Part shown: positions 1 to 64,000 of the stretch, one piece after another
Layout: each line of letters starts with the position of its first letter
Position numbering within the stretch: the stretch's first letter is position 1
Source: Desulfovibrio piger
GTDB taxonomy: Bacteria > Desulfobacterota > Desulfovibrionia > Desulfovibrionales > Desulfovibrionaceae
Length of the DNA stretch: 64,000 nucleotides
Direction of reading: 5' to 3'
Assembly: GCF_900116045.1 (NCBI RefSeq)
Contig: NZ_LT630450.1
Coordinates: forward strand, 1-64,000
Made by a program: the position numbers and the translations under genes
The notes under the pieces: generated by a model
The model's input: the letters and a program-made list of their open reading frames with translations, nothing else
What the model was told of the DNA's origin: nothing
The model's database searches: none

Positions 1-11
1 ATGGGCGGGCA

Positions 12-1523
12 ATGACAGGCATGCAAGAGCAGTGGCAGAAGATTTCTGAAAACTTGAGGGGCATCCTCAATCCCGGCATCTTCAAGGTGTGGATACATCC
101 TCTGGATGCCCATATCGAGGGGAACAGCCTGTGCCTTGCCGCACCCAGTGAATATGTGGCCCGCTGGCTGCGCGACCGCATGCAGGAGACCCTGCGTTCC
201 GCTGCCGCCCCTGTGCTGCAGGTGGCGCCGGAGTGTATCGATATCCGCATCTCCTGTCAGGGTGCCCCTTCCGCCCCTGCCGCTCCCTTCGCGCCCGCCG
301 CCGTCGCGCCGCCGCTGGTCGCCCCCGGGGCAGCCTCCGCGCACGGGATGTCCGCGGCGCCCGCCCGCCCGGCCCGGCCCCTTCAGCCCAGCCAGTGTTC
401 CCTGCCCCTGCCTGCCCCCACGCTGCGCCCCCGCGCCCGCCAGCGCTGGCGCTTCAGTTTCGACGATCTCGTGGTCGGGCCCTGCAATGCCATGGCCGTG
501 GCCGCGGCCAAGGATATCTGCCATGACGGCGGCTGCGTGGAGACCCTGTTCGTCAGCTCCGCTTCCGGCCTGGGCAAGACCCATATCATGCAGTCCGTGG
601 GCCGCGCCGTGCAGGAGCAGGGCAACCAGGCCCGCCTGGCCTATCTTTCCGCCGAGGATCTGGCCTCGCGGTATGTGTCGGCCCTGCGCAGCAACGATGT
701 GGAGGGCTTCCGCGCCCGTCTGCGCGACCTGGACGTGCTCCTTCTGGAAGACGTGCATTTCCTGCAGGGCAAGGAAAAGATGCAGGACATGGTCCTGACC
801 GTCATCAAGAGCCTGCAGGATCGCGGCGGCCGCGCCATCTTTACCAGCAGCTTTTCCCCGCGCGAGCTGGAAAGGCTGGACAGCCGGCTGGTCTCCCATT
901 TCTGTTCCGGCATCGTGTCGCCCCTGGAGCGGCCCGATGCGGAGATGTGCCGCCATATCCTGGAGCGCAAGGCCAAGAGCTTCCAGGTGCTGCTGCCTGA
1001 CGAGGTCTGCGATCTGTTGGCCGGACGCCTGCAGGGCGATGTGCGGCAGCTGGAGTCCTGTCTCAAGAGCCTGGTGTTCAAGGCGCGCATGCTCAATTGC
1101 GGCCTCAACCCCGAACTGGCCCTGGAAGTGCTGCAACAGTACGCCACCGTGGACTGCGGGCCGGACTTCGCCTCCATCGTGCGCCTGGTCTGCGAAAGCT
1201 ACGGCCTCAACGAACGCCAGCTGGCATCCCGCTCGCACAAGCAGCAGTATGTGCTGGCCCGCAACACCATCTATTATCTGGCCCGCAAGCACACGGACAT
1301 GTCCCTCAAGGAGATCGGCGAGCGCTTCAACCGCCGCCACTCCACGGTCATCAAGGGCATCACCTCGCTGGAACGCGAGATAGCCAATGAATCCCGTGTC
1401 GGTCGCCAGATCTCCCGCGCGGTGGAGCTCATCGAACGCAATGCGGGCATCCGTCCCGAGATGAGCCTTGCGGGCAGGGTCCACACGGCCCCGCATGCCG
1501 CTCCCGGCCTGCTTTCCCTGTAA
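12..1523 (+). CDS. DnaA-like replication initiator (divergent paralogue)
   Basis: A 503-residue protein with DnaA architecture: N-terminal domain (about 1-80), a long Pro/Ala linker (85-140), an AAA+ core (about 145-375) and a C-terminal DNA-binding helix-turn-helix (about 385-475). The Walker A region reads SASGLGKT (183-190), so the usual first glycine is serine. Walker B reads LLLEDVHFL (243-251) rather than the classical DD form. The signature helix SLKEIGERFNRRHSTVIKGI (431-450) replaces the usual TTVLHA-type ending. DnaA binds ATP and oriC boxes, but these changes and the unrelated neighbours suggest a second, specialised paralogue. Start chosen at the ATG with GGGCGGG upstream; an in-frame ATG at 21 is possible. 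Confidence 0.85.
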   Translation: MTGMQEQWQKISENLRGILNPGIFKVWIHPLDAHIEGNSLCLAAPSEYVARWLRDRMQETLRSAAAPVLQVAPECIDIRISCQGAPSAPAAPFAPAAVAPPLVAPGAASAHGMSAAPARPARPLQPSQCSLPLPAPTLRPRARQRWRFSFDDLVVGPCNAMAVAAAKDICHDGGCVETLFVSSASGLGKTHIMQSVGRAVQEQGNQARLAYLSAEDLASRYVSALRSNDVEGFRARLRDLDVLLLEDVHFLQGKEKMQDMVLTVIKSLQDRGGRAIFTSSFSPRELERLDSRLVSHFCSGIVSPLERPDAEMCRHILERKAKSFQVLLPDEVCDLLAGRLQGDVRQLESCLKSLVFKARMLNCGLNPELALEVLQQYATVDCGPDFASIVRLVCESYGLNERQLASRSHKQQYVLARNTIYYLARKHTDMSLKEIGERFNRRHSTVIKGITSLEREIANESRVGRQISRAVELIERNAGIRPEMSLAGRVHTAPHAAPGLLSL

Positions 1524-1547
1524 AAGCCGCTCCCATTTTTGGGGCAA

Positions 1548-1580
1548 GGGGAGGATATCCGCGGATAGCCTCCCTTTTTT
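1548..1580 (+). terminator. Intrinsic terminator after the dnaA-like gene
   Basis: GGGGAGG and CCTCCC arms enclose the perfect palindrome TATCCGCGGATA and are followed by six T. It lies 25 bp after the dnaA-like stop codon. Confidence 0.85.
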
Positions 1581-1650
1581 GCTGCCCGCGGAGGACCATG
1601 CCCTTCGTGGGCCGTCTTCTTCCCGCCTGGCCGGGAACGGCAGGCAGACG

Positions 1651-1682
1651 AAAAGGGCCACCCGCACGAAGCGTGTGGCCCT
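1651..1682 (-). terminator. Intrinsic terminator of the EF-G-like gene
   Basis: Read on the minus strand, GGGCCAC pairs with GTGGCCC around a TTCG-type loop and is followed by TTTT. It sits 26 bp beyond the stop of the EF-G-like gene and faces the dnaA-like terminator, so the two genes converge. Confidence 0.75.
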
Positions 1683-1707
1683 GGATCGGCAGAGGGGGGC
1701 GTGGGGC

Positions 1708-3771
1708 CTATTCGCCGGCCACGGCCTTCTGGTGTTCGGCGATGACCTTGTCGGCCACGGGCTGGGGAGCCTCTTCGTAGTGGGCGAATTCCATGGTGAA
1801 GAAGCCCTGGCCGGCCGTCATGGAGCGCAGGTCGGGCGCGTAGCGCAGCACTTCGCTCATGGGCACATGGGCCTTGATCTCGGTGACGCCGGCGGCGGAG
1901 TCGGAACCCAGCACCTTGCCGCGGCGCGAGGAAAGGTCGCCGATGACGTCGCCCATGCATTCATCGGGCACGGACACGGTCAGCAGCACGATGGGTTCCA
2001 GCAGCACGGGTTTGAGGCTTTCCATGGCTTTCTTGAAGGCCAGGGAACCGGCCACCTTGAAGGCCATTTCCGAGGAGTCCACGGTATGGTAGCTGCCGTC
2101 GTAGACCTTGACGCGGAAGTCCACCACCTGGCAACCGGCCAGGAAACCGCGGGCGGCCGCTTCCTGGATGCCCTTGTCGATGGCGGGGATGTACTGGCGG
2201 GGGATCACGCCGCCCACGATGGCGTCTTCGAAGACATAGCCGGAACCGCGGGGCAGACCTTCCATCTCGATCCAGCAGTCGCCGAACTGGCCGCGGCCGC
2301 CGGACTGCTTCTTGTGACGGCCCTGCACCTGCACCTTGCCGCGCACGGTCTCACGATAGGGCACCTTGGGCGTCTTGAGGTTGATGTCCACCTTGAAACG
2401 GCGTTTGGCCTTTTCCACCGAAAGCTCGATGTGCAGCTGTCCCATGCCGGAAAGCAGGATGTCGCCGTTTTCCTCATCGCGGGCCAGGCGCAGGGTGATG
2501 TCTTCGTCCAGCAGGCGCTGGATGGCGGAGTAGACCTTGTCTTCATCGCCCTTTTCCTTGGGGGCCAGCGCGTAGGTGATGAGCTGCGGCGGCAGCTTGG
2601 GCATGGGCAGGGCAAAGGGCTGCTTTTCGTCACACAGGCTGTCGCCGGTGCGGGTGTTCTTCAGCTTGGCCACGGCCACGATGGCACCGGGGCCCACAGG
2701 TTCCTTGCAGGGGGTCTGGGTCTTGCCGGTCAGGAAAAGCAGGCTGCCCAGGCGCTCGTTCTCGCCGCTGCGCATGTTCTTGAGGGTGACATCACCACTG
2801 ATGGTGCCGGAGAGGATGCGCACCAGGGAAAGCTGGCCGGAGAAGGGGTCGGCCAGGGTCTTGAAGACGAAGCCGGCCACGGGACCTTCGGGATCGGGAG
2901 CGCGTTCCTGGCCCTGGGCGTCCACGAAGGCGGGGCGTTCGGTCGCGGCGGGCAGCAGGGCCTGGATGGCTTCCAGCACGGCCACGCCGCCCTTGTTCTC
3001 CAGGGAGGAGCAGACCAGCACGGGGCAGAGCTCACCGGTCACGGTGCCTTTGCGCAGACCGGTCTGGAGGTCTTCCAGGGACAGGCTGCCTTCTTCCAGG
3101 TATTTTTCCATGAGCTCCTCATCGCTTTCGGCGATGTTTTCCACGGTCAGGTCATGGAGCAGGCTCACGTCGTCGGCCACATCGGCGGGCACCTCGCATT
3201 CGCTGACGGCGCCGTTGTCGCCAAAGGCGTAGGCTTTGCCGGTCAGCACGTCCACATAGCCGGTAAAGGCCTCGCCTTCACGGACGGGCACCTGCAGGGC
3301 CACAGCCTTGACACCCAGGGTGGCCAGGCCGTCGAAGGCCATCTGGAAATCGGCGCGGTCGCGGTCCATCTTGTTGATGACGAAGATGGCGGGCAGGTTC
3401 TCGGCACGGACGAGGTTCCAGAATTTCTTGGTCAGCGGGCGCACGCCGTCCACGGCATCCAGTACGAAGACCACGCTGTCCACGCCCTTGAGCAGGCATT
3501 CCATGTCACCGGTAAAGTTGCCGTCACCCGGGATATCCAGCATGAAATGGCGGTTCTTGTTCCAGAGGCAGGTAGCCACCGCGGGCTGGATGGAGCCGCG
3601 GCGACGTACTTCTTCCGGTTCGTAGTCGAGGCAGCTGGTACCGTCTTCAATGGCACCCATGCGGGTCAGAGCGCCGCTATTGAAGAGGAGCATCTCGGCC
3701 AGCGACGTTTTGCCGCAGCCGCCGGTGCCTACAAGTGCGTAAGTACGTTGGGTATCCACGGGGTTGGACAT
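1708..3771 (-). CDS. Elongation factor G-like GTPase
   Basis: At 687 residues this is close to normal EF-G length, with the EF-G domain order: GTPase (P-loop GTGGCGKTS at 15-23, NKMD at 133-136), domain II, and the C-terminal ribosome-binding domains. The G3 element reads DIPGDGNF (79-86), so the position of the catalytic His of EF-G (DTPGH) is Asp. This resembles the EF-G-like FusA2 subgroup rather than the main translocase, and ribosome-linked function is inferred. A good AAGGGAG lies 8 bp before the ATG. The gene is monocistronic, and no str operon genes (rpsL, rpsG, tuf) are adjacent. Confidence 0.85.
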   Translation of the reverse strand: MSNPVDTQRTYALVGTGGCGKTSLAEMLLFNSGALTRMGAIEDGTSCLDYEPEEVRRRGSIQPAVATCLWNKNRHFMLDIPGDGNFTGDMECLLKGVDSVVFVLDAVDGVRPLTKKFWNLVRAENLPAIFVINKMDRDRADFQMAFDGLATLGVKAVALQVPVREGEAFTGYVDVLTGKAYAFGDNGAVSECEVPADVADDVSLLHDLTVENIAESDEELMEKYLEEGSLSLEDLQTGLRKGTVTGELCPVLVCSSLENKGGVAVLEAIQALLPAATERPAFVDAQGQERAPDPEGPVAGFVFKTLADPFSGQLSLVRILSGTISGDVTLKNMRSGENERLGSLLFLTGKTQTPCKEPVGPGAIVAVAKLKNTRTGDSLCDEKQPFALPMPKLPPQLITYALAPKEKGDEDKVYSAIQRLLDEDITLRLARDEENGDILLSGMGQLHIELSVEKAKRRFKVDINLKTPKVPYRETVRGKVQVQGRHKKQSGGRGQFGDCWIEMEGLPRGSGYVFEDAIVGGVIPRQYIPAIDKGIQEAAARGFLAGCQVVDFRVKVYDGSYHTVDSSEMAFKVAGSLAFKKAMESLKPVLLEPIVLLTVSVPDECMGDVIGDLSSRRGKVLGSDSAAGVTEIKAHVPMSEVLRYAPDLRSMTAGQGFFTMEFAHYEEAPQPVADKVIAEHQKAVAGE

Positions 3772-4093
3772 GCTAAAACTCCCTTAGTAAGCGATATGGC
3801 GGGCCCGGGGCCGCCGGATTTACGAGGGCAACGTGCGACCTTTCACACGGTAGTAATAAAACCATAGCCCGACATGGCCAAAAAGGGAAGTGCCCGAGCT
3901 GTTTTGCTCAACTTGACATCTGCGCCCGGAAAGCCAAAATAGATGGCTGCCTGTGCAAGGAAGGGGACGGGGGCCACCCCGGGAGCCCGAAAATCCGTGC
4001 CCGGCGCACGCCCTTTCTGTCCCCGCCGCAAGATAGGGCCGGTGCAAGGCGGAAAATAACAAAAAATATTGTGAAAAATTTTTCCGAAGCCAT
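3772..4093. other. Intergenic region upstream of the EF-G-like gene
   Basis: About 320 bp without a supported gene; the short open frames here have no ribosome site or family resemblance. It must hold the leftward promoter of the EF-G-like gene, but I see no convincing -35/-10 pair. The stretch 4049-4090 is AT-rich. Confidence 0.5.
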
Positions 4094-4123
4094 AAAAAAA
4101 GCCGGGGTATCCCCGGCTTTTTT
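4094..4123 (-). terminator. Terminator of the thioesterase gene
   Basis: AGCCGGGG and CCCCGGCT arms around TA, flanked by A and T runs on both sides, so it can act in either direction. It lies 24 bp after the leftward thioesterase gene. Confidence 0.85.
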
Positions 4124-4146
4124 CGCAGGTGGCGGTCCGGCCGTCC

Positions 4147-4569
4147 CTAGTTCAGGTTGCCCAGAAGCTCGCGCAGCCAGTCCGGCACGGCCACCGGCCG
4201 TCCCTGGTGGTTCACCAGGGCGTGCTGGGTGCTGCCCGTGGCCAGCAGGCGCGTCTTGTCCTCGTTCCACATCTCGTATACAAAGCGCATGGACGCGCGG
4301 CCCCATTGGCTGATGGCCGTGTGCACCTGCACCAGATCGTCATAGCGGGCCGGGGAACGGTAACGGCACTGGGCCTCGCGGACGGGCAGGATGATGTCCT
4401 TTTCCTCCACATCACGGTAGCTCATGCCGCAGGCGCGGATGAATTCGCTGCGCGCCCTCTCGAAGATGTGGAGATACTCCGCGTAATACAGAACGCCCAT
4501 GGTATCTGTTTCACCGTAGGAGATCCGGTGGGTGAACCAGATGGCCGGGGAAGGAAAATCGTCATGCAT
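4147..4569 (-). CDS. YbgC/FcbJ-type acyl-CoA thioesterase (hotdog fold)
   Basis: A 140-residue hotdog-fold protein starting MHDDFPSPAIW. The signature region RISYGETDTMGVLYYAEYL holds the conserved Asp of the 4-hydroxybenzoyl-CoA thioesterase family. It is followed by the FERAR..F segment. The family hydrolyses short or aromatic acyl-CoA thioesters; the substrate here is unknown. The start at 4569 is favoured over a longer reading because AAAGGAG stands 7 bp upstream. The start codon overlaps that of the divergent mltA gene. Confidence 0.85.
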   Translation of the reverse strand: MHDDFPSPAIWFTHRISYGETDTMGVLYYAEYLHIFERARSEFIRACGMSYRDVEEKDIILPVREAQCRYRSPARYDDLVQVHTAISQWGRASMRFVYEMWNEDKTRLLATGSTQHALVNHQGRPVAVPDWLRELLGNLN

Positions 4570-5715
4570 CAGAAAACTCCTTTGCGTGTGGGGAAGGGGC
4601 TCCCGCGTCTGGCGCTGTGCGCCGTGCTGCTGGCCGCCCTGGCGCTGTCCGGCTGCGGGTCGCGGCAGACGCACGAGGAATACCTGATCCCCAAAGGGCC
4701 CGCCGTGGGCTTTGAGTCGCCCGAATTCTTCACGGAGCATCTTGCGCCCCGGAACCAGGACTTGCAGTCATGGCGCGAGATGGCGCCTACGGTGCGGAAA
4801 TCCCTGCGCTATGTCAAGAGCAAGCCCGCCGGGGCCGTGGCCATCGACCGCCCCGGCCTGCGCCTGACCTGGGGCGACATGGAACGCACCCTGCTGCGCC
4901 TGCAGGCGCTGCTGCCCCGTCTGGATGCCGAACCGCAGCTCTTCCTCCAGAATTTCCAGTGGGTGGAAGTCCCCTCCGGCATCGCCTATTCCGGCTACTA
5001 TGAGCCCCGCGTCAGGGCCAGCCGTACCCGCAAGCCCGGCTATGAGCAGGCCATCTACGCCCTGCCGCCGGACATGAAGCAGTACAAGCGCCGCCACAAG
5101 GGCCGCTACTACACCCGCCGCCAGATCGAAGAGCAGCAGCTGCTGGCCGGGCGCGGGCTGGAACTGGCCTGGGCCGCGGACCCCGTGGACGTGTTCTTCC
5201 TGGAGATCCAGGGCTCCGGCCGCCTGGTCTTCGATGACGGTACCGAGGCCTTCATCAACTACGCGGGCCAGAACGGCCACAAATACAAGAGCTCGGGCCG
5301 CATCATGCGCGAGAAGGGCCTGCTCAAGCGCGGCGACATCTTCGAGCAGCGCCAGTGGTTCAAGGACAATCCCCAGCGCGTGCGCGAGATCCTCAACGAG
5401 AACCCCAGCTACGTCTTTTTCCGCTACGGCAGCCGCGGCCCCACCGGCGCCATGGGCCATGTGGTGGACGAATGGCTCTCCCTGGCCGTGGACCGCAGCT
5501 ATATCCCGCTGGGCGCCGTGGTGGCCTTTGGCGTCAACGTGCCGGACGAGAGATACGGCAGCCTGCCCCTGCGCGGCATCGGTTTTGCCCAGGACGTGGG
5601 CGGCGCCATCAAGCAGCGGCGCATCGACCTGTTCTGCGGTGGTTCCGAGCGCGCCAATTACGTGGCCAGCCATCTGGATGCCCCCGGTCCCGCCTGGGTG
5701 CTGGTGGCACGGTAG
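4564..5715 (+). CDS. mltA: Membrane-bound lytic murein transglycosylase A
   Basis: A 383-residue lipoprotein. The N-terminus is a hydrophobic signal ending in the lipobox LSGC, so the protein is anchored to the outer membrane. Then come the MltA domain (SGYYEPRVRASRT, EIQGSGRL) and a C-terminal 3D domain (GIGFAQDVGGAIKQRRID) with the conserved Asp residues. The family cleaves peptidoglycan with formation of 1,6-anhydromuramic acid. The ATG at 4564 is preceded by AAGGA. The ribosome site of this gene lies inside the first codons of the divergent thioesterase gene and vice versa. Confidence 0.92.
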   Translation: MHQKTPLRVGKGLPRLALCAVLLAALALSGCGSRQTHEEYLIPKGPAVGFESPEFFTEHLAPRNQDLQSWREMAPTVRKSLRYVKSKPAGAVAIDRPGLRLTWGDMERTLLRLQALLPRLDAEPQLFLQNFQWVEVPSGIAYSGYYEPRVRASRTRKPGYEQAIYALPPDMKQYKRRHKGRYYTRRQIEEQQLLAGRGLELAWAADPVDVFFLEIQGSGRLVFDDGTEAFINYAGQNGHKYKSSGRIMREKGLLKRGDIFEQRQWFKDNPQRVREILNENPSYVFFRYGSRGPTGAMGHVVDEWLSLAVDRSYIPLGAVVAFGVNVPDERYGSLPLRGIGFAQDVGGAIKQRRIDLFCGGSERANYVASHLDAPGPAWVLVAR

Positions 5716-5772
5716 GGAGCGGGGAAAGGCTGGTTCGAGCCCCCTCCCCCAAAACCGCTCATATGGTCTTTC

Positions 5773-6109
5773 TGGAAGGTCTCCGTCGCTGACCGGCGGG
5801 TAAAACGAAAAGCGGACATCCCTTGGGATGTCCGCTTTTGTAGTTTGGGGCTTTGGTCAGCGGGTGTCCGGTGGCGGGAAACAGGAAATACCGGACGGAT
5901 GGTCGTGATACGCCACCAGGCAGGCGTGAGAGAGGCAAGAGGGGACGTGCTTCCGGATAGGGTGAGGTGTGCGGCGGGCGTCTTGCGCTCCGTCGGGCAT
6001 AGCAGATAGTCCCGTGGGACAGGCAACAGGCATGGCGGCATGATGTCCTGTCTTTTCGCCGGTCAGGGAACAAAATTCCTCCCTGCCAGACAGCGACGGA
6101 GACCTTCCA
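5773..6109. repeat. 19-bp perfect inverted repeat flanking a noncoding spacer
   Basis: TGGAAGGTCTCCGTCGCTG at 5773-5791 recurs as its exact reverse complement at 6091-6109. Weaker inverted similarity extends outward on both sides (C-rich tracts and AAAA runs). The spacer of about 300 bp has no credible gene. Together with the hairpins at 5808 and 6150 it fills the 510-bp gap between mltA and the aminopeptidase. It may be a decayed non-autonomous element. Confidence 0.6.
5808..5839. terminator. Bidirectional terminator after mltA
   Basis: AAAAGCGGACATCCC and GGGATGTCCGCTTTT are perfect complements separated by TT. The element lies about 95 bp after the mltA stop. Confidence 0.85.
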
Positions 6110-6149
6110 TGCCGGCCGGAGGAACGTTTTTTCAGGGGTGGGGGAGAGT

Positions 6150-6201
6150 TTGAGAGGGGGCGGGGACAGTTTTTACAAAAAACGTCCCCGCCCCCTCTCA
6201 A
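6150..6201. repeat. Long perfect hairpin next to the aminopeptidase gene end
   Basis: An 18-bp G/C-rich arm (TTGAGAGGGGGCGGGGAC) pairs exactly with 6184-6201. Inside it a GTTTTT/AAAAAC extension leaves only a three-base apex and one bulged A. There is no flanking T run. It lies 24 bp after the leftward aminopeptidase stop, so it may stop transcription or protect an mRNA 3' end. Confidence 0.7.
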
Positions 6202-6225
6202 TGGAGCCGCTCCAACAGCGGCGGA

Positions 6226-7623
6226 CTAACCTTCGAGGAAGGCTTTATAGGCTTCTGCCGTGGCAAGGATGTCCACGCAGCTGGCCAGCTCGAAGGGGCT
6301 GTGCATGGCGAGGAGGGCCGGGCCGCAGTCGATGACCTGCATGCCGTAGGCGGCCAGGAAAAGGGCCACGGTGCCGCCGCCGCCCACGTCCACCTTGCCC
6401 AGTTCGGCGGGCTGCCAGGGGATGTTGCGGGCGTTGAACAGGCCGCGCACATAGCCGTAGAACTCGGCATCGGCGTCGCTGGCACCGTATTTGCCGCCGG
6501 AGCCGGAGTACTTGGAGCAGACGGGGCCGTGGCCCAGCTGGGCGGCGTTCTGCTTTTCGTGCACTTCGGGGAAGTCGGGGTCGAAGGCGGCGTCCACGTC
6601 GGCGGACAGGGCGCGGGTATTGAGCAGCACCTGCGAGACCGGGATGCCCGGGGCCCAGGCGCGGGCCAGGTCTTCGAAGCAGTACTGCAGGAAGCGGGAG
6701 GCCGCCCCGGTGGCACCGTCGGAACCGATCTCCTCCTTGTCCCAGAACATGACGGCCATGTTGGGGCAGAGGCGGTTGGTGTTCCTGGCGCCGAGCAGGG
6801 CCTCCAGGGCGGTGAAGACGCAGATGCGGTCGTCCTGGCCGTAGCCGCCCACCAGGCCCTTGTCGAAGCCCACATAGGTGGCGGGGCCCGCGGGTACCAC
6901 CTGGAGCTCGGCGGTGACGAGGTCCTCCTCGCGGATGCCGTACTTGGCGTTGAGCAGCTCCAGCACATGCTGCTTGATGGGCTCCTTGATGTCCTTGTTC
7001 TTGGCGGCGGCGGGGGCCGGGCTGTGGCCCAGGATGATGTTCAGCTTTTCGCCGTCAAAGACTTCGGCCAGGGTCTGGCCGCTTTGCTTGCGGGCCAGGT
7101 GGGGCAGCAGGTCGGCGATGGTGAAGACGGGCTCGCCGGCTTTTTCACCGATGGCCACGCTGATGCTCTTGCCGTTCTCCAGCACCACCACGCCGTGCAG
7201 GGCCAGGGGACGGGCCAGCCACTGGTATTTGCGGATGCCGCCGTAATAGTGGGTCTTGGCCTGGGCCACGCCGGGCTGTTCGATGAGCGGGCGCTGCTTG
7301 AAGTCCAGGCGGGGGCTGTCGGCATGGGCGGCGATGAGGTGCACGCCCTTCTGCAGCGGGATCTTGCCCTTGCGGGCGGCGAAGATGGCCTTGCCGCGCA
7401 GGTTGCGGAACACGGAGTTCTTTTTGAAGTCCTCGCTGAAACCGGCTTCCTGCAGGCGTTTCTGCACATAGGCCACGGTCTCGCGTTCGGTCTTGCAATG
7501 GCTGAGGAAATCCATGTACCGCTTGACCAGGGCGTCCATCTGGCGCTTCTGGGTGGCGGTGGTGTACACGTCCCAGGCATTGCGGGGACTGTAGGTGAGG
7601 GAAGGCGTTTCTGCTTTTTTCAT
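6226..7623 (-). CDS. M18-family zinc aminopeptidase
   Basis: A 465-residue cytosolic metallopeptidase. Metal and active-site elements are visible in family order: HADSPR (H100, D102), GYGQDDRIC (D264/D265), DKEEIGS (E297/E298) and the late AMHSPFELAS histidine. M18 enzymes (DAP and ApeA groups) form dodecamers and remove N-terminal residues, often acidic ones. An AAAGGAT site precedes the ATG. The gene is separated from selA by about 160 bp with no clear signal. Confidence 0.9.
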   Translation of the reverse strand: MKKAETPSLTYSPRNAWDVYTTATQKRQMDALVKRYMDFLSHCKTERETVAYVQKRLQEAGFSEDFKKNSVFRNLRGKAIFAARKGKIPLQKGVHLIAAHADSPRLDFKQRPLIEQPGVAQAKTHYYGGIRKYQWLARPLALHGVVVLENGKSISVAIGEKAGEPVFTIADLLPHLARKQSGQTLAEVFDGEKLNIILGHSPAPAAAKNKDIKEPIKQHVLELLNAKYGIREEDLVTAELQVVPAGPATYVGFDKGLVGGYGQDDRICVFTALEALLGARNTNRLCPNMAVMFWDKEEIGSDGATGAASRFLQYCFEDLARAWAPGIPVSQVLLNTRALSADVDAAFDPDFPEVHEKQNAAQLGHGPVCSKYSGSGGKYGASDADAEFYGYVRGLFNARNIPWQPAELGKVDVGGGGTVALFLAAYGMQVIDCGPALLAMHSPFELASCVDILATAEAYKAFLEG

Positions 7624-7785
7624 ATCCAGTATCCTTTAGGCGGCGGTGGCTGCCTTTTCATGGCGCCGCTGCCCGGCCGGCCGGAAGGACGGCAGCCACG
7701 GCAGGGCGTGATGCTCCGGCCGGTGCATGGCCGGGAGGCATGGCCCGCAGGGCGCTGTGGAGCGGGGTGCGGGCCGAAATCTGGT

Positions 7786-9186
7786 CTAGCCGGCCAGCAG
7801 CTGCCTGAGCAGGGCCGTCAGGCGCGGCAGGTCTTCGGGCAGGAGCGTGCGCGGGTCAAGGCAGAAGCTCTTTTCTTCCAGACGGCCCAGCACCGGCGGC
7901 GTGGTCTCCAGCAGGGCCTGCTTGAGGGCCGTGGCGCTCATGGCGGCGGGCTCCAGGCAGACCAGGGTGGTGGGCAGGTCGCGTTCCGGGAAGGCGCCGC
8001 CGCCCACGCGGGAGACATCGGGGCGCAGGCTGACACGGCAGGCGGGGCCCAGGGCGCGGCGCAGGCGGGCGGCCAGCGAGCGGGCAGCGCGGGCCAGCTC
8101 CCCGGGATCCCGGCAGATGTCGCGCAGGGTCGGTATCTCGCGGCGGGCGCGTTCGGGCTCGCAATAGAGGCGCAGCGTGGCTTCCAGCGCGGCCATGGTC
8201 AGTTTGTCGCAGCGCAGGGCGCGGGTGAGGGGATTCTTTTTCAGGGCCTCGATGCGCTCCCGGCTGCCCACGATGAGGCCGCACTGCGGCCCCCCCAGCA
8301 CCTTGTCGCCGGAAAAGGTCACCACGTCGGCGCCCCCGGCCACCACTTCGGGCACCGTGGGCTCGTTGGGCAGGCCCACGGCGGAAAAATCCATGAAGGA
8401 ACCGCTGCCCAGATCCTCGATGACCGGCAGGCCGTGTTCCCGGGCCAGGGCCGCCAGCTCGGGCAGGGGCACGGCGGAATGGAAGCCCACGATGCGGTAG
8501 TTGGAGGTGTGCACGCGCATGAGGGCGCGGGTAGTCTCATTGATGGCGGCGGCGTAGTCGCGCAGGTGGCAGCGGTTGGTGGCGCCCACCTCGCGCAGGC
8601 GGGCACCGCTTTTTTCCATCACTTCCGGGATGCGGAAGCTGCCGCCGATCTCCACCAGCTCCCCGCGCGAGACGATGACCTCGCCGCCCTTGCAGAAGGT
8701 GTCCAGCACCAGCAGGACGGCGGCGGCGTTGTTGTTGACCACCATGCCGGCCTCGGCGCCGGTCAGGCGCTGGAGCAGCCCGTCGATGATGACGTAACGG
8801 CTGCCGCGGCCGCCGCTGTGCAGGTCGAGCTCCAGGTTGCAGTAGCCGGAGATGACCCGGCGCACGGCCTCCTGGGCGCTCCGGGCCAGTACGGAACGGC
8901 CCATGTTGGTATGGATGACCACACCGGTGCCGTTGATGACGTTGCGCAGGCGCGGCGCCGTCGTGCGGCGGACGAAGGCCAGCAGTTCGGGCAGGCAGGC
9001 CTCCAGGGCCAGTTCGGCGGCATCCTGCACGCGTCCGGCGCGGATGTCGTCGCGGCGGCTGTTCCAGAAATCGGTGACGGCCTCGCGCAGCAGGGGTCGG
9101 GGCAGGTCGTGCAGGGTCTTGTCCGCCGCCAGCAGGGCATCCAGGCTGGCGTCCATGGACGGCAGGGCACGGAAAAGATGGTTCAT
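7786..9186 (-). CDS. selA: L-seryl-tRNA(Sec) selenium transferase
   Basis: A 466-residue PLP enzyme converting Ser-tRNA(Sec) to Sec-tRNA(Sec) with selenophosphate. The N-terminal tRNA-binding helix region precedes RNVINGTGVVIHTNMGRS. The PLP lysine lies in FSGDKVLGGPQ (K295). Length and motifs match bacterial SelA. Its ATG overlaps the folC stop (ATGA), so the two genes are co-translated. Its presence implies that the organism makes selenoproteins, although none is in this window. Confidence 0.96.
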   Translation of the reverse strand: MNHLFRALPSMDASLDALLAADKTLHDLPRPLLREAVTDFWNSRRDDIRAGRVQDAAELALEACLPELLAFVRRTTAPRLRNVINGTGVVIHTNMGRSVLARSAQEAVRRVISGYCNLELDLHSGGRGSRYVIIDGLLQRLTGAEAGMVVNNNAAAVLLVLDTFCKGGEVIVSRGELVEIGGSFRIPEVMEKSGARLREVGATNRCHLRDYAAAINETTRALMRVHTSNYRIVGFHSAVPLPELAALAREHGLPVIEDLGSGSFMDFSAVGLPNEPTVPEVVAGGADVVTFSGDKVLGGPQCGLIVGSRERIEALKKNPLTRALRCDKLTMAALEATLRLYCEPERARREIPTLRDICRDPGELARAARSLAARLRRALGPACRVSLRPDVSRVGGGAFPERDLPTTLVCLEPAAMSATALKQALLETTPPVLGRLEEKSFCLDPRTLLPEDLPRLTALLRQLLAG

Positions 9187-10466
9187 GCGTCCTCCCGGGC
9201 GCCCCGGGCGGGGGCGGGCTGTTCCAGCAGGTGGGGATAGAGGCTGTAGAATTCCGCCAGCATGTACAGGGAACCGCTGATGATGACCGGGGCCCTGTCG
9301 TCGCCGGGCAGGTCACGCACGGCATCCAGGGCGTCGCGCACATCGGGCAGCAGGGTGGCGTGGGCCGGGGCAGCGGCGTTGGCGGCGGCCACCACCCGGG
9401 CGGCGTCGGCGGCGCGTTCGTTGTGCAGGGCCGGGATGAAGAGCGGTGCGTCGCCCAGGGCACGCTTGAGCAACATCAGGGCCGGGTGCCAGTCCTTGTC
9501 GCCCAGGCAGGAATAGATGGCCGCGCGCGGGCGCAGACCGGACTGGCGTACATGGGACAGCAGGGCGGCCATGCCGTGGGCGTTGTGGGCGCCGTCCAGC
9601 AGCAGGGGCGGATGCTGGTCCGTGGCGGGCACGGACTGCAAACGGCCGGGCATGAAGGCCCGGGCCAGTCCCCGTGCCACGGCATCAGGGCGCGGCGTCA
9701 CCTGCAGGCGCGGGGCCAGGGCCTGCCAGGCGTGCAGGGCCACGGCGGCGTTGATGCGCTGGTGCGGCCCGGCCAGCCCCAGCGGCATGTTGCCCGGCAG
9801 GGGATCGACGATATGCAGGGGCGCGGCCAGCTGTTCGGCCTGGCAGCGCAGCACCTCTTCGGCGGCCGGGAACTGGGGCGCGCTGACCACCGGCACGCGG
9901 GGGCGGATGGCACCGCATTTGTCCAGGGCGATGTCGCGCAGGGTGGGGCCCAGGATGGCGGCATGATCCATGGCCACGGGCGCGACGCAGGTCAGGTCGC
10001 TGGCCAGGGCCGTGGTGGCGTCGTGGGCGCCGCCCAGCCCGGCTTCCATGACGGCCAGCTGCACGCCCTGGCGGGCAAAGGCCAGAACGGCCAGCACGGT
10101 GAGGAACTCAAAATAGGTCAGGTCCGGTCGCGCCGCGTGGACCTCCGTGGCCAGCTCCGGCCACAGGGCCTCCGGCAGGGGAGCGCCGTCGATGCGGATG
10201 CGCTCGCAGGGGGAAAGGAAATGCGGCGAGGTATAGAGCCCGGTGCGGCAGCCGTGGGCGCGGGACAGGCTGTCCAGGAAGGCGGACGTGGAGCCCTTGC
10301 CGTTGGTGCCCACGATCTGGGCCACCACGAAGGGCGGGCGGGAAAGGCCCAGGCGGGCGAGCGCCGTCTCCATGCGCGTCAGGCTCAGGTCCATGTGGAA
10401 GAAACCAAGGCCGTCCAGGTGTTCCCAGATCTGGCCGATGGTGGTGAAATGCTTTGCAGTCTCCAT
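9183..10466 (-). CDS. folC: Folylpolyglutamate/dihydrofolate synthase
   Basis: A Mur-ligase-like ATPase of 427 residues. The P-loop GTNGKGST is at about 53-60, followed by the TSPHFLSPCERIRI substrate loop, EAGLGG and LLDGAHN. It adds glutamate to dihydropteroate or folates. The reading frame is open to a TTG at 10484, but the ATG at 10466 is the more typical family start; neither has a strong ribosome site. It forms a two-gene operon with selA. Confidence 0.92.
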   Translation of the reverse strand: METAKHFTTIGQIWEHLDGLGFFHMDLSLTRMETALARLGLSRPPFVVAQIVGTNGKGSTSAFLDSLSRAHGCRTGLYTSPHFLSPCERIRIDGAPLPEALWPELATEVHAARPDLTYFEFLTVLAVLAFARQGVQLAVMEAGLGGAHDATTALASDLTCVAPVAMDHAAILGPTLRDIALDKCGAIRPRVPVVSAPQFPAAEEVLRCQAEQLAAPLHIVDPLPGNMPLGLAGPHQRINAAVALHAWQALAPRLQVTPRPDAVARGLARAFMPGRLQSVPATDQHPPLLLDGAHNAHGMAALLSHVRQSGLRPRAAIYSCLGDKDWHPALMLLKRALGDAPLFIPALHNERAADAARVVAAANAAAPAHATLLPDVRDALDAVRDLPGDDRAPVIISGSLYMLAEFYSLYPHLLEQPAPARGAREDA

Positions 10467-10699
10467 GCCGTGACCATGCCACAATTCCCTGCCCTTGTCA
10501 GCGCTCGTGCCGAGGGGAAAAAACGTTCCATCGCAGGACGGCCGTGCGGGAAAAATATTTTATGCCTGTGGCTGTTGCTGCCTGCTGACTGCAACAGCGG
10601 CCTGCGGGACCGGGCGGCATAGTGTTGCCCGTTTCAGGGGGGCCTGCTTGCGGCAGCCCCCTTCCCCTGCTAGGCTGCACTCTGAAAAGGAGGCCATGC

Positions 10700-10978
10700 A
10701 TGATCCGTCTTGAAAAGGCCGGCCGGGAAGATCTGGCCGCGCTTGTACAGTTGCAGGAAATGGTGCGGGCGCGCCTGCTGCCGGAAATACGGGAACAGCC
10801 CTTGCCCCTGCTGGAGTTGCCGCCTGTCAGCAGTGTGGAAGATTTGCCCGCCTTCGCGGATGCTGTGCTGGATGCCGTGCGGGAAGGCATCATAGCTCCG
10901 GCAACGGCGGGCCAGCTCTTTGTAGGAAACACAAAAAACGGCTCATCGGAGTTCTGCTGGTGGCTGTTGGCGCTATAG
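10700..10978 (+). pseudogene. Truncated small helical protein gene
   Basis: The 92-residue frame has an excellent AAAAGGAGG six bases before the ATG. The first 75 residues are host-like in GC, and the segment PVSSVEDLPAFADAVLDAVREGIIAPATAGQL recalls the helical tail of small phage and host proteins in which such a segment is followed by a coiled region. From about 10918 the base composition drops and the sequence becomes unlike its start (NTKNGSSEFCWWLLAL). I read this as a gene whose 3' end was replaced by the AT-rich island. Function unknown. Confidence 0.5.
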
Positions 10979-11950
10979 CTAGATGAAACTGGGTTTTGAG
11001 AAAACAACGATTTATTATTGAGGGATGTTAGCACCTTTTGCTCTGTTGCATCTCCAGCAGAGTGTTTGTAAATTATTTAATTCTGTCAATCCTCCTTTGG
11101 AAACAGGGATTATATGGTCAATCTCAAGTAGTAGATTCGGCTCAAATTTAGTTGAATTCCCACATAATTTGCATGTATAGTTGTCTCGTTCAAGAATGTA
11201 ATGCCGCAATCGACTAGTCATTAAAGCTCGCTGTCCAGCAATGCTTTTCTTAAATTTGACAATATTTGAGAGATAAACAATGAATTCATTCAATGTATTA
11301 GTATCTAAAACTATTTTACAACTCATACCAGCATTTCCGCCAGATGAAATATATTTAAATATATATGATGGATAGTATATGTCATGAAAATCGGTATGCT
11401 CAAAACCAAGTTCTTTATTGAGTTTCCCTTTGCTAAATTTACGGATAAGAAAGGGGATATCTTTCTCAATACTCCTATAAATGCTATTTTTCTTAGCTAT
11501 AAGATACTGTTTCCCTTCATTAACAGCCTCAAAGTTATTCAGCATTGTCTCTGCTTTTTCTAAGCTATCAGCAGAAGGAATTATTTTGAAGTATTTACAA
11601 ATATACTTAAAAGGTTCTTTGCTTGCACTACTACAAACTGAGCGCGAACAGTAATAAATATTGGGGGCATATCGCATACTCTTCAGTTCTTTACGGCTAT
11701 ACTTCCATTTACTGTTATCTTCAAGATTTGCTGTTCCGTGTTTAAGTTGATTTAAACCAAATTGGTTTATCTTTAATTCATCTATATATTTATTAAGATT
11801 ATTCCAGTCTTGTATATATTCGGAAACACTATTTTTTATTTGTGTAAATCTTTTTCCTAGAAAATATATTGATGAATATATATAGTAGATAAAAAATAAC
11901 AATGTTATTAGTGCAACTGCTAAAATAACAAGCAAAAAAATGTTGCTAGG

Positions 11951-12791
11951 TAGTGTCTACACGAGATTTATATTATGAGGAGTGCATCAATTCTGCAAGG
12001 ATGTGCTTATGACGAATCCTCAACGCCGCCATGACATTTCGGATGCTGCGTGGGCCTTATTGGAACCTCATCTACCTGGGCAAAGCGGGCAATGGGGAGG
12101 TGTAGCAAAGGATAATCGCCTCTTTATCAATGCCGTCTTCTGGATATTGCGTACTGGTGCGCCGTGGCGAGACCTGCCACCGGAATATGGCAAATGGGGA
12201 ACCGTTCATCAACGCTTTATTCGTTGGCGAGACAAACGAGTATGGGAAAAACTCCTTGAAATATTGATTGATGAGCCAGATTTTGAATGGTTGATGATCG
12301 ATGCCAGCCATTGCAAAGTCCACCCCCATGCGGCAGGGGCTAGAGGCGGTAATCAGGGTATGGGCCGCACAAAAGGGGGCTCAACAGTAAAATACACCTG
12401 GCCGTGGATGCGCATGGTATGCCGGTCAGAGTTGCTGTTACAGCTGGTACCACAGCGGATTGCACACAAGCCGTAGCCTTGATTGACGGTATTACCGCTC
12501 AATGTTTGTTGGCGGATCGCGGATATGACAGCAATGAGCTCATAGATAAAGCAACTGAGACTGGTTGCGAAATTGTTATTCCCCCCAAAAGGAATCGTAA
12601 GACGCAACGTTGGTATGATAAGAGCCTCTATCGAGTGAGGCACTTGGTGGAGAATGCTTTTCTCCATCTCAAACGGTGGCGCGGTATCGCTACAAGATAT
12701 GCGAAGATGCTCACTTCATTTGAGGCTGCTGCACAAATACGCTGTATAGCGATATGGCTTAAGGTATTAACTTAAACTCGTGTAGACACTA
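11951..12791 (+). mobile_element. IS5-family (IS427-like) insertion sequence
   Basis: Perfect 15-bp terminal inverted repeats TAGTGTCTACACGAG (11951-11965) and its complement (12777-12791). The outer TA may instead be the target duplication, giving an 837-bp element. The internal transposase is split over two frames as in the IS427 group. It has inserted into the HNH nuclease gene. No damage is visible, so it may be recently mobile. Confidence 0.92.
12009..12775 (+). CDS. IS5/IS427-type transposase, made by -1 frameshift
   Basis: Two overlapping frames: the first, 12009-12476, starts MTNPQRRHDISDAAW after an AAGGA site; the second is open to 12775. The N-terminal part holds the first catalytic Asp (LMIDASHCKVH). 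The second frame holds LADRGYDS and VENAF, the remaining D and E of the DDE triad. The frames join by a -1 slip near the A4 run at about 12389, where the peptide changes from STVKYTW to NSKIHLAVDAHG. This is the usual way the group makes full transposase. Confidence 0.88.
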
Positions 12792-13070
12792 TCTAAAAAT
12801 TTCAGAATTATCTGCAATAAATTTAAGTATAAGAGCGATAGGGGATATGAATATACAAATAGTAATTAAATCACTAACAAATCCTGTCACAATAAATTTT
12901 TTTCTAGCCAAGATACCCCCCAAAAAAATGAACTTCATAATTACTATCTATGATTAAAATAAACGCTGTTTTCTTTCAAGGGGGGCAGCAGTTAGAGTGG
13001 TCCAGCATTGAAGAAAAAGTTTTTTCTTTAAAACCGACCTTTTCAGGTCTGTGCGGGGAATGGCGCGGGG

Positions 13071-13110
13071 AAAAGAAAAGGGACTTGCAGTCGTATTTCC
13101 GCAAGTCCCT
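13071..13110 (-). terminator. Terminator of tRNA-Arg
   Basis: On the minus strand AGGGACTTGC pairs with GCAAGTCCCT around a 20-base loop and is followed by TTTTCTTTT. It begins 8 bp after the tRNA. A second small hairpin (GACCT-AGGTC plus T4) lies at about 13036-13050. Confidence 0.75.
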
Positions 13111-13117
13111 GAAATAT

Positions 13118-13194
13118 TGGCGCGCCCGGGAGGATTCGAACCCCCGGCCAAGAGCTTAGAAGGCTCCTGCTCTATCCACCTGAGCTACGAGCGC
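13118..13194 (-). tRNA. tRNA-Arg (anticodon UCU)
   Basis: The minus strand folds as a complete tRNA: acceptor GCGCTCG/CGGGCGC, D-arm GCTCAGGTGGATAGAGC, anticodon loop CCTTCTAAG with TCT, T-loop GGTTCGAATCC, discriminator G and encoded CCA. The AT-rich HNH/IS island lies immediately beyond its 3' end, a common island position, but I found no duplicated 3' end marking an attachment site. Confidence 0.97.
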
Positions 13195-13402
13195 GTGCTG
13201 TCCTTATAGGTGGCAAGCGGCTGGCCGTCAAGAGGGGCGCCCCGGCTCCGGGATGTACGGAAGAAAGGGCCGGATCCCGTGCCTGTCCGGCATCATCACC
13301 GGCCGCATGCCCTGTTCCTGGCCCGGCGGGGGAGGCGAGCAGGACCACCATGCCCCGGCCGCCCTTGTGTTCTGCATACAGGCATGGCAGATTCTGTACG
13401 TA

Positions 13403-13418
13403 CTGGCACGGTGCCAGC
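13403..13418 (+). promoter_or_regulatory. Possible sigma-54 promoter or operator before dgt
   Basis: The palindrome CTGGCAC-G-GTGCCAG also matches the sigma-54 layout: GG at 13405 and GC at 13417, 12 bp apart, within TGGCACG..GCA. It ends 23 bp before the dgt ATG. It could equally be a regulator-binding palindrome. Confidence 0.35.
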
Positions 13419-13441
13419 ATTTCAGGCAAGCGGGAGGTCCC

Positions 13442-14785
13442 ATGAATTTTCAGGAACAGTGGCGCAAACTGCTGCTTCCCCTGCGCTACGGGGGCAGCGG
13501 TGTGGATTTCAAAAAGCTGGACCCGGCCCGCAGCCCTTTTTTGAAGGACAGGGACCGCATCATCTATTCCAGTTCGTTCCGGCGTCTGGCCCGCAAGACG
13601 CAGGTGCATCCGCTGGTGCGTAACGACCACATCCACACGCGCCTCAGCCACTCGCTGGAAGTCAGCAGCGTGGGGCGTTCGCTGGGCGCCATGGCGGGCT
13701 ATTTCTTGCGCCGCCGGGGCGAGCTGCCGGACTACGCCGCGCCGGAATTCCCCGGCCAGATCCTGGAGGCCGCCTGCCTGGCCCACGATATCGGCAATCC
13801 GCCTTTCGGCCATGCGGGCGAGTTCGCCATCCGCGACTGGTTCGGGGACCCGGCCAACCATACCTATGTGAATGCGCTGGAGGAGACGCAGCAGAGCGAT
13901 TTCCGCTGCTTCGACGGCAACGCCCAGGGCTTCCGGGTGGTCAACGTGGTGGAGAACAACCGCGACCAGGGCGGGTTCCGGCTCACCTATCCCACGCTGG
14001 CCAGCATGGTCAAATATCCGTGGGATTCCTGGCAGTCCCGTGCGCGGGGCGGCAAGTGCAAGTTCAATTACTACCAGGCCGAGGCGGCCATCTTCGAGGA
14101 CGTGTTCCGCGCCCTGGGCCTGAAGACGCGCCGGGGCGACTTTGCCCGGCATCCGCTCTCCCTGCTGGCCGAAGCGGCCGACGATACCTGCTACCGCATC
14201 GTGGACATGGAAGACGCCCGCGAGCTGGACATCATCACCCTGGCGGACATCCTGAAGGTGGTGGAGCCCCTGGCCCCCAGCCTGGAGCTCGATCCGCAGC
14301 GGCTGGACCATATGGGCTCCGACCGGGAGCGGGCCGGCTATGTGCGGGCCCGCGTCATCGGCCATGTGACCGCGAGCCTGTTCGAGACCTTCGCCGCCCA
14401 GTACGAGCGCATCATGCGCCGGGAATTCGAGGGCCCGCTCATGGACATGGCGCCGGAAGATGTCCGGGCCTATATGGCCAGGGCCAGGGATATCTTCAAC
14501 GGGCGCATCCTCAAGAACAGCCACAAGACGGCACTGGAGATAGGCTCCTACAGCGTCTACAAGCGCCTGCTGGATACCTTCATCCCGGCCTGCCATCGCC
14601 GCATCTGCGATCCCGGACGGCTCACCTACAAGGAGCAGCAGGCCCTGCAGCTCATGGGCGGCCATGCGCCGCGCCGGGAGGATGACCTCTACGTCTCGTA
14701 TCTGCGGGTGCTGGATTTCATCACCGGCATGACCGACCAGTACGCCAGCTTCGTGTCCACCCAGTTCCTGGGCACGTCCCGCTAG
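13442..14785 (+). CDS. dgt: Deoxyguanosinetriphosphate triphosphohydrolase
   Basis: A 447-residue HD-domain enzyme that splits dGTP (or dNTPs) into nucleoside and triphosphate. The HD metal site is seen as TRLSHSLEV (H70) and AHDIGNPPFGHAGE (H115, D116). The substrate segment DRDRIIYSSSFRRLARKTQV is typical of dGTPases. The start is fixed by GGGAGG five bases before the ATG. dGTPases restrain DNA synthesis and can limit phage growth. A terminator follows. Confidence 0.93.
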   Translation: MNFQEQWRKLLLPLRYGGSGVDFKKLDPARSPFLKDRDRIIYSSSFRRLARKTQVHPLVRNDHIHTRLSHSLEVSSVGRSLGAMAGYFLRRRGELPDYAAPEFPGQILEAACLAHDIGNPPFGHAGEFAIRDWFGDPANHTYVNALEETQQSDFRCFDGNAQGFRVVNVVENNRDQGGFRLTYPTLASMVKYPWDSWQSRARGGKCKFNYYQAEAAIFEDVFRALGLKTRRGDFARHPLSLLAEAADDTCYRIVDMEDARELDIITLADILKVVEPLAPSLELDPQRLDHMGSDRERAGYVRARVIGHVTASLFETFAAQYERIMRREFEGPLMDMAPEDVRAYMARARDIFNGRILKNSHKTALEIGSYSVYKRLLDTFIPACHRRICDPGRLTYKEQQALQLMGGHAPRREDDLYVSYLRVLDFITGMTDQYASFVSTQFLGTSR

Positions 14786-14869
14786 CGGCGGCATCCTTCA
14801 CAGGGGCAGGGGGCCCCGGAAGCCGGAGGGCAGGGAGCAGGTATCCCGCCCTGCCGGTGATCTGTTGCC

Positions 14870-14893
14870 GCGCCCTGCGCAGGGCGCTTTTTT
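14870..14893 (+). terminator. Intrinsic terminator after dgt
   Basis: The perfect palindrome GCGCCCTGCGCAGGGCGC is followed by six T, 85 bp beyond the dgt stop. Confidence 0.85.
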
Positions 14894-14941
14894 ATTGGGA
14901 CTGCCGATCCTTGTGCCGTACGCTCCCGGGGGAGCATGCGT

Positions 14942-16648
14942 CTAGTCGCCGGGGCGGAGCAGGGGCAGCGTATCCCCCGCGGACGGGGAGAGCCTGCGGG
15001 CCAGGCGGCAGAGCTCGTCCCGACCGCTTTCCGTCCAGTCCGTCAGAAAGCTCATGGCATGACGGTGCATCTCCTCCTCGCACCAGTGGGCGTACTCCTC
15101 CAGACCGTCGGCATCGGCCGCATGCCGCCGGGCTTGCGGCAAGCGCTGCAGGTGGCGCAGGGCCGTGGCCGCGGCCACGGCATTGTCGTGCATCTGCCCG
15201 AGGCTCTCCTGGCAGCGGCGGCACAGGCGGATCAGGCGCTCGCCGTTCCTGCCGCCCTGGCTGCCGAAAAAGGCCATCAGATAGCGCAGCTGCTTGAAAG
15301 CGATGCGCATGTTGTGCAGCAGGTCCTCGGGGATCAGGTGCCCGTGCGTCCAGCGGTCATGGGCAAGGAGGTTGCGCACCGCCTGATCCACGCCGGCGGC
15401 CATGATGTCCGCCAGCAGCATGGGCCGGGCACGGCCGCGGCGGTCCAGCGCGGGACGGCAGGTCCGGGCCGCGTCAGTGTCGTCCAGCTTGTGCAGCAGC
15501 TCCCGGTAGGCGTCCGAGGCATAATGGGCCGCGGCACGGGCAAGGGCCGTGGCGCGTTCCCGTTGCAGGGAGGCATGCAGGCCGCGCAGCCCGGCGGGCA
15601 GGTCCTCCGGCCGGAAAAGGGGCGCAGCGCCTTCCGGGGCCTGCCCGCTTGCCGCGGCGGTTCCGGCAGCATCGGCGGGGACGGGACGCAGGGCATAGTC
15701 CCTGATGTGGCCCAGAAGCACGTCCGTGTCCCGTACGCCGCCCAGCAGCTTGCGGGCCGCGCGCAGATCAGGATCCACGGCGGCCAGCCAGTCCTTGCGC
15801 AGATAGGGCCTCAGGCTGCCGAAGACGGAAAGCAGGCTGCGCAGGATGACGCGGGCGTCGTGGATGGGCTCCTCGTCCAGGGCACTGTCGCTGCGGGCCA
15901 GCGCATGCAGGGCCCGTGCCTGTCTTTGCAGATAGGCACTGAAATGGCTGCTGAACAGTTGTCCGGCAGGCGGGGCCTGGGCCGGGACGGGCGCGCCGGC
16001 ATCGGCATCGAAGGTCCAGAACCATTCCAGGGAGGACTTGCCGAACAGGCGTTCCCAGAGCGGGGCATGGATGACCAGCTGTTTGCGCAGGCGCAGGGGC
16101 GTGCGGACCCGGATGAGGAAGAGGACAGGGGGCTCGCCGGGCAGGCGTATCTCCAGCGGATCGAAGCGCAGGGCGAAGCGGGCCACCTGCACGATGGCCG
16201 CCAGCACCACGGCGGTGCGCCGCCGGGGATCGTCAGGGGCGCAGCCCATGCCGGTGAGCAGGGGCTCCACCTTGTCCGTGCGCCCCTTGCCCACGGTGAG
16301 CAGGGTCAGGGTCATGGCCAGCAGCCGGTTGGCATCGGCATCGAGGCGTTTGAGGGGATGGGTGAGCACGATCTCGCCCGCGTCGGGCGTCCCGTCGCCC
16401 AGCTCCACCAGCGTATGGACCAGGACGGCCAGAGGGGCCAGCCCCTTGTCCAGACCGTGCCGGGGGGCCAGCCCGGCGAAGACGGACAGGACAAGATCCG
16501 CTTCCCGCCGGCGGGCGGCCAGGTCGATGCCGAACAGACGGCAAAGGCGGCGGAGCCCGCAGGGGCGCAGGGAGGGGGACTCATTGCGCAGGCAGCGTGT
16601 GCCGCGCCAGAGCAGGGTGCGGGGCGTGAAGGGGGCAGCTTCGTCCAT
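14942..16648 (-). CDS. CHAD-domain protein with Ppx/GppA-like N-terminal part
   Basis: A 568-residue protein. Residues 1-200 resemble the helical HD-like C-terminal part of Ppx/GppA phosphatases (VLVHTLVELGDG, LLAMTLTLLTVGKG, AIVQVARFAL). From about 240 a CHAD domain follows, with its characteristic histidines and basic helices (EEPIHDARVILRSLL, LLHNMRIAFKQLRYLMAFF, LGQMHDNAVA). CHAD domains bind inorganic polyphosphate and target polyphosphate granules, so a polyphosphate-linked role is inferred. The start at 16648 has AAGGAGA upstream; the longer open frame beyond it lies antiparallel to nothing useful and overlaps the helicase gene. Confidence 0.78.
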   Translation of the reverse strand: MDEAAPFTPRTLLWRGTRCLRNESPSLRPCGLRRLCRLFGIDLAARRREADLVLSVFAGLAPRHGLDKGLAPLAVLVHTLVELGDGTPDAGEIVLTHPLKRLDADANRLLAMTLTLLTVGKGRTDKVEPLLTGMGCAPDDPRRRTAVVLAAIVQVARFALRFDPLEIRLPGEPPVLFLIRVRTPLRLRKQLVIHAPLWERLFGKSSLEWFWTFDADAGAPVPAQAPPAGQLFSSHFSAYLQRQARALHALARSDSALDEEPIHDARVILRSLLSVFGSLRPYLRKDWLAAVDPDLRAARKLLGGVRDTDVLLGHIRDYALRPVPADAAGTAAASGQAPEGAAPLFRPEDLPAGLRGLHASLQRERATALARAAAHYASDAYRELLHKLDDTDAARTCRPALDRRGRARPMLLADIMAAGVDQAVRNLLAHDRWTHGHLIPEDLLHNMRIAFKQLRYLMAFFGSQGGRNGERLIRLCRRCQESLGQMHDNAVAAATALRHLQRLPQARRHAADADGLEEYAHWCEEEMHRHAMSFLTDWTESGRDELCRLARRLSPSAGDTLPLLRPGD

Positions 16649-17010
16649 GCGGCGTCTCCTTGGCAGGCGTCTGCCGGAAAAAGAGTCGTCCCCGGGCCGG
16701 GAAAGGCAGGGATGACGAGCCCGGAGGCTAGGAGAAGCATAGCCTCCCCGGAACGGGCGTGCAAGGGGGGGCGCCCGTCGCGGAGCCGCCCCGCCTGGGG
16801 CGACAGGCGGCGCCTGCTGCGGCAGGGGGATCTGCCGGGCCCTCCCCGGGACAGGGAAGGGCAGCCCCCCGCCTGGCCGCTGGCGGGAGTGCCGCGTGCC
16901 TTCGGAGCCATGCGGAAGGGCTTTTCCCCCTGAAAACGGGAAACGGCGCGAAAGCCGGGGCAGGGCCCTGCTTCCGCGCCGCGTTGCGGTCGTATGGCGG
17001 CCCGGACTGT
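16649..17010. other. Intergenic region between helicase and CHAD gene
   Basis: About 360 very GC-rich bases with no supported gene, no clear terminator for the helicase gene and no promoter I would defend. It contains only the AAGGAGA ribosome site of the CHAD gene at its left end. Confidence 0.5.
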
Positions 17011-20000
17011 CTAGACTTCGAAGAGCATCTCCAGATCCTCGCGGGTCAGGGACTTCCAGGTGTCCTGACCGGGGATGATGGCCTCGGCCACGCCACGCTT
17101 GGCTTCCTGCAGCTTGAGGATCTTCTCTTCCACCGTGTTCTGGCAGATGAGCTTGTAGGAGAACACCTGCCGCGTCTGGCCGATGCGGTGGGTGCGGTCC
17201 GTGGCCTGGCTTTCCACGGCGGGGTTCCACCACGGGTCGTAGTGGATGACGTAGTCCGCGCTGGTCAGGTTCAGGCCCGTGCCGCCCGCCTTGAGCGAGA
17301 TGAGGAAGATGGGGATGTCCGGGCTGTTGTTGAAGCGGTCCACCTGCTCGAAGCGGTCCTTGCTGGCGCCGTCCAGATAGCAGAAGGGAATCTGCGAGAA
17401 CTCCAGCCACTGGCGGATGATCTGGAGCATCTGCACGAACTGCGAAAAGACCAGCACCTTGTGGCCGCCTTCCACGATCTCCATGACCATGTCCTTGAAG
17501 GCGTCGAACTTGCCGGAGGGCAGGTTGTTGGAGAAGCCGGGCAGGTCGATCTTGAGCAGGCGCGGATGGCAGCAGATCTGGCGCAGCTTGAGCAGGGCGT
17601 CCAGGATGGACATCTGGCTCTTGGCCAGGCCCTTTTCGTCCACGTCGGCCAGCACCTGGGCGCGCAGCTTGCGGGCCAGGGCGGCGTAGAGCTCGGCCTG
17701 GGCCTCTTCCAGCGCGCAGCAGGTGACGCTCTCCACCTTGGGCGGCAGGTCCTTGGCCACTTCGGCCTTGGTACGGCGCAGGATGAAGGGCCGCACGCGG
17801 GTGCGCAGGTAATCCAGGGTCTCGGCGTCGCCGTCCTTGATGGGCTTGACGATGCCGCGCTGGAAGGCATGCTGCGAACCGAGGAAGCCGGGCATGAGGA
17901 ACTCGAACAGGCTCCAGAGCTCGAAAAGGTTGTTCTCGATGGGCGTACCGGAAAGGCACAGGCGCATGCGGGCATTGATGCGGCGCACGGCGCGGGCCGT
18001 GATGGTGTTGGGGTTCTTGATGTTCTGGGCTTCGTCCAGGATGACGGTGTTGAACTCGTACTTCTCCATCTCCTCCAGGTCACGCCGCAGCAGGGCGTAG
18101 GTGGTGATGATGAGGTCCGATTCCGCGATGTGCTTGAACATGCCCTCGCGGCGCGTGCCGTAGATGGTCAGGCGGCGCAGGCCGGGCACGAACTTTTCCG
18201 CTTCGCGCTCCCAGTTGGGCAGCACCGAGGTGGGCACCACGATGAGGTTGGGGCCCTCGAAGCGGCTCTCCACCATATGCTGGATGAAGGCCAGGGTCTG
18301 CACGGTCTTGCCCAGGCCCATCTCGTCGGCCAGGATGCCGCCGAAGCCGTATTCCGAGAGGAAGTTGAGATAGGACAGGCCCTGCAGCTGGTAGCTGCGC
18401 AGGCTGGCCTGCAGCGCCTTGGGCGGCGGTACGGGCCGCACCTCGCGGAAGGAGCGGATCTTTTCGCGCAGGTTGTTCCAGAAGGAGTCCGTGCGCGCGC
18501 CGGGCAGGTCCTCCAGCAGGCTGTCCAGCACCGGGGCCTCGAACTGCTTGAACTTGGTCTGCGGCGGCTTGCTGGGGTCCAGGCCCAGGGCCGTGAGCTT
18601 GTGGGCGATCTTTTCCAGCCAGGATTCGGGCAGGCTGGTGTAGGAGCCGTCCTTGAGCTGCACATAGCGCTTGCCGCGGGTCCAGGCCTTCCAGATCTTG
18701 TCCAGGGGCAGGGACTGGCCCTCGTAATCCACGCTGATCTCCAGCGAGAACCACTTTTCCTTCTCGTTGCTCACCACCTCGGCGGAGATGGTGGACTTGG
18801 CCGTGCGCATCTTGTAGCGCGAAAGGGCGCGCTCGCCGTAGACGCGGTAGTTCTCCACCAGCGTGGGGTAGGAGTCCAGCAGGAAGGCGATGGCCTCTTC
18901 CGGCTCCAGGAACCAGAGCTTGCTGGAACGGGCCTGGAAATCCATGCCCGCCAGCTCGTTCATGAGCTGGGCCTCTTCTTCCTGGTGGCGGCGCACCAGA
19001 TAGGTCTGGCCTTCGTAGGTGTAGCTGCCGGTCTGGAAATCGGGGTTGGGGCCGTTGAGCGTGAACTCGCCGTGGCGGGTCTGGTAGATGTTGTCGATCT
19101 CCAGGGTCAGCAGGCTGCCTTCCTCGTCCAGGAAGAGCTTGGGATTGTAGGTGGCCGGCTGGAACACGGGCTCCATCATGCGCAAAAACTGCTGCGGCTC
19201 GTAAAGCTCGGACGAGGGCAGGCGCGTCCAGACGCGGTCCAGGAATTCGGAGATCTCTTCCTGCGGCACCACCGGGCGTTCATAGATGAGGTTGTGCACC
19301 AGCGAGGGGTACAGGCCCGTCTGCACGGGATAGAAGTTGTGCTGGTAGCAGACCCAGAGCGGCATCTGCCCGTGGAAGGTGATGGGCGCGTCCTCGGGGG
19401 CCTCGGCACCGTGCAGGTGGTCGCTGGGCGCCCCGTTGGCCCGGATGGGCAGGGGCGGGCGGCCCTCACGCTTGAGCAGCACGTCGAAGCTGAAGCCGTT
19501 GTCGTCGAAATTGGGCTTGAGCTTGAGGGCAAAGGGCGTGCTTTCGATGCGGCAGGGGCGGTCGGTATCCTTCCAGAGCAGGTAATATTCCTTGCGCACG
19601 GCCCAGAAGAACCACGAGGTCAGGCCGTCGGGGATCTCCACGCGGTGGCCGTAATAGTCCAGGTGCTGGCCTATCTGGCGGGCCACATGCGGCAGCTGGG
19701 GCGAGAACTCGCACCAGTCGGGATTGTTGATGATCTGCTGGAGCGTGATCTCGTTATGCACGCTGGACAGGCCGGACTTGTTCTGGCGGCCCCGGAAAAA
19801 GGAGACCAGCAGACGGCCCTGCTCCGGCTGGAAGCGGAATATGAGATAGTGCTTGCCGGGCTCGGGCTCCATGTCCGTGGAGAAGAAGGAGCGGAAGCTC
19901 TGCTTCCAGTCCTTGGCAGGGGGCGTGACCTCTTCGGCGTCGCCCTGTTCCTTGCGCAGTTCCTCCAGCAGACGCAGGGCCAGAGCCGCCACATGGCGGC

Positions 20001-20268
20001 ATGTGCTGGTGAAGGACTCCGAACAGTTGCACTGGTGGCGGGTGCTGCGATCCGTGATGGAGAAAGTCAGGCTGGGCGTATAGACCTGGAGGTCTTCGCC
20101 CTGGATGACGCCTTGCGCCTCCCAGGTCTCGCCCTCCTGGATATTTATTTTTTGCACCCCGCCTTCGGACAGGATATAGTAAGCCGTGTCACGGATATAC
20201 TCCGGAACGGCGTCGTGCAGGAAGGTCTGGCACATCTCCCTGACGACGTTCTGCTCAGATCTGCTCAT
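17011..20268 (-). CDS. SWI2/SNF2-family helicase with SWIM zinc finger
   Basis: A 1085-residue protein. The N-terminal SWIM finger is CNC..CRH (C80, C82, C90, H92). A beta-rich middle region follows, then the SNF2 ATPase: Walker A ADEMGLGKT at about 647-655, DEAQ at 745-748, SGTPIENN, and helicase C with SLKAGGTGLNL, DPWWNPAVESQATDRTHRIGQ. The family moves along duplex DNA and remodels protein-DNA complexes. The start has GGAGAG five bases upstream. It is a stand-alone gene, not part of an obvious restriction or DISARM-type cluster. Confidence 0.9.
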   Translation of the reverse strand: MSRSEQNVVREMCQTFLHDAVPEYIRDTAYYILSEGGVQKINIQEGETWEAQGVIQGEDLQVYTPSLTFSITDRSTRHQCNCSESFTSTCRHVAALALRLLEELRKEQGDAEEVTPPAKDWKQSFRSFFSTDMEPEPGKHYLIFRFQPEQGRLLVSFFRGRQNKSGLSSVHNEITLQQIINNPDWCEFSPQLPHVARQIGQHLDYYGHRVEIPDGLTSWFFWAVRKEYYLLWKDTDRPCRIESTPFALKLKPNFDDNGFSFDVLLKREGRPPLPIRANGAPSDHLHGAEAPEDAPITFHGQMPLWVCYQHNFYPVQTGLYPSLVHNLIYERPVVPQEEISEFLDRVWTRLPSSELYEPQQFLRMMEPVFQPATYNPKLFLDEEGSLLTLEIDNIYQTRHGEFTLNGPNPDFQTGSYTYEGQTYLVRRHQEEEAQLMNELAGMDFQARSSKLWFLEPEEAIAFLLDSYPTLVENYRVYGERALSRYKMRTAKSTISAEVVSNEKEKWFSLEISVDYEGQSLPLDKIWKAWTRGKRYVQLKDGSYTSLPESWLEKIAHKLTALGLDPSKPPQTKFKQFEAPVLDSLLEDLPGARTDSFWNNLREKIRSFREVRPVPPPKALQASLRSYQLQGLSYLNFLSEYGFGGILADEMGLGKTVQTLAFIQHMVESRFEGPNLIVVPTSVLPNWEREAEKFVPGLRRLTIYGTRREGMFKHIAESDLIITTYALLRRDLEEMEKYEFNTVILDEAQNIKNPNTITARAVRRINARMRLCLSGTPIENNLFELWSLFEFLMPGFLGSQHAFQRGIVKPIKDGDAETLDYLRTRVRPFILRRTKAEVAKDLPPKVESVTCCALEEAQAELYAALARKLRAQVLADVDEKGLAKSQMSILDALLKLRQICCHPRLLKIDLPGFSNNLPSGKFDAFKDMVMEIVEGGHKVLVFSQFVQMLQIIRQWLEFSQIPFCYLDGASKDRFEQVDRFNNSPDIPIFLISLKAGGTGLNLTSADYVIHYDPWWNPAVESQATDRTHRIGQTRQVFSYKLICQNTVEEKILKLQEAKRGVAEAIIPGQDTWKSLTREDLEMLFEV

Positions 20269-20381
20269 GCTTGCTCTCCGCGGCCCGGTTTCTGGGCGGG
20301 CTCCGTTGAAAAATCGCAGTATAATAGATTTGGGAGTAATATCACAGGCATCACTTCAATGGCAATAGATGCTCGTAACTT

Positions 20382-22079
20382 ATGAAAAAATATTTTATGA
20401 AAAAAAAGATGGTATTTCCCGCGGCCTTCCGGGCCGCCGGCATGCGCTCTCCGGCCGGGGGCGCCGCCTTCTGGAAAAGGATTTTTCTGCTGCTTCTGCT
20501 GCTTTGCCTGCCGCTTCCGGCCGCGGCGGACGACGGGGAAGCCGGCATGGCCCCCACGGACGGTGACCGCATCCTGCTGGGCAGCATCGGCGAGGCTTCC
20601 AACCTCATCCCCTACCTGACGGCCGACTCGGCTTCCCACGAAGTGGCGGACCTGCTCTATGTGGCGCCCCTGCGCTTCAACAAGGACCTGGAGCCGGAAT
20701 GCTGGGCGGCGGAGTCCTTCAGCATGGAAGACGAGGGACGTCTGCTGCGCTTCCGCCTGCGCAAGGGCATCCTTTGGGAAGACGGCACCGAACTGACGGC
20801 CGAGGACGTGGCGTTCACCTACAAGCTGGTCATCGATCCGGCCACGGGCAGCCCCTATGCCGACGACTTCCTCCAGATCAAGGAATTCCGGGTGCTGGAC
20901 CGTTACAGCTTCGAGGTCCGCTACGAACGGTTCTTCGCCCGGGCCGTGTCTTCCTGGATGAACCCCATCCTGCCCAGGCATATCCTGGAAGGGCAGAACA
21001 TCCGCGCCACCCCCTTCGCCCGCAAGCCCGTGGGCGCCGGTCCCTACCGCCTCCAGCGCTGGGAACCGGGCGTGCGCATCGTGCTGGAAGCCTCCCCCAC
21101 CTATTTCCTGGGCAGGCCGCACATCAGCGAGGTGGTCTTCCGCATCATCCCGGATACGGCCACCATGTTCATGGAGACCCGCGCCGGGCGCCTGGACGTG
21201 ATGGAGCTGAGCCCGCAGCAGTACCTGCGCCAGACATCGGGGAAAAAGTGGGCGGAGTCCTTCCACAAATACCGCTATCTGGCCTCGGTCTACAATTTTT
21301 TGGGCTTCAATCTGGAGCATCCTTTCTTCAAGGATAGAAGGGTGCGGCAGGCCATCTCCTGCGCCATCAACCGGGGCGACATCGTCAAGGGCGTCTTGCT
21401 GGGGCTGGGGGAACCGGCCTTCGGGCCCTACAAGCCGGGCACCTGGGCCTATCATCCGGGCCTGCGCCCTGTGAGCTTCAATCCCGACCGGGCCCGCAAG
21501 CTGCTGGCCGAGGCCGGTTTCGCGGACAGCGACGGCGACGGCATCCTGGACAAGGACGGCAGGCCCCTGGCCTTCACCATCCTGACCAACCAGGGCAACG
21601 AGCCGCGCATCCTCACCGCCACCATCATCCAGAGCCAGCTGCGGGCCGTGGGCATCGACGTGCGCATCCGCACCGTGGAGTGGGCCGCCTTCATCCGGGA
21701 ATTCGTGAACACCGGCCGTTTCGATGCCATCATCCTGGGCTGGACCATCACCCAGGACCCGGACATCTTCGCGGTCTGGCATTCCTCGCAGGCCGTGCCC
21801 GGGGGCCTGAATTTCATCCATTACAAGAACCCCGGGCTGGACAGACTGCTGGAAGAGGCCCGCTCCACGCCGGACCGCCAGCGCCGCACCGCGCTGTACC
21901 ATCAGGTGCAGGAGATCCTGGACGAGGATCAGCCCTACTGCTTCCTTTATGTGCCGTATGCCCTGCCCGTGGTGCAGAACCGCTTCATGGGCATCAAGCC
22001 CGCCCTGGCGGGCATCATGTACAACTTCGAGGACTGGTGGGTGCCCAAAAGCCTGCAACGCTACAAGGTGACGCCGTAG
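20382..22079 (+). CDS. Family 5 extracellular solute-binding protein (peptide-type ABC)
   Basis: A 565-residue periplasmic protein. A long charged N-terminus (1-30) precedes the signal helix IFLLLLLLCLPLPAAA. The mature part has SBP_bac_5 hallmarks: TELTAEDVAFTYKLV, KPVGAGPYRLQRWEPG, RVRQAISCAINRGDIV and PDIFAVWHSSQ. It would deliver oligopeptides or similar ligands to an ABC permease, but no permease gene is adjacent. Several in-frame ATGs (20382, 20397, 20409, 20442) lack strong ribosome sites, so the start is uncertain. TATAAT at 20320 is a possible -10 without a good -35. Confidence 0.85.
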   Translation: MKKYFMKKKMVFPAAFRAAGMRSPAGGAAFWKRIFLLLLLLCLPLPAAADDGEAGMAPTDGDRILLGSIGEASNLIPYLTADSASHEVADLLYVAPLRFNKDLEPECWAAESFSMEDEGRLLRFRLRKGILWEDGTELTAEDVAFTYKLVIDPATGSPYADDFLQIKEFRVLDRYSFEVRYERFFARAVSSWMNPILPRHILEGQNIRATPFARKPVGAGPYRLQRWEPGVRIVLEASPTYFLGRPHISEVVFRIIPDTATMFMETRAGRLDVMELSPQQYLRQTSGKKWAESFHKYRYLASVYNFLGFNLEHPFFKDRRVRQAISCAINRGDIVKGVLLGLGEPAFGPYKPGTWAYHPGLRPVSFNPDRARKLLAEAGFADSDGDGILDKDGRPLAFTILTNQGNEPRILTATIIQSQLRAVGIDVRIRTVEWAAFIREFVNTGRFDAIILGWTITQDPDIFAVWHSSQAVPGGLNFIHYKNPGLDRLLEEARSTPDRQRRTALYHQVQEILDEDQPYCFLYVPYALPVVQNRFMGIKPALAGIMYNFEDWWVPKSLQRYKVTP

Positions 22080-22208
22080 GAGGGCGCAGGACAGGCCTTC
22101 CGGAAGACGTGTTTCTGAAAAACAACTATGTTTTGCCGTGATATCGGCATATTATACATATAAAGTAAAGATATGTTTCCCCATAGTCATGACATGCTGG
22201 GGATGCTG

Positions 22209-22243
22209 GAGGAGGCAGGATGTGATTCTGTCTCCTCTTTTTT
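22209..22243 (+). terminator. Terminator between the solute-binding and DUF4405-like genes
   Basis: GAGGAGGCAG pairs with CTGTCTCCTC (one G-T pair) and is followed by six T. It lies 130 bp after the solute-binding protein gene. Confidence 0.75.
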
Positions 22244-22322
22244 GTCGTTATAGAAGTGGAAAAGTATCTTGAACACAGGAGTGGAAGAGCGTAAAGGCAG
22301 CCCCATCAAACACCATTGGGGG

Positions 22323-22976
22323 ATGACCATGTTACGCAAGATCATTTCTTTGACGACGTTTTTTTCCTTTGTCCTGCTGATCCTCAGTTCCATCATGCTC
22401 TATGTGGTGCCTGAAGGCCGTGTGGCCTACTGGGCGGACTGGCGCATCATCTTTACCAAGGCCCAGTGGGGCGATCTGCACATCACCGGCGGGGCGCTCT
22501 TTCTGGTGGCCGGGCTGTGGCATACGTTCCTGAACTGGAAGCCGGTCATGAACTACATCCGCGGTGCAGGGGGCGGCAGCCGCAAACCCCTGCTGGCAGC
22601 GGCCCTGATCTGCCTGTTCGTCTATGCAGGCACCCTGCTGGAGATCCCGCCCATGCAGCAGCTGGTCAGTTGGAACGATGCCATCAAGGACTATCAGGCC
22701 CGCAAGTACGGTGAACCGCCCTTCGGCCATGCCGAGACCAGCTCCTTGAAACAGTTCAGCGCCTTCCTGGGCCTGGACTGCAGCCTGATCCTGCAGAAGA
22801 TGCGCGAGGCCGATTTCAAGGGCGAGCTGAAGCCGGAGAGCATCTTCATTGATATCGCCACCAGCAACGACATGACCCCGCAGGAACTGTTCAGTTTCAT
22901 CATGAAGAGCACAGGGGCCACCATGCCCGTGCGCGGCAGCGGCAAGGGGCAGGGCAAGGCACAGGCGGCACAGTAG
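22323..22976 (+). CDS. DUF4405-type integral membrane protein
   Basis: A protein of about 217 residues with three membrane helices: SLTTFFSFVLLILSSIMLYV, GALFLVAGLWHTFLNW and LLAAALICLFVYAGTLL. Conserved histidines sit in QWGDLHI and LWHTFLNW, positions used for haem in cytochrome-b-like relatives; haem binding is inference. The C-terminal 100 residues are soluble and end in a Gly/Ala/Gln tail. The frame is open to a TTG at 22269; the ATG at 22323 or 22329, after GGGGG, is preferred. Confidence 0.7.
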   Translation: MTMLRKIISLTTFFSFVLLILSSIMLYVVPEGRVAYWADWRIIFTKAQWGDLHITGGALFLVAGLWHTFLNWKPVMNYIRGAGGGSRKPLLAAALICLFVYAGTLLEIPPMQQLVSWNDAIKDYQARKYGEPPFGHAETSSLKQFSAFLGLDCSLILQKMREADFKGELKPESIFIDIATSNDMTPQELFSFIMKSTGATMPVRGSGKGQGKAQAAQ

Positions 22977-23004
22977 CGCGCAGCCTTTTCAGCCGCATCT
23001 GAGG

Positions 23005-23039
23005 ACGGGCATGATCCCTGGGGATCGTGCCCGTTTTTT
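23005..23039 (+). terminator. Terminator after the DUF4405-like gene
   Basis: ACGGGCATGATCCC pairs with GGGATCGTGCCCGT (one wobble) and is followed by six T. Confidence 0.85.
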
Positions 23040-23172
23040 AGAGTGAGATCTCTTCCCTGCTTCTTATTGCAGGATCATAGGTATTTTTTGAAATTTGCTC
23101 CTAGCATGCCCTAGTGGTAACTGCTTCATATAAACCAGCAAGGCTATTGACATTCATGACAGGAGGAACAGC

Positions 23173-24246
23173 ATGTTAGCGAAACTTTGCCGGATATGCC
23201 CTAATACAGATAGCTGGAAACGCCCTACAGGCAACAAAAAAGGCTTGGGTGATTTCGCGGGTACTAACGGTTTTGGTGTTGAAGAATGGCTCTCCAGAAA
23301 GGAGTGGCTCCTGTCTGGATATAAGGGTCTTCCCGGAGATTGGCGCTACGCGCATATCACAGCCTTATGGACGAAGAATAACGCATATGCCGGACAGGAC
23401 ATGCGGGTCTATCTTTTTACCTATGATAACGGAGCATGGCTCGTTGGTTATATTGATCAGGCGCATCTTATCGATGAAGATGAAGCCGCATGGGCTGTGG
23501 AACAATTCCGCCGCAAGGGTTGGCTGAATGCGATGCGGGAGGACGTGAAGGCCATCGAGGGTAATGTGGACATCCTGTCGGATAAGACCGTGCGGACTAG
23601 TCCACTGGGGTATGCCAGCATGCGTTTCAAGCCGGACAGCTTGCATTTCCTGCCGGAGCCGCAGCGACTTATTATGAATAACTGGCGCTATACCGTGGCC
23701 TATGGCTGGAATCCTGCCTATCTGGGGGAAGTTTTCCCACCGGACATGCTGCCTGGGCAGGAGAATTCCTCTGCGCAAGAACTGGCCAGATTCTCAGAAG
23801 CGATACGCGTGCGGCGGGCTATCTGTGCCAAGGAATGTTCTCCTCGGCAGGCACCTATCCAGAATCGTCTGGCACTGCAGCTGGCAACAATCTATGGCCC
23901 TCAGGGCTATCAGGTGCTCTGTGAGGATAACCGTGTTGATATCTCAATTCGCAAAGATAACTATACAAGTTTTCTAGAGATTAAGCCGGCGGACAGTGCC
24001 CGGGAGGCCATCCGTCTGGCCTTGGGGCAATTGCTGGAATATGCTCATTATCCAAAGGCGGACAAGGCCGACAATCTGGTGGTGGTCAGTGATGCCGAAC
24101 CTAGTCCTGACGATAGCCAGTATATCCGACAACTGCGGCAGCGCTACGGTATTCCTTTATGCTATGTGTACTGGCCCAGAGACGCCCAAACGATCTCGCA
24201 GAGAGAGCTGATGAAATGCGTGAGAGCGATAAAAATTTCCGGGTGA
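23173..24246 (+). CDS. PD-(D/E)XK nuclease-like protein of unknown role
   Basis: A 357-residue protein unlike its neighbours, with lower GC. The last third carries a PD-(D/E)XK pattern: D256 in RVDISIRK, then E269 and K271 in FLEIKPA, then AIRLALGQLLEYAHYP, the helix that commonly follows this core in restriction-like nucleases. Residues 1-230 (aromatic-rich, WLSRKEWLLSGYKGLPGDWRYAH) match no family I recognise and could bind DNA or a partner. AGGAGG nine bases before the ATG fixes the start. It stands alone next to the prophage border, so a defence or restriction role is possible but unproven. Confidence 0.6.
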   Translation: MLAKLCRICPNTDSWKRPTGNKKGLGDFAGTNGFGVEEWLSRKEWLLSGYKGLPGDWRYAHITALWTKNNAYAGQDMRVYLFTYDNGAWLVGYIDQAHLIDEDEAAWAVEQFRRKGWLNAMREDVKAIEGNVDILSDKTVRTSPLGYASMRFKPDSLHFLPEPQRLIMNNWRYTVAYGWNPAYLGEVFPPDMLPGQENSSAQELARFSEAIRVRRAICAKECSPRQAPIQNRLALQLATIYGPQGYQVLCEDNRVDISIRKDNYTSFLEIKPADSAREAIRLALGQLLEYAHYPKADKADNLVVVSDAEPSPDDSQYIRQLRQRYGIPLCYVYWPRDAQTISQRELMKCVRAIKISG

Positions 24247-24494
24247 AAAGCCTGATGGCCAAGAGTAGCGGAGATAGTCGGGCAGGTTAGTGCCTTAGAT
24301 ATCCTTTTTAAAGGGGCTATAGGGGGGCAGAAGAAATGAGAATGACGGTATGGCGTCATCCAGTCGGCTAGATGTCGGCTATATGTAGGCCAGGCGCGGG
24401 CTTATGGTGGTCCGGCGTCTAAAAAAGGCCGCGAAAAAAGACTTGAGAACGGAAGGCTATTTCAAGAGCGTTTCCGCACGACAAATGAGAATAC
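24247..24494. other. Likely left-border region of the prophage
   Basis: No gene is supported. In Mu-like phages the left end lies just beyond the 3' end of the leftward repressor gene, which points to this stretch. I could not identify a terminal 5'-TG sequence with certainty. Short repeats such as GTCGGCTA (24364 and 24373 region) may be transposase-binding sites, but this is weak. Confidence 0.35.
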
Positions 24495-24544
24495 AACAGC
24501 CCTGCCGCGTGTCGTTTTTGACACAAAAGCAGGGCTGTTTTTTT
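24495..24544. terminator. Bidirectional terminator at the repressor 3' end
   Basis: AACAGCCCTGC pairs exactly with GCAGGGCTGTT. The loop contains a second hairpin, GTGTC-GTTTTT-GACAC. A T run follows on the plus side. It lies 12 bp from the repressor stop. Confidence 0.85.
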
Positions 24545-24555
24545 GTCTTTTCTGA

Positions 24556-25065
24556 TTATGCAACGCCGCTATTTTGCGCAGGCTGATCCGAAGCGATAGC
24601 GAGTCGATTTTTACGCTCCTCCAGTCGGGCAACCTTCTCCCGCAGTTCCCCGATTTCGCGAAGCAGCGCTTCTTTTTCTCTATAAAGCTGTCGATTTTCG
24701 GCTATAAGCTCCCTGTTTTCTTTAAAAATTTCATCTCGCTCCTGTTCCATTTTTTTTAGGGACTCTTCCTTATTTTGACAATAAACACACTCAGATTCAT
24801 TTTGACTACATAAAGTAGCATTGTCTTTTTCGGGACGACCTGAAGGCGGGCCACTCTTCTCTGTCCCATAATATAACCATTCAATATCAACATTGAATAA
24901 TTTTGAAGCCTTAGGAAGCCATGATGCTGGAATTCTGTCACGCAATCTAGCCGCAGCTATAGATTGACGGGAGAGACCTAGGAGCTGTGCCAGCTCGGTA
25001 TCCTTGGATACTTTTGCTGCAATTTTTAGACGCGATAAAATGTCTTCTGCGCTTGCATGTTCCAT
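24556..25065 (-). CDS. Prophage CI-type repressor
   Basis: A 169-residue protein. An N-terminal CI-like helix-turn-helix (ILSRLKIAAKVSKDTELAQLLGLSRQSIAAARLRDRIPASW) is followed by a C-terminal coiled coil of about 60 residues with heptad E/L/K repeats (ENRELIAENRQLYREKEALL). There is no peptidase domain, so control is not by RecA-type self-cleavage. It is transcribed away from the early genes, the position of the Mu c repressor. The start at 25065 is family-like; an upstream ATG at 25089 lies inside an operator repeat. Confidence 0.82.
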   Translation of the reverse strand: MEHASAEDILSRLKIAAKVSKDTELAQLLGLSRQSIAAARLRDRIPASWLPKASKLFNVDIEWLYYGTEKSGPPSGRPEKDNATLCSQNESECVYCQNKEESLKKMEQERDEIFKENRELIAENRQLYREKEALLREIGELREKVARLEERKNRLAIASDQPAQNSGVA

Positions 25066-25071
25066 GCTGTC

Positions 25072-25199
25072 AAACCTGCAAGTAAACATGCAACTGTAAA
25101 GTAGTGCATATTTACAATAATTACAGTATGTTAGAAAAAATCCAACAAAAACAAACCTGCAAGCAAATTTTTATTGACTTGACTACATTTTTTAGTCAA
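25072..25199. promoter_or_regulatory. Early operator/promoter region
   Basis: The AT-rich divergent region holds two near-identical 15-mers, AAACCTGCAAGTAAA (25072-25086) and AAACCTGCAAGCAAA (25153-25167), 81 bp apart. A perfect 7-bp inverted repeat TTGACTA/TAGTCAA lies at 25179-25199 and includes a TTGACT that could be a -35 box. These are the best candidates for repressor or Ner-type operators. The remainder up to 25307 shows nothing else. Confidence 0.55.
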
Positions 25200-25307
25200 A
25201 AAGAACTTGCGGGCGGTTGAAGTTTCAACATAGCAAAGCCGACTTTATCCGGCCCGTCCCATTAAATCAACGTCCAGGCGCGAGCGGCGTTTGGACAGGA
25301 GCAGGCC

Positions 25308-25733
25308 ATGAAGCAGCTATCCTTACTTGACGACGCAGTCCGGCTTTCTGGCGTAATGGCGGCCATCAAGACCGCCATGCGCGATGCCGCCGGAGCGCCG
25401 GAAGGCGAAGGTCGCAAGATGCTTGCCGACCGCCTGAATGAAATAGCACAGCGGGCGGGAATCAAGCTGACGGGCGGCAATACCCTGTCCATCAGCAAAG
25501 CCACACTGGACAAATGGCTGGCCCCCTCCGACACGTCGCACCCTCCATCCATCTTGGCCTTGCTGGCCTTCTGTCGAGCCACCGGAAACGTGGAGCCTAT
25601 CCGCGTTGCGGCGCAGGCGTTGGGTTTGGACCTAATGACGGAGGAAGACAAAAAACTTCGCGACTATGGAGCTGCTGTCCTAGAAATGAAGGCTGCCCGG
25701 CAACGCAAGCGCAGACTGGAGGAAGATTTATGA
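25308..25733 (+). CDS. Early phage DNA-binding-like protein
   Basis: A 141-residue protein, first of the rightward early genes, with AGGAG seven bases before the ATG. The central part (LSISKATLDKWLAPSDTSHPPSILALLAFCRATGN) looks like a helix-turn-helix with a lattice of small residues, and the C-terminus is strongly basic (KAARQRKRRLEED). Its place next to the repressor suggests an early regulator. No family is recognised with confidence. Its stop overlaps the next start (ATGA). Confidence 0.6.
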   Translation: MKQLSLLDDAVRLSGVMAAIKTAMRDAAGAPEGEGRKMLADRLNEIAQRAGIKLTGGNTLSISKATLDKWLAPSDTSHPPSILALLAFCRATGNVEPIRVAAQALGLDLMTEEDKKLRDYGAAVLEMKAARQRKRRLEEDL

Positions 25734-25972
25734 CCCGCGAAGAATGCGGACGCCAGCGCTATGAAGTTCGCTATGTAATCCGGGCGATTCTGGATGCACG
25801 CGGTCTAAGTATGGCGGAACTGGGAAGACGTATCGGCGTCACCGCAGAAGCAGTCTCCGCCACAGTGTTGGGTAAGCGGCATAGTCCGCGAGTATTGGAG
25901 GCCCTGCGCCGGGAAGGTGTACCGGAAGAATGTTTGTTTGACCCGCGCAAGACGCGCGACAAGGCCGCATAA
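25730..25972 (+). CDS. Small helix-turn-helix regulator (Ner-like position)
   Basis: An 80-residue protein, mostly one helix-turn-helix: MAELGRRIGVTAEAVSATVLGKRHSPRVLEALRR. In size, fold and place (second early gene, before MuA) it matches Mu Ner, which represses early transcription. Start by ATGA overlap with the upstream stop. Confidence 0.65.
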   Translation: MTREECGRQRYEVRYVIRAILDARGLSMAELGRRIGVTAEAVSATVLGKRHSPRVLEALRREGVPEECLFDPRKTRDKAA

Positions 25973-25994
25973 GGCGACGCGAAGGAAAAAGGCA

Positions 25995-28163
25995 ATGGCA
26001 CTCAAGGAGGCATATACATCTCAAGCTCTCGCCCCCTTATTGGGACTTACTCGACAAGGGGTAGATGCTCAGGCCAAGTCTGGCGGTTGGCAATTCCGCC
26101 CGCGCAAGGGACGCGGCGGCGGGAAGGAGTGGCTTGTTTCCTCCATGCCAGAAGCGACGCAGCGCGCCCTCCAGACGGCAGAGGAACGCCGGGCGATAGA
26201 AGCAGAGGCAGCCCTTCCCGCAGTTGCAGTTTCCCGGCTTCTCTCCCCCGCCAGACAGGCCATCCTTGATGACAAGCGCCGTTACAAGGCGTTGGCAAAG
26301 GCCGATCTTCTGGGGCTTTATCTGGACTGGCAGGCAAAGCACGGCAGCACCATCAGGCAGAAGCAAGCCTTTATCCTTGCCTATCAGGGCGGCGCATGGA
26401 GCAAGCTCCTTGAGGAACTCGGTCCGCGCGTAAGCTGGAAGAGCCTGGAACGCTGGAAGCTGGAAAGGAAGGACTCCGGCGGCGTCCTGGCCCTGGCCGA
26501 CAAGCGCGGCCTTGCCCATCGGGGCAAGAGTATGCTCACGGAACGGCACCAGACCATCATCCTGGGACAAATACTGGACGGAGACCGTCAAATCAGCACC
26601 TGCGCCCGCATCATACAAGAACGGTGCAAGGCGGAAAATCTGGCCGTTCCCTCAGACGATACCATCCGGCGCTGGGTAGCCAACTACTCCAAGACGTGTT
26701 TCAGCGACTGGACGTTGTGGCGCAACGGGGAAAAGGCGTGGAACGACCGATGCGCTATATCCATTCTTCGAGACTGGTCGCTAGTAGGCGTGGGCGACGT
26801 GGTGATCGCTGACGGCCATACGCTCAACTTTGAGACGACAGACCCGGATACGGGCAAGCCCAAGCGCATGACGCTGCTCCTGTTTTTCGACGGCGGAAGC
26901 CGTTACCCGCTGGGCTGGGAAGTGATGGCGACGGAAAATGTGGCCTGTATTTCCAGCGCGTTCCGCCGGGCCTGCATCCGTCTGGGGAAGTTTCCCCGCG
27001 TTGTTTACCTGGACAACGGCAAGGCGTTCAGGGCGCGGTTTTTCGACGGCTGCAAGGACTTTGAGCAGGCCGGATTCCTCGGCCTGTACCGTGACCTTGG
27101 CTGCGAAGTCATCCACGCCTGGCCCTACCACGGCCAGAGCAAGCCCGTGGAACGGTTCTTCGGAACCATGCACGAACTGGAAGAGCTTACGCCGTCCTAT
27201 ACGGGATGGGACATAGCCCACAAGCCCGCGCGGCTGCACCGGAACGAAAAGCTGCACCGCCGCCTCCATGAAAAGCTGGGCCGCCGCCCGCTCACGCTGG
27301 AAGAAACGTATGAGTGGCTGGCGTATTGGTTTGAACTGTACGCTTCCCGCCCGCAGGCCTCCACCCATTTACGCGGCAGGACGCCCGGAGAGGTGTTCGA
27401 GGAAGGCCGGGGGCCGGGCGTGGACATGGAGCGCCTCACGCTGCTGATGCTGCAAAAAGAAGTCCGCACCATCAGCAAGGACGGCATACGGCTGGACGGT
27501 CGCCTGTTCTGGCATGAAGCCCTGTTCAACCGCCGTCATCCGGTACTGGTTCGCTATGACTGGCAGCTCTCGCCGTACACGGTGCTTGTGTACGACCTGG
27601 AAGGCCACAGACTTTGCGAGGCCCGCGACCGTTACCATTACGGGATTGCCGCCGGTATCCATCCCGCCGCCCGTGTGCTGGGAACGGCGGAACAGCAGCA
27701 AGACCTTACGGAGGCTCTTGCCTTCAAAGCACAGCAAGGACGCGGAGCCAAGGCCGGAATACGGCAGATGACGGAAACGGTCTTTCTCCCGGAAGCCCGG
27801 CAGCGGCAGATTACAGGGTTTCAGAAGGCCATTCCCGCCCCGGAACCCGTCAGAAAGTCTCCGGCGCTCTCCGCCACGGAGAAGGCTGCCATCGAGGCCG
27901 CCAAGGCCGCCGGTGCTCAGGCCCGCGCGGAACTGGAAGCTCCTACCTACGAACCTTCCATTTTCAAGCGGTTCCCGGACGAACCGGCCAGGTACGACTA
28001 CCTGTTCACGGCCCTTCACGAGCGGGGCGCGGAACTGGTGCCGGAAGATGCGGCCTTCATGGAATATTTCGAGAACACCCCGCAGTTCCAGCGCAATTTC
28101 AAGCCGCTCTATGACGGCAAGCTGGAGCTGCTGTACAGACAAAGCCATATCGCAACGGCATAG
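25995..28163 (+). CDS. Mu-type DDE transposase A
   Basis: A 722-residue transposase. The N-terminal Mu-type winged helix (LTRQGVDAQAKSGGWQFRPRKG) binds enhancer/operator DNA. An integrase-core DDE domain follows: D273 (VIADGHTLN), D340 (VYLDNGKAF), E386 (KPVERFFGT), close to Mu A spacing (D269, D336, E392). Then comes a Mu-transposase C-terminal beta-barrel and a basic tail that contacts MuB. It pairs the phage ends and joins them to target DNA. The start at the ATG behind GAAGGA is preferred over an upstream in-frame reading. Confidence 0.95.
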   Translation: MALKEAYTSQALAPLLGLTRQGVDAQAKSGGWQFRPRKGRGGGKEWLVSSMPEATQRALQTAEERRAIEAEAALPAVAVSRLLSPARQAILDDKRRYKALAKADLLGLYLDWQAKHGSTIRQKQAFILAYQGGAWSKLLEELGPRVSWKSLERWKLERKDSGGVLALADKRGLAHRGKSMLTERHQTIILGQILDGDRQISTCARIIQERCKAENLAVPSDDTIRRWVANYSKTCFSDWTLWRNGEKAWNDRCAISILRDWSLVGVGDVVIADGHTLNFETTDPDTGKPKRMTLLLFFDGGSRYPLGWEVMATENVACISSAFRRACIRLGKFPRVVYLDNGKAFRARFFDGCKDFEQAGFLGLYRDLGCEVIHAWPYHGQSKPVERFFGTMHELEELTPSYTGWDIAHKPARLHRNEKLHRRLHEKLGRRPLTLEETYEWLAYWFELYASRPQASTHLRGRTPGEVFEEGRGPGVDMERLTLLMLQKEVRTISKDGIRLDGRLFWHEALFNRRHPVLVRYDWQLSPYTVLVYDLEGHRLCEARDRYHYGIAAGIHPAARVLGTAEQQQDLTEALAFKAQQGRGAKAGIRQMTETVFLPEARQRQITGFQKAIPAPEPVRKSPALSATEKAAIEAAKAAGAQARAELEAPTYEPSIFKRFPDEPARYDYLFTALHERGAELVPEDAAFMEYFENTPQFQRNFKPLYDGKLELLYRQSHIATA

Positions 28164-28172
28164 GGAGGCTAT

Positions 28173-28886
28173 ATGCGAGACGTGATCATTCCCACAGACG
28201 CGACGGCGCGGTTCAACACGGCAGTGGATGCCGTGGTGGACGCGGGCCGGGGAACCAGCGGATTCATCCTTGCCCACGGGCAGGCCGGGCGCGGCAAGAG
28301 CGTGGCGGCTGACCAGTACCATTACCAGCGCGGGGGCGCATACATCCGAGTCTGGGAAGGCTGGACACAGGCGGCGTTCCTCCAGCGCGTACTTTTTGAA
28401 GTGCGCGGCAAGAACGGAGATTTGCCCCGCATGAGCGCGGACCGCTGCAAGCAGTCCATTGTGGAACTTCTGGAACGGGATCGCAAGCCCATTTTCGTGG
28501 ACGAAGCCGACCGGCTGGCCATCGGGCGCATTGAAGACTTGCGTGACATTCTGGAAATGACGGGCGCGCCCATCATCCTGATAGGCGAGGAAGGTATTTT
28601 CGGGCTTCTGTCCGAACGCCGCCGTGTATGGAGCCGCGTAGCCCATGAAGTGGAGTTCGGGCCTATCAGCGCGGCGGAAGTGGCCATGTACGCCATGAAG
28701 GCGGCAGCGCTGGACATACCGCCGGAACTGTGCGGACGCATAGCGGAACGGGCGGAAGGCGACTTCCGGCTGGTGCGCAACATGATGCTTCTGCTCGAAA
28801 AGGCGGCGAAGGCGGCGGAAAACTTCACTGTGGACGGACCGATGCTGGATACCGTTATTTCCGCGCGCTCCTGGCGACGCAAGTAG
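28173..28886 (+). CDS. Mu B-like target-capture ATPase
   Basis: A 237-residue AAA+ ATPase with Walker A GQAGRGKS (36-43) and Walker B IFVDEADR (D110). It binds target DNA and activates the transposase. It is shorter than Mu B because it starts directly with the ATPase and lacks the N-terminal helix-turn-helix. GGGAGG lies five bases before the ATG, ten bases after the MuA stop. Confidence 0.9.
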   Translation: MRDVIIPTDATARFNTAVDAVVDAGRGTSGFILAHGQAGRGKSVAADQYHYQRGGAYIRVWEGWTQAAFLQRVLFEVRGKNGDLPRMSADRCKQSIVELLERDRKPIFVDEADRLAIGRIEDLRDILEMTGAPIILIGEEGIFGLLSERRRVWSRVAHEVEFGPISAAEVAMYAMKAAALDIPPELCGRIAERAEGDFRLVRNMMLLLEKAAKAAENFTVDGPMLDTVISARSWRRK

Positions 28887-28896
28887 GAGGCCCTTC

Positions 28897-29550
28897 ATGG
28901 ATACCCGCAAGGAAGTCAGCAAGGAAGCGGTGCGCGCGGCGTTGCAAGCCCTGGGAGAAGGCGGAAAGGAAATCAGCTACCGCCTTGTGTACGAAGCGCT
29001 GGGGCTGGAAAACGACGCGGAACAGGCCGTTGTGCGCAGCCGCATTTCCGACATGACGCGGCACGGGGAAGTCAAACGGACGCGCACCGGCTGTTTCACC
29101 TACGACTTCAAACATCGTCCCCGCGAGGCGAAGAGTTATGAAGCCCTGTGGCGTTTTGTCCGTAAGGCCAAGCCAGGCTGGAGCATATCGGAATGCGCAA
29201 TGATGACGCGCATTTCGTACACGCAGGCGCTGCGTTACTGCAACTGGCTGGCGGAGGAAGGCTTCATAGCGAGGGCTGGCAGAGATGATCGGAACGCCGT
29301 CACCTGGCGGGCCACGGTAAAGGCGGACAAGAACCCGGAAACGCCGTATCCGCCTCTGCGGGAAACAGACCCCTTTGCGCGGGAGCGTGCGGCGGCGGCC
29401 ACCATCGCCCGGCTTCTGCTCTGCGCCGACCCCTACGCAAAGAAAACAGCACAAAGCATTACGGACGCCTGCAAGATTCTGTTGGCACGGTTCGACAGAA
29501 ACCGCACGGAAAATGAGAACGACAATATAGAGGAGAATGCAACATGCTGA
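28897..29550 (+). CDS. Early phage winged-helix protein
   Basis: A 217-residue protein with two apparent winged-helix units: residues 1-65 (EAVRAALQALGEGGKEISYRL...SRISDMTRHGEV) and 85-140 (WSISECAMMTRISYTQALRYCNWLAEEGFI). It probably binds DNA. Found between MuB and Gam genes in many Mu-like phages; the exact role is unknown. AGGAGG precedes the start. Confidence 0.65.
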   Translation: MDTRKEVSKEAVRAALQALGEGGKEISYRLVYEALGLENDAEQAVVRSRISDMTRHGEVKRTRTGCFTYDFKHRPREAKSYEALWRFVRKAKPGWSISECAMMTRISYTQALRYCNWLAEEGFIARAGRDDRNAVTWRATVKADKNPETPYPPLRETDPFARERAAAATIARLLLCADPYAKKTAQSITDACKILLARFDRNRTENENDNIEENATC

Positions 29551-29825
29551 AAGAAAACCTTTTATCCATTCTGGCCGCTCTTGGAGAAGTACAGGGAAAC
29601 GCGAAGAATGAAGAACAGGCCGCCCTTGTACGCGGCTGCCGCGACAATCTGAGGGCTGCCGCCGAACAGGCGGAGGCCCTGGAAAACAACCTTCATGTGG
29701 TGAGCGTGGAATGGACGGCGGAAGAAGCGGAAATCGCCGCACCCGCCATGAATCTGCGGCTGGTCGCACGGGGCATCAGCGCGTCGGGCGTGTTCCCGGC
29801 AAGCTCCATCAGGGAGGTGGGCTAA
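29544..29825 (+). CDS. Small early phage protein, function unknown
   Basis: A 93-residue acidic helical protein (KNEEQAALVRGCRDNLRAAAEQAEALENNL). It has GAGGAGAA before the ATG, overlaps the upstream gene by 7 bp, and its stop shares TAATG with the gam start. No family recognised. Confidence 0.55.
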   Translation: MLKENLLSILAALGEVQGNAKNEEQAALVRGCRDNLRAAAEQAEALENNLHVVSVEWTAEEAEIAAPAMNLRLVARGISASGVFPASSIREVG

Positions 29826-30334
29826 TGGCGCGCATCAAGCCAGACCCATACATGGTGCTTGACCGGGCGCAGTGTGAGGGCGCGCTGGCGGAAATGGCAG
29901 CCATCGACCGTAAACTTTCCGCTATCGAGAATGAGATGCGGGAAGCCGTGGACGGGGCGAAAGCCAAGGCCAGCCAGCTTGCCGGGCCATTGCAGGCGCG
30001 ACGCAAGGAACTGTCGGACGCGGTGACGGTGTACGGCAAACTCAACCGGCAGGAACTGTTCATCAAAAGCAAGAGCCTCGACCTCGGATTCGGCGTGATC
30101 GGGTTCAGAGCCAGCACGAAAATAGTCCAGATGCGCGGCGTGACGGCGGAAATGACACTGGAAAGGCTGCATCAATACAACCTTTCGGACGGTATCCGCA
30201 CCAAGGAAGAAATCAACAAGGACGCGGCGCTGGGCTGGCCGGACGAACGTCTGGAGCTGGTGGGGCTGAAACGGCAGCAATCGGACACGTTCTTCATAGA
30301 AATCAAGAAAGAAGAGGTGCCGGAAACCGTCTAG
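29825..30334 (+). CDS. Mu Gam-like DNA end-binding protein
   Basis: A 169-residue Gam family protein. A long N-terminal coiled coil (MAAIDRKLSAIENEMREAVDGAKAKA) precedes the core (SLDLGFGVIGFRASTKIVQMRG) and the C-terminal IRTKEEINKDAAL segment. Gam, a Ku relative, coats DNA ends and shields phage DNA from exonucleases. Start at TAATG overlapping the preceding stop, with GGGAGG upstream. Confidence 0.9.
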   Translation: MARIKPDPYMVLDRAQCEGALAEMAAIDRKLSAIENEMREAVDGAKAKASQLAGPLQARRKELSDAVTVYGKLNRQELFIKSKSLDLGFGVIGFRASTKIVQMRGVTAEMTLERLHQYNLSDGIRTKEEINKDAALGWPDERLELVGLKRQQSDTFFIEIKKEEVPETV

Positions 30335-30344
30335 GAGAGCTGCA

Positions 30345-30587
30345 ATGGGGCGTGACCTGTACAGAAAAAGCGAACTGGAAGCGTTAGCAGCAAAGTACGC
30401 GCATAACGTGGTGACGCACAAGGGGTTCAGGCCGGAAGACCTGCCGGAGATAGCCCGGAACCAGGAATGGAAGCAGGCAAGCCCCGGCCAGCGTGACAAG
30501 GCTTGCCGAACCATCCGGGATATGGCGCGGGCGCTGCTTATCAGGGCCGGATACAGCCGGGATATTGTATATCGAAACATTCCATAA
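30345..30587 (+). CDS. Small early phage protein, function unknown
   Basis: An 80-residue basic protein (YRKSELEALAAKYAHNVVTHKGFRPEDLPEIARNQ) with TAGGAGAG before the ATG. It lies between gam and the HU-like gene. Function not recognised. Confidence 0.5.
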   Translation: MGRDLYRKSELEALAAKYAHNVVTHKGFRPEDLPEIARNQEWKQASPGQRDKACRTIRDMARALLIRAGYSRDIVYRNIP

Positions 30588-30600
30588 CTCAGGAGGACTT

Positions 30601-30897
30601 ATGACAAAACAGGAACTTATCAAGGCAGTGGCACAGGCGGTGCGCACGGCGCATCCCGACAGGAACGTGAGCGTCGTCATGGTGGAAACCGTTCTGGACG
30701 CGCTGGGCGACGTGGCCGCCGCCGAACTGCTGGGCGGCGGGGAAATCCCGCTGCCCGGTCTGGGAAAGCTCAAAAGCAAAGATATTGCGGCCCGTCATGG
30801 ACGCAATCCGCGAACCGGGGAGACGCTGGATATTCCGGCACATAAGGCGGTGACGTTCACCGCCTGCAAAGATTTGAAAGAGGCAATGAAGCCGTAA
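30601..30897 (+). CDS. HU-family DNA-bending protein
   Basis: A 98-residue HU/IHF fold protein: MTKQELIKAVAQAV, GGGEIPLPGLGKLKSKDIAARHGRNPRTGETLDIPAHKAVTFTACKDLKEAM. The arm RNPRTGE and the dimer helices are intact. Mu-type transposition needs DNA bending by HU/IHF, so a phage copy fits. AGGAGG is upstream. The first hammerhead ribozyme begins three bases after the stop. Confidence 0.93.
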   Translation: MTKQELIKAVAQAVRTAHPDRNVSVVMVETVLDALGDVAAAELLGGGEIPLPGLGKLKSKDIAARHGRNPRTGETLDIPAHKAVTFTACKDLKEAMKP

Positions 30898-30899
30898 AA

Positions 30900-30967
30900 G
30901 CGAAACCGCCCGCCCACTTCCAAGGGCGGCGCGGTCGCCCGGCGGTGGTGCGCAGGGCCTGACGAGC
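30900..30967 (+). ncRNA. Hammerhead ribozyme 1
   Basis: The conserved core is complete: GC-GAAA (30900-30905), stem III beginning A-CCGCC and closing GGCGCGG-T with one bulged C, cleavage triplet GUC (30934-30936), stem I GCCC (30937-30940) with GGGC (30955-30958), then CUGACGA (30959-30965) and GC (30966-30967) pairing with the first GC. Cleavage is predicted after 30936. Stem II has only two clear pairs and is open-ended (type II). The next start codon follows four bases later. Confidence 0.83.
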
Positions 30968-30971
30968 AGCC

Positions 30972-31763
30972 ATGAGCAAGAAAAGCAATCAGAGAGTCAA
31001 TCCGGGATTGAACCCGGTTCGCAAGGAACTTGATGCCATAATCGGCAAGGGACACAACGGTTATCGCGTGTTTGAAGACTGGGTGGGGCTTATGTTTTAT
31101 GCCTTTCAACGGGACGACCCGCCGTATCTGGAAATCATGGGGCAGTACCGCAATACGGAACCGGTGGGGCAAAGGGCGGCGGATCACTTCGCTAACGCCA
31201 CTGCCTACCTTCTGGATTATATGCGGGCGACAAGTGAGGAAACGCTGGGGCCGCTGTATGAAGAATACGCGGCGAACCATTACACCGGTCAGTATTTCAC
31301 TCCGTCTTCCGTGGCGCGACTTATGGCCAGGATAACGCACACGGCACCGCCGGAAACGGGCCGTTTCAAGGTTCTTGACCCCGCCTGCGGCGCGGGAGCC
31401 TGCCTGATAGCGGCGGCCAAGGAACAGACGTTCGAGCAGAACGGACGGGCAATATTCGTAGGTCAGGACATAGACCTGAACTGCGCACGAATGACTGCCT
31501 TGAACCTCATGTTTTTCAATCTGGACGGGATAGTGCTGTGGGGAAATCATCTTGCCCTGGAAGTACGCGGAGCATGGGAAACACGGAGGAGCCTAGTCTG
31601 GGGAGGGAGCATCCAGACCTGGGATAAGGAACAGGCGGCACAATGGCTGCGCGGGCACTTTTCCGAGCTGGAGACGCCGCCGAAGCCAAAGAAGGATAGT
31701 GCGGTGTGTGTCAAAACTGACACAAAAACAGTGGCAAAAATGGAGCAACTTTCGTTGTTCTGA
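30972..31763 (+). CDS. N6-adenine-type DNA methyltransferase-like protein
   Basis: A 263-residue HsdM/N6_Mtase-like protein. Motif X/I region: HYTGQYFTPSSVARLMARI and VLDPACGAGACLIAA (AdoMet binding). The usual catalytic NPPY/F motif IV is not seen; the equivalent stretch reads IVLWGNHLALEVRGAW. The C-terminus is short and ends in a charged tail. It may methylate DNA by a degenerate motif or only bind AdoMet. There is no Shine-Dalgarno site; the ATG sits four bases after hammerhead ribozyme 1. Confidence 0.75.
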   Translation: MSKKSNQRVNPGLNPVRKELDAIIGKGHNGYRVFEDWVGLMFYAFQRDDPPYLEIMGQYRNTEPVGQRAADHFANATAYLLDYMRATSEETLGPLYEEYAANHYTGQYFTPSSVARLMARITHTAPPETGRFKVLDPACGAGACLIAAAKEQTFEQNGRAIFVGQDIDLNCARMTALNLMFFNLDGIVLWGNHLALEVRGAWETRRSLVWGGSIQTWDKEQAAQWLRGHFSELETPPKPKKDSAVCVKTDTKTVAKMEQLSLF

Positions 31764-31786
31764 ATACACCAAAAGGAGATGTGACC

Positions 31787-31951
31787 ATGAAAATCGTAAG
31801 AACTGAAACCGAAATTGTCCGCGTGGAAAACTGGGCCGTGGAAGGTATTGACGAAGACACCCGCTATCCCGGCATGAGTTATGAACAGGGAATCGTGGAT
31901 ACTTTGGCATGGCTCAGGGGTGACAGCGATACGGCTCCGGACGAGGAATAG
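31787..31951 (+). CDS. Small acidic phage protein (54 residues)
   Basis: Reads MKIVRTETEIVRVENWAV, then EGIDEDTRYPGMSYEQG and an acidic end. AAAAGGAG lies nine bases upstream. It fills the space between the adenine-type methylase and the second ribozyme. Function unknown. Confidence 0.6.
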   Translation: MKIVRTETEIVRVENWAVEGIDEDTRYPGMSYEQGIVDTLAWLRGDSDTAPDEE

Positions 31952-31956
31952 CTAAA

Positions 31957-32013
31957 GCGAAACGGCCCCTCTTGGGGCCGTCGCCGGAGCGTGGCGACTC
32001 CGGCCTGACGAGC
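31957..32013 (+). ncRNA. Hammerhead ribozyme 2
   Basis: The cleanest copy. GC-GAAA (31957-31962), stem III ACGGCCCC/GGGGCCGT with loop TCTT, GUC (31980-31982), stem I GCCGGAG (31983-31989) with CTCCGGC (31998-32004), CUGACGA (32005-32011), GC (32012-32013). Cleavage is predicted after 31982. Arms differ from copies 1 and 3 yet stay paired, while core bases are identical. Confidence 0.9.
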
Positions 32014-32028
32014 AGCCAGGGAATGACT

Positions 32029-33021
32029 ATGAGCGCCTATTATAACGAGATAGACCCGTTTGCCGCTGCATGGTTGCGGGAGCTGATAAAAGCCGGACAT
32101 ATCGCGCCGGGAGAAGTTGACACAAGGAGCATTGAAGATGTCGTGCCTTCCGACCTTGCCGGATTCAGGCAATGTCATTTTTTCGCCGGAATCGGAGTCT
32201 GGTCCCATGCTCTGCGTTGCGCAGGATGGCCGGATGACCGTCCCGTATGGACAGGTTCCTGTCCCTGCCAGCCTTTCAGCGCGGCAGGCAAAAGAAAAGG
32301 GACTGCTGACGAGCGGCACCTGTGGCCCGCGTTCTTCCATCTCATCGGCCAGTGCCGGCCTGTCACAATCTTTGGCGAGCAGGTTGCGAGCCGTGACGGC
32401 CTTGCATGGCTCGACCTTGTATCGTCTGACCTGGAAGGAGCGGGTTACGCCTGCGGGGCGGTGGATGCCTGCGCTGCGGGCTTCGGCGCGCCGCATATCA
32501 GACAACGGCTCTACTGGGTGGCCTACGCCGACGGGGAACAGTTACACCGGAGCAGGCTCCAGAAATCGGGAGGGAGGGCTGAACTTGCAGACGGCGGTGG
32601 AGTTATCGGGCTGGCCGACACCGCGTTCCGCGGAAACGGGGCATTCCACGGGCAACCCGTCAAGGGCGTTCGATCGCAAAAGTCGACTGGAGGACATGGT
32701 TTTTCTGGCGGGCTGGGCAACACCGTCGGCAAGGGACTGGAAGGATACACCGGGCATGGCGACGAAGAGGCCGGACGGCAGAAACAGGACAGATCAGCTT
32801 CCACGGCAGGCTGCAACGGCGTATCCCTGCCGACTGACGGTTTCTGGCGAAATGCTGACTGGCTCCTGTGCCGGGATGGAAAGTGGCGGCCAGTTGAACC
32901 CGGCTCTTGCCCGCTGGCTCATGGGACTACCGCCAGAGTGGGACGACTGCGCGGTTATGGTAACGCCATCGTCGCACCGCAGGCGGAAGCCTTCATAAAA
33001 GCATTCATGGATATTCTGTAG
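32029..33021 (+). CDS. C5-cytosine DNA methyltransferase
   Basis: A 330-residue Dcm-type enzyme. Motif I FFAGIGVWSHALRCAGW, catalytic motif IV GSCPCQPFSAAGKRKG (Cys in PCQ), motif VI FGEQV (in place of ENV), motif VIII IRQRLYWVAYA, and motif X RLRGYGNAIVAPQAEAF. The central target-recognition stretch is Gly-rich and low in complexity. Start at 32029, six bases after AGGGA; ATG 32023 is the alternative. The same DNA is read in the +1 frame as another protein (32138-32998). Confidence 0.9.
   Translation: MSAYYNEIDPFAAAWLRELIKAGHIAPGEVDTRSIEDVVPSDLAGFRQCHFFAGIGVWSHALRCAGWPDDRPVWTGSCPCQPFSAAGKRKGTADERHLWPAFFHLIGQCRPVTIFGEQVASRDGLAWLDLVSSDLEGAGYACGAVDACAAGFGAPHIRQRLYWVAYADGEQLHRSRLQKSGGRAELADGGGVIGLADTAFRGNGAFHGQPVKGVRSQKSTGGHGFSGGLGNTVGKGLEGYTGHGDEEAGRQKQDRSASTAGCNGVSLPTDGFWRNADWLLCRDGKWRPVEPGSCPLAHGTTARVGRLRGYGNAIVAPQAEAFIKAFMDIL
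32138..32998 (+). CDS. Overprinted protein in the +1 frame of the cytosine methylase
   Basis: 286 residues open across most of the methylase gene. ATG 32138 is preceded by AGGAG at eight bases. The protein has non-random features seen in a recurrent phage protein type: TLYRLTWKERVTPAGR, ALRASARRISDNGSTGWPTPT, repeated GWPTP/GWATP units, SGEMLTGSCAGMESGGQLNP and ARWLMGLPPEWDDCAV. I recall similar C-termini in other phages, always beside or inside methylase genes. I therefore consider it a real dual-coded protein; function unknown. Confidence 0.62.
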   Translation: MSCLPTLPDSGNVIFSPESESGPMLCVAQDGRMTVPYGQVPVPASLSARQAKEKGLLTSGTCGPRSSISSASAGLSQSLASRLRAVTALHGSTLYRLTWKERVTPAGRWMPALRASARRISDNGSTGWPTPTGNSYTGAGSRNREGGLNLQTAVELSGWPTPRSAETGHSTGNPSRAFDRKSRLEDMVFLAGWATPSARDWKDTPGMATKRPDGRNRTDQLPRQAATAYPCRLTVSGEMLTGSCAGMESGGQLNPALARWLMGLPPEWDDCAVMVTPSSHRRRKPS

Positions 33022-33076
33022 CGAAACGGCCCCGCATGGGCCGTCGTCCGGCGGTGGCGCACCGGGCCTGACGAGC
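33021..33076 (+). ncRNA. Hammerhead ribozyme 3
   Basis: It begins on the last base of the methylase stop. GC-GAAA (33021-33026), stem III ACGGCCC/GGGCCGT with loop CGCAT, GUC (33043-33045), stem I GTCCGG (33046-33051) with CCGGGC (33062-33067, one G-U), CUGACGA (33068-33074), GC (33075-33076). Stem II can extend through an A-A mismatch to GTAGC/GCAGC. Cleavage is predicted after 33045. Confidence 0.88.
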
Positions 33077-33093
33077 AGCCATGAGACAGAACA

Positions 33094-33276
33094 ATGACGG
33101 AAGTAATACCGAACCTTCCCAGCATTGAGCGGGACGGGAAAATTTACATTGGCGAAGGCGTAAAGTTCGAGCGCATCCGGCGTATCACGGGTTATTTGGT
33201 GGGTACGGTGGACCGCTTCAACAATGCCAAGAAAGCGGAACTTCGAGACCGCGTGAAGCATACCGCCATGAGGTAA
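33094..33276 (+). CDS. Small NrdD-C-terminus-like phage protein
   Basis: A 60-residue protein. ERIRRITGYLVGTVDRFNNAKKAELRDRVKH resembles the C-terminal glycyl-radical-proximal segment of anaerobic ribonucleotide reductase (CxxTGY...NxGKxxExxxR), but without the cysteines or the glycyl radical site. Such fragments recur in Mu-like phages. No clear ribosome site; it lies directly after ribozyme 3. Confidence 0.6.
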   Translation: MTEVIPNLPSIERDGKIYIGEGVKFERIRRITGYLVGTVDRFNNAKKAELRDRVKHTAMR

Positions 33277-33280
33277 GATC

Positions 33281-33709
33281 ATGCGGAAGGACAACCGAAA
33301 ATTCTGCGCGTCCATCAGCGTGCGCAACGGGGAAGATCGCGCGAAGCTGGAGCTTTCCCCGGCTCCGTTGCACGGCGGCCCGGAAGGTTCTTACCGCGTG
33401 CGGCTGGCCCGGCGCTGGCTTGATAGGGAAGACGGCGTGCCGCGCTTCTTCGACCGGGACGGAATAGCCCGTCTGGCGGCGGAACTTGCCTTGTGCGGGC
33501 TGGAAACTCCCGCCCCGGCCCCTGACATTCCCTGCAATTCCCGCGTGTCTGTGCGGCGCGCGGACGGCTTTTTTGAAGGAACCTGGACGAACTCCGATCC
33601 GATTCTGGATTATGCGGGACGTTGGGTTGTCAACGTCTCGCTGGGAGGAAAGCGCGTGTTCGTGCCGGTGGAAGATGTGACCGTACACAAGGAGCGTCGC
33701 CGTGGATAA
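33281..33709 (+). CDS. Phage protein, function unknown
   Basis: 142 residues, beta-rich and basic at both ends (LSPAPLHGGPEGSYRVRLARRWLDREDG). It overlaps the gemA-like gene by 8 bp. No family recognised. Confidence 0.55.
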   Translation: MRKDNRKFCASISVRNGEDRAKLELSPAPLHGGPEGSYRVRLARRWLDREDGVPRFFDRDGIARLAAELALCGLETPAPAPDIPCNSRVSVRRADGFFEGTWTNSDPILDYAGRWVVNVSLGGKRVFVPVEDVTVHKERRRG

Positions 33710-34184
33710 CCAGCACATGCGCCTTGGTTTGTATCGCAAGATTGAGATTGCCCGCAAGCAGCTTCCGTACATGGATGAGGAAGCCTTCCGGGCCTTGCTG
33801 CGTTCAGAGTTCGGCGTATCCAGCCGCAAGGATATGACTATCCATCAGCTTTCCCGACTGGTACAGCATTTTGCCGTGCGCTACGGCGTGACCTACACAG
33901 CGCCCGCAAAAAGTCGGAATGGTCGCGTGACTCCGCTAAGTCGCCCCGATTTTATAGAAATCACGGACTCCATGCCGTATGCGGCAGAAAAACGACAGAT
34001 TCTGGCGATATGGCGCAAGCTGGGTTACTCCATGACTTCCCTGAATACCAGGGTCAAGCGTGCATTCGGCATCCATTACTTTGTCTGGATGCAGAACGGC
34101 GAGCAGATTTCAACGCTGTTATCGGACTTACAGCGTCGGGAAAAGTCTTTTGAGCGGAAGCGTCGGCATGATGACGGCCAGTGA
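33702..34184 (+). CDS. GemA-like regulatory protein (Mu gp16, DUF1018)
   Basis: 160 residues starting at GTG, with AAGGAG seven bases upstream. Typical GemA order: YRKIEIARKQLPYMDEEAFRALL, KDMTIHQLSRLVQHF, and the C-terminal QILAIWRKLGY..LNTRVKRAFGI. Mu GemA alters host gene expression and DNA supercoiling. It overlaps both neighbours. Confidence 0.82.
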   Translation: MDNQHMRLGLYRKIEIARKQLPYMDEEAFRALLRSEFGVSSRKDMTIHQLSRLVQHFAVRYGVTYTAPAKSRNGRVTPLSRPDFIEITDSMPYAAEKRQILAIWRKLGYSMTSLNTRVKRAFGIHYFVWMQNGEQISTLLSDLQRREKSFERKRRHDDGQ

Positions 34185-34515
34185 GCTGAAAGATGCGGTG
34201 CTGGCCCGCTATCGGAGCGTGTACGCCTTTTGCCGGGCACACCCGGAAATGAAGCGGGCAACAGTGTATCTGGTGCTTTCCGGTCGTTATCCTGGAAAAT
34301 GGCATGAGCAGGCGGCAAGGATTCAGGCGGCACTTTCCGAGGACGGAGAAAGCCCACGGGGCAGAGACGTGACGCCGGAAGTTGTGGGAAAGGCGTTGCA
34401 GGAAATCCGTTGTTCCCATTGTCGCCGCCTTGACCGCAGGGAGTGCCTTTCCTGCCGGGAACAGACGGAACGAGAAAGCAAGGAGCTGTTTTTCAGGGTG
34501 TTTCAAGGGGGATGA
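34168..34515 (+). CDS. Phage protein with C-terminal zinc-ribbon-like motif
   Basis: 115 residues. The N-terminal half (LKDAVLARYRSVYAFCRAHPEMKRATVYLVLSGRYPG) looks like a helix-turn-helix. The C-terminal half has CSHCRRLDRRECLSC, a CxxC-x8-CxxC zinc site. GGAAG precedes the ATG. Possibly a DNA-binding regulator in the Mor/C position of Mu, but not homologous to Mor by eye. Confidence 0.55.
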   Translation: MMTASELKDAVLARYRSVYAFCRAHPEMKRATVYLVLSGRYPGKWHEQAARIQAALSEDGESPRGRDVTPEVVGKALQEIRCSHCRRLDRRECLSCREQTERESKELFFRVFQGG

Positions 34516-34516
34516 T

Positions 34517-34972
34517 ATGTCGAAAATGCGGATACGGGAAATTGTGACGCTGACCAGGGAAGGATGGCGCCCTTACGACGCTGAACCTGAACGCAGTGTG
34601 TATGAAAGGCTCGGCTGCACGCACGTATTGCGCGGGAACCGGCGCAAGCCGTTCTGGTTCGTGCGCGGAGACGTGTTTTGCTGCATCGGATGCGCGGATC
34701 ACTGTACGCTTAAACGTCCGGCGGGCTTTCCCCTTCCGCTGCCCATACGCTATTCCAGCATACCTTCTGAACAGCCCTATTCTTTGACGCCGCAGGAAAT
34801 GGTCAACCGTCACGACATATTGAACGTGAGGCAGGCGGCTTATTGCCTGAATGTTTCGGAGCGCACCATTTACGACTATATAGCCGAGGGAAAACTGATA
34901 CGGCTCAAGGACAGTCCTGTCCGCGTCCGGTCCAAGGAGGTCAAGGAACTTCGAGGTGATTTTGACGAGTGA
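34517..34972 (+). CDS. Phage protein with C-terminal excisionase-like HTH
   Basis: 151 residues. Residues 1-95 are unrecognised, with a Cys pair in FCCIGCADHC. Residues 98-145 (ILNVRQAAYCLNVSERTIYDYIAEGKLIRLKD) form a MerR/Xis-type helix-turn-helix. AAGGGGG lies upstream. Probably a DNA-binding regulator of the middle/late switch. Confidence 0.6.
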   Translation: MSKMRIREIVTLTREGWRPYDAEPERSVYERLGCTHVLRGNRRKPFWFVRGDVFCCIGCADHCTLKRPAGFPLPLPIRYSSIPSEQPYSLTPQEMVNRHDILNVRQAAYCLNVSERTIYDYIAEGKLIRLKDSPVRVRSKEVKELRGDFDE

Positions 34973-34980
34973 AAAAAAAG

Positions 34981-35051
34981 TTCGCATAGCTCGCGCCCTT
35001 TCCGGGCATGAAGCGGCCCGCCATGGCATGATTGCCGTGACGGGCCGTTTT
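34981..35051 (+). repeat. Late-region repeat R1 with terminator
   Basis: The 27-bp motif at 34981-35007 begins TTCGCATAG and ends CCTTTCCGGGC. The terminator GGCCCG...CGGGCC plus GTTTTC follows at 35015-35051. A further hairpin, CCCGCCGG/CCGGCGGG, lies at 35076-35098. R1 separates the regulatory genes from the lysis genes. Confidence 0.75.
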
Positions 35052-35134
35052 CGCGTCCGGTCCGTTCCTCCCTTCCCCGCCGGATTTATTCCGGCGGGTC
35101 ATTCCGAAACGAGCGCGGAAAGGAGCAGTTTTTC

Positions 35135-35494
35135 ATGAAGAAGTTTCTTTGCAATCCCCGGTATCTGCTGGCCGCTTTCATCGTGAGCGGCCTTGTTCTG
35201 CTGGCGGGACTGGTTTTCCTTTCTCCTTATCAGGGGCCTGTTGTGGCCTACAAGCTGGCGCTGGTCATGGTGGCGGCCATTGCGGGTATGGCTTTTGACT
35301 TTCTGGCGTTCCCCTATGCGTTGCCGTCTTCCTATCTGGACAAAGACTGGCGGGAAGACCCGGAAGCCACGGGGGATGACGGCCAGCCGGACTTTCCCAT
35401 TGCCACCGGTTACTTTCGTCCGTTCTGCGCGGCCATGCTCCGCCGGGCCTGCATTATTGCGGCTTTTGTGTTGGCCGTGGCGCTGGGGCTGTAG
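35135..35494 (+). CDS. Putative holin
   Basis: 119 residues with three membrane helices (YLLAAFIVSGLVLLAGLVFL, YKLALVMVAAIAGMAFDFLAF, IIAAFVLAVALGL) and an acidic connecting loop. The pattern and position, directly before the transglycosylase and Rz/Rz1, match Mu-like putative holins that open the inner membrane for lysis. AAAGGAG precedes the ATG. Confidence 0.72.
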   Translation: MKKFLCNPRYLLAAFIVSGLVLLAGLVFLSPYQGPVVAYKLALVMVAAIAGMAFDFLAFPYALPSSYLDKDWREDPEATGDDGQPDFPIATGYFRPFCAAMLRRACIIAAFVLAVALGL

Positions 35495-35496
35495 TC

Positions 35497-36204
35497 ATGC
35501 GTGAGCGGATCAAGAAATACGTCCGGCTTCTGACGGCGTGCGCCTGCAATACGCTGGAGACCCTGAGCGTGGGTTTTCTTTTGGGCGTGGGTTGGCTGCT
35601 GGCGCTTCTGCTGTTTGCAACCTTGGCCCACGCCGCTGACGTGACGATACCCCGCGCGGCGCAGCAGTACCGGGCAACGCTTGTTCGTGCAGCGCACGCT
35701 ACCTGGGGGATGGACGCACCTGTGGCCGTTTTCGCCGCTCAGGTCCATACGGAAAGCTGGTGGCGCAATCGCACGGTCTCCCATGTAGGCGCGCAGGGTC
35801 TGGCGCAATTCATGCCGTCCACAGCGGCATGGCTGCCGAAAGTCGCCCCGGAGACGGGGAATCCAGAACCGTTTAATCCGGGCTGGAGCCTGCGGGCGCT
35901 CTGCACCTATGACAAGTGGCTGTGGGAACGCAACGACGGTGCGAGCGCTTACGAGCGCATGGCGTTCACGCTTTCCGCCTACAACGGCGGCCAGGGCTGG
36001 GTGAACCGGGACAAGTCCAAAGCCCGAAAGCTGAACATGGATGCGAGCCGCTGGTTCGGAGCTGTTGAAAATGTCAATGCGGGACGTTCCGCAGCGGCGT
36101 GGAAGGAAAACCGCAACTATCCCCGTCTGATCCTGGAAGAACGGCAATACGCCTATATCAAGGCGGGCTGGGGGCCGGGCGTGGAAGATGAGGCGCGGTT
36201 ATGA
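35497..36204 (+). CDS. Phage lytic transglycosylase (SLT type, endolysin)
   Basis: 235 residues. An N-terminal signal or anchor helix (FLLGVGWLLALLLFATLAHA) precedes the SLT fold: catalytic Glu in VHTESWW, then GAQGLAQFMPSTAAW and AFTLSAYNGG. It degrades peptidoglycan at lysis. The N-terminal helix suggests a secreted or signal-anchor endolysin. Its stop overlaps the Rz-like start. Confidence 0.88.
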   Translation: MRERIKKYVRLLTACACNTLETLSVGFLLGVGWLLALLLFATLAHAADVTIPRAAQQYRATLVRAAHATWGMDAPVAVFAAQVHTESWWRNRTVSHVGAQGLAQFMPSTAAWLPKVAPETGNPEPFNPGWSLRALCTYDKWLWERNDGASAYERMAFTLSAYNGGQGWVNRDKSKARKLNMDASRWFGAVENVNAGRSAAAWKENRNYPRLILEERQYAYIKAGWGPGVEDEARL

Positions 36205-36554
36205 TGCTCCGGCTGATCGGGATAGGAACTGTATTCGCGCTGGTGGCTATTTCCTACTCTCTGTTGCTTACTAAGGGCGCGCTTGACAAGGAAAGGCTGC
36301 ATCATGCCGCCACAGCCTTGGAACGCGACCAGTGGAAAACAGCGGCGGAAGCGTACCGGAAGGACGCGGAAGCGCAGGCGGAAAATGCCCGCCTGTGCCT
36401 GGACCGGGAGACAAAAGCCGCGCGAGACGCGGCGGAACGAACATCTATTGTAAAGCAGGCCAGGCCGCGTGCCCGCACCGTAGAAGAAAAGGCCAAGGTG
36501 GTGGACGATGAAACGCGCCGTCGCGCTGTTGAGCGCCTTAATCGTCCTTTGTAG
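36201..36554 (+). CDS. Rz-like inner-membrane spanin
   Basis: 117 residues: an N-terminal membrane anchor (MLRLIGIGTVFALVAISYSLLL), then a long periplasmic coiled coil rich in A, E, K and R. The next gene starts within it in another frame and encodes a lipoprotein, the classic Rz/Rz1 arrangement. Confidence 0.78.
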   Translation: MMLRLIGIGTVFALVAISYSLLLTKGALDKERLHHAATALERDQWKTAAEAYRKDAEAQAENARLCLDRETKAARDAAERTSIVKQARPRARTVEEKAKVVDDETRRRAVERLNRPL

Positions 36555-36765
36555 CGGATGCGGTAAGCAGGCCGCACCGCTTGTTATCAACCTGCCCGAC
36601 TGCCCGTCCCCGTCTGCTCCGCTTTTGCCGGACCTGGACGCGACGGAGCCGCTGGACAGCCCGGAGAATATTTCCTGCTTATTGGAAAGGGACGATAAAA
36701 TCCGGGCTTACATAGACGGCCTGAACGCGGCGCTGCGCTGTGAGCAGGCACGGGGAAAATTATGA
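36508..36765 (+). CDS. Rz1-like outer-membrane lipoprotein spanin
   Basis: 85 residues starting inside the Rz-like gene. The signal peptide with lipobox LCSGC is followed by a proline-rich mature part (PDCPSPSAPLLPDLD), as in Rz1. With Rz it fuses the two membranes at lysis. Confidence 0.75.
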   Translation: MKRAVALLSALIVLCSGCGKQAAPLVINLPDCPSPSAPLLPDLDATEPLDSPENISCLLERDDKIRAYIDGLNAALRCEQARGKL

Positions 36766-37163
36766 GTGATATGTCTGCTGCCGTAAGTGCTGCGCTGCCT
36801 TTGCTGGAAGCACTGTTTTCTCTGGGCGTGCCCGGCATCCTTCTTGTGCTGGCCTCTATTCCCGCTCTCGTCATTGCCGTGATTTTTGTCCTGGACTACA
36901 AGCACGGCAAGCGAGTGTCCAAGGTACTGGAAGCCTATCGGGAAGATACCCAGGAAAGTCTGCGGGTGATGACAGAAAAATTTGAGACCAGCTTGCGGGA
37001 AATGAACAAAAAACATGACGAAGTCGCGGAGTATTACCGCAAAAATGTGACCTTGGTAAAAAATTACGAAAGGATGACCGATGCGTTGCAGACTTTGGTC
37101 GTGAATAACACGCGCGCTGTGGAACACCTTTCCACCATCGTGGAAACAAGGAGTAAAATGTGA
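36762..37163 (+). CDS. Membrane-anchored coiled-coil phage protein
   Basis: 133 residues: an N-terminal membrane helix (GVPGILLVLASIPALVIAVIFVL) and a coiled coil of about 90 residues. Start codon overlaps the Rz1-like stop. Possibly lysis-associated or a membrane organiser; function unknown. Confidence 0.55.
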   Translation: MSDMSAAVSAALPLLEALFSLGVPGILLVLASIPALVIAVIFVLDYKHGKRVSKVLEAYREDTQESLRVMTEKFETSLREMNKKHDEVAEYYRKNVTLVKNYERMTDALQTLVVNNTRAVEHLSTIVETRSKM

Positions 37164-37399
37164 GCAGGCTGGAGGAAATCGGGCAGCGGGAAGAGCTGCG
37201 GAGGCGACGGAAGATTATTGAGGCTGAGATACAGTCCCACCGGGACAGCTTGCTGTCAGCCCTTTCCATAATTCATCCTTTGGAAGAATTGCAGGGAGAA
37301 TATATTGCAGCGTTGGGCGTCAAACTGAACGAACGGCTGATGGAGCTTGACGGCGTGAACAGGCGTATAGCCATTCTGAGCCGTGAACTCGGAGACTGA
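37160..37399 (+). CDS. Small coiled-coil phage protein
   Basis: 79 residues, all helical (LEEIGQREELRRRRKIIEAEIQ). GTG start overlaps the upstream stop. It precedes the packaging genes; function unknown. Confidence 0.5.
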   Translation: MSRLEEIGQREELRRRRKIIEAEIQSHRDSLLSALSIIHPLEELQGEYIAALGVKLNERLMELDGVNRRIAILSRELGD

Positions 37400-37400
37400 C

Positions 37401-38003
37401 ATGGGCTGGGAACATGAACCGGGCACCGTGTGGCGGGCTCAGGAACTGTACTGCATGGATCGCCTGTCCTTCGAGCGAGTTTCCGAACTGACGGGCGTGG
37501 CCACTTCCACGTTGAAACGCTGGGCGGACAAATACCGCTGGCGTGAACGTCGTGAGGAACTGGCGCAGGTGGAAAGTGAGATACGTTTCAACACCGTCAT
37601 GGGGCGAAAGGCCATCTTGCAACGTCTGCTTGAGGCTGAGGACGGCAAGGAAGCCTCGCAGGTGGCCTTTGCCGTGGCCAGCCTGGAATCCTTGGCATTG
37701 AAGCAGGCGGAACTTGCGGCAGCGGGCAAGATACCTTCCTTCTCCGAGCCGGAAGCACGGCCTCATATTGCCACGCAGGCGGACGCTGTGGCCGCGTTGC
37801 GTGAAGCCGTGCGCAACAAGGTGGGCATGGCTTTGTCCGATCCGGGAAAAATCAATGCCGCCACGGTACAGGACGTGAAACGCTGCCTGGAACTTCTGGG
37901 AGAACTGGAAGCGCGGTTGCCGAAAGAAAAGGAAGAAAGCCGCGACAAGGCGCTATCGCCGGAAAACGCGCAGGCCATCCGGGAAATCCTCGGCACAAGT
38001 TAG
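37401..38003 (+). CDS. Small terminase subunit-like (Mu gp27, DUF1804)
   Basis: 200 residues. The N-terminal helix-turn-helix (LSFERVSELTGVATSTLKRWADKYRWRERREEL) is followed by helical regions, as in DUF1804 proteins located before the large terminase of Mu-like phages. It should recognise phage DNA for packaging. GGAG lies seven bases before the ATG. Confidence 0.78.
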   Translation: MGWEHEPGTVWRAQELYCMDRLSFERVSELTGVATSTLKRWADKYRWRERREELAQVESEIRFNTVMGRKAILQRLLEAEDGKEASQVAFAVASLESLALKQAELAAAGKIPSFSEPEARPHIATQADAVAALREAVRNKVGMALSDPGKINAATVQDVKRCLELLGELEARLPKEKEESRDKALSPENAQAIREILGTS

Positions 38004-38012
38004 GGGGCGCGT

Positions 38013-39476
38013 ATGGAACTGGGCGACGTGTTGCTGCCGTATCAAAAGGCATGGCTGGGGGACAAATCGCCGGTCAAAGTGGTGGAAAAATCCCGCCGTA
38101 TCGGCCTGACCTGGGCACAGGCGCTGGACGACGTGCTGAAAGCCTCGACCTCCGGTCGGGACGGCATGGACGTGCTGTATATTTCGTTCAATCAGGACAT
38201 GACGCGGGAGTATATCGACACCTGTGCGGAATGGGCGAAAAAGTTGCAAATCGTGGCCGGGAAGGTGAACGAAGATATTTTCCGCGACGGGGACGAGCGG
38301 GAAATCAAGGCTTTCCGTATCGACTTTGCCAGCGGGCACAAGATACTTGCGCTGTCGAACCGACCTTCCAATCTGCGAGGCAAACAGGGGCGCGTCATCA
38401 TCGACGAAGCGGCCTTTGTGGAAGACCTGCCGGAACTTTTGAAGGCGGCGCTGGCGCTGCTCATGTGGGGCGGGCAGGTCATCATCATTTCCACGCATGA
38501 CGGGGCGGAAAACCCTTTCAATGAGCTGATCCAGGACGTGCGCGCCGGAAACCTGCCCTACAGTCTGCACCGCATTACACTGGATGATGCGCTTTCCGCC
38601 GGACTGTACCGGCGTATCTGCCGGGTGACGAAGCAGGACTGGACGCCGGAGGCGGAAGAAGCCTGGCGTGCCGATCTTATCAAGACGTATGGCGACGGCG
38701 CGGACGAAGAACTTTTCTGCATTCCCCGGCAGTCTTCCGGGGCCTATCTGACCACCGGCATGATTGAAGCCTGTATGGAGGCGGCTCCCGTGCTGACATG
38801 GACGCCGCCAGCCGGCGACTTTGTGGACTGGCCGCTGCCGGTGGCGGAACGCTACACAAAAGGCTGGATAGCGGAACAGCTTGAACCTCTTCTCTCCGGC
38901 CTGCCGAAAGACCGGGCGCATTTCTGCGGCGTGGACTTTGGCCGCAGCGGCGACCTCTCCGTATTCTGGCCCGCGACGGAAGAAAAGGATTTGCGCCTTG
39001 TGCCGCCCTTTGTGCTGGAGCTGCGCAACTGCCCGCACAGAACGCAACAGCAGATTCTTTTCGCCGTGCTGGACGCCTTGCCGCGTTTTTCCGGCGTATC
39101 GCTGGACGCACGGGGGAACGGTTCGGCCCTTGCGGAAGCGGCCCGGCAGCAGTACGGGCCTGGCCGGGTTCGGGAAGTCATGATTTCCGAAGGCTGGTAT
39201 CGGGAGACCATGCCGCTGCTCAAAGCGGGGATAGAGGACAAAACGCTGATTTTACCGAAGGACGCGGGCATACTTTCGGATTTTCGCAGTCTTCGAGTGA
39301 TGAAAGGCGTAGCCCGTGTTCCTGAGCAGCGGACAAAGGACAAAACAGGCGGCAGGCACGGCGACAGCGCCGTGGCCTGTGCCATGATGCTGGACGCACG
39401 CAGGGAGCTGGGCAGCTCGGAGCCGTGGGAATATGTGGGGATCCCCATGAGCGGCTTCAATTTCAACGGCTGGTAA
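38013..39476 (+). CDS. Large terminase subunit (Mu gp28-like)
   Basis: 487 residues: an ATPase with the deviant Walker A KSRRIGLTWA, Walker B RVIIDEAAFVED, coupling STHDGAENPF, and an RNase-H-like nuclease domain with GVDFGRSGDLSVF, SLDARGNGSAL and HGDSAVACAM. It drives headful packaging and cuts DNA. Confidence 0.92.
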   Translation: MELGDVLLPYQKAWLGDKSPVKVVEKSRRIGLTWAQALDDVLKASTSGRDGMDVLYISFNQDMTREYIDTCAEWAKKLQIVAGKVNEDIFRDGDEREIKAFRIDFASGHKILALSNRPSNLRGKQGRVIIDEAAFVEDLPELLKAALALLMWGGQVIIISTHDGAENPFNELIQDVRAGNLPYSLHRITLDDALSAGLYRRICRVTKQDWTPEAEEAWRADLIKTYGDGADEELFCIPRQSSGAYLTTGMIEACMEAAPVLTWTPPAGDFVDWPLPVAERYTKGWIAEQLEPLLSGLPKDRAHFCGVDFGRSGDLSVFWPATEEKDLRLVPPFVLELRNCPHRTQQQILFAVLDALPRFSGVSLDARGNGSALAEAARQQYGPGRVREVMISEGWYRETMPLLKAGIEDKTLILPKDAGILSDFRSLRVMKGVARVPEQRTKDKTGGRHGDSAVACAMMLDARRELGSSEPWEYVGIPMSGFNFNGW

Positions 39477-39481
39477 AATCC

Positions 39482-39556
39482 TTCGCATGGTTCGCGCCCT
39501 TTCCGGGCATGGCCTCCGTTTTTTTGCCACAATGGCGGGAAAACGGAGGTCTTTTT
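39482..39556 (+). repeat. Late-region repeat R2 with terminator
   Basis: 27-bp motif at 39482-39508 (TTCGCATGG start, TTTCCGGGC end), then a terminator with arms GCCTCCGTTTT and AAAACGGAGGT followed by CTTTTT. The GGAGGT inside the right arm may also serve as ribosome site for the next gene. Confidence 0.75.
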
Positions 39557-39557
39557 C

Positions 39558-39818
39558 ATGCTTCATGCCGTTATCACACTACTTTTCGCTGTCGCCGGTT
39601 GGCTTTGCCATATTCCGGCGCTGGCCTGGCTGTGCGCCGCGTTTTATACAGGGCGCGAACATGCGCAGGCGGAATATCGCTGGATTGACGCTTACGGGAA
39701 CGGACACCGGGACAATATGCCCTGGTGGGGCGGGTTCGATCCGCGCGTCTGGAACCGCAAATCGCTGCTGGACTGGCTGTTGCCGGTCTGTGTGGCGCTG
39801 CTGGCGGAGGCGGTATGA
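39558..39818 (+). CDS. Small membrane-associated phage protein
   Basis: 86 residues with a hydrophobic N-terminus (AVITLLFAVAGWLCHIPALAWLCA) and a C-terminal helix. It sits between terminase and portal, and its stop overlaps the portal start (ATGA). Function unknown. Confidence 0.55.
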   Translation: MLHAVITLLFAVAGWLCHIPALAWLCAAFYTGREHAQAEYRWIDAYGNGHRDNMPWWGGFDPRVWNRKSLLDWLLPVCVALLAEAV

Positions 39819-41371
39819 GTACCGGCGGACTGTACAACGCAGACGGAACCTTTGTGCCGTTCAGTGCGGCGGATTTGAGCACGGAACTGGCGACGCGGCA
39901 AAACGCGGGGATGTTTTTCGGGGAACTGGACGGCTGGCTGAACACCCTGCCTGACCCGGACCCGGTGCTGCGCAAGCGCGGGGACGAGGCGGACGTGCTG
40001 CGGGAACTTTCTGCGGATGACCAGGTGACGACGGCCATGCTCTCCCGCAAGAACAGGGTATTGAACTGTCCTCACCTGTCGTTTCGTGCCGGAGCGCCGG
40101 AGGGCGAAACGCCCACACCGGAAGCGGAGGAACTGCACCGGCGTTTCATGCGGGACCTTGAGCGCGCCAACCTGCGCACAATCATTACCGGGATGCTGGA
40201 TGCCCCCTTTTACGGTTTTACGCCTATGGAACTTGTCTGGCGCTTCGACGGGGACTGGTGGCATATCGTGGACATTGTGCCGAAGCCTTATCACTGGTTC
40301 CGGTTCGATAGCCGCAACAATCCCGTGTTCGTGGGGGAATACGGTCTGTATTGCGCGGACCCGCGTCCCCTGCCTCCGGGCAAGTTCGTGTTCGTCACGC
40401 ATCATGCTACCTACGACAATCCCTATGGTCTGCGCCTGCTCTCTCGCTGCCTGTGGCCGGTGAGCTTCAAGCGCGGCGGTCTCACGTTTTACGCCCGCTT
40501 TGTGGAACGGCACGGGATGCCCTGGGTGGTAGGCGAGGCCCCGGCGCAGGCAAAAGAGCCGGAAAAGCGGGACATGGCGCGCGGGCTTTCACGCATGGTG
40601 CAGGATGCCGTGGCCGTCATCCCGCACGGGGCGAATGTCAAGCTGGAAAGCGCGGGGCAGACGCAGGGTGCGATTCATGAGGACTTTCTGGCCAGGCAGG
40701 ACAGAGCTATCAGCAAGGTTCTCATGGGGCAGACGCTGACCATTGAAACCGACGGCAAGAACAGTCTGGCGGCCACGGAAGCGCACAAGAGTGTGGCCGA
40801 CGACCTGGCGGACGCGGACAAGGCCATGGTCACGGACGCTTGGAACGAGATCGCCTGGCTGTATGCTCAGGTCAACGCCGGGCCTGGCGTTTTTGCGCCG
40901 CTGGCAGAGTATGACGAACCCGAAGATTTGAACGTGCAGGCTGACCTTGGCAAGAAAATCCGGGAAATGGGCGCGAAGTTCACGCGGGAATACTTCACCG
41001 GTCGTTTTGGCCTCAAGCCGGAGGAGTTCACGCTTGAGGATGAAGCCATGCCGCCGATGGAGGGAAACGCGGATTTTTCGGCTCCGGCGGACAGAGAAAC
41101 ACTGGCCGACAAGGCTCAGAAAGAGCTTGACGCGGCCATAGGGAAATTGTTGCCCTCCACGCTCCGTGCCAGCACGGATTTTGTCACGGAAGTTGAGAAT
41201 GCGGTCAGGGAGGCAAAGAGTTTCGACGAGCTGGAAGAAGCTCTGGCGGAACTGCTGGCCCCCTCCATGAAGCCGGACGAGCTGGAAAGGTTCCTGGCCC
41301 TCACCATGACGGCGGCTGCCGGACACGGTGCGGGAGCCGTGCGGGAAGAAGAGGAAGAGGATGACGCATGA
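39815..41371 (+). CDS. Portal protein (Mu gp29-like, DUF935)
   Basis: 518 residues. DUF935 features: an early charged region, VWRFDGDWWHIVDIVPKPYHWFRFD, YDNPYGLRLLSRCLWPVSFKRGG, GQTLTIETDGKNSLAATEAHKSV, and an acidic C-terminus. It forms the dodecameric DNA gate of the head. Start shared with the preceding stop. Confidence 0.9.
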   Translation: MSTGGLYNADGTFVPFSAADLSTELATRQNAGMFFGELDGWLNTLPDPDPVLRKRGDEADVLRELSADDQVTTAMLSRKNRVLNCPHLSFRAGAPEGETPTPEAEELHRRFMRDLERANLRTIITGMLDAPFYGFTPMELVWRFDGDWWHIVDIVPKPYHWFRFDSRNNPVFVGEYGLYCADPRPLPPGKFVFVTHHATYDNPYGLRLLSRCLWPVSFKRGGLTFYARFVERHGMPWVVGEAPAQAKEPEKRDMARGLSRMVQDAVAVIPHGANVKLESAGQTQGAIHEDFLARQDRAISKVLMGQTLTIETDGKNSLAATEAHKSVADDLADADKAMVTDAWNEIAWLYAQVNAGPGVFAPLAEYDEPEDLNVQADLGKKIREMGAKFTREYFTGRFGLKPEEFTLEDEAMPPMEGNADFSAPADRETLADKAQKELDAAIGKLLPSTLRASTDFVTEVENAVREAKSFDELEEALAELLAPSMKPDELERFLALTMTAAAGHGAGAVREEEEEDDA

Positions 41372-42660
41372 AGCTGCCGGGCTGGGAAATCATTGACGAA
41401 GGCGTCACGCCGGAAGCCGCCATAGCCTGGTGGAAGCAACGCGCCAAACTGACGGATGCGGAAGCCAGGGCATTGACGGAAGGAGCGAGACAACGCGCGT
41501 TCTATGTCACAGGACTGGCACGGCGTGACCTGGTGCAAATGGTGAGCGACGGCATCCAGGCCGCGCTTGAAAACGGGGAAACTCTGGACTCTTTCCGGGA
41601 TCGCATCACGGATGCCATACGCGCGGAAGGCTGGCACGACCGGCGCGTGGAACTCATATTCCGAACCAATATGCAGTCGGCCTACGCCGCCGGACGCTGG
41701 AAAAAGATTCAGGCGGTCAAGGCGTCCCGTCCCTATCTGCAATATGTGGCGCGCATGGTCCGCACCCGGCCAAGCCATGCCATTCTGCACCTGCTTGTCT
41801 ATCCCGTGGATCACGAGTTCTGGAAAACGAACTACCCGCCCAACGGCTTCCGTTGTCATTGTCATGTGGTGACGCTTTCTTCCAGGCAAGTGGAAAAGCG
41901 CGGTCTGACGGTACAGAAGGAGATGCCGAAATCCGGCGTCTGGAAGGACCCGAAGACCGGCTATGAGTATTTCGTGCATTTTCCCGGTGCGGACAAGGGC
42001 TTCCGTGGCAATCCGGGCATGGACTGGCTGGACGGCCTGGACCTCAAAAAGTACCCGGACCTGAACAAAAAGAGCTATGCGGAACAGCGCGGCCCGGCTT
42101 CGACAACTTCCGATACCGTGGAAAAAGCCCTCGGAATCAGGAAAGGTCCGCCTATGGACTACAGGGAAGCGGCGGAAAAGGCGAACCCCAATTTTCATGT
42201 GGATACGGCATATCAAATCAACTGTCAGCGCTGTGTTCCGGTCTATGAATTACGACGGCGGGGATATCCTGTAACGGCTATGCCAAAACGAAACCAGTAT
42301 GACGGGAAGGCAAATGCCTGCCTTTATGGCTATGAGTGCTTCGATTCTCCGCAGGTCAAAGGGGTCTGGGGAAGGCATCCGGTTTTGAATAAAACGGACT
42401 TGCTCAAGGCTCTGAAAGACTTGCCAGATGGCGCAAGGGTAGGCATAATATGGGCGTGGCCGGGAAAAAGTCGCAGCGGACACACGACGGTTTGCGAAAA
42501 GATAAACGGCAAGCTGATTTTCATGGATCCGCAAACGGGTAAAATCGGTGATGAGACACTCGGCAAGGCCCACAGGAGTTTTGGTTATTCCTGGTACAGG
42601 ATGGATGACCTGGAGCTGAATCAAGATATGGACTGGGCACAAGTAGCCAGCAAGGAATAA
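41368..42660 (+). CDS. MuF-like head protein with C-terminal papain-fold (Tox-PL) toxin
   Basis: 430 residues. Residues 1-240 are a phage Mu F-like minor head domain (FRTNMQSAYAAGRW, HLLVYPVDHEFWKTNYPPNGFRCHCHVV). After a linker, residues about 263-425 match the Tox-PL fold: NCQRCVPVYELRRRGYPVTA (C286/C289), RSGHTTVC (H372) and FMDPQTGK (D387), a Cys-His-Asp triad of glutamine-deamidase or protease type. Such MuF fusions are known polymorphic toxins of temperate phages. The toxin part is less GC-rich than the MuF part, as expected for a swapped module. Confidence 0.82.
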   Translation: MKLPGWEIIDEGVTPEAAIAWWKQRAKLTDAEARALTEGARQRAFYVTGLARRDLVQMVSDGIQAALENGETLDSFRDRITDAIRAEGWHDRRVELIFRTNMQSAYAAGRWKKIQAVKASRPYLQYVARMVRTRPSHAILHLLVYPVDHEFWKTNYPPNGFRCHCHVVTLSSRQVEKRGLTVQKEMPKSGVWKDPKTGYEYFVHFPGADKGFRGNPGMDWLDGLDLKKYPDLNKKSYAEQRGPASTTSDTVEKALGIRKGPPMDYREAAEKANPNFHVDTAYQINCQRCVPVYELRRRGYPVTAMPKRNQYDGKANACLYGYECFDSPQVKGVWGRHPVLNKTDLLKALKDLPDGARVGIIWAWPGKSRSGHTTVCEKINGKLIFMDPQTGKIGDETLGKAHRSFGYSWYRMDDLELNQDMDWAQVASKE

Positions 42661-42663
42661 GCC

Positions 42664-42951
42664 ATGACTGAAACAGAAGCAAAAGACCTTGTTCGACAGC
42701 GATTGTCGCAAGATATAGATGCGGACTATCCCAAGCTCTGGGTCGGCAATACTTTTGCGGAAACACCGGATACTTTCATTATTGAAGGGGCCGTCTATTC
42801 CGATAAAGAAAATCGAGATGATGGCTATGTGCTTTGCGCCGTACACAAAGCATCAGGCAAGTGCGGGCTTGTCCTGCCGCCGCCTGGTCCAGCCCTGGAA
42901 AGAGAGTCTTTTGAAAGTTTTTCCTGGGATGGTAGCTGGGTAATAGTCTAG
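42664..42951 (+). CDS. Probable immunity protein for the MuF toxin
   Basis: 95 residues, directly after the toxin gene (3-bp gap) and equally low in GC. A mixed alpha/beta acidic protein (LWVGNTFAETPDTFIIEGAVYSDKENRDDGYVLCAVHK). Size and place fit an immunity gene, and small proteins of this kind often follow Tox-PL domains. Assignment is by context. Confidence 0.55.
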   Translation: MTETEAKDLVRQRLSQDIDADYPKLWVGNTFAETPDTFIIEGAVYSDKENRDDGYVLCAVHKASGKCGLVLPPPGPALERESFESFSWDGSWVIV

Positions 42952-43058
42952 TGCGTTGGAGAGCCGCCGAAAGGCGGCTTTTTTGTTGTCCATCAAATTC
43001 TTTCTAGTATTCTCATTTATCGTGCGGAAAAGACGACGCGGAAGGCGTCTGAAAATAG

Positions 43059-43133
43059 TTCGCATGGAACGCGCCCTTTCCGGGCGGAGCCCCTGCTTTC
43101 CTGTCATAGTGACGGAAACAGGGGCTTTTTTTT
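43059..43133 (+). repeat. Late-region repeat R3 with terminator
   Basis: 27-bp motif at 43059-43085, then a long terminator: GCCCCTG..TTTCC..GTCA pairs with TGAC..GGAAA..CAGGGGC and ends in eight T. It isolates the toxin/immunity pair from the protease gene, whose ATG is at 43135. Confidence 0.8.
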
Positions 43134-43134
43134 C

Positions 43135-44061
43135 ATGGAGAACAAATGGATCGAGATAGCCCGCACGGGGACATTTACGGATAGCTCCGGGCGCGAACAG
43201 ACGTTTACAGCGGGAGACCTGGACGCCATAGCGCGGAGTTACGATCCGCAAAAACGGGACGCGCCGCTCTGTTTCGGGCATCCGCAAAGCGACAGGGCTC
43301 CGGCCTTCGGCTGGGTGGACCGGCTGAAAAGCGAAGGCGGCAGGCTGTACGCCAGCTTCTCCCAGGTGCCGGACGAAGTTAGGGACCTGGTGGCCAGGGG
43401 GCGCTACCGGCATGTGAGTATGAGTCTGATGCCGGACCGGGTGAGCCTACGGCATGTGGCGCTTCTGGGAGCGGCGCAACCGGCCATAGACGGGCTGGCC
43501 GCTGTGGAATTTGCAGACGGCGGCGACGCCATAACCGTGGAATTTGCCGCCCCGCGCGGCGAAGGAGACAGCATGAGTATTGAGGAACTGCAACGGCAGG
43601 TGGGTCAGCTCACGGCGCAGCTTGAGACGCTGAAAGCGGAAAACGCGAGCCTGAAAAAGCAGGCTGAAAGCAGCAAACAGGACAAGGAAAAGGCCGAAAG
43701 CGCCAAAGCCGACGCGGAAAAGAAGGCGGACCAGGCGCACGCGGACTTTGCCGCCTACCGAGAAAAGGTGGAAGGCGAGCGTCGGGAGGCGCGCGTTTCC
43801 GAGCTGGTGAAAGCCGGGAAGGTGAAGCCCGCCGAAAAAGCCTCCGTTCTGGACTTTGCGGCCAAGCTGGCGACGCAGACGGGAACCGTGGACTTTGCGG
43901 CCCCGGACGGAAAAACGGAAAGCCTGAGCATGGAAGAACGCTATTTCCGCGAACTGGAAGCACGCCCCGTGGATGAACGGGCTTTCAACTTTTCCGCGCC
44001 TCCGTCCCATACGGGCGGCGAACCCGGCTTTGATTACGCCAAGATGGCGGCCAAACTGTAG
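43135..44061 (+). CDS. Prohead protease/scaffold (Mu gpI-like)
   Basis: 308 residues. The N-terminal 140 residues match Mu-type prohead protease (IARTGTFTDSSGREQTFTAGDLDAIARSYD, APLCFGHPQSDRAPAFGWVDRL, AAQPAIDGL). The C-terminal half is a scaffold-like coiled coil (EELQRQVGQLTAQLETLKAENASLKK). In Mu the I gene also yields a separate scaffold from an internal start, and such a start is present here. No ribosome site is evident in the 5' T-run. Confidence 0.85.
   Translation: MENKWIEIARTGTFTDSSGREQTFTAGDLDAIARSYDPQKRDAPLCFGHPQSDRAPAFGWVDRLKSEGGRLYASFSQVPDEVRDLVARGRYRHVSMSLMPDRVSLRHVALLGAAQPAIDGLAAVEFADGGDAITVEFAAPRGEGDSMSIEELQRQVGQLTAQLETLKAENASLKKQAESSKQDKEKAESAKADAEKKADQAHADFAAYREKVEGERREARVSELVKAGKVKPAEKASVLDFAAKLATQTGTVDFAAPDGKTESLSMEERYFRELEARPVDERAFNFSAPPSHTGGEPGFDYAKMAAKL
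43573..44061 (+). CDS. Scaffold protein from internal in-frame start (gpZ-like)
   Basis: ATG 43573 is preceded by GAAGGAG at six bases within the protease gene and would produce 162 residues containing only the coiled-coil scaffold. This copies the I/Z arrangement of Mu. Confidence 0.65.
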   Translation: MSIEELQRQVGQLTAQLETLKAENASLKKQAESSKQDKEKAESAKADAEKKADQAHADFAAYREKVEGERREARVSELVKAGKVKPAEKASVLDFAAKLATQTGTVDFAAPDGKTESLSMEERYFRELEARPVDERAFNFSAPPSHTGGEPGFDYAKMAAKL

Positions 44062-44072
44062 GAGGATACGCC

Positions 44073-44663
44073 ATGAATGAAGGGCATCTTGGAACATTCA
44101 GTTTCGGCGGCGAACGGGCCGCCACGGACAACCATCCCGCGATCATCCATCATCTGCCGCTTTCGGAAGACGTGACGGCCTCCCTTGCCGTGGGCACGCT
44201 GCTGAAAGCCGTGGACGTGTACGGTGCGAGCGCCGCCATAGGGGAAGAAAGCAGCGGCGTGACGGGAGCCAGCGTCGATGCCGCGACTTTTGCGGCCAAG
44301 GTAGGGAGCAAGGTAGGCACCTATGTTTTTTCCTACGACTCGGAATGGAAACTTTCGGGGCAGTCGGCCACGCTTTCGGAGTACGGCGTGACGCCGGAAG
44401 GTTCGCCCTCTTCCGGGGATACGCTTACCGTTACGCTGGTTCTGTCCGACGTGCTGTACACGCCTTTCAAGTATGCGGACACGGCGGAGCCGTGCGCCGT
44501 GGTGGACCTGCCCTGCGACCCCACCGGGAAAAACGGAGAGAAATCCGCCGCGTGCGTGGTACACGGCACGGTCAAGGCGCGTGTTCTGAAGACCGGGGAC
44601 GGCCAGGTTCCTACCAATGGCCAGCTTGCCTCCCTTGCGCGGCGCGGCGTGTTCGCCGTGTAG
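44073..44663 (+). CDS. Putative head decoration protein
   Basis: 196 residues, beta-rich, placed between scaffold and capsid genes (FSFGGERAATDNHPAIIHHL, ASLAVGTLLKAVDVYG). The position and GTLL segment recall lambda D-type decoration proteins, here with an extra C-terminal part. Assignment rests mainly on context. Confidence 0.55.
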   Translation: MNEGHLGTFSFGGERAATDNHPAIIHHLPLSEDVTASLAVGTLLKAVDVYGASAAIGEESSGVTGASVDAATFAAKVGSKVGTYVFSYDSEWKLSGQSATLSEYGVTPEGSPSSGDTLTVTLVLSDVLYTPFKYADTAEPCAVVDLPCDPTGKNGEKSAACVVHGTVKARVLKTGDGQVPTNGQLASLARRGVFAV

Positions 44664-44693
44664 TCTAAAACAGTCTAACATAAAGGAATCATT

Positions 44694-45692
44694 ATGCTTG
44701 CGCATCTGAAAGGACTTTTTACGCCGGATGCCATTGCGGCATCGCTGGAGTCGCTGCCGCCGCTGGAAACCACGGTCATGGACAATCTTTTCAAAGACAG
44801 ACCCACGCATCCGCTGCCGCTTATCGGTATTTCCGAGCTGAAAGCCGTGGTGCAGTCGGTTCCGGTGGTGCGGCGTGACGGTACGCCCGTTTCGTTGAAG
44901 GGCGAAAGCGTGGACATGGAGTTCGTGGCCCCGCTGCCCATCAAGGTGCAGATTCCGGTATCAGCCAGCGAGCTGAACGACTTGCGCGTGCTTTTCGGGA
45001 ACAAGGCGGCGCTGACGGCCTGGCGCACGCGCAAGGTGGATCAGATTCGCCAGACCGTGCGCAATACCGTTGAGGGTATGTGTTCCGTGGTGGCATCCAC
45101 GGGCAAACTGACCTGGCCCGTGGACATGGAAGGTGGACGCCGTGAAGTCTATGAAATCGACTACGGCCCGCTGCTTTCCTTTGAACCTGCCGCGAAGCTG
45201 ACGACCTCTTCCAAAGTTTCGGACGTGTACCGACTGCTGCGAGGCATGGAGCAGGAAGTGAAACACGCCGGGCTTGGCGGAAGCGTAGAGTTCTGGGCCG
45301 GGCCTGACGTGGCAGCCGTGCTGCTGGACATTGTGGAGAAGTACACGTCCACGGCGGAAAGCAAGCCGTACCGCCTGGAGCTGAAAGACGGGCGCGCGGA
45401 AGTGGGCGGTTACACCATCCGCTTCATGGATGAAACGTATCCGAACCCGGAAGACGACGGGGAATGGCTGCCTAAGCTGGAGCCCAAGACCCTGCTGGCA
45501 GTGGCGAAGAATCAGCCTGGCAAGGTATGGTACTGCGCCATTGACTCCATTTCGGCCAACAACGCGGCCACGCCGCTGCATATTGTGCCTGTGCCCCGCC
45601 AGGACGACAGCGGCATCATGCTCATCGGACAGGCGAAGCCTCTTCCGGCGCGTCCTTCGCGGGCGAGCTGCAAGGCGATAGTGGTCGATTAG
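44694..45692 (+). CDS. Major capsid protein (lambda gpE-like)
   Basis: 332 residues resembling phage major capsid protein E: DNLFKDRPTHPLPLIGISELKAVVQSVPVV, ASELNDLRVLFG, SSKVSDVYRLLRGMEQEV, VEFWAGPDVAAVLLDIVEKY, GGYTIRFMDETY. It forms the HK97-fold shell. This differs from the usual Mu T capsid, so the head module is a mosaic. A terminator follows. Confidence 0.8.
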   Translation: MLAHLKGLFTPDAIAASLESLPPLETTVMDNLFKDRPTHPLPLIGISELKAVVQSVPVVRRDGTPVSLKGESVDMEFVAPLPIKVQIPVSASELNDLRVLFGNKAALTAWRTRKVDQIRQTVRNTVEGMCSVVASTGKLTWPVDMEGGRREVYEIDYGPLLSFEPAAKLTTSSKVSDVYRLLRGMEQEVKHAGLGGSVEFWAGPDVAAVLLDIVEKYTSTAESKPYRLELKDGRAEVGGYTIRFMDETYPNPEDDGEWLPKLEPKTLLAVAKNQPGKVWYCAIDSISANNAATPLHIVPVPRQDDSGIMLIGQAKPLPARPSRASCKAIVVD

Positions 45693-45696
45693 CGAG

Positions 45697-45731
45697 AAAA
45701 CGCCCTGAGCGCCCCGGAGAGGCGTTTTTCT
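45697..45731 (+). terminator. Terminator after the capsid gene
   Basis: AAAACGCC (45697-45704) pairs with GGCGTTTT (45721-45728), with extra T following. It lies a few bases after the capsid stop. Confidence 0.75.
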
Positions 45732-45760
45732 TTCCGGGGCGGGCGTGGGGAAGGAGAAAG

Positions 45761-45780
45761 TTTTTAGACTATTCTAAAAA
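45761..45780. promoter_or_regulatory. Perfect AT-rich inverted repeat before the gp36-like gene
   Basis: TTTTTAGA-CTAT-TCTAAAAA, 62 bp before the next ATG. Similar TCTAAAA strings occur before the capsid gene (44664-44680). It could be an operator or a late promoter element. Confidence 0.4.
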
Positions 45781-45841
45781 TATTCCAAAACGCGAGAAAA
45801 GGGTATGTCCGCTTTCCGCTTCCCCTCCATGAGGAGATCCG

Positions 45842-46267
45842 ATGCTGTTATGCCGTAGAGAACATATCATCGACCTGCTGCACGCAAAATATGTGGCGGC
45901 CTGCGAGGAGCAAAACCCCGGCCTTGTGGAGCGCACCATCGAAGCCGTATCCGGGGAGGTAAGCGACGCGCTTTCCTATCGCTATCCGCAACCCTGGCCG
46001 TATGTGCCGGAACTGGTGCGTTACATCACCGCCGTCATCAGCGCGTACCGCGTAGTGGAAGGTATCACGTCCTTGGTGGATACGGAGGCGAGCAGCGACA
46101 ACGAATGGCTCCCCCTGCAAAAACAGTGGAAGTATTGCACGGACCTTCTGGAAGACATTGTTTCCGGCAAACAGAAGCTGCCGCTTTCGGAAGCGAACCC
46201 GGACCGGGAAGACCCCACCTTTGCCGTGGTGAGTCGCCCGCCGCTGTTTGATTTGCGGGGGCTGTGA
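45842..46267 (+). CDS. Mu gp36-like head-tail protein (DUF1320)
   Basis: 141 residues: YRYPQPWPYVPELVRYITAVISAYRVVEG fits DUF1320 helical connector proteins. GAGGAG lies upstream. It probably belongs to the head-tail neck. Confidence 0.78.
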   Translation: MLLCRREHIIDLLHAKYVAACEEQNPGLVERTIEAVSGEVSDALSYRYPQPWPYVPELVRYITAVISAYRVVEGITSLVDTEASSDNEWLPLQKQWKYCTDLLEDIVSGKQKLPLSEANPDREDPTFAVVSRPPLFDLRGL

Positions 46268-46779
46268 TGGCGGCGCGCAACGGCGTTTCCCTGAACTGGG
46301 GCGGCCTTGACCGGGCATTGGAAACGGCGGGCCGTGGACTGGAATCACGGCGGCTGGCGCTTATGGAAGTGGTGGGCGACACGCTTTTGTCCGGCACGCA
46401 TGAACGCTTTGACGCGGAAGAAGACCCGGAAGGCAAAAAATGGGAGCCCTCGGCACGGGCACGCGAGGAAGGCGGCAAGACGCTGGATGACAGCAGCGCG
46501 CTTCGTGACTCCCTGGATTACCTTGCACTGCCGGACAGAGTCATGGTGGGCAGCAATCTTCCTTACGCACGCATTCATCAGAAAGGTGGCAAAACATCCC
46601 CGCACGTTATCAGGCCCAAACGCAAGAAGGCGCTGGCTTTCGGAGGAATCGTGCGGAAGAAGGTCAATCATCCGGGATCGGACATTCCGGCCCGTCCGTA
46701 CCTTGGCGTTTCTGAAAAAGATATGGACGAGGTTCGCGCGGTCATGGCCGATTTCATGAAAAACGCCTTCTCCCGGTAG
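46267..46779 (+). CDS. Virion morphogenesis protein (Mu gpG-like)
   Basis: 170 residues of the phage virion morphogenesis family: FDAEEDPEGKKWEPSARAREEGGKTLDDSSALRDSL, YARIHQKGG, IPARPYLGVSEKD. It acts at the head-tail junction. The stop of the upstream gene shares its A with this start codon. Confidence 0.85.
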   Translation: MAARNGVSLNWGGLDRALETAGRGLESRRLALMEVVGDTLLSGTHERFDAEEDPEGKKWEPSARAREEGGKTLDDSSALRDSLDYLALPDRVMVGSNLPYARIHQKGGKTSPHVIRPKRKKALAFGGIVRKKVNHPGSDIPARPYLGVSEKDMDEVRAVMADFMKNAFSR

Positions 46780-46790
46780 GAGGAACACGA

Positions 46791-47339
46791 ATGCAGGCAT
46801 TTGCAACGGAAGTCATTACGCGGGCGGCGCTGGCGGCGGGCTTGCCGGAAGGCCGCGTCATGGCGGCGGTGAAAAAGGACAATTTGACCATAGACCGTCC
46901 TCGCGTGGAAATGCAGTTCCTGCCGGAAAAGTACACACGCACAGGGCGCAAGCTGGGGGTGAGCCGGGAGACGGTGAAAGGCGAGGACGGCACGGAAAAG
47001 CTGATGCTGGTGCGCAAGCGGGAGCTGTATGTGGTGGAACTGCCGGTAAACGTCAACGTGCTGAGTGAAGACCGGGAATGGCTGGAGCGTTTTTCCTATG
47101 CGTTTGTTGCGGCGCTTCCGCGCGGCGGCAACGACAGCCGGGGCAACTGGGTAAAAATCCAAGTGCGGAAGGCGACGTTTTCCCGCCCGCCGGACAAGCG
47201 CGTGGGGGATGCGGTCATAGAAGTTTTCACCAGGGCGAGCCGCCTTTTTGTACTGACATTCACCGGACGCATCACCACGGAGGAAAGGGAGGACCTGATC
47301 CCATCCTTTACTATCAATCCTCATATCAGAAAAGCATAA
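46791..47339 (+). CDS. Tail completion-like protein (Mu gp37 position)
   Basis: 182 residues between gpG-like and sheath genes (DRPRVEMQFLPEKYTRTGRKLG, LTFTGRITTEEREDLIPSF). The place and length fit a tail terminator. AGGAGG is upstream. Confidence 0.6.
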   Translation: MQAFATEVITRAALAAGLPEGRVMAAVKKDNLTIDRPRVEMQFLPEKYTRTGRKLGVSRETVKGEDGTEKLMLVRKRELYVVELPVNVNVLSEDREWLERFSYAFVAALPRGGNDSRGNWVKIQVRKATFSRPPDKRVGDAVIEVFTRASRLFVLTFTGRITTEEREDLIPSFTINPHIRKA

Positions 47340-47349
47340 GGAGGCCGGA

Positions 47350-47727
47350 ATGGCTACGAAAAAGAAGATGAACGAGGAAGTCCAGGCTCCCGAAGTCGGG
47401 ATGACCACGGAGCAGACAATGGAACAGACTGTTCCCGAAAGGGAGGAAGAGCATGTCGAAGAAGCGCGGGAGCAGACGCCGGAAACAATGGAAGCGACGG
47501 AAGCGCCCGCTGATACGGAAAAAGATGTGGCGTCTGCCAAGAAAAACGTCGGATCGGCGCTGGAAAGTCTTTCCGTTCTGGCGGACCGGCACCGTGTGCC
47601 TTCGTGGCAGCAGGCGGCGCTTCTGCGCTTTATGGACTGGACGGACGACAAGCTGGTAAGCGATGCGGCATACCGCGCGGCACTGGAAGAGCTGAAATAC
47701 CGCCGTATCGGTGGCGGACGGAGGTAA
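47350..47727 (+). CDS. Small phage tail-region protein, acidic N-terminus
   Basis: 125 residues: a disordered Glu/Thr-rich half (EEVQAPEVGMTTEQTMEQTV), then a helical half (WQQAALLRFMDWTDDKLVSDAAYRAALEEL). Function unknown; lies just before the sheath gene. Confidence 0.5.
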   Translation: MATKKKMNEEVQAPEVGMTTEQTMEQTVPEREEEHVEEAREQTPETMEATEAPADTEKDVASAKKNVGSALESLSVLADRHRVPSWQQAALLRFMDWTDDKLVSDAAYRAALEELKYRRIGGGRR

Positions 47728-47729
47728 CT

Positions 47730-49436
47730 ATGGGCGACGTACTGACCTATCTTATAGACGGCACGTCCGGGCTTGCGCCGGGCGGCGTGGACGGCAAGGC
47801 CATTGTGGCGGGCGTATGCTCCAAGGGAACCGTGGGCAAGGCGTATCTTATCGGCAAGCGCACTAACCTTGAAGATATGCTGGGCACGGGGCCGCTGGTG
47901 GAGCATGTACGGGACATGCTTGTCACGGGCGGGCAGGAACCTGTCATCGTGGCCGTGCCCGTACAGGGGCAGCAGGCGGGCTACATCAGCGATGCCGTGG
48001 TCACAGGTAGCGAGGTGACGCCCCAGGTCTCCGGTGTGGCGGCGAAGAATGCGGATATCGTGGTAAAGGTCGAAACACCCGGCGCCATCGGTACGGCCAC
48101 GCTGAAGATCAGCACAGACGGCGGAAAAACCTTCGGAGAAGCAAGCCCCTCTTCCGAACAGGTAGTCATCGGCACCAGTGAAGACGCGACCGGAGCCACG
48201 CTGGTATTCCCGGAGGACGCGGAGCTGGAAGCCGACGCGGAATACGTCGTGACGGTACGCTGCGCCGTGGGTCCGGTCAGCCGTGTGGGCGATGAAGACA
48301 GTCCGCAGGTGACGGTTGCGGCGGAGAAAGGCGGAGTGCTGGCCGGGGCTGAGCTGGTGATCCAGATTGTCAAAGGCGGCGGCCTGAACACGGGCACTTA
48401 TCAGATTTCCACGGACGGCGGGGATAATTTCGAGCGTGAGCGTACTATCCCTGTGGATGGGAAGCTGACGCTTTCAGATTTCGGCGTGACCGTGACGTTC
48501 CCGGACGGGAGCTATACAGCGGGCACCACCTACGAATGCCGCCTGCTGGCTCCCACTCCGTCCATCATGGACGTGATGGACGCCCTGGAAAGCCCGCTTG
48601 CCCTGTATGATGTGGAATTTGTCCATATCGCCGGGGAGACGGATTCCGTGGACTGGACAGCGGCGCAGACCAAGGCGGAAGAACTCTGGAACCTGCAACG
48701 CCCGACGTACTTCAAGATGGAGACGCGCCTTCCGCGCGACGGTGAAGACCTGAACGACTTTGCCGCATATCTGCTGGCGGAGAAACAGGGCTTTGCCGGT
48801 CGGTTCGTTACCGTCTGCTGCCAGTACGGAGAAGTCACGGACAGCACGGGAGCCAGCCGGCTGCGCAACGCGGGCGGTTTGCAGGCCGGGCGCGTGATGT
48901 CCATTCCCGTGCAGCGGGCCACGGGCCGCGTGAAGGACGGACCGGTATCGCAGCTTTCCCTGCCGGAAGGATGGGAAGCCGTGCAGAGCACGCTGGAAGA
49001 TGCCGGATATCTGACGGCGAAGAAATACGCCGGGCTTGACGGTGTGTATTGGGGCGATTCCCGCACCATGGCGGACGCCACCAGCGATTACCGCTACGAG
49101 GAAGTGCTGCGCACGGTGTTCAAGGCCGTGCGGCTCATGCGCGTGGCGGCGCTCAAGAGCATGTACGACGAAGCCGGGGACCCGCTGCGCCCGGATTCCG
49201 CCACGGGACTGGCGTATTTGCAGGCCAGCCTTGAAAACGCCTTGGATACCATGGTCAAGGCCAACCCCAGGGAGCTTGCGGCGTATGTGGTGGACATTGC
49301 CTCCGGTCAGGACATAGCCAACAACGGCGTAGCCGTGGACATTACCCTGATAGGCATTGGCATCATCCGCCAGATCAAGCTCTACCCGCGCTATGTGTAC
49401 GCGGGTTCCACCTTCGACCCGCGCATGGCCGCATAA
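47730..49436 (+). CDS. Contractile tail sheath protein (Mu gpL-like)
   Basis: 568 residues. N-terminal sheath segment GDVLTYLIDGTSGLAPGGVDGKAIVAGVCSKG; a surface beta-sandwich insertion of about 200 residues with repeated STDGG units (ATLKISTDGGKTFGE, YQISTDGGDNFER); C-terminal sheath core (RVMSIPVQRATGRVKDGPVSQLSLPEGW, PRYVYAGSTFDPRMAA). The sheath contracts to drive the tube. GGAGG is upstream. Confidence 0.88.
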   Translation: MGDVLTYLIDGTSGLAPGGVDGKAIVAGVCSKGTVGKAYLIGKRTNLEDMLGTGPLVEHVRDMLVTGGQEPVIVAVPVQGQQAGYISDAVVTGSEVTPQVSGVAAKNADIVVKVETPGAIGTATLKISTDGGKTFGEASPSSEQVVIGTSEDATGATLVFPEDAELEADAEYVVTVRCAVGPVSRVGDEDSPQVTVAAEKGGVLAGAELVIQIVKGGGLNTGTYQISTDGGDNFERERTIPVDGKLTLSDFGVTVTFPDGSYTAGTTYECRLLAPTPSIMDVMDALESPLALYDVEFVHIAGETDSVDWTAAQTKAEELWNLQRPTYFKMETRLPRDGEDLNDFAAYLLAEKQGFAGRFVTVCCQYGEVTDSTGASRLRNAGGLQAGRVMSIPVQRATGRVKDGPVSQLSLPEGWEAVQSTLEDAGYLTAKKYAGLDGVYWGDSRTMADATSDYRYEEVLRTVFKAVRLMRVAALKSMYDEAGDPLRPDSATGLAYLQASLENALDTMVKANPRELAAYVVDIASGQDIANNGVAVDITLIGIGIIRQIKLYPRYVYAGSTFDPRMAA

Positions 49437-49445
49437 GGGGGCATC

Positions 49446-49904
49446 ATGGCAATCAACGGACGCAACTACGACTGGGAAGACATGCACGTCGTGCTGCCCA
49501 GCGGGGAAGCCGTGGGCATTACGGAAATCAAGTATTCCGACGGTCAAAGTATTGAAGCGCGTTACGGACGCGGTGCCGTGCCGCGTGGCTGGGGCCGTGG
49601 CAACTATGAGGCTTCCGGCTCCATGGTGCTGGACCGTGACGAATGGGAAATCTTCAAGAAAAGCCTGCTGGGCAACGGCGGTCTGTATGACCACACGCCG
49701 TTCACCATCATTGTGGCCTATGCCAACAACGACATGGGCACGGTGGTGGACACCTTGAAAAGCTGCAAGATTACGAAGTTCGACGGCGGCGGGGCCTCCC
49801 AGGGCGACGACAACGCCAGCCCCATTTCCTGTGAGTTCACTATCCTGGAGCCTATCCTGTGGAACGGCACGGCAGCCAAGAAGGAAACGTCGTCCCTGGC
49901 CTGA
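49446..49904 (+). CDS. Tail tube protein (Mu gpM-like)
   Basis: 152 residues: INGRNYDWEDMHVVLPSGEAVGITEIKYSDGQ and RGAVPRGWGRGNYEASGSMVLDRDEWEIF are typical of Mu-like tube proteins. It immediately follows the sheath gene. Confidence 0.87.
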   Translation: MAINGRNYDWEDMHVVLPSGEAVGITEIKYSDGQSIEARYGRGAVPRGWGRGNYEASGSMVLDRDEWEIFKKSLLGNGGLYDHTPFTIIVAYANNDMGTVVDTLKSCKITKFDGGGASQGDDNASPISCEFTILEPILWNGTAAKKETSSLA

Positions 49905-49922
49905 TTTTCCGTTCAAAAACTG

Positions 49923-49965
49923 TTCGCATGGAGCGCGTCCTTTCCGGGCGCGCTCCTTTGTTTTG
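49923..49965 (+). repeat. Late-region repeat R4 with terminator
   Basis: 27-bp motif at 49923-49949. Its own GGAGCGCGTCC pairs with GGGCGCGCTCC around TTTCC, followed by TTTGTTTT, so motif and terminator are one hairpin. Confidence 0.8.
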
Positions 49966-50022
49966 TGCCATGCTGGAGGAAACACGGGCAATCCCGCCCG
50001 CAGCAACATCAAGGAGTTTTCC

Positions 50023-50343
50023 ATGTCTCAGCTTGAAAACCGCAAGTATGTTTCCTTCTCGCACACCTTTTCCGACCCGTGGTCCGGGGAAAACGCGGAA
50101 GAGGCGCAGGACGTGACCCTTTCCTTCCGCTTTGCCAAGCCCACCAAGCTGCAAATCCAGCGTTTGCAGGACAAGGCGGCGAAAAACGCCGGGCAGGCGT
50201 CCCGCAATTTGGTGCTGGATTGCGTTCATCCCGACGACAAGCAGGCGCTCACGGACGCCATGGAAGAGTATCCCGGCATCGCCACCAGCTTTGCCACGGC
50301 CATCATCAAGGGCGTGGGCATTTCCGCCGAACTGGGAAACTAG
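50023..50343 (+). CDS. Tail assembly chaperone, short form (G-like)
   Basis: 106 residues, helical C-terminus (KLQIQRLQDKAAKNAGQASRNLVLD). AAGGAG lies seven bases before the ATG. The last codons form the slippery heptamer G-GGA-AAC (50334-50340) just before TAG, so a fraction of ribosomes should shift to -1 and make the extended form. Confidence 0.8.
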   Translation: MSQLENRKYVSFSHTFSDPWSGENAEEAQDVTLSFRFAKPTKLQIQRLQDKAAKNAGQASRNLVLDCVHPDDKQALTDAMEEYPGIATSFATAIIKGVGISAELGN

Positions 50344-50534
50344 CGCCGCCCCCGGATGCCTTCGGGCAGGGGGACGCGCTGATTCTTCACTGGCTGCACT
50401 GTGCCCCGTCTGAGGACATTACCGAATGGCGGGCACAGGTAGGTCAGGCTGCGTGGATGGAAGAGCGATATTTCACCACGCTGGCCCGCATGATTCACGG
50501 CAACAGGCGCGGAAGTTCCGCGCGGAAGAAGTAA
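50340..50534 (+). CDS. Tail assembly chaperone, -1 frameshift extension (T-like)
   Basis: After the slip the frame reads LAPPPDAFGQGDALILHWLH through to a basic end, 64 residues, giving a fusion of 170. It has no start codon of its own. The GT fusion is made in small amounts in most long-tailed phages and guides the tape measure. Directly precedes the tape measure gene. Confidence 0.78.
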   Translation, partial: LAPPPDAFGQGDALILHWLHCAPSEDITEWRAQVGQAAWMEERYFTTLARMIHGNRRGSSARKK

Positions 50535-50535
50535 G

Positions 50536-53500
50536 ATGGAAGTTTTCAGCGTATTTGCCACGTTGTCCCTGGTGGACATGATTTCCGGCCCTCTGGACCG
50601 GGTACGGCGCGCCATGCGAAGCGTGGAAGGCGGCGTGGCGACGCTGGGACAGCGCATGGGCAATCTTGCCCTGGCCATGGCTCCGGTGGCGCTGGCCGCC
50701 GGAGTCATGCTGGGGGCGTTCGGCATGGCGGCGAGCAAGGCCATGGCCTTTGAATCGGCCATGGCCGACGTGGCGAAGGTGGTCAACTTCGAGACGCAGT
50801 CCGAATTTCAGGCCATGAACAAGACGGTCATGGATATGGCCGGACGCATCCCCATGGCGGCGGACGGCATAGCGGCCATTATTGCCGCAGCCGGGCAGTC
50901 CGGGGTGGCCAAACAGGACCTTGCTGAGTTCGCGGAACAGGCCGCGAAAATGGGCGTGGCCTTCGATCTTACGGGCGATCAGGCGGGCAAGATGATGTCC
51001 GACTGGCGCGCGGGTATGAATCTGACATTGCCGCAGGTTTATTCCCTGGCCGACGCGGTGAACCACCTTTCCAACAACATGAACGCGACGGCTCCGGCGT
51101 TGGGTGAAGTCATCCAGCGCGTGGGCGCGGTGGCCATGGTCTGCGGCCTGTCGGAAACGAAGGTGGCGGCGCTCGGCGCGGCCTTCCTTTCCGCCGGGGC
51201 CAGCCCGGAAGTGGCGGCGACGGCGCTCAAGAGCTTCACCACCACGCTGGTCAAGGGCACGGCCATGAGCAAGGACCAGGCCGCCGCCTTTGCGTCCATC
51301 GGCCTGTCCGCCACGCAACTGGCAAAGGACATGCAGACCGATGCGCAGGGAACGATTTTCAAGGTCCTTGAAGCCATAGCGGCCAAGCCCAAAGAACTGC
51401 AAATGTCGCTGCTCACAACCATGTTCGGGCAGGAAGCGCTGGGCAGTATCGCGCCGCTTCTGCAGAACATGGGCAATCTCTCTCAGGCGTTCGAGCTTGT
51501 GGGGGACAAGGCCAACTACGCCGGTTCCATGCAGGCGGAGTTCGACACACGCAGCAAGACCGTTGCCAACACGCTGCAACTTCTGTCCAACAAGCTGACT
51601 AATCTTGCCATATCTGTGGGAAACGCCTTTCTGCCGTCCATCGGCTGGGCGGCGGAGAAGCTGGGCGTATTTGTGGACATGCTGCGGGCCGCAGCCGAGA
51701 CCAGGGCAGGACAATGGTTGCTGCAACTGGCCGGAGCCATGGGCACGGCGCTGGTGGTGCTGACGGCGCTTTCCGCGTCCATGTGGTTCTTTTCGGCTTT
51801 GCCCGCCATGCTGGGCAAGGCCCTGCTGCCGCTGAAAACTGCGCTGCTTGGCCTTGGCGCGCCGATATATGCCGCCATTGCCGTGCTGGGGCTGCTTTAT
51901 GCCGCATACCGTACCAACTTCGGCGGTATGGCGGATTACCTGCACGAATGCTGGAACAAGATCACGTTGACGGTCAAGGGCGTGCTTTCCGTGTTCCAGA
52001 CGCTCAAGGACGGCAGCGGAGAAATCCGGGGCGAACTGGCCACGCAAATCAAGGCCGCCGGACTGGTGGGGCTTGTGACCACGGTTTCCCGCGTGGTGTA
52101 CCGTATCCAAGCGGTGTTCAAGGGATTCAGCAAGGCGCTTTCCAATGCCTTTGCGCGCATCGACGTTATTTTTGTGCCCGTGCGTCTGGCAGTGGCCGAA
52201 CTCATGCAGGCGCTTTCCGGTCTGTTCGGCCTGTTCACGGGCAACGAAGTGACCAGCGCCGCCTCGTCCTGGGAAGCCTTCGGCGCGGCCCTGGGAGAGA
52301 TCGCTGGCGGAGTGCTGGAAGGACTGGCCACGGGCTTTGCCTGGCTGGTGGACGGAGTGAGGCTGTTTGCTTCCGTCATCGGGCACCTGATAGACGGCGT
52401 TTCGGCGCTGTGCGGCTGGCTGCTGGACCTTGGCGGGGCCACGAATGAAGCCAACGCGGCAGCGGACCCCTTCGCCTGGTCGAATCTCGGAAAGGTACTC
52501 GGCTATGTGCTGGGGCTGTTTGTGGCCTGGAAAGCCGCGCTTCTGGCCGTGCGCGGTGTCATGGTGGCGGTATCTGCCGCGACAAAGGCGTGGGCCGCCG
52601 TGCAGTGGGTTCTCAACGCGGCCATGAGCGCCAATCCCATAGGTCTGGTTGTCATTGCTATCGCGGGTCTGATTGCCGCCGGGGCGTGGCTTGTTCAAAA
52701 CTGGGATGAAATTGCCGCGTGGTGGAATGATTTATGGGGCGGCATAGCGGCCTGGACCGTAGAGAAATGGGACGCCATCACGGGCACGATTACCGGGGCG
52801 TGGGATTCCATCATTTCCGGCATTACGGGCTTCGGCGTATCCATCCTTTCCGGTCTGCAAGGCGCGTGGGATACGGCCAGTGGCGCGGCGAGCGCGGCAT
52901 GGGAAGGCATCAAGGGCATTGTTTCCGGCGCGTGGGACGCCATTGTGGGCGGTATCGCGGGCTTCGGGGCGTCCCTGCTGGCTGAGATAACGGAAGCCTG
53001 GAACGCCGTGCTGGAATTTTTCGGCGGGCTAAACCTCTTTGAATCCGGGGCGAAACTGCTTTCCACCTTTGTGGACGGCATCAAGAGCATGGCGTCATCC
53101 GTGGTGGAATCCGTGGAAGGTGTATTTACCAAGGTGCGTGAGTACCTGCCGTTTTCGGACGCCCATGTGGGGCCGCTTTCTCAGCTCACGCTTTCCGGGG
53201 CGCGCATGATGACCACGCTTGCCGAGGGTGTGACCAGTGCCCAGGGCGGGCTTGTTTCCAAAGTGTCCGGCGCGCTTTCCGCCGTGGGCGGGGCCATCCG
53301 CAACTGGTGGAACGGTCTCGGCACCCCCGCAAAGGACGCCGTTCCGGATCTTCCGAAAACTCCGGCAGCATCGGAACTGTCTGCCGCCGTACGGCAGGCC
53401 GCAGTGCCGGATATGCCGCCTTTGCGTATGGAAGCGGAAATCCCCGCCGTGCCTCCGCTGAGAATGGAAGCCCCGACGCTGCCCTCTCCCGCTCCTCTGG

Positions 53501-53829
53501 AGCTGCGCACGGGAGCCGTGCCGGAACTGCCCGGACTGGAAGTTGCGGTTCCTGCCATGCCGGAAGCTCCGGCCATGGCGGCTCCGGAACTGCCTTCCAT
53601 GCCTGAGATGGAAACGCCGGAAGTGGTCATTCCGCAAGCGCCGTCCTTTGACGTGCCGGACGCTGAACAAAGCGGCGGTTCACGGCGTACCGGCGGCGAT
53701 ACGGGCGGCCAGACCATCAGTATTTACGGGGACATCATCCTGCCCAATGTCCAGAACGCGGAGGACTTCGGGGAGGCCATGCGCCAATATCTGCAAGGGG
53801 AGATTTCCATGATGGAGGGTATGGCATGA
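50536..53829 (+). CDS. Tape measure protein
   Basis: 1097 residues. The N-terminal TP901-type core (FESAMADVAKVVNFETQSEFQAMNKTVMDMAGRIP) is followed by several hydrophobic helices (about 380-470 and 640-720), a stretch of W-rich repeats (WDAITGTITGAWDSIISGITGFG) and a Pro/Met/Glu-rich C-terminus. It sets tail length and enters the host membrane at infection. Confidence 0.9.
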   Translation: MEVFSVFATLSLVDMISGPLDRVRRAMRSVEGGVATLGQRMGNLALAMAPVALAAGVMLGAFGMAASKAMAFESAMADVAKVVNFETQSEFQAMNKTVMDMAGRIPMAADGIAAIIAAAGQSGVAKQDLAEFAEQAAKMGVAFDLTGDQAGKMMSDWRAGMNLTLPQVYSLADAVNHLSNNMNATAPALGEVIQRVGAVAMVCGLSETKVAALGAAFLSAGASPEVAATALKSFTTTLVKGTAMSKDQAAAFASIGLSATQLAKDMQTDAQGTIFKVLEAIAAKPKELQMSLLTTMFGQEALGSIAPLLQNMGNLSQAFELVGDKANYAGSMQAEFDTRSKTVANTLQLLSNKLTNLAISVGNAFLPSIGWAAEKLGVFVDMLRAAAETRAGQWLLQLAGAMGTALVVLTALSASMWFFSALPAMLGKALLPLKTALLGLGAPIYAAIAVLGLLYAAYRTNFGGMADYLHECWNKITLTVKGVLSVFQTLKDGSGEIRGELATQIKAAGLVGLVTTVSRVVYRIQAVFKGFSKALSNAFARIDVIFVPVRLAVAELMQALSGLFGLFTGNEVTSAASSWEAFGAALGEIAGGVLEGLATGFAWLVDGVRLFASVIGHLIDGVSALCGWLLDLGGATNEANAAADPFAWSNLGKVLGYVLGLFVAWKAALLAVRGVMVAVSAATKAWAAVQWVLNAAMSANPIGLVVIAIAGLIAAGAWLVQNWDEIAAWWNDLWGGIAAWTVEKWDAITGTITGAWDSIISGITGFGVSILSGLQGAWDTASGAASAAWEGIKGIVSGAWDAIVGGIAGFGASLLAEITEAWNAVLEFFGGLNLFESGAKLLSTFVDGIKSMASSVVESVEGVFTKVREYLPFSDAHVGPLSQLTLSGARMMTTLAEGVTSAQGGLVSKVSGALSAVGGAIRNWWNGLGTPAKDAVPDLPKTPAASELSAAVRQAAVPDMPPLRMEAEIPAVPPLRMEAPTLPSPAPLELRTGAVPELPGLEVAVPAMPEAPAMAAPELPSMPEMETPEVVIPQAPSFDVPDAEQSGGSRRTGGDTGGQTISIYGDIILPNVQNAEDFGEAMRQYLQGEISMMEGMA

Positions 53830-54392
53830 GTCAGGCCAATGGCGGGCAGGAACAAACATCGAAGCTGATCACCTTTGAAGACGGCGTGGTGACTCTGGCC
53901 GGGGAAGAGGTGCCGGGCATTTTGCGTTCCCTGCGCGTGGACGGCAAGGTCCGCTTCGATGAACAGAAGGTGGACGGTTCCTCCGGCAAGAAAAAGACGC
54001 CGCAGGGCTTTGAGGACAGCGACATCATGATTTCGCTGTACCTGGTGACGGACGAGGATTCCAGTTGCTACGACAAACTGGAAACGCTTTCCGGCATGTT
54101 CCGCAAGGTGGACGACAAGGCGAACCCGCAAATCTACACGGTGGCGAACCGGCACTTGCTGGCGCGGGGCGTGCGGCAGGTGGTTTTCTCCAAGCTCCAG
54201 ACAGCGGAGAATGACGCCACGGACGAAATCACGGCCACGCTGGGCTTTGTGGAGCACAATCCGCCTGTGGTCAAGACGGAAAAGGCACAGGCAAAGACGC
54301 CCACCAGCAAGGAACTGGCGGAACAGGCGGCGGAGAAGGCCAAACAGGCCGCCGAACCAAAGGAAGACGAACTTATCATCACGGCGGAATAA
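53826..54392 (+). CDS. Baseplate/tail hub-associated protein
   Basis: 188 residues in the position of Mu gpN. N-terminal beta domain (ITFEDGVVTLAGEEVPGILRSLRVDGKVRFDEQKVDGSSG) and a Lys/Glu/Ala-rich C-terminal tail. The VDGSSGKKK pattern recalls Mu-like DUF6046/XkdN-type baseplate proteins. Start overlaps the tape measure stop (ATGA). Confidence 0.55.
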   Translation: MSQANGGQEQTSKLITFEDGVVTLAGEEVPGILRSLRVDGKVRFDEQKVDGSSGKKKTPQGFEDSDIMISLYLVTDEDSSCYDKLETLSGMFRKVDDKANPQIYTVANRHLLARGVRQVVFSKLQTAENDATDEITATLGFVEHNPPVVKTEKAQAKTPTSKELAEQAAEKAKQAAEPKEDELIITAE

Positions 54393-54394
54393 CC

Positions 54395-55192
54395 ATGATC
54401 GAAGGAATCAACATCCGCTGCAACGTGGGCGGCGTGGAAGTGCTGCGCAGCCCGCGCATTGTGCTGACGCTGCGCCGCCGGGCCGTGGTCTCCACCTGCG
54501 AAGTGGACATCCCGGACGCGGACGGCTCGGTGCAGGTCTCTCTCGCTAAAAAACAGGCGGTGCGTGTGCGCTTCGGGCACCGGGGCGAAGGCGGCACCTG
54601 GCACGACTGGTCCGGTACGGTGAAGGATTTTCAGCCTGCCGGACCGGATACCATCCGCGTGCAGGCCGTGGGGCTGGAACAGGCGCTTATCGATACCACG
54701 GTGACGGAAGCCATGCACGGGGAACCGGCGGACGTAGTGGCCCGCCGCCTGCTGTCGTCCACAGGGCTGCCCGTGGCGGGCATCACTATCCCGTCGGAGA
54801 CCTTCCCGCATATCGTGTTCAGCAACGTAACCGTGGCGCGGGCCATCAAACAGCTTGCCGCCAGCCTGGAACGGAGCTTCGGGCACGACCTTTCCCGGCA
54901 CGCGGTCTGGCTGGGGGAAGCGGGCCTGTACTGGTCAGACGGCGACGAACCGGGTGACGTGTTTGTGGTGGAAACGGCGGCCAACCTGATAACGAACAGC
55001 CCGAACCCGGCGGGCATGAGCGTGGCCGTGTCCACCATTCTGCCGGGGCTGACCCACAGCCACAGGATACGCATAAGGGACACGCGGCGGGACTTTTCGG
55101 AGCTGGTACGCGCGGAAGAGGTCATCCATACCCTGGGCGTGGACGGGAACACGACCACCATCGGCTATGGCGCAAATCAGGGGTGGGGATAA
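54395..55192 (+). CDS. Baseplate hub protein (Mu gpP-like)
   Basis: 265 residues resembling contractile-tail hub proteins (gpD/gpP): VLTLRRRAVVSTCEVDIPDADG, VRFGHRGEGGTWHDWSGTV, GEPADVVARRLL, VSTILPGLTHSHRIRIRDTRR. It is shorter than Mu P (about 380). Confidence 0.65.
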   Translation: MIEGINIRCNVGGVEVLRSPRIVLTLRRRAVVSTCEVDIPDADGSVQVSLAKKQAVRVRFGHRGEGGTWHDWSGTVKDFQPAGPDTIRVQAVGLEQALIDTTVTEAMHGEPADVVARRLLSSTGLPVAGITIPSETFPHIVFSNVTVARAIKQLAASLERSFGHDLSRHAVWLGEAGLYWSDGDEPGDVFVVETAANLITNSPNPAGMSVAVSTILPGLTHSHRIRIRDTRRDFSELVRAEEVIHTLGVDGNTTTIGYGANQGWG

Positions 55193-55908
55193 TGGCGGAA
55201 CAGAACCTTCTTTCCCTGCTCAAACGCGCTCTGGAACTGGCCATGCCGGACTTGCGGGCCTACTACCGCATGACGCGCAAGGCAAAGGTCGTGGCGGCGT
55301 ATGCCAGCGACGGGCGCTATTATGCGGACGTGCAGCCGCTCCGGAACGACGAAAGCCCGGACACGTCGGAGCCGGTCATTCCCAAGGTGGAAATCCCTAT
55401 CGTATGGGGCGGGCCGAAAAGGGGTATCGTCTGCCCTCCGGCGGTGGGGACGCTGTGCGATCTTTCCTATTACGACGGGGACCCGAACTATCCGCGCATC
55501 AGCAACTTCCGCTGGCAGACGAACGGCGCGCCGGACTGTGAACTGGACGAACTCATTATCCAGCAGACGCCGGGCGTGAGCCTCAAGATAGAAAAGGACG
55601 GTTCCTTTCTGACTATTTCGCCTGAAAACTGGACTGTGGAAGTAGGAGGGAATGCCGTCATCAAAGCGGAGGGCAACGCGACTGTGGAAGCAGCCGGCAC
55701 GCTGACACTGCAAGCGCCGAACATCATCAAGAACGGGAACGAGACGTGCGCGGGCAAAGACGGCGGCACGGGAACCACCACGGAGAATGCCCACCGGACC
55801 ACCAACGGCAGCATCACGGTCAACGGGCCGCTCACAGTGAACGGCGACCTGTCAGTCTCCGGCAATGCCTTTGCCGGGAGTCGCAGTGGCGGGAGTTGTC
55901 CACATTAG
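55192..55908 (+). CDS. Baseplate spike protein (Mu gp45-like)
   Basis: 238 residues. N-terminal OB-like domain (KAKVVAAYASDGRYYADVQPLRND, VWGGPKRGIVCPPAVGTLCDLSYYDGDPN) and a C-terminal beta-helix with repeats (VIKAEGNATVEAAGTLTLQAP, TTNGSITVNGPLTVNGDLSVSG), ending GSCPH. It pierces the outer membrane. Start overlaps the preceding stop (TAATG). Confidence 0.85.
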   Translation: MAEQNLLSLLKRALELAMPDLRAYYRMTRKAKVVAAYASDGRYYADVQPLRNDESPDTSEPVIPKVEIPIVWGGPKRGIVCPPAVGTLCDLSYYDGDPNYPRISNFRWQTNGAPDCELDELIIQQTPGVSLKIEKDGSFLTISPENWTVEVGGNAVIKAEGNATVEAAGTLTLQAPNIIKNGNETCAGKDGGTGTTTENAHRTTNGSITVNGPLTVNGDLSVSGNAFAGSRSGGSCPH

Positions 55909-55963
55909 CTCCATTCTCATTTCTTGTGCAAAAAAACAGGGATGAAAATCCCCATGAAAAACC

Positions 55964-56006
55964 TTCGCATGGAGCGCGTCCTTTCCGGGCGCGCTCCTCT
56001 TTTTTG
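55964..56006 (+). repeat. Late-region repeat R5 with terminator
   Basis: 27-bp motif at 55964-55990, identical to R4 through the hairpin; the T run follows (to 56006). It lies between spike and wedge genes. Confidence 0.8.
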
Positions 56007-56022
56007 TGCCAGTATCGGTTGC

Positions 56023-56478
56023 ATGAATACGGCAAACGAGTTTTGGGGACAGGACATAGCCCTTGACGACAACGGGCAGGCGCGCGTGGCGGCCAACGGC
56101 GAACTGGTGCTGACGGACGGCGTGGAAACGGGCGTGCAGGATATCAAGCTACGCCTGTTCACCCGTCTGGGCGCGCTGTTCTACGACCTGGACTTCGGCA
56201 GCCTCATTTCCGACTGGTTCTATGAGGACAGCACGGCCACGACACGGGCGGCCTTTCTGGCGGAAGTGACCATGCGCGTGGAAGAAGATCCGCGCGTGGT
56301 GGTGGGGAGCGTCAAAAGCAGTCTGCTTGCCTGGAATGAAAATTCCATCACCGTGGCCGTGCAATGGCGTTTCATCGGAGAAGACCAGCCGTTGAACCTG
56401 GTGCTTACGGCGAACAAGAGTGTGCGGGAACTGGTCATACGCGACGGCAGATACAACGAACCGGAGGCGGCGCTATGA
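56023..56478 (+). CDS. Baseplate wedge protein (Mu gp46-like)
   Basis: 151 residues: WGQDIALDDNGQARVAANGELVLTDGVETGVQDIKLRLFTRLGALFYDLDFGS is typical of the gp46/GPW_gp25 family. The start at 56023 follows the R5 terminator. Confidence 0.85.
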   Translation: MNTANEFWGQDIALDDNGQARVAANGELVLTDGVETGVQDIKLRLFTRLGALFYDLDFGSLISDWFYEDSTATTRAAFLAEVTMRVEEDPRVVVGSVKSSLLAWNENSITVAVQWRFIGEDQPLNLVLTANKSVRELVIRDGRYNEPEAAL

Positions 56479-57626
56479 GCCTACGACTTTCCAAAGATAT
56501 AAGCGATATCCGCGCCGGACTTTTTGAACGCATCGAGTCCGTGCAGGACGAGTATGCGGCCAAGGGCTGGCTGCCTGCACGCCTCAATCTGAACAAGGGC
56601 ATCGTGCGGGGCATCATCGAGCTGTTCGCCTGGGGCCTGTGGCAGCTCTACAACTTTCTTGCCGTCATCCATAGGCAGGCTATTCCGCTTGAGGCCACGG
56701 GGGAGTGGCTGGACACGCACGCGGCGCAGGTGGACGAAAGCCGCAAGCCCGCCACAAAGGCGCGAGGCAATGTGCTGTTTTTGCGCGGGGATCAGACCGG
56801 GAACGTGCGCATTCCCGCCGGGCGTATCGTGCGGACACAGCCCGACGGCAAGGGCGATATCTACCGTTATGTGACGGATGAGCTGGCCGTACTGCCGGAA
56901 GGCGCGGCATCCGTGGCCGTGCCCGCCACGGCGGAGGAATACGGCCAGGGAGCCAACGCCGCAGTGGGGCAGATATGCGAGCTTGTCACTCCGGTGGAAG
57001 GCATTTCGGGTGTGACCAATGCGGCGGACTGGCTGATTGAGGAAGGCGCGGATGCGGAAAGCGACACAAGTTTGCGACGGCGCTATGTGCTGGCCTGGCA
57101 GCGTCAGGCGGGCGTGACCCGCGCGGCCTATGAAGCGGCGGCGCTTTCGGTTCCTGGTGTGGTGGACGTGTATGTGGCGGACCAGCATCCGCGCGGGGAA
57201 GGCACGGTGGATGTCGTGGTCATGGGAACGGCGGGTATGCCTACGTCAAGCCTGCTGTCGGACGTGCGCGCCGCTCTGGACGCGGCCATCGTCATCAATC
57301 ACGACCTCCTGGTCAGAGCTCCGGAGCCGGTGAACGTGTCGGTCAAGGCCGTGCTGGAACTGCTCTCCGGGGACGCCGACTCCGTGAAGGCGGAAGCGGA
57401 AAACTGGGTGCGTTCCATGTTTTCCTACGGCGACGACCCGGATATTCCGCGTTTTTCCATCGGTAAGGACGTGGTGCGGGACCGTTTGGCCTCCGGCCTT
57501 GTATCCATTGCCGGGGTGAAGCGTATCCGCTGGGAAAGCCCGACGGAGGATGTGGAGATTCCGGCGGGGGGGCTGGCCGTGCTGGAAGCCCTGGACCTGC
57601 AAACGGTCTGGGTAGCGGAGGAATAG
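56475..57626 (+). CDS. Baseplate J-like protein (Mu gp47-like)
   Basis: 383 residues of the baseplate J family: EATGEWLDTHAAQVDESRKPATKARGNVLFLRG, RIPAGRIVRTQPDG, TSLRRRYVLAWQRQAGVTRAAYEAAALSVPGVVDVYVADQHPRGEGTVDVVV. Start overlaps the gp46-like stop (ATGA). Confidence 0.92.
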   Translation: MSLRLSKDISDIRAGLFERIESVQDEYAAKGWLPARLNLNKGIVRGIIELFAWGLWQLYNFLAVIHRQAIPLEATGEWLDTHAAQVDESRKPATKARGNVLFLRGDQTGNVRIPAGRIVRTQPDGKGDIYRYVTDELAVLPEGAASVAVPATAEEYGQGANAAVGQICELVTPVEGISGVTNAADWLIEEGADAESDTSLRRRYVLAWQRQAGVTRAAYEAAALSVPGVVDVYVADQHPRGEGTVDVVVMGTAGMPTSSLLSDVRAALDAAIVINHDLLVRAPEPVNVSVKAVLELLSGDADSVKAEAENWVRSMFSYGDDPDIPRFSIGKDVVRDRLASGLVSIAGVKRIRWESPTEDVEIPAGGLAVLEALDLQTVWVAEE

Positions 57627-57629
57627 GCC

Positions 57630-59009
57630 ATGGCAAGCCCGTTCTGGCAATATTTCCATGACAAGCTGAACTGGCCCGCCATCTTCCGTCCCGGCCCTGT
57701 ATCGGCGCTGGCGAAGGGGCTGGCGCTGTATATGGATGACGTGCGGGAGGACATCTTGTGGCTTCGCCGTCAGTGGAACCCGGTCACGGCTGACGATGAA
57801 AGGATAGCCGCCTACGGGGCCAGCCGGGGCATTTTGCGCACACGCTATGACACGGACGAAAGCTACCGCCTGCGCGTGGTCAACGCCTTTGCCTGGCACA
57901 AGCTGGGCGGCAAGGTTCAGGGGCTGGTGCGGATTCTGGCGGAAAACGGCTTTGCGGGCGCGGTCATCGTACCGGTGAACGACGTGCGCCGCCATGACGC
58001 GGCATTGTCCCACAACGGAGCAGCCACCTACAATGACGGCCTGTGCTGGGCACAGTTTGACGTGAAGCTGGTGGAAATCCCGGAACAGGGGCTGAACGCG
58101 GACATTCTGGCCTGGTTCCGCTGGCTGGTGAACGAATACAAGCCCGCGCGTTCCATCCTGCGGGCCATGTCCTGGAAAACCAGCTTTGAAGACGAAACGG
58201 CTTTCACGGAAGCGGACGGCGTATGGCTTGCCGTCAAGCCTGAGTATGAAGACCGGCGCAAGTGGGGCTTTCCGCTGCATGACGGTTCCATCCGGTATGA
58301 CAACGGCCTGTTCCGGGCGCATGACGGGCGTCTGTTCCATGACGGGGACGCCCCGTACACGCGCTGGGAACCTTTTGGCCATCTGCATGATGCCCGGCTT
58401 GAGAGTCTGGACGTGGCCGTGCGGCCCGTCATGGTGGACACGGTGCGTTATACGCCGCTGCACAACGGGGCGCTGCTTTATGACGGACAGGGTCGTCACG
58501 GCACGCTTGAGACTCCCGCCGTGGATACCCTGAACACGCGGCTTTCCGCCTTCTGCCGGGACGGCGTGAACGTGCGGGAAGAGGTGGAAACGCGTCTGGA
58601 AGTATCCGTCCTTGACGAAGTGGGCCGCTATCACGACGGCGGCATTTCCCACGGGCAGCGCTATGTCAGCCTGCGCAACGGAGCCTTTTTCCATGACGGT
58701 TCCCGCCCGCGCGGCCAGTTTGGCGGACGCACGGACTTTTCCGGTCTGCGCCACGACCGGCGCGCCCTGCATGACGGCACGGCCCTGCATCATCTGTGGG
58801 GCTGGCTGCCCACGGCGGGGGAACGCGCTCCCGTCTTCACCTATGCCACGCTGTCCGACGTATGCGCCGTTGCCGTGAGCACGGCGGGCATGGAGGACGC
58901 TTTCACACTGACGGAGGACGTGACCGTGCGGGTGCTGCGCTACACGCTGCATGACGGTACGGCCTTCCACAACAGCGGGCCGCGCTACGGCGGCAAGGAG
59001 CTTGTATGA
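57630..59009 (+). CDS. Tail protein (P2 gpI-like) with HDG repeats
   Basis: 459 residues. Residues 1-190 resemble P2 gpI/Mu gp48-type proteins (LRRQWNPVTADDERIAAYGASRGI, SYRLRVVNAFAWHKLGGKVQGLVRILAENGF). From about 205, short HDG/HNG units recur at least ten times (LHDGSIRYDNGLFRAHDG, LFHDGDA, LHNGALLYDGQ, YHDGGISHG, FFHDGS, LHDGTALHH, LHDGTAFHN). They probably form a repeated beta structure, perhaps metal-binding, that joins the fibre to the baseplate. Confidence 0.72.
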   Translation: MASPFWQYFHDKLNWPAIFRPGPVSALAKGLALYMDDVREDILWLRRQWNPVTADDERIAAYGASRGILRTRYDTDESYRLRVVNAFAWHKLGGKVQGLVRILAENGFAGAVIVPVNDVRRHDAALSHNGAATYNDGLCWAQFDVKLVEIPEQGLNADILAWFRWLVNEYKPARSILRAMSWKTSFEDETAFTEADGVWLAVKPEYEDRRKWGFPLHDGSIRYDNGLFRAHDGRLFHDGDAPYTRWEPFGHLHDARLESLDVAVRPVMVDTVRYTPLHNGALLYDGQGRHGTLETPAVDTLNTRLSAFCRDGVNVREEVETRLEVSVLDEVGRYHDGGISHGQRYVSLRNGAFFHDGSRPRGQFGGRTDFSGLRHDRRALHDGTALHHLWGWLPTAGERAPVFTYATLSDVCAVAVSTAGMEDAFTLTEDVTVRVLRYTLHDGTAFHNSGPRYGGKELV

Positions 59010-59443
59010 ATTTCAGAGACGAAGCCCGGCTGCGGGGCGTTTTCGACATCCGCGTCATCAAGGCGGGGCGGGAAATCGAACATTACCGGGATGAAAACAT
59101 GATTATGAGCAGCGCGCGGGACGCGCTGGCCCGGCTTATTGGCGGGGCCGGTTCGGGAAAAACGGTAACAAAAATCGGCGTGGGCACCAACGGCAACGGC
59201 CCGACGCCGGACGACAAGGGACTGACCGGGGCCTACTCCAAGCCTGTGTCGGGCTGCACCTATCCGGCCACGGGGGAAGCCTGCTTCGCCTTCACCATCG
59301 GCGCGGGCGAAGCCAACGGCAAGAGCATTCGTGAGTTCGGCCTGCTCTGTTCGGACGGGACGCTGTTCGCCCGCAAGACGCGCGGCGTCATCGAGAAGGC
59401 GGACGACATTGAAATCACGGGGACCTGGACCATCAAATTCTAA
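59006..59443 (+). CDS. Tail fibre-region protein, function unknown
   Basis: 145 residues: DEARLRGVFDIRVIKAGREIEHYRDENMI, then a beta-rich part (KIGVGTNGNGPTPDDKGLTGAY). Common as a small tail protein next to fibre genes. Start overlaps the previous stop. Confidence 0.6.
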   Translation: MNFRDEARLRGVFDIRVIKAGREIEHYRDENMIMSSARDALARLIGGAGSGKTVTKIGVGTNGNGPTPDDKGLTGAYSKPVSGCTYPATGEACFAFTIGAGEANGKSIREFGLLCSDGTLFARKTRGVIEKADDIEITGTWTIKF

Positions 59444-59454
59444 GGCGGTGAATT

Positions 59455-60336
59455 ATGGCGAATCTGAAAGAAACAGCGCAGTGGGAAGACGGTATCTACC
59501 GCATCGAGCTTACGGACCCCGTGGTGGGCGGGGAAGACGGGATAGACAATATCCAGGCAAAGCAGCTCGGCAACCGTACATTATACCTGAAAAAGAAACT
59601 GGAAGGAATGGAAGGCACGGTGGACGGCTATGCGCCGGACATGCAGGAAGCGCTCTTTGCCGGTCTGAAGCTGGGGCTTGACCTGGGCGCGCTGGCCATG
59701 AAGGAGCACGAACAGACCAGGCTCACGCGCTTTCAGGAACTCCGGGCGACAGTCAAAAACCGGGGCGTCAAGTCGGGCGTGACCCTTTCCAAAAGTTCCA
59801 CGGCCACACGCAACATCAGTTGCAGCGACGGCGTGGTGTTCATGAACGGACGGGAATACCCGGTGGCCAACCAGACCAACACGGCCAGCGTGGCCAGCAA
59901 TACCACGGAGAAGTCTGGCGTGGTCATCATCTATATGTTCCAGACCGAGGCGGGGATCATCGACGTGGCGGCCACGACGCTGAACGGCCCCATGCCGGAT
60001 GGGGCCATAGAACTTGCCCGCGCCACGGTTCCGGCGGGGAACACGGAAGAAAACGACCCGTATCTGGAAAGCGTCACCATCACGGACAGCGCGCGCCGTG
60101 AACCGGGCTGGCCGAACATTCAGAAAGCGCCCGCCACGGTGTCCGTGGCGCTGAACCGCACACTGCCGGACGCGGACTATCAGGTCATGCCGGAAATCCT
60201 GTCCTGCGCGGGCGGCGGGCATCAGGCCGGGGAAGCGCGCGTGCGCGACAAGCTGAAAAACGGCTTCAAGCTGACGGTGAACGGCACGGCGGACGATGTG
60301 GACGTGCGTCTGCTGGTGGCCCATCCGGCCATATAA
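59455..60336 (+). CDS. Tail fibre-like protein
   Basis: 293 residues. N-terminal attachment-like segment (ANLKETAQWEDGIYRIELTDPVVGGEDGIDNIQAKQLGNRTLYLKKKLEG) is typical of phage fibres; the rest is beta-rich (TRNISCSDGVVFMNGREYPVANQTNTASVASN). It lies just before the retroelement target gene, so it may carry the diversified receptor-binding protein. Confidence 0.7.
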   Translation: MANLKETAQWEDGIYRIELTDPVVGGEDGIDNIQAKQLGNRTLYLKKKLEGMEGTVDGYAPDMQEALFAGLKLGLDLGALAMKEHEQTRLTRFQELRATVKNRGVKSGVTLSKSSTATRNISCSDGVVFMNGREYPVANQTNTASVASNTTEKSGVVIIYMFQTEAGIIDVAATTLNGPMPDGAIELARATVPAGNTEENDPYLESVTITDSARREPGWPNIQKAPATVSVALNRTLPDADYQVMPEILSCAGGGHQAGEARVRDKLKNGFKLTVNGTADDVDVRLLVAHPAI

Positions 60337-60346
60337 GGAGGAAGAT

Positions 60347-60748
60347 ATGCAGATGGAAAAGAAAGGCTCCGGGCCGTGGCCCGGCGTGGAAGTGGACGGC
60401 GTGAACGTCACGCTGACGGTGGGTGACAATGCCCTGTCTTTTGACTGCGCAGCGTTGCAGGAAGACGGACAGGTGACGGTGGACGTGGTGCGCGGGCATG
60501 ACGGCGGGCTTGCCGTGGGCGTGGAAAACGGCACGGAGTATGTGGCCAACCTGATAATCCCTCCGGCGCATTATGAGGACGTTCCGCTGCCGGTCACGCT
60601 GGAAGAGCCGGATCTGCCGGAAGACCTTGACCCGGCCTGCATCACGCCCGCGCCGACCACGGAAAGCGTGCGCGTGCAGCTTTGCGCCGCCGGCATGGAA
60701 GCCGTGCGGCTGATTCTGTGGACTGTAACCGACAACATGGAGGCATAA
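60347..60748 (+). CDS. Small tail-associated protein before the target gene
   Basis: 133 residues, beta-rich (VEVDGVNVTLTVGDNALSFDCAALQEDGQVTVDVVRGHDGG). AAGGAGGAAG precedes the ATG. Possibly a fibre adaptor or chaperone for the lectin-like protein; no family recognised. Confidence 0.55.
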   Translation: MQMEKKGSGPWPGVEVDGVNVTLTVGDNALSFDCAALQEDGQVTVDVVRGHDGGLAVGVENGTEYVANLIIPPAHYEDVPLPVTLEEPDLPEDLDPACITPAPTTESVRVQLCAAGMEAVRLILWTVTDNMEA

Positions 60749-60749
60749 C

Positions 60750-61853
60750 ATGGCGACCATCATCACGAAAGATAGCCTGCGTTCCAGCGTGGAAGCGGCC
60801 ACGGGCGGCCTGTGCACGGTACTGTATGACGATGCTGGGCATCCCAGCTTCATGCGCCGCATCCCGAAAATGCGGATTGAGGACCTGTATCCCGACCTGG
60901 GCCTGACGGGTACGCATCCGGCCTTCATCGTCAACGGCGTCGAGAAGTCGGAACTTTTCATCGGCATGTATCCGGCGTCGCTGGTGGACAGCTACGCGGT
61001 GAGCCTGCCCGGTATGGACCCGGCCAACACGCTGAACTTCGACAGCGCGGTGACGTACTGCAAGAACAAGGGCACGGGCTGGCACCTGATGACCAACGCG
61101 GAATGGGCGCTGCTGGGTGCGCTGGGCATCAAGACGGGGTTCCAGCCGCGCGGCAACACCTACTGGGGCCAGCACCACGAAGCCAAGCACGAGACCGGTA
61201 CGCTTGCCCCCGGAGCCAGTGAGCTGGGTGTCATTAACGACGATTTGCACGGACGCACGCTGACCGGCTCCGGGCCTGTGAGCTGGCGGCATGACAACAG
61301 TCCTGCGGGGATCGCGGACCTTGTGGGTAATGTGTGGGAGTGGACTGGCGGTATGCGTCTGAACGCCGGGGAAATCAACATCATCAAGGATAACGATGCG
61401 GCGGCCCATGACGTGGACATGAGCGCGGACAGCAGTGCCTGGAAGGCCATTCTGCAGAACGGCACGCTGGCCACGCCCGGCACGGCGGATACACTGAAAT
61501 ATGACGCCGTGGGTGGCAACGGCACAGGTGCGGTCAAGCTGAATAAGACCATCACCAGCCAGTACCCCAGTTCTGACACCACGGCATCGTCTTCCTGCGC
61601 CTTTAAGTCCATGACGGCGGAAAGCAGCGTCACGGTGCCTGCCCTGCTGAAACTGCTCTCTCTGTATCCCGTGGACACGACCAATCCTGTGGGTTCCATC
61701 TGGATGCGGAACAGCGCTGCGATTTGGCGTTGCGCGGCGGCAATGACTACGATAGCAGCGGCGCGGGCCTTTTTGGCCTCGGTGTCAGGGACACTCGTAC
61801 GCTCCGCAGTAGGGATGTGGGGTTCCGTCCCGCTTTTATCCTGTAATTCCTGA
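60750..61853 (+). CDS. Retroelement target protein, C-type-lectin/FGE fold, frame offset at 3' end
   Basis: 367 residues as read. The FGE/C-type-lectin fold is clear (FDSAVTYCKNKGTGWHLMTNAEWALLGAL, GIADLVGNVWEWTGGMRL, YPVDTTNPVGSIWMRNS). Normally this would run into LALRGG...VGFRPAF, the ligand-binding end written by the retroelement. Here that peptide is in the frame beginning 61718, one base off, ending FRPAFIL at 61844. One extra base between 61713 and 61718 would restore NSGCDLALRGG. As given, the last 45 residues are off-frame. GGAGG precedes the ATG. It probably displays on the tail fibre. Confidence 0.85.
   Translation: MATIITKDSLRSSVEAATGGLCTVLYDDAGHPSFMRRIPKMRIEDLYPDLGLTGTHPAFIVNGVEKSELFIGMYPASLVDSYAVSLPGMDPANTLNFDSAVTYCKNKGTGWHLMTNAEWALLGALGIKTGFQPRGNTYWGQHHEAKHETGTLAPGASELGVINDDLHGRTLTGSGPVSWRHDNSPAGIADLVGNVWEWTGGMRLNAGEINIIKDNDAAAHDVDMSADSSAWKAILQNGTLATPGTADTLKYDAVGGNGTGAVKLNKTITSQYPSSDTTASSSCAFKSMTAESSVTVPALLKLLSLYPVDTTNPVGSIWMRNSAAIWRCAAAMTTIAAARAFLASVSGTLVRSAVGMWGSVPLLSCNS
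61725..61834 (+). repeat. Variable repeat (VR) of the target gene
   Basis: A 110-bp repeat from TGGCGTTGCGCGGCGGC to TTCCGTCCCGCT, matching five further copies downstream without any indel. Variable codons cluster at 61742-61759 and 61781-61816, separated by an invariant 21-bp block encoding GAGLFGL. Identity with cassette A extends 9 bp further upstream (GCTGCGATT); downstream homology stops after CCCGCT. Confidence 0.88.
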
Positions 61854-61893
61854 TACTTGAATCCTGAATCCCTGACCTTGCCATCATATATGG

Positions 61894-61951
61894 AAAAAAT
61901 TGCGGGATATGCTATTAACCCTTACCGGCGAAGCCGGTCGCAATTTTTTTT
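61894..61951 (+). terminator. Two-layer hairpin/terminator between target gene and avd
   Basis: AAAAAATTGCG (61894-61904) pairs perfectly with CGCAATTTTTT (61939-61949). Inside lies a second hairpin ACCGGC-GAA-GCCGGT. Extra T follows. It may stop target-gene transcription or act as the structured element often found near variable repeats. Confidence 0.75.
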
Positions 61952-61971
61952 GTAAAAAGGATATCCGTGCC

Positions 61972-62340
61972 ATGACTGAATCCGTTGAAGGCGGCCTCAT
62001 TCTGCAACAGAAATGGGAAGACCTTTCCGTCTATCTCTTTTCCTGCGTGCTGCGGGATATGCCGAAAAACGACCGGTTCACACTGGGGGCGGATATCCGG
62101 GCGACTGTCTGGGAAGTGGAAGCGGCCCTGGTGCAGCTTTCGCTCCGAGCCGGAAACCGTTGGGTTTTACTCAACACGGTGGACGTGAAGGCAAAAGTCC
62201 TTCTGGCTATGATACGGCTGGGAATCCGCGTCGGAGCAATCCCGGAAAAGCGGTATGAGCCGATAGCTGCCCGTCTGGTGGAAATCGGAAAAATTGTCGG
62301 TGGCCTCAAGAAAACGGGCGGGGAACGCCCGCGCCGCTGA
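61972..62340 (+). CDS. avd: DGR accessory variability determinant (Avd)
   Basis: 122 residues, almost all helical and basic (LQQKWEDLSVYLFSCVLRDMPKNDRFTLGADIRATVWEVEAALVQLSLRAGN), the four-helix Avd/S23-like fold that forms a pentamer and binds the retroelement reverse transcriptase. AAGGAT lies upstream. It sits between the target gene and cassette A, its usual place. Confidence 0.85.
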   Translation: MTESVEGGLILQQKWEDLSVYLFSCVLRDMPKNDRFTLGADIRATVWEVEAALVQLSLRAGNRWVLLNTVDVKAKVLLAMIRLGIRVGAIPEKRYEPIAARLVEIGKIVGGLKKTGGERPRR

Positions 62341-62368
62341 CAGGGAACGACCCGGATATGCTGCGATT

Positions 62369-62478
62369 TGGCGTTGCGCGGCGGCAGATACAATAATGGC
62401 AGCGGCGCGGGCCTTTTTGGCCTCAATCTGAATAACAATCGGACCAATCGCAATAGGAATGTGGGGTTCCGTCCCGCT
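62369..62478 (+). repeat. Cassette A, likely template repeat (TR)
   Basis: A 110-bp copy, the most adenine-rich of the six: variable codons read RYNNGS and NLNNNRTNRNRN, with eight AAY codons, as expected of a template. It lies directly after avd, the canonical TR place, and shares the 5' flank GCTGCGATT with the target. Against the target repeat it differs at 22 positions, 12 of them A in this copy, so it is not the sole parent. Confidence 0.65.
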
Positions 62479-62690
62479 CTCGCCCCAAAGCGTCAGATGC
62501 CCGGTGGTCACGGCCTCCGGGACGGTACAGGGGCAAAAGGGGGTTCGTTTCCTCCCCGATGCGAAGCGGGGAAATAACAGCGCTCCCGTGCGGCAAGTAG
62601 GCGACGAACGCGGCGCGGGAGCCCATTTTTTGATAAGAAAGTTGACGGTTAAAAACCGCCAGCAGGGAACAGCCCGGATATGCCACTTTC
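62479..62690 (+). other. Conserved inter-cassette segment with three hairpins
   Basis: Recurs after every cassette (62801-63011, 63122-63331, 63442-63653, 63764 on). Hairpin 1 starts 22 bp after each core (62500, 62822, 63143, 63463, 63785): stem CCCGG..CCGGG with tetraloop CACG or TACG. Hairpin 2 is CCCCG..CGGGG. Hairpin 3 is GCTCCCG..CGGGAGC, followed by T6 in units A-C, so it may end a template RNA. Two sequence types exist: after A, C, D (CTCGCCCC) and after B, E (TTCGCTCC). Confidence 0.7.
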
Positions 62691-62800
62691 TGGCGTTGCG
62701 CGGCGGCAATTACAACAATAGCAGCGGCGCGGGCCTTTTTGGCCTCAATGTCAGAAACACTCGTACGCTCCGCAATAGGGATGTGGGGTTCCGTCCCGCT
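62691..62800 (+). repeat. Cassette B, closest relative of the target variable repeat
   Basis: 110 bp. Differs from the target repeat at 8 positions; B carries A at 7 of these (62714, 62717, 62747, 62748, 62755, 62756, 62775) and T at the eighth (62711). In its lectin frame it encodes LALRGGNYNNSSGAGLFGL. 5' flank CACTTTC shared with cassette C. Confidence 0.85.
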
Positions 62801-63011
62801 TTCGCTCCGAGTCGTCGGAAGCCCGGAGGCTACGGCTTCCGGGACGGTACAGGAGCAAAAGGGGGCTGTTTCCTCCCCGGTGCGAAGCGGGGAAACAACA
62901 GCGCTCCCGTGCGGCAAGTAGGTGACGAACGCGGCGCGGGAGCCCATTTTTTGACAAGAAAGTTGACGGTTCAAAGCCGCCAGCAGGGAACAGCCCGGAT
63001 ATGCCACTTTC

Positions 63012-63121
63012 TGGCGTTGCGCGGCGGCGCTTACTACAATAGCAGCGGCGCGGGCCTTTTTGGCCTTTCTCTCCCGTTTGGTAGAGGATATGTACGCCAG
63101 ACTGTGGGGTTCCGTCCCGCT
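63012..63121 (+). repeat. Cassette C, variable-repeat-like
   Basis: 110 bp, encodes ALRGGAYYNSSGAGLFGL then SLPFGRGYVRQTVGFRPAL. Few adenines in the second variable block, so it looks like a diversified product rather than a template. Flank type A/C/D. Confidence 0.8.
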
Positions 63122-63331
63122 CTCGCCCCAAGTCGTCAGATGCCCGGCGGTCACGGCTTCCGGGACGGTACAGGGGTAAAAGGGGGCTGTTTCCTCCCCC
63201 GGTGCAAGGTGGGGAAACAACAGCACTCCCGTGCGGCAAGTAGGTGACGAACGCGGCGCGGGAGCCCATTTTTTGACAAGAAAGTTGGCGGTGTATGCCG
63301 TTGACGGGGAACGGCCTGGATATGGAGCGCC

Positions 63332-63441
63332 TGGCGTTGCGCGGCGGCTATTTCGGGCATGGCGTAGGCGCGGGCCTTTTTGGCCTCCGCCTCGCGTCGT
63401 TTCGGGATTTTCACGCGCCGTCTGTGGGGTTCCGTCCCGCT
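63332..63441 (+). repeat. Cassette D, variable-repeat-like
   Basis: 110 bp, the most diverged: encodes ALRGGYFGHGVGAGLFGL then RLASFRDFHAPSVGFRPAL. Almost no adenine remains at variable positions. Flank type A/C/D. Confidence 0.8.
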
Positions 63442-63653
63442 CTCGCCCCAAGTCGTCAGATGCCCGGCGGTCACGGCTTCCGGGACGGTACAGGGGTAAA
63501 AGGGGGCTGTTTCCTCCCCGGTGCAAGGTGGGGAAACAACAGCGCTCCCGTGCGGCAAGTAGGTGATGAACGCGGCGCGGGAGTTCTGTTTGTGTAATAA
63601 GGATGTTGGCGGCATACAGCCGTCAAAGGGGAACGATCCGGCTTGTCTCGGTG

Positions 63654-63763
63654 TGGCGTTGCGCGGCGGCAGCTACAATCGTAGTTCCGGCGCGGGCCTT
63701 TTTGGCCTTGACCTTGAATGCTACCGTAGCAACCGCAATAGACGTGTGGGGTTCCGTCCCGCT
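63654..63763 (+). repeat. Cassette E, variable-repeat-like
   Basis: 110 bp, encodes ALRGGSYNRSSGAGLFGL then DLECYRSNRNRRVGFRPAF. Flank type B/E. It is the last copy before the reverse transcriptase start. Confidence 0.8.
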
Positions 63764-63920
63764 TTCGCTCCGAGTCGTCGGAAGCCCGGAGGCTACGGCT
63801 TCCGGGACGGTACAGGAGCAAAAGGGGATCGTTTCCTCCCCGGTGCGAAGCGGGGAAACAGCAGCCTCCCCGCGCGGCAAGTAGGCAACGAACGCGGCGC
63901 GGGGAATCTGGGGAAGACAG

Positions 63921-64000
63921 ATGCCGAAGACTGCCCGTCATCTATGGGAACATGTGCTGGAGTGGGAGAACCTGCTTACAGCGGCCAAAGAGGCTTCGCG
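63921..64000 (+). CDS. DGR reverse transcriptase, N-terminus only (runs off window)
   Basis: 27 codons are visible: MPKTARHLWEHVLEWENLL then TAAKEASR. The pattern LW..V..WENLL.A...A is the typical N-terminus of retroelement reverse transcriptases (group II intron-like). GGGGAAG lies seven bases before the ATG. The catalytic YxDD region would be outside the window. It would copy template RNA with errors at adenines and write the cDNA into the target repeat together with Avd. Confidence 0.75.
   Translation, partial: MPKTARHLWEHVLEWENLLTAAKEAS

What the first reader, a model, noticed from the sequence alone, without database searches (positions are those of the whole stretch)
61725..64000. Diversity-generating retroelement with a tandem array of five template/variable-like cassettes between avd and RT
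A typical DGR has one template repeat near avd/RT and one or a few variable repeats at 3' ends of target genes. Here five extra 110-bp copies, all ungapped against the target repeat, lie in a row at 322, 321, 320 and 322 bp spacing, each with its own variable codons, conserved downstream hairpins and a terminator-like stem. They are not attached to full target genes. They could be alternative templates, an archive of earlier variants, or donor cassettes for recombination into the target. I know of no described DGR with this layout, but I could not search.
Basis: partly seen in the sequence, partly recalled or inferred. Interest (0 to 1): 0.95.

Follow-up and report, generated by a model that had tools for sequence, protein, structure and literature searches.

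The report
Retroelement with five alternative templates
A predicted prophage in a Desulfovibrio-related bacterium carries a gene-diversifying retroelement with five different template cassettes in a row instead of one, and it likely copies now one and now another of them, with errors, into the end of a single predicted tail gene, so that the gene would both switch and mutate.

Summary
Between avd and a verified DGR reverse transcriptase (from 63921) lie five 112-nt repeats, each followed by a structured Sp RNA: a model built only from four single-template relatives finds it after all 5 cassettes here and all 7 in Ca. Desulfovibrio intestinipullorum (L089). The genome's one variable repeat (VR) differs from cassette c2 at 8 sites, 7 of them template adenines; a near-identical viral contig, with c1 unchanged, has a VR differing from c2 at 9 sites, all adenines. 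Cassette-to-cassette differences are not adenine-biased (1 of 192 ordered pairs), so the array looks like donors, not an archive. Of 38 scored target relatives, 4 carry c5-type tails and 33 fit c1 best; one 95.6% identical to L089's target has an L089-c3-like tail, though L089's own VR comes from c7. Eleven further loci have arrays of 3 to 15 cassettes, ten in one Bacilli-related RT clade; in five of these the first unit is a stop-bearing null cassette, and in two the target VR is a copy of it. Nine open-access literature searches found no description. Verdict: a real, recurrent multi-template DGR with likely template switching.

The parts
60750..61853 (+). target gene, FGE-sulfatase/C-type-lectin-like, predicted phage tail protein; its VR end is one base out of frame here
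   Evidence: PF03781 E 2e-7, phrog_2889, unknown function, frame comparison
61725..61836 (+). variable repeat (VR)
   Evidence: 93% to c2, 7 of 8 mismatches at c2 adenines
61972..62340 (+). avd accessory gene
   Evidence: bAvd PF22296 51.1 bits; ORF 61900-62340, ATG read from the sequence
62369..62480 (+). cassette c1 template repeat (adenine-rich, canonical position)
   Evidence: repeat D2; identical 112/112 in L269
62478..62627 (+). Sp RNA of c1
   Evidence: model R1 135.6 bits; Rfam RT-14 46.3 bits, below its cut-off of 48.1
62643..62661 (+). 5' hairpin before c2 (hairpins also fold before c1, c3, c4, c5)
   Evidence: folds; stem
62691..62802 (+). cassette c2 template repeat, donor of the present VR content
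62800..62948 (+). Sp RNA of c2
   Evidence: R1 139.1 bits; no Rfam match at E<=1
63012..63123 (+). cassette c3 template repeat
63121..63270 (+). Sp RNA of c3
   Evidence: R1 119.3 bits
63332..63443 (+). cassette c4 template repeat, adenine-poor (5 A in 112)
63441..63589 (+). Sp RNA of c4
   Evidence: R1 125.1 bits
63654..63765 (+). cassette c5 template repeat (RT-proximal)
   Evidence: c5-type tails in relatives
63763..63910 (+). Sp RNA of c5
   Evidence: R1 135.0 bits
63921..64000 (+). start of the DGR reverse transcriptase, which runs on to 64967 of the contig

Best explanation
This is a diversity-generating retroelement whose template has been multiplied into a tandem array of five distinct template cassettes, each with its own structured Sp RNA, that likely serve as alternative donors for error-prone rewriting of the one variable repeat of the target gene. 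Shown: every cassette keeps the A-free 5' flank and core, an open VR frame and the Sp fold; the VRs of the window and of a near-identical contig differ from c2 almost only at adenines and do not fit the canonical c1; a close relative of the target carries a c5-type tail. Inferred: each cassette is made into its own template RNA, which the RT-Avd complex reverse-transcribes with errors at adenines and homes into the VR, so the element has a coarse step (which cassette) and a fine step (A-to-N mutation). Also inferred: switching between templates in the shared A-free flank and core gives mosaics; the window's own VR has c2 content but a 5' junction shared only with c1.
For: VR from c2: 7 of 8 mismatches at A (p 2.3e-5). 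L269 VR against window c2: 9 of 9 at A (p 5e-8), with c1 identical 112/112 and the VR-to-c1 interval 528/532. L089 VR from its c7: 8 of 10 at A (p 9.4e-6). In other arrays the donor sits at another position: L124 c3 11 A/1 non-A, L138 c2 17/0, L147 c2 13/3, L257 c3 10/0, L268 c4 9/5. The Sp model from four single-template relatives hits all 5 window cassettes (119-139 bits) and all 7 of L089 (73-104 bits), full length. Sp pairs kept in 157 of 160 cells (window) and 217 of 224 (L089), against 31-54% and 36-51% when slid. Cassette-to-cassette A bias at p<0.01 in 1 of 192 ordered pairs, as many as for G. Tails of target relatives: c5 best for block 2 in P0005, P0006, P0012, P0041 by 13-21 log units; P0026, 95.6% identical to the L089 target, carries an L089-c3-like tail. 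12 of 12 window and L089 cassettes and 27 of 27 ordinary cassettes of five Bacilli arrays are stop-free; the 27 have lengths divisible by 3, 102-114.
Against: No transcription or activity data. In block 2, none of 38 scored relatives fits c2, c3 or c4 best, and 33 fit c1 best, so only c1, c2 and c5 have support as donors here; c3 has only block 1 of P0012. Relatives with c5-type tails could carry a single c5-like template; their DNA context was not available. VR against c2 has one non-A mismatch, and one of the two differences between the P0026 tail and L089 c3 is not an adenine change. In L141 and L268 several cassettes, not one, are A-biased towards the VR; L141 and L117 have no clean donor (22/6 and 21/9). 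c1 to c4 differences are A-biased (23/24 A against 13/26, p 0.0003), as if c4 once passed through the RT. R1 did not hit the five Bacilli arrays searched with it, so their Sp was not tested by it. The target is out of frame in this genome, so the element may be inactive here. Fold energy of one Sp alone is no better than shuffles (z -0.36).
Confidence: 0.82

Rival explanations
1. Archive: the cassettes are old VR variants written back into the array by mutagenic homing or gene conversion.
For: c4 is adenine-poor and differs from c1 at 23 of 24 adenines. c2 and c5 carry the VR-type T near the 3' boundary rather than the TR-type C of the single-template relatives examined.
Against: Only 1 of 192 ordered cassette pairs is A-biased, while the best cassette-to-VR pairs are. 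Ordinary Bacilli cassettes differ by in-frame length steps, which A-mutagenesis does not make, and stay A-rich. The block-1 residues of c5 recur in another relative's target (P0041), so c5 is not private to this lineage.
Confidence: 0.12
2. One working template plus duplicated relics: tandem duplication left non-functional copies that drift.
For: In most arrays only one cassette is the clean donor of the present VR; duplication is a common way to make such repeats (recalled).
Against: Relics should drift evenly: 5' flank and core show 0 differences in 370 compared sites (3' flank 6 in 210) while the Sp shows 160 in 1420. Sp pairs are kept through compensatory changes, frames stay open, and donors sit at different positions in different arrays.
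Confidence: 0.06
3. The cassettes serve different target genes rather than alternative versions of one target.
For: DGRs with more than one TR and several VRs are listed in print (PMC6642488, passages).
Against: The genome has one VR for all cassettes; its only other FGE-sulfatase match lies 0.79 Mb away and has no cassette match.
Confidence: 0.04
4. Assembly artefact.
For: Several draft contigs end near the RT, where arrays would lie, so such repeats may trouble assemblers.
Against: Single 2.81-Mb contig at 100% completeness; the cassettes are 68-93% identical to the VR and differ from each other, not collapsed copies; the same c1 in an independent contig; arrays in eleven other loci.
Confidence: 0.02

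Closest known systems
Bordetella phage BPP-1 type DGR (mtd-avd-TR-brt)
   Same: Order target-avd-template-RT, structured spacer 3' of the template, A-restricted changes, IMH-like 3' boundary (layout as stated in the introduction of PMC12875486, passages seen)
   Different: BPP-1 has one template; here five template+Sp units in tandem, with the present VR content from the second
DGRs with several TRs in the survey PMC6642488 (passages)
   Same: More than one TR in one element
   Different: The passages tie extra TRs to many VRs (2 TRs with 6 merged VRs; 6 TRs with 91 pairs) and call the latter atypical with few A-to-N changes; no tandem array serving one VR is described in the passages seen
Rfam RT-14 RNA (RF02921)
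   Same: Full-length model matches to the Sp of c1, c4, c5 and L089 c1
   Different: 46.3, 39.5, 44.1 and 42.2 bits, all below the cut-off of 48.1; c2 and c3 gave no match at E<=1
Silent-cassette antigenic variation (pilin- or VSG-type gene conversion; recalled, no call)
   Same: Many silent partial copies, one expression site, mosaic products
   Different: Transfer here would go through RNA and an error-prone RT, as the A-restricted changes indicate, not by DNA gene conversion

Membership tests
Diversity-generating retroelement | RT of the DGR clade with (I/V/L)GxxxSQ in domain 4 (motif as given in PMC3521204, passage) | tested here: met
   RVT_1 E 1.8e-21; LGALTSQ and YMDD in the translation; lies among relatives with TR/VR pairs
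Diversity-generating retroelement | TR/VR pair with mismatches at template adenines | tested here: met
   c2 to VR 7 of 8; c2 to L269 VR 9 of 9
Diversity-generating retroelement | Accessory avd gene | tested here: met
   bAvd PF22296 51.1 bits, cut-off 40
Diversity-generating retroelement | Target with VR at its 3' end in a C-type-lectin/FGE fold | tested here: met
   PF03781; many relatives end ...GFRPAFIL in frame. In this genome the VR is one base out of frame. No structure was predicted
Diversity-generating retroelement | Structured Sp 3' of the template | tested here: met
   R1 hits after all five cassettes
Diversity-generating retroelement | One template serving the VR(s) | tested here: not met
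   Five template units, one VR. The usual state, not strictly definitional
Diversity-generating retroelement | Mutagenic retrohoming activity | not testable with these tools
   Only inferred from two distinct VRs that differ from c2 at adenines
Diversity-generating retroelement | Stem-loop just after the VR | tested here: inconclusive
   A GC stem with T run at 61924-61938, about 90 nt after the VR, and weaker ones overlapping the VR end
Rfam RT-14 RNA | Score above the gathering cut-off | tested here: not met
   Best 46.3 against 48.1 bits

The most novel reading that the evidence does not exclude
A retroelement with a heritable template library: reverse transcription picks one of several silent RNA templates, can switch between them mid-copy, and mutates adenines on the way, giving one gene combinatorial choice plus point hypermutation. 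In the related Bacilli arrays the library also holds a stop-bearing null cassette whose copying into the VR turns the target off, so the same machine would act as a reversible on/off switch.
Probability: 0.45. Interest if true: 0.95.

Novelty: new variant of a known kind. Interest (0 to 1): 0.86.

Why it matters
DGRs are described as one template feeding one or a few variable repeats, so their reach is set by that template's adenines. A library of templates that differ in length, constant residues and adenine content would let an element jump between separate regions of sequence space and then search locally, much as cassette antigenic variation does but through RNA. It makes open questions testable: how an RT-Avd complex chooses a template, whether it switches mid-copy, and whether a null cassette works as a phase switch. 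It may also warn DGR finders: a pipeline that takes the repeat with the highest adenine bias as primary (PMC8144416 methods, passages) could report one template and hide an array, and several draft contigs end where an array would lie.

Tried and rejected
Cassettes as coding exons: the open frame across c2-c3 (62459-63247) is due to the 321-bp spacing; spacings of 322 and 320 break the frame. Rejected.

Cassettes as products of homing into each other: tested by A bias in 192 ordered cassette pairs of five arrays; one pair passes p<0.01 for A, one for G, none for C or T. Only units of equal length were compared, VR included where present: window 6 of 6, L089 7 of 8, L141 12 of 12, L268 5 of 5, L158 5 of 11.

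Sigma-70 promoter per cassette: one site found against 0.7 expected; nothing usable. Terminators: T runs follow the last stem in c1-c3, but the scan did not flag them (its loop limit is 8).

MFE folding of one Sp: no better than shuffles; covariation and a covariance model were used instead. In one search one L089 cassette (c4) was compared out of register because it is three bases shorter; one search aligned it with gaps.

Other repeats: those downstream of the RT in L115 are coding-like repeats, not cassettes, and the L135 repeats are not cassette-like; L256 has three cassettes downstream of its RT.

More arrays in viral contigs: an Sp pattern gave 0; the VR/TR pattern gave only the contig already found; a Bacilli RT query gave two distant loci that I did not examine further. 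Of the 80 contigs found with the target I examined only L269. Phage collection: one distant hit to the target body only. A first RNA alignment (A2) was cut short and dropped; L093 was then left out of the model.

Literature: 9 searches, passages in nine papers and a tenth without matches showed no tandem TR array; the paper under doi 10.1093/nar/gkx1150, a large DGR survey as I recall it, is not held, so absence in print is not shown.
Full report
WHAT IS THERE. The window ends inside a diversity-generating retroelement (DGR) of a predicted tailed prophage: tape-measure, baseplate and tail-fibre matches lie upstream, then the target gene (60750-61853, FGE-sulfatase family), avd (bAvd), five repeat cassettes and, just past the window, the reverse transcriptase (63921-64967 of the contig). 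The genome is one 2.81-Mb contig with six copies of the repeat: one VR and five cassettes. A genome of the same genus group has a contig of the same length as that of Candidatus Desulfovibrio intestinipullorum (locus L089).

EACH CASSETTE IS A COMPLETE TEMPLATE UNIT. A covariance model (R1) of the Sp RNA was built from four single-template relatives only (L009, L011, L012, L091). It finds a full-length Sp after each of the 5 window cassettes (119-139 bits) and each of the 7 cassettes of L089 (73-104 bits), and none after the VR; the only other window hit is a weak antisense one (17.9 bits). It did not hit the Bacilli arrays given to it. In an alignment of 16 Sp regions RNAalifold pairs 42 positions, 20 with compensatory changes. 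For 32 of these pairs, standard pairs are kept in 157 of 160 cells among the window's cassettes and 217 of 224 among those of L089, against 31-54% and 36-51% when one arm is slid. Hairpins fold before each of the window's five cassettes; in L089 the folds vary. All 12 cassettes are stop-free in the VR frame.

WHERE THEY DIFFER. Between window cassettes the 5' flank and core do not differ (0 of 370 compared sites), the 3' flank differs at 3%, the Sp at 11%, and the two variable blocks at 46% and 64%. Neutral relics would not look like this.

WHICH WAY INFORMATION FLOWS. VR against c2: 8 mismatches, 7 at c2 adenines (p 2.3e-5). Against c1, the cassette in the canonical place: 23 mismatches, 12 at adenines. 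A viral contig (L269) carries almost the same element (VR-to-c1 interval 528/532, c1 112/112, though the upstream 3.6 kb matches at only 3260 of 3581 columns); it ends inside the Sp of c1, so its array cannot be seen. Its VR differs from the window's c2 at 9 sites, all adenines (p 5e-8), and from its own c1 at 25 sites, 10 of them not adenines. So two distinct VRs come from c2, not from the neighbouring c1. L089's VR comes from its last cassette, c7 (8 of 10). Cassette-to-cassette differences, by contrast, are A-biased in 1 of 192 ordered pairs, c1 to c4 in the window, and G-biased in 1. The array feeds the VR; with that one exception there is no sign of the reverse.

SWITCHING. The target was searched against 5.8 billion proteins (2045 hits, 120 listed). 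53 of 120 tails fitted my pattern; I scored 38 of these 53, with listed identities of 75% or more (P0039, 75%, was left out by oversight). Under an A-to-N model, block 2 is best explained by c5 in P0005, P0006, P0012 and P0041 (by 13-21 log units), weakly and poorly by c5 in P0020 (0.4), and by c1 in the other 33, several of which fit c1 imperfectly. No tail was best explained by c2, c3 or c4 in block 2. P0041 is c5 in both blocks; P0012 is c3-like in block 1 and c5 in block 2; P0006 is c2-like, then c5. Simulated block-2 tails were assigned back correctly 500 of 500 times for each cassette. P0026 is 95.6% identical to the L089 target but its tail, compared by eye, is like L089 c3 with two differences, one of them not an adenine change; L089's own VR is from c7. 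Caveat: the DNA around these proteins was not available, so some may have a single template of that type. The window's own VR shares the nine bases 5' of it with c1 alone, while its variable blocks are c2: either two homing events or a switch within the 17-base A-free flank. The VR is one base out of frame with the gene body; intact copies exist in relatives.

HOW WIDESPREAD. Of 80 related genome loci (379 relatives found, best 80 kept), 8 show arrays of four or more cassettes: L089, L114, L124, L138, L141, L147, L158, L162; two more show two units (L117, L132). Of 80 viral loci (209 relatives, best 80 kept) none does. 59 of the 80 genome loci and 65 of the 80 viral loci have at least 2 kb upstream of the RT, so these are lower bounds. 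Of 20 further stretches from the order of L158 (44 of 385 genomes matched; stretches from 18 genomes), L257 (downstream of the RT) and L268 have four cassettes each and L256 three. In 13 stretches from 12 genomes of the window's family, only the L089 contig has an array. On an RT tree of 153 rows the array label (11 rows; L256 and the two-unit loci were not labelled) needs 7 changes, at least 6 forced by supported branches, so arrays were likely gained or lost repeatedly. Nine of the 11 labelled rows lie in one supported clade of 52.

THE BACILLI ARRAYS. L124 c3, L138 c2, L147 c2 and L257 c3 are cassettes with nearly all mismatches to their VR at adenines; L268 c4 is less clean, L141 and L117 are unclear, and in L141 and L268 several cassettes are A-biased towards the VR. 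In five arrays (L124, L138, L147, L158, L162) all 27 ordinary cassettes have lengths divisible by three (102 to 114) and no stop, so they differ by whole codons. The first unit of each of the five is a T-rich, adenine-poor null cassette of 95-99 nt with in-frame stops. In L158 and L162 the target VR is a 98% and 100% copy of it, truncating the target. In L162 none of the null's 13 adenines is changed, and in L158 one of 9, so these copies may not have come through mutagenic RT; short-read assembly error is also possible.

MECHANISM. Shown: anatomy, direction, RNA conservation, open frames, different donors in different arrays. Inferred: separate template RNAs, reverse transcription by RT-Avd primed in the Sp (as described for BPP-1 in the introduction of PMC12875486, passages seen), choice among templates, and switching in A-free blocks. 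Not known: what sets the choice.

COMPARISON. The tested features of a DGR are met, with the stem-loop after the VR inconclusive and activity untested. The difference is the number and arrangement of templates. Nine literature searches and passages in nine papers (one search had no matches) showed multi-VR elements, TR variants between strains (PMC4891356) and elements listed with 2 or 6 TRs (PMC6642488), but no tandem array for one VR. The library is open-access only.

CHANGE AFTER CHECKING. Confidence was lowered from 0.83 to 0.82 because the check added that in L141 and L268 the donor is not unique and that one P0026 difference is not an adenine change; L256 was added as an array.

Noticed in passing
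L124:4025-4123, L138:3777-3871, L147:569-663, L158:2263-2358, L162:4002-4098: T-rich, adenine-poor null cassette with in-frame stops as first unit of five Bacilli-type arrays; in L158 and L162 the target VR is a near-exact copy of it, truncating the target.
   Followed up: partly
L017, L099, L101, L123 upstream of the RT: Long self-similar stretches (57-59% over about 400-1300 nt), some reaching into the RT, suggest two RT-type modules side by side in these DGRs.
   Followed up: no
P0003, P0007, P0021, P0025, P0032, P0033, P0038, P0047: Relatives of the target whose tail runs straight into translated Sp-like sequence, as if VR and a cassette had fused; could be recombination or assembly.
   Followed up: no
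window 62801 and 63764 against c1, c3, c4: c2 and c5 carry the VR-type T where c1, c3, c4 and the single-template relatives examined have the TR-type C just inside the 3' boundary; if that base guards templates from homing, c2 and c5 might be acceptors too.
   Followed up: partly
L147:1542-2870: An ATPase-like ORF of 442 aa (named by eye) sits inside the cassette array.
   Followed up: no
L257 and L256, downstream of the RT: Arrays of four and three cassettes placed 3' of the RT; in L257 the VR is 5' of the RT.
   Followed up: partly
L002:10006-10230: Two identical 76-nt copies that look like tRNA genes, 149 nt apart, about 3 kb past the DGR; not run through a tRNA finder.
   Followed up: no
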